Source of the DNA: an uncultured Gemmatimonadota bacterium
GTDB lineage: Bacteria > Gemmatimonadota > Gemmatimonadetes > Gemmatimonadales > GWC2-71-9
Direction of reading: 5' to 3'
Length of the DNA: 7,515 bases
Assembly (NCBI GenBank): GCA_946479805.1
Contig: CAMLHP010000099.1
Location: 1-7,515, forward strand
The notes below the pieces were generated by a model, which saw only the letters and a list, made by a program, of their open reading frames with translations, was not told where the DNA came from and did no database searches. Made by a program: the position numbers and the translations under genes. Below are positions 1-7,515 of the stretch, piece by piece (within the stretch, counting starts at the first letter, position 1; every line of letters starts with the position of its first letter).

Positions 1-53
1 CGCTCGGGCTACCGCTCGCACCAGCAACGCCTTCGGGAGGCGCGGCACGCCCG

Positions 54-171
54 CCGGCTGCCGTTGACCGGCTGCCGTTGGCCGGCTGTCATTGGCCCGC
101 TGTCGCTGGCCCGCTGACCGCAGGTCCCGCTGGCCGAAGGCACCGCTGGCCGGAGGCCCCGCTGCGCGAAG
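54..171. repeat. Degenerate heptamer-based tandem repeat
   Basis: Seen directly: alternating 7-base blocks CCGGCTG and CCGTTGG form a 14-base unit. It is cleanest at 54-116 (54, 68, 82, 96 and 110 begin CCGGCTG/CCCGCTG blocks) and decays to looser CCGCTGG-CCGAAGG type copies up to about 171. It starts about 20 bases beyond the stop codon of the minus-strand symporter gene, so it lies in the 3' flank of that gene. I see no convincing gene or terminator in bases 1-190. Function is unknown; copy number could vary by slippage. Confidence 0.7.
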
Positions 172-190
172 CGCCCGCTTTCTTTCCCGT

Positions 191-1669
191 TCACGCCGTT
201 GCGGTTCCCGCTCGCATGCGCGAGGCGATGAGACCGGTTGCCACTGCGATGATGGTCCCCAGTGGCACGTACCAGGGCCACGCCAACTGGCCGATGGGCT
301 CCAGCCAGGCGATGCCGGCGGCGTCCGCGATCCGCCTGGCGAACACCACTATCAGCATCACTGCCACCGTCACCAGGACGGCAGCGACGGCATGAGGGCC
401 GCGCACCGAGGCAAACTTGCCGGCAAGGATGTACGTGCCCAGGAGCGCACCGTATGTGATGGAAGCAATGGAAAGCGCCAGCACCACGACCGGAGTGTCG
501 GTGCCACTGGCGTAATAGTAGAAGAAGAGCGCCGCGCCGATCAGGCTGAGGCCCCACACAAGCGAGAACACCCGGCCCACCCTGAGCAGGTGCTGCGGGT
601 CGCGCCGGCCGGTCCATCCGGCGTAGAGATCGTGCGTAAGCGATGAGGCCAGCGCGTTGATTGATGAAGCGATGGTGCTCATTGCCGCTGCGAGAATGCC
701 CGCCACAACCAGCCCCGCGAGCCCTGAGGGTAGATAGTCAATGATGAATCGGGGAAAGACTTCATCGCCCGCGAGCGACTCGGGAGCCTGGCCCGCGGCC
801 CAGATGGCGCTTCCCACGAGGAGGAACAGCAGGAACTGGAGGATCACAACCACGCCCGAACCCACCAGCGCTCGCCGCGCATCACGGAGGGATCGGGTGG
901 CCAGCAGGCGCTGCACGATGAGGTGGTCTGTGCCGTGCGACGCCGCCGAGAGGAGCGCGCCGCCCAGCACCCCGCCAATGAGGGTGTACGTAGACGTGAG
1001 GTTGATGCTGAAGTCCACCATTCGGAGCTTGCCCGCCTCAGCCGCGAGCGAGAGCGCGGTGCCTGCGCCACCCGCCATCTTCCATGCTATCAGCAGCGCG
1101 GCCACGCCACCCGCGACGTATACCACCAGTTGCACGACGTCGGCCCAAACCACGGCCTTGAGGCCGCCCAGGTAGGTGTAGGCGAGGGTCACGAGCCCCA
1201 TGGCGAGGATCGCGACGGGGATGCTCCAGCCGGTCACCAGCGCCAGCGGAATCGCCCCGGCGAAGATCCGCACCCCATCACCCATGAAGCGGGTAACCAG
1301 GAAGACCAGTGAAACCAGGCGTCGGGTGCCCGGCCCGAACCGGCTTTCGAGCCGCTCGTACGCCGTTTCCTGGGAACCCTGGAAGTACCCCGGCAATAGC
1401 CACGCGGCCACTCCAATCCGTCCCAGCAGGTAGCCGAACGAAAGCTGGAGGAATGTGAGGTCGCCCCGGGCGCCGATGCCCGGGACCGAAATCACGGTCA
1501 GCGCGGACGTCTCGGTCGCCACGATCGACAACAGCACCGCAAAGGCGGGCAGGTCGCGAGCACCCAGGAAGTAGTCGCCCGCCGTGGCCTGCCGCCGAGC
1601 AAGCCAGAGCCCGACGCCCAGCGTGCTGGCGAAGTAGACGATGATGACGGCGAGATCGAGTCCGGACAT
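191..1669 (-). CDS. Sodium:solute symporter (SSS family), inner-membrane transporter
   Basis: A 492-residue polytopic membrane protein, full length for the SSS (SLC5-like) family, which couples Na+ influx to uptake of sugars, amino acids or vitamins. Many hydrophobic segments run from residue 5 to the C-terminus. Family landmarks are the YTYLGGLKAVVWADVVQ stretch (about 164-180), the SHGTDHLIVQRLLA loop (244-257) and the helix with MSTIASSINALASSLTHDLY (330-349). The S331/S335/S336 cluster of that helix matches the serine-rich Na+-site helix of known SSS proteins. The ATG at 1669 gives a natural N-terminus, but no good Shine-Dalgarno sequence precedes it. It is last in the minus-strand gene row, separated from the Fe-S carrier by a terminator, so it may have its own promoter or depend on read-through. 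Substrate cannot be read from sequence. Lying beside peptidoglycan-degrading enzymes, it is a candidate for importing MurNAc, GlcNAc or a muropeptide (inference). Confidence 0.93.
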   Translation of the reverse strand: MSGLDLAVIIVYFASTLGVGLWLARRQATAGDYFLGARDLPAFAVLLSIVATETSALTVISVPGIGARGDLTFLQLSFGYLLGRIGVAAWLLPGYFQGSQETAYERLESRFGPGTRRLVSLVFLVTRFMGDGVRIFAGAIPLALVTGWSIPVAILAMGLVTLAYTYLGGLKAVVWADVVQLVVYVAGGVAALLIAWKMAGGAGTALSLAAEAGKLRMVDFSINLTSTYTLIGGVLGGALLSAASHGTDHLIVQRLLATRSLRDARRALVGSGVVVILQFLLFLLVGSAIWAAGQAPESLAGDEVFPRFIIDYLPSGLAGLVVAGILAAAMSTIASSINALASSLTHDLYAGWTGRRDPQHLLRVGRVFSLVWGLSLIGAALFFYYYASGTDTPVVVLALSIASITYGALLGTYILAGKFASVRGPHAVAAVLVTVAVMLIVVFARRIADAAGIAWLEPIGQLAWPWYVPLGTIIAVATGLIASRMRAGTATA

Positions 1670-1697
1670 ATACCGGCCGAGTGGGAGGGGTCAGTTC

Positions 1698-1733
1698 TGC
1701 AAATGAAGAAGGGGCCGGATTACCAGCCCCTTC
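1698..1733 (-). terminator. Rho-independent terminator after the Fe-S carrier gene
   Basis: Arms at 1726-1733 and 1708-1715 form a perfect 8-bp stem (GAAGGGGC with GCCCCTTC) around a 10-base loop. Read on the minus strand, the stem is followed by CTTCATTTGC, a modest T-rich tail. It lies about 40 bases past the erpA stop and about 40 bases before the symporter ATG, so it should end or reduce transcription between these two genes. Confidence 0.7.
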
Positions 1734-1742
1734 AGCCTCGTG

Positions 1743-1770
1743 CCCTACGCCTCACGCCTCACGCCCCACG
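1743..1770. repeat. Heptamer tandem repeat (CCTCACG)
   Basis: Four consecutive 7-base units, CCCTACG, CCTCACG, CCTCACG and CCCCACG, end just before the stop codon of the minus-strand Fe-S carrier gene at 1772-1774. They lie between that gene and its terminator hairpin. The pattern resembles short tandemly repeated heptamers found between genes in some bacterial genomes. No function is evident. Confidence 0.7.
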
Positions 1771-1771
1771 C

Positions 1772-2137
1772 CTATGCAGTAAAGCTGCTCCCGCAGCCGC
1801 AGCCGCCGGTGGCATTCGGGTTGTTGAACGTGAATCCCGAGCCCTGCATCGAGGAGACGTAGTCGATGCCGATGCCGTTGAGGTACTGGGCGCTGAATCC
1901 ATCCACGAAGAGCCGGACCCCGTTGATCGACATGACCATGTCGTCCTCGGCCGGCTGCTCCTCGATGTTGAGGCTGTACTTGAATCCCGAGCACCCGCCC
2001 GGCAGCACGCTGACCCGGAGGCCGGATGTCTCGGCCGGTACCTGCTCCGACTCGAAGAATTTCCGGACTTCGTCTGCCGCGCGATCGCTCAGGCTGAGCG
2101 CAAAGCCTTGGGTCATGGTGTCCTGGGTGCCGCTCAT
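1772..2137 (-). CDS. erpA: A-type iron-sulfur cluster carrier (ErpA/IscA/HesB family)
   Basis: A 121-residue cytosolic protein of the A-type carrier family, which binds an Fe-S cluster and passes it to apo-enzymes. The three cluster-ligand cysteines are present: C49 in LPGGCSGFKY, and C113 and C115 in GGCGCGSSF. The C49-C113 spacing of 64 equals that of E. coli IscA (C35, C99, C101). The FSAQYLNGIGIDYV and GSGFTFNNPNA segments are also typical, and the NPNA...CGCGSSF ending is closer to ErpA than to IscA as I recall them. I chose the ATG at 2135-2137 because GGAG sits 6 bases upstream. A TTG at 2165-2167 would add 10 residues but has no Shine-Dalgarno sequence. The gene follows the serine hydrolase after a 58-base gap and is followed by a heptamer repeat and terminator. 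It is probably a housekeeping gene with no direct link to peptidoglycan salvage. ErpA versus SufA/IscA cannot be settled here. Confidence 0.95.
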   Translation of the reverse strand: MSGTQDTMTQGFALSLSDRAADEVRKFFESEQVPAETSGLRVSVLPGGCSGFKYSLNIEEQPAEDDMVMSINGVRLFVDGFSAQYLNGIGIDYVSSMQGSGFTFNNPNATGGCGCGSSFTA

Positions 2138-2143
2138 TCTCTG

Positions 2144-2147
2144 CTCC
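2144..2147 (-). promoter_or_regulatory. Shine-Dalgarno sequence deciding the Fe-S carrier start
   Basis: On the minus strand GGAG is followed by six bases (CAGAGA) and then ATG at 2137. This favours the ATG over the in-frame upstream TTG at 2167, which is preceded by CTTTCC and has no such motif. Confidence 0.65.
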
Positions 2148-2195
2148 GAAGTGTGGGTGGTGCTCAAGGAAAGCTAGATAGCGCCTCGTTGATGG

Positions 2196-3386
2196 TCAAC
2201 GCGCGGGCCCGTCGGAAGGTTCCACGCGGTCGCCCTCCAGTGCTGCCACCACCCGATTGGCCACGTTTCGCCGGACAGGCCCCCAGCCGGAGTTCTCCCG
2301 GGTGGGGTGAACCCGGTTGCTCAGCAGGACGATGACCAGGTCGCGGCTCGGGTCCATCCAGATCGATGTGCCCGTGAAGCCGGTGTGCCCGAAGCTGTGG
2401 CGCGATAGCCGCCGACCCGCGCTGCTCCCCTCCGACGGCGTGTCCCAGCCCAGCGCTCGGCTCGAACCCCTTGGCAGGTCCTGGCGACGGGAGAATCCCT
2501 TGAGCGCAGTCGGCGGAGGAGGCCAGATCCACTCCTCTCCCGGCTCGCCGTGCCAGGCCTCCAGCATCCAGTCGCCAAATCGAAGCAAGTCGCGGGCCGA
2601 GCTGAACAGCCCGGCGTGGCCCGACACGCCGCCCATCCGGCTGGCATTCTCATCATGCACCTCGCCCCGGACAATTCGCCCCCGCCAGGGGTCGTTCTCG
2701 GTCGGCGCGATCCGCGGCAGCCAGCTCGAATCAGGGAGGAAGCGTGTGTCACGAAGGCCGAGCGGCCCGAAGACTCTTCGCTCCAGCAGGTGGTCCAGCC
2801 GGGTGCCGTAAACGGACTCGACTACCTGGGTCAGCACGATCGCGCCCAGGTCGGAGTAGGTGAAGTCGGTGCCGGGAAGGGTATCGAGCTGGGTGGTATC
2901 GGCCATCAGCATCGCATCGGCACGATCGGTGGCGTACTCGTACAGCGGCCGCCACGCCGGCATTCCGGAGGAGTGGGTCAGCAACTGCCGGATCGTGATT
3001 GCGGACTTGCCCGGGCCGGCAAATGCAGGCACGTACCTGCTGGCCGGCGCGTCGAGGTCTATCAGCCCTTCCTCCACGCCCATCGCCACCGCGGTAGTGA
3101 GGCCAATGACCTTGGTGAGCGAGGCCAGGTCGTAGACCGTGGTGGAGTCGGGCCGGCTGGAATCGTCGATTCCCAGAACCCCATAGGCGTGGAAGTAGTG
3201 CTTCCCGCGCCAACTCACGCCCAGCACCGCGCCAGGAGCCGCACCGGAATCGATCATCGAGTCCAGGTACGGCACCGCGACATCGATGGGCGATCGAAGC
3301 GGTGGCACATCCCCGGGACGGGGTCCGGCGCATGCTACGGCTCCCAGAAGAAGCAGCAGCATCACCGCGCTCGGGGCAGTCCGCAT
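2196..3386 (-). CDS. amiE: Lipoprotein serine hydrolase, class C beta-lactamase fold; probable AmiE-like MurNAc-L-Ala amidase
   Basis: A 396-residue serine hydrolase of the beta-lactamase/penicillin-binding fold. The catalytic motifs are S89-L-T-K92 (SxxK), Y177-S-D179 (YxN position) and H334-T-G336 (KTG position). HDENASRMGGVSGHAGLFS (about 244-262) and HTGFTGTSIWMDP (334-346) are typical of the relatives that accompany or are fused to NagZ. Residues 1-18 form a signal peptide ending in LGAVAC, making C19 a likely lipid-anchored cysteine. In B. subtilis the relative AmiE removes the stem peptide from MurNAc before NagZ acts; the same role is inferred here. The stop of nagZ and this start overlap as TGATG, with GGAGGAG 7 bases upstream of the ATG. 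A GTG directly before it (3387-3389) would add one residue and is equally possible. Alternatives are a D,D-carboxypeptidase or an esterase of the same fold. Confidence 0.87.
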   Translation of the reverse strand: MRTAPSAVMLLLLLGAVACAGPRPGDVPPLRSPIDVAVPYLDSMIDSGAAPGAVLGVSWRGKHYFHAYGVLGIDDSSRPDSTTVYDLASLTKVIGLTTAVAMGVEEGLIDLDAPASRYVPAFAGPGKSAITIRQLLTHSSGMPAWRPLYEYATDRADAMLMADTTQLDTLPGTDFTYSDLGAIVLTQVVESVYGTRLDHLLERRVFGPLGLRDTRFLPDSSWLPRIAPTENDPWRGRIVRGEVHDENASRMGGVSGHAGLFSSARDLLRFGDWMLEAWHGEPGEEWIWPPPPTALKGFSRRQDLPRGSSRALGWDTPSEGSSAGRRLSRHSFGHTGFTGTSIWMDPSRDLVIVLLSNRVHPTRENSGWGPVRRNVANRVVAALEGDRVEPSDGPAR

Positions 3387-5116
3387 CACTGATCTCCTCC
3401 GGCTGCATCGCGAGTCAGGCCGGCGCCGAGTGGCAGCCGGGGCGGCACTGAGGTGGGTAGGCGCCCGACGATAGCTGCGCCCGAGAGCGCGTACGCGGCC
3501 GCGCGTTCACTGATCGGATTGGCAGACCAGGCAATCAGGTACGAACCAATCGAGGGCGTGGCCGAGTAGATGTAGGGCGATCCGAAGGACACCAGCATCG
3601 ACGGCCTCGCCGCCGCGCTTGAATCGATCAGCGCCGCCAGTGGCCCGGGCAGCGCTATCGAACCTTTCCACGCCACCGGGCGCACGGCCACGGCGAAAAG
3701 GGCGTACGGGTGATTGGCGACTTCGGTTCGAACCGAGTCGTAGCTGGCGGGGCCGCTCTGGGAAGTGAGCCGCAGCGATGTGACGCTGTGGCCTTCGGCG
3801 CGAAGTGCCGAGGCGAAGGTGGCACCCACCGAAGAAGCGGTTCCCTCACCGTACTGCACCAGCGCGATGTCCCGGGGTGCGGCCCTCAGCGAGTCGGCAG
3901 TGCCGTCATCCTCCGCCAGCACTATGGAGCGCGCGGCGATTTCTTCCGCCGCCAGCGCGTTCTCCTGGCGGCCGACGTGATCCATGACGCTGTCAAGCGG
4001 CACCAGCCGCTTTCGGAAGAGGCCAAGGTCGCGCTTGACGGCAAGCATCTTCCGTACCGAGTGGTTGACGCGCTCCTCGGTGACGCGGCCTTCTCCCACG
4101 GCAGTGACGACGGCATCGATCGCCTCGCCTGCGTTGGAGGGCATCAGCAGCAGGTCCGCGCCCGCCAGCAGCGCGAGGACTGCTGCTTCGCCCGCGCCGT
4201 ACAGGCTCACCACGCCCTGCATGTTCAGCGCGTCGGTTACGGTCAGTCCCCCGAAACCCAGCGAGTCGCGCAGAATTCCCGTCAGCACCCCGGGGACGAC
4301 CGTCGCGGGACGGGTGCGGCCTTCGTCCAGCTGGGGCAGCGCGATGTGGGCCGACATGACTGCGCTGGCACCGGCGTCAATTCCTGCCCGGAATGGCTCC
4401 AGTTCGAGCGAATCGAGCCGGCTCCAGTCGGCGTCGATCACGGGAAGGGCGAGATGGCTGTCGGTTTCGGTGTCACCATGACCGGGAAAGTGCTTGATGG
4501 TGGAAAGCATGCCGCCTTCCTCGATCCCCCGCACCGCGGCAGCGGTGAAGCGGGCCACGACTTCCGGGTCCTCCGAGAACGACCGGGTATTGATGATGGG
4601 ATTGGCGGGGTTGTTGTTGACGTCCGCCGCCGGCGCGAAGGCCATGTGGACTCCAACGGCCCGGCCTTCCTCTGCTGTCACCCGTCCGATGAGCCGGGCA
4701 TCGGATTCGCGCCCGCCCGCGGCCACTCCCATATTCGGCGGGAACTGGGTGCCGCCTTCGAGCCGGATGCTGGTTCCGCTCTCGAAATCGGATGCGATGA
4801 GGAGGGGCAGGGGTGCGGCGCGCTGATACTCGTTGATCCGCGCAGCGATGTCGGTGGGAGACCCCACCGAGATTATGATGCCGCCCACATGGAGCGAGTC
4901 TACCCAGCGGAGTTCCTTCTGGAACGCCGGCGCGTCGGTCGCGGTGTAACTTCCGGGGACCCAGGGCATGATGAGCTGAGCGACCCGGTCGCGCAGCGAC
5001 AGCGAATCGAGAAGCGCGTCCACGCCCATGGTGATGGGACGCGGGTTTGTCTCGGGCACATGCGCCGCGCAGGCGCTGAGGCCCGCCACTGCTCCAGCCA
5101 GGAGTAATCGATGCAA
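3386..5116 (-). CDS. nagZ: Lipoprotein beta-N-acetylglucosaminidase NagZ (GH3)
   Basis: A 576-residue two-domain GH3 enzyme, the long form seen in B. subtilis rather than the short single-domain E. coli form. The N-terminal TIM barrel (about 35-370) has the NagZ signature KHFPGHGDTETDSH (208-221). D219 and H221 supply the Asp-His general acid/base dyad, and D295 in TVTDALNMQG is the expected nucleophile. D110 and R118 lie in the usual substrate-binding segment. The GH3 C-terminal domain spans about 395-560. It should cleave GlcNAc-beta-1,4-MurNAc from the non-reducing end. Residues 1-15 are a short signal peptide ending in LSAC, with C16 as lipid anchor. The start is TTG at 5114-5116: an in-frame TGA lies at 5168-5170 and no other ATG, GTG or TTG lies between. 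The next Met (M30, 5029) would lose the signal peptide. No clear Shine-Dalgarno precedes the TTG. The coding region overlaps the divergent namZ start by 6 bases and is coupled to the hydrolase downstream. Confidence 0.93.
   Translation of the reverse strand: MHRLLLAGAVAGLSACAAHVPETNPRPITMGVDALLDSLSLRDRVAQLIMPWVPGSYTATDAPAFQKELRWVDSLHVGGIIISVGSPTDIAARINEYQRAAPLPLLIASDFESGTSIRLEGGTQFPPNMGVAAGGRESDARLIGRVTAEEGRAVGVHMAFAPAADVNNNPANPIINTRSFSEDPEVVARFTAAAVRGIEEGGMLSTIKHFPGHGDTETDSHLALPVIDADWSRLDSLELEPFRAGIDAGASAVMSAHIALPQLDEGRTRPATVVPGVLTGILRDSLGFGGLTVTDALNMQGVVSLYGAGEAAVLALLAGADLLLMPSNAGEAIDAVVTAVGEGRVTEERVNHSVRKMLAVKRDLGLFRKRLVPLDSVMDHVGRQENALAAEEIAARSIVLAEDDGTADSLRAAPRDIALVQYGEGTASSVGATFASALRAEGHSVTSLRLTSQSGPASYDSVRTEVANHPYALFAVAVRPVAWKGSIALPGPLAALIDSSAAARPSMLVSFGSPYIYSATPSIGSYLIAWSANPISERAAAYALSGAAIVGRLPTSVPPRLPLGAGLTRDAAGGDQ
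3394..3400 (-). promoter_or_regulatory. Strong Shine-Dalgarno inside the nagZ 3' end, for the serine hydrolase
   Basis: GGAGGAG lies within the last codons of nagZ, followed by ATCA, then GTG and ATG. With the TGATG stop-start overlap it indicates translational coupling of the hydrolase to nagZ. Spacing suits the ATG at 3386 slightly better than the adjacent GTG. Confidence 0.75.
5101..5104 (+). promoter_or_regulatory. Shine-Dalgarno of namZ
   Basis: GGAG (AGGAG if base 5100 is included) precedes the ATG at 5111 by six bases. This supports that ATG as the start. The site itself lies antisense within the first codons of nagZ. Confidence 0.75.
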
Positions 5117-7515
5117 CGGTGGCTCGCGAGGTTGAGTGGGTTGACGGCGGCGCTGCTGCTGACGGTGTCAGCCGGCTGCGCCGCACAGGGTGCCAGGCAA
5201 TCTCCAGCCCCGGCAGGAGTCCGGCCCGGCATAGAGGTGCTGCTGGCCGACAGTGCGCACCTCATCTCGGGGCGAAACGTCGGGCTGGTCACCAACCACA
5301 CCGGCATCGGGGCCGACGGCATCAGCGACGTCGAAAAGCTGCTGGCGGCCGGCGTCGCGCTCAAGGCGCTCTACAGCCCGGAACATGGCTTCCGCGGGGC
5401 GGCCGCGCCCGGTGAGCATGTGGCAACCACCACCGATAGCGCCACCGGGCTTCCAATCTACAGCCTCTATGGCAGCACCGCGGCTCCGACCGACTCCATG
5501 CTGGCCGGGATCGACGTGATGCTGGTGGACCTGCAGGACGTCGGCGCCCGCTACTACACCTACATCTCCACCGCGCTCGAGGTGATGAAGTCGGCCCGGC
5601 GAAAGGGGATCCCGGTCCTCATTCTGGACCGGCCCAATCCGATAGCCGGCCTGGTACAGGGGAATGTGCTCGACACTGCATTTTCGACCTTTGTCGGCAA
5701 GCTTCCGGTGCCGATGCGGCATGGTCTCACCATGGGGGAGCTGGCGCGATTCGGCAACGTCGAACTCGGTATTGGCGCAGACCTGCACGTGATTCCGGTG
5801 GTGGGATGGGAACGAATCCGGTATTTCGACCAGACGGGCCTGCCGTTCGTTCCACCCAGCCCTAATCTCAAGACCGTCGAAAGCCTGGTCCATTACCCCG
5901 GCACCTGCCTGTTCGAGGGCACCAACCTCTCGGTGGGGCGGGGGACCGATGCGCCCTTCGAGCAGATCGGGGCGCCCTGGCTCGACAGCGACGACGTGCT
6001 CAAGCGGCTCGACCCGTCTGCCCGGGCCGGTGTGGTGTTCGAGCCTGTGAGCTTCACTCCGGTGTCGCCCGGTGACGGGAAGTTTACTGGAGTACGGGTG
6101 GAAGGGATCAGGCTGCGAGTCACCGATCGCGCTCTCTACGACCCGACTCGCACCGCGGTTGCGCTTGTCTCCGCCATCGCCGCTTCGGCGCCGGAGCAGT
6201 TCGAGTTCCTCGAGCGGCACTTCGACCGGCTTGCGGGCACCGACAAGCTCCGCGCCGGAATCACAGCTGGTCAGAGCGTGGAGCAGCTGGTTGCCAGCTG
6301 GAGTCGCCAGCGCGAGGTTTTCCGGGCCCGCATCGAGCCATTCCTCATTTACCCCGCGGCCGGTGGCGCGGAAGGCGCGGAGGTTTCAGCGGCGGATTCC
6401 GCGCTCATTGGCCAGATTCTCCTGGCCGAAGACGGAAGGGACCTTGCCGCACCCGCCATTGCGAAGGGTCGGACCCACGCTGATCCACGCATTCGGCGTC
6501 TCGCCTTGCGGGCAGCAGCTCGCATCCAGGATCCCGCATTCGAGGCGCGCGGCGAGCTGTCGCCGATCGCCCCGCCCCCGGTGTGGCCGGAACCGGCGTG
6601 GCGGCTGCGCTATCGCGAACTGGCTCAGCATCGCACCGACTGCGCCTCGCTGCAGCGGGCCATGGAGGACCCGTCGTGGCAGGTTCGGTTGCGCGCCGCG
6701 GACGTCGCGGATTCGTCGTGCGGCCAGCGCGCCGGACTGGTCGCGATTCTGCAGCAGTGGGTGGACCACATACCGGGCGACGCCACCCGTCGCGAGGCCA
6801 GCGGCGTATCGTGGCATGCGGGAGCCCACGCACTTGTGGCTCTCGCCCGGCTCAGGCCCGATATCGCAGGCCGGCGGACATCGCGGCTCGCGCGGCACCA
6901 CCAGTGGCAGGTGCGGATGTACGCCGCGCGTGCGGCCGCGGTAGTGCCTGACCTGGCCACGCTCCGAACACTGGCCCGCGACCCTGACGACAACGTGAAG
7001 GAGGCGGCCATACTGGCACTCTCCCAACTCACAGGTCACGTCGACGACCCGATATACCTCTCTGCCCTTCAGGGGAGTGGCGCGCAGGCGGTCCGCGCAG
7101 CGGCGATCGCCATCGAAGGCAGCTCCAGTGTCGAGGCGCGACTGGCAGCCTCGGCCATGTTCGACCGGTGGGCGGCCCGTGGAAATGCATCCGAGCGCGA
7201 CGTGCGGGTGGCACTCCTCGCGGCGGCCGGCCGACCCGCGACCGATGACCGGCCGCCACTGGTGCAACCCAGCCTCTCCCCGCGCACCGTCGGCCTGGCC
7301 CTGGGTGAGGAAGTCCGGCTCCGGGTGGAGATGTCGCCCGCCAGTGGCGGTGGCACCTTCGTAGTGCGGCTCAGGGGTGACGCCGCTCCTGTCATGGCGG
7401 GACGCATCCTCGACCTCGCCAATCGAGGCTACTACGACGGACTCACCTGGCACAGGGTGGAGCCGGACTTCGTGATCCAGGGCGGCAGTCCGGGAGACAA
7501 CGAGTACGTCGGGCT
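5111..7515 (+). CDS. namZ: NamZ (DUF1343/GH171) exo-beta-N-acetylmuramidase fused to HEAT-like repeats and a cyclophilin PPIase; 3' end outside window
   Basis: One open frame of 801 codons with no stop, running off the window. Residues 1-23 are a lipoprotein signal (SAGC, C23). Residues about 35-414 form a complete NamZ: SPEHGFRG (89-96, with E91 a candidate catalytic residue), LYG (119-121), DLQDVGARYYTY (140-151), DRPNPI (173-178), RHGLTMGELA (203-212), and a YPGTCLFEGTN...GRGT...APW block (262-290). It ends with the family's usual FLIY at 411-414. NamZ enzymes release MurNAc from the non-reducing end. After an Ala/Gly-rich linker (415-430) come HEAT-like helices (about 430-700; for example DPRIRRLALRAAARI at 458-472, WQVRLRAADVAD at 523-534, WQVRMYAARAAA at 599-610, DDNVKEAAILAL at 626-637). 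A cyclophilin domain begins near 735, with GYYDGLTWHRVEPDFVIQGG (773-792), including the catalytic-type R782 and Q790. No ATG, GTG or TTG occurs in frame between codons 390 and 466, so separate translation of the rear part is unlikely. Confidence 0.9.
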   Translation, partial: MQRWLARLSGLTAALLLTVSAGCAAQGARQSPAPAGVRPGIEVLLADSAHLISGRNVGLVTNHTGIGADGISDVEKLLAAGVALKALYSPEHGFRGAAAPGEHVATTTDSATGLPIYSLYGSTAAPTDSMLAGIDVMLVDLQDVGARYYTYISTALEVMKSARRKGIPVLILDRPNPIAGLVQGNVLDTAFSTFVGKLPVPMRHGLTMGELARFGNVELGIGADLHVIPVVGWERIRYFDQTGLPFVPPSPNLKTVESLVHYPGTCLFEGTNLSVGRGTDAPFEQIGAPWLDSDDVLKRLDPSARAGVVFEPVSFTPVSPGDGKFTGVRVEGIRLRVTDRALYDPTRTAVALVSAIAASAPEQFEFLERHFDRLAGTDKLRAGITAGQSVEQLVASWSRQREVFRARIEPFLIYPAAGGAEGAEVSAADSALIGQILLAEDGRDLAAPAIAKGRTHADPRIRRLALRAAARIQDPAFEARGELSPIAPPPVWPEPAWRLRYRELAQHRTDCASLQRAMEDPSWQVRLRAADVADSSCGQRAGLVAILQQWVDHIPGDATRREASGVSWHAGAHALVALARLRPDIAGRRTSRLARHHQWQVRMYAARAAAVVPDLATLRTLARDPDDNVKEAAILALSQLTGHVDDPIYLSALQGSGAQAVRAAAIAIEGSSSVEARLAASAMFDRWAARGNASERDVRVALLAAAGRPATDDRPPLVQPSLSPRTVGLALGEEVRLRVEMSPASGGGTFVVRLRGDAAPVMAGRILDLANRGYYDGLTWHRVEPDFVIQGGSPGDNEYVG

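Follow-up and report, generated by a model that had tools for sequence, protein, structure and literature searches.

The window analysed here, a stretch of 7,515 nucleotides from an uncultured Gemmatimonadales bacterium, contains on its plus strand (5111..7515) a gene that joins a NamZ enzyme, a HEAT solenoid and a cyclophilin in a single frame, and this fusion is real and conserved. A protein search with residues 360-500 as a query across the joint retrieved 91 proteins. Seven of them are NamZ-HEAT-cyclophilin proteins of 877-890 aa, namely P0002, which is the window's own, and P0003-P0008, six other clusters that align across the joint at 57-69% identity; the other 84 comprise P0075 (1060 aa) and 83 cyclophilin proteins that measure 465-631 aa and mostly have a HEAT domain listed. 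In addition, the fusion is carried by an independent Gemmatimonadales MAG contig, L001 (JAICQR010000057.1), that ends within the solenoid and whose neighbouring genes match those of the window (SSF, ErpA, AmiE-like and NagZ-like, at 82-92% identity). Since six further clusters and L001 cross the joint, the fusion is no assembly slip, and the alignment of the six clusters across the joint also excludes chance. A preliminary description of this DNA had proposed such a search and had named a stop after FLIY in all close relatives, followed by a separate start and signal peptide, as something that would speak against it; the closest relatives have no such stop, and the next ones do have it, with no isomerase gene after it. 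Fusions known as DNA are those of the window and L001, the remaining ones being known as proteins.

Domain layout and conservation of the fusion protein

The frame is open from the ATG at 5111 to the window end, which it runs into after 801 codons. Pfam places in its product NamZ_N (PF07075, residues 57-256, 5279..5878, plus strand), NamZ_C (PF20732, residues 261-414, 5891..6352, plus strand, with FLIY at its end), HEAT_2 (residues 591-666) and Pro_isomerase (residues 745-796, truncated by the window end). Both NamZ domains are complete, scoring 254.9 bits for NamZ_N (cut-off 26.9) and 161.2 bits for NamZ_C (cut-off 25). The missing part of the cyclophilin is supplied by P0002, a database protein of 877 aa with one difference from the window's 801 residues, at residue 612; its Pfam domain covers 745-869 and scores 110.3 bits, the front half in the window 45.7 bits. 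The open reading frame and Pfam thus confirm what the preliminary description had read, one frame leading from NamZ (to FLIY, residue 414) through helical repeats to the front of a cyclophilin, and P0002 carries the remainder of the domain that it had expected past 7515. Its statement that no ATG, GTG or TTG lies in frame between codons 390 and 466 was exact, such codons being found within codons 371-500 only at 390, 466 and 491. An internal restart was considered and rejected; the start codon positions around the joint differ between the window and L001, with none in common.

A likely ribosome-binding site, AGGAG (5100..5104, plus strand), was recognised by eye 6 bases upstream of the ATG, and a promoter scan of 5000-5300 found nothing. 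The first codons (5111..5179, plus strand) encode a signal peptide with a conserved Cys23, by eye a probable lipoprotein signal. This cysteine is present in all seven database fusions, but the residue at position -3 (S, S, S, P, S, A and S) is atypical, so that the lipoprotein proposed earlier is retained here as plausible only.

In the NamZ half, E91 (5381-5383, in EHG) and E210 (5738-5740, in GELA) align with the solved DUF1343 structures 4k05 and 4jja, and we take both glutamates to be catalytic. The NamZ exo-beta-N-acetylmuramidases presumably correspond to GH171, and from its domains and residues this half of the fusion would remove MurNAc from non-reducing ends. Known NamZ proteins (formerly DUF1343/YbbC; B. 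subtilis NamZ, T. forsythia NamZ1 and NamZ2, as well as 4k05 and 4jja) share the NamZ domains and the equivalents of E91 and E210, whereas the fusion has ~460 extra C-terminal residues (HEAT solenoid plus cyclophilin) and its namZ is divergent from the nagZ-like gene.

After FLIY comes a variable linker (residues 415-426, 6353..6388, plus strand), recognised by identity among the fusions and pLDDT; mean identity among 7 fusions over residues 415-428 is 34%, and residues 418-421 have a pLDDT <50. The HEAT-like alpha solenoid that follows (residues 427-705, 6389..7225, plus strand) is supported by Pfam and predicted structure, in which tandem helix pairs build a solenoid over ~427-705, a larger region than the Pfam HEAT_2 call. 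It was folded and fold-searched by itself because the fold list of the full-length model was filled by NamZ and cyclophilin. The full-length model (pTM 0.61, low-confidence linker) gave no sign of a fixed contact between NamZ and the isomerase. The front half of the cyclophilin domain (residues 735-801, 7313..7513, plus strand) includes R782, F787 and Q790, and these residues together with F835 align with 1j2a and are invariant in 12/12 aligned proteins. We take them to be the catalytic R55, F60, Q63 and F113 of human CypA, and by domain and residues the cyclophilin half is predicted to be a prolyl isomerase.

NamZ and solenoid are under purifying selection according to dN/dS by NG86, which covers these two parts with a high dS (0.9-1.7) and with an L001 that is mosaic and ends inside the solenoid. 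The L001 fusion protein (6001-8058) is P0008-like to about residue 280 and P0006-like beyond, a switch that lies away from the joint and reflects either recombination or chimeric assembly.

Origin of the fusion

The NamZ tree (73 rows) groups the 8 fusion rows in one starred branch, beside the stand-alone NamZ of locus L002, and the tree of the HEAT-cyclophilin module (76 rows) also has its 7 fusion rows in one starred branch; both come from 'quick' searches with SH-aLRT as the sole branch test, on rows picked by the analyst. Because the fusions form one starred branch in each half's tree, a single joining event is the simplest reading, and the fusion seems to have arisen once. As far as the trees tell, it belongs to one branch of uncultured Gemmatimonadales. 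L002 has the same SSF-ErpA-AmiE-NagZ neighbourhood as the fusion, and the isomerase is absent from the 5 kb downstream of its NamZ. That the NamZ of L002 and of the outer relatives stands alone suggests that NamZ was single before the joining.

Among the matches listed for 288 genomes of the order (completeness unstated), with three candidates scored per genome, the fusion was found in one, G001, the genome of L001. In five others (G073, G075, G065, G255 and G050) the alignments extend past the stop, which stands in 5/5 of them 0 to 6 codons after a terminal LIY or LLY, and no module follows, indicating chance extensions. In a family sample of 101 genomes, matches of at least 55% spanning the solenoid were found only in G001, G080 and G081 (among the matches listed, best first), and many of the other genomes have more distant HEAT-cyclophilins or cyclophilin-only matches.

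The preliminary description had left two explanations open, a stop lost between adjacent genes or a dedicated architecture. A real fused architecture is what the six clusters and L001 support, and stop loss between neighbours is not supported. Stand-alone NamZ relatives have their stop just after FLIY, and of the NamZ loci other than L001 that extend 1.5 kb or further past the gene, 67 in number, none has a HEAT-cyclophilin gene within 3 kb or up to the locus end (the 67 come from 80 NamZ loci surveyed in several phyla, and only 8 of them are among the ten nearest relatives L002-L011); both observations make a plain stop loss unlikely. Looked at from the other side, a single one of the 51 loci with a module match has NamZ next to it, and this locus comes from the genome that carries the fusion; many of the 51 reach only ~1.5 kb to either side. 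The 67 loci without the module, taken with the five chance extensions, indicate that it was probably brought in from elsewhere and not read through from a neighbour.

Gene neighbourhood and other partners of the two halves

The minus strand of the window codes for a sodium:solute symporter family protein (SSF by Pfam, 191..1669), part of the conserved neighbourhood, an IscA/ErpA-type iron-sulphur protein (1772-2167), a serine hydrolase of the beta-lactamase family (PF00144 by Pfam, 2196..3389), called AmiE-like here by family and neighbourhood, and a GH3 protein (PF00933 by Pfam, 3386..5116), called NagZ-like on the same two grounds and probably exported as judged by eye. The GH3 protein scores 158.9 bits with the NagZ model PRK05337, below the cut-off of 207; for the PF00144 protein the top NCBIfam hit is PBP4B, likewise below its cut-off (131.4 vs 385); AmiE is presumably a member of PF00144. 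The GH3 and PF00144 neighbours are kept in L001, L002, L004 and L009 among others, and neither murQ nor murR nor murP is found among the five window proteins scanned. We assume that ybbC of B. subtilis is NamZ. In that species amiE, nagZ and ybbC are kept together, with nagZ and amiE adjoining as their counterparts do here, and AmiE and NagZ break down released muropeptides extracellularly (PMC5061867). By analogy with this grouping, the genes of the window would make a probable muropeptide-salvage cluster. A GH3 N-acetylglucosaminidase of R. marinus also has a beta-lactamase domain (PMC6987092).

Of the 11 loci L001-L011, seven (L001-L005, L008 and L009) have an ErpA-type gene close to NamZ. 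The starts of NamZ (ATG CAA, plus strand) and of the NagZ-like gene (TTG CAT, minus strand) overlap head to head by 6 bases at 5111-5116, leaving no intergenic space, and the same overlap is found in L001 (6001) and in L002 (5327, with GTG for NagZ).

The preliminary description stated that characterised NamZ proteins stand alone; as a statement on NamZ in general this is too strong. PF00144 was found in 60 of the 120 long NamZ proteins listed (best 120 of 7997 candidates, 482-1535 aa), a length gate that shuts out ordinary NamZ, so that 60/120 is no family-wide rate; in P0095 the PF00144 match is a weak overlap with Beta-lactamase2. Other long NamZ proteins carry SSF or PF13354, and a DUF1343-S12 protein was already tabulated in 2008 (PMC2605481). 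In NamZ-PF00144 proteins NamZ is likewise joined to another domain, but that partner is probably a second enzyme of the pathway to which NamZ belongs, whereas in the window it is a folding enzyme. P0093 is a tandem NamZ of 902 residues with two NamZ_N and two NamZ_C stretches. In P0133 and P0167 an SSF sodium symporter precedes NamZ, a possible importer-hydrolase unit; the window cluster has an SSF too.

The HEAT-cyclophilin module is commoner in its free form (83 of the 91 proteins). Free HEAT cyclophilins of Gemmatimonadota (~475 aa; for example P0009, P0010 and P0019) have the same domain order as the fusion's tail, and the five aligned have 59-65% whole-row identity to P0002. Judged by eye, those aligned have a hydrophobic, signal-like N-terminus of their own, which is absent at the fusion joint; in the fusion NamZ takes that place. 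Both earlier statements, that HEAT-cyclophilin proteins are usually exported proteins of their own and that no second signal peptide follows NamZ, agree with this comparison.

Furthermore, 20 of the 120 long module proteins listed (best 120 of 7996 candidates) carry an additional Pfam domain that is not a repeat, which in 7 of the 20 is NamZ; P0243 and P0285 (PF12717 and PF23227, possibly repeat domains) were left out of this count. The other partners include FKBP-esterase, FKBP, penicillin amidase, beta-lactamase-like, alpha/beta hydrolase, 3-keto-disaccharide hydrolase and SnoaL-like domains, one that we take to be DUF305, and a kinase with a more distant solenoid. Module-partner proteins include P0075, P0206, P0207, P0208, P0209, P0212, P0223, P0224, P0228, P0229, P0233 and P0240, and P0301 has a more distant module form. 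A partner domain was found in 9 of 10 proteins scanned, ahead of the module in 7 and behind it in 2 (P0224 and P0228). Most of these other fusions sit on different branches of the module tree. The FKBP-esterase-HEAT-cyclophilins (P0075, P0206 and P0207) and the penicillin amidase-HEAT-cyclophilin (P0233) have the same module C-terminal to another hydrolase; they differ from the NamZ fusions in the enzyme and in their location in the module tree. P0212 has a DNA polymerase IV-type frame in front, which may be a gene-calling or assembly error.

Possible role of the joined enzymes

The fusion combines known parts in a new way and does not amount to a novel type of protein. It places a glycosidase of a wall-recycling family and a prolyl isomerase in the same polypeptide, which corrects the view of NamZ as always stand-alone; no description of this pairing was found in a literature search that did not extend to the two original NamZ reports. 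Its interest grows with the recurrence of the module in other proteins, and together with the module's other fusions it provides a case in which the action of envelope foldases in cis can be tested.

The explanation that we prefer, with a confidence that stands about midway, is that of two working enzymes on one anchor, arranged as beads on a string in a probably exported and lipid-anchored protein whose isomerase would act locally. It is backed by one frame, a single starred branch per tree, conserved halves, putatively catalytic residues in each half and a variable linker. Judging by their families, NamZ would cleave MurNAc off wall fragments at their non-reducing ends, the NagZ-like GH3 enzyme would clip GlcNAc and the AmiE-like enzyme would take off peptides, and the products would feed muropeptide salvage. 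The tethered solenoid could hold client chains near the anchor while the cyclophilin isomerises their prolyl bonds. The fusion would then park a foldase at the salvage site, where it might serve NamZ itself or its envelope neighbours. The weakest step is that the covalent link itself would matter. The 20 of 120 listed long module proteins with a further domain speak for it; on the other side, free modules are commoner, and neither linker nor model suggests a fixed contact. NamZ mostly does without the module, since 287 of the 288 genomes lack the fusion among the matches listed (three candidates each), and the recurrence of fusions might be due to nothing more than a promiscuous module.

The variable linker and the missing contact in the model would also be expected if the HEAT-cyclophilin were a passenger that just uses the export signal and anchor of NamZ, the halves being unrelated and their joining without benefit, and G001 (completeness unstated) has no second match of at least 55% across the solenoid. 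This we consider possible but somewhat doubtful, the module being joined to several other enzymes, mostly on different branches, which hints at some advantage. Equally doubtful is its corollary that the fusion persists since the lineage has no free gene: a solenoid match of at least 55% occurs in only 3 of the 101 family-sample genomes (among the matches listed), so that loss of a free gene in this lineage does not follow.

A broader reading, rather unlikely in our estimate, would make the HEAT-cyclophilin of Gemmatimonadota a transferable folding unit that works in cis and has been joined on more than one occasion to hydrolases destined for export (with NamZ, FKBP-esterase, penicillin amidase, beta-lactamase-like and alpha/beta hydrolase as partners). 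If true, each of these enzymes would bring a chaperone of its own to the envelope.

HEAT solenoids often serve as scaffolds to which proteins bind, and this one is well predicted and conserved, as might be expected if it docked to an envelope partner or a wall-bound protein and so placed NamZ, with the isomerase secondary. However, conservation among the fusions is higher in the cyclophilin than in the solenoid (90.4 vs 79.2% identity), the cyclophilin retains its putatively catalytic residues, and the same solenoid is found with unrelated enzymes, all of which makes such docking improbable. If the protein were cleaved in the envelope to give two mature proteins of the ordinary kind, an Ala/Gly/Pro-rich, poorly predicted linker would fit, but no conserved motif is visible there by eye and two such proteins would not need one frame, and we regard such cleavage as very improbable. 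Finally, the mosaic L001 indicates that such data may contain chimeras, but an artefact (frameshift, chimeric contig or missed stop) has a negligible probability when seven database clusters, the window's own included, and L001 cross the joint, the two halves diverge in parallel among the seven database fusions, the switch in L001 lies near its residue 280, away from the joint, and P0002 repeats the frame on a 3,892-base contig. Automatic annotation already reflects the fusion, P0004 having both names and P0005 the NamZ name.
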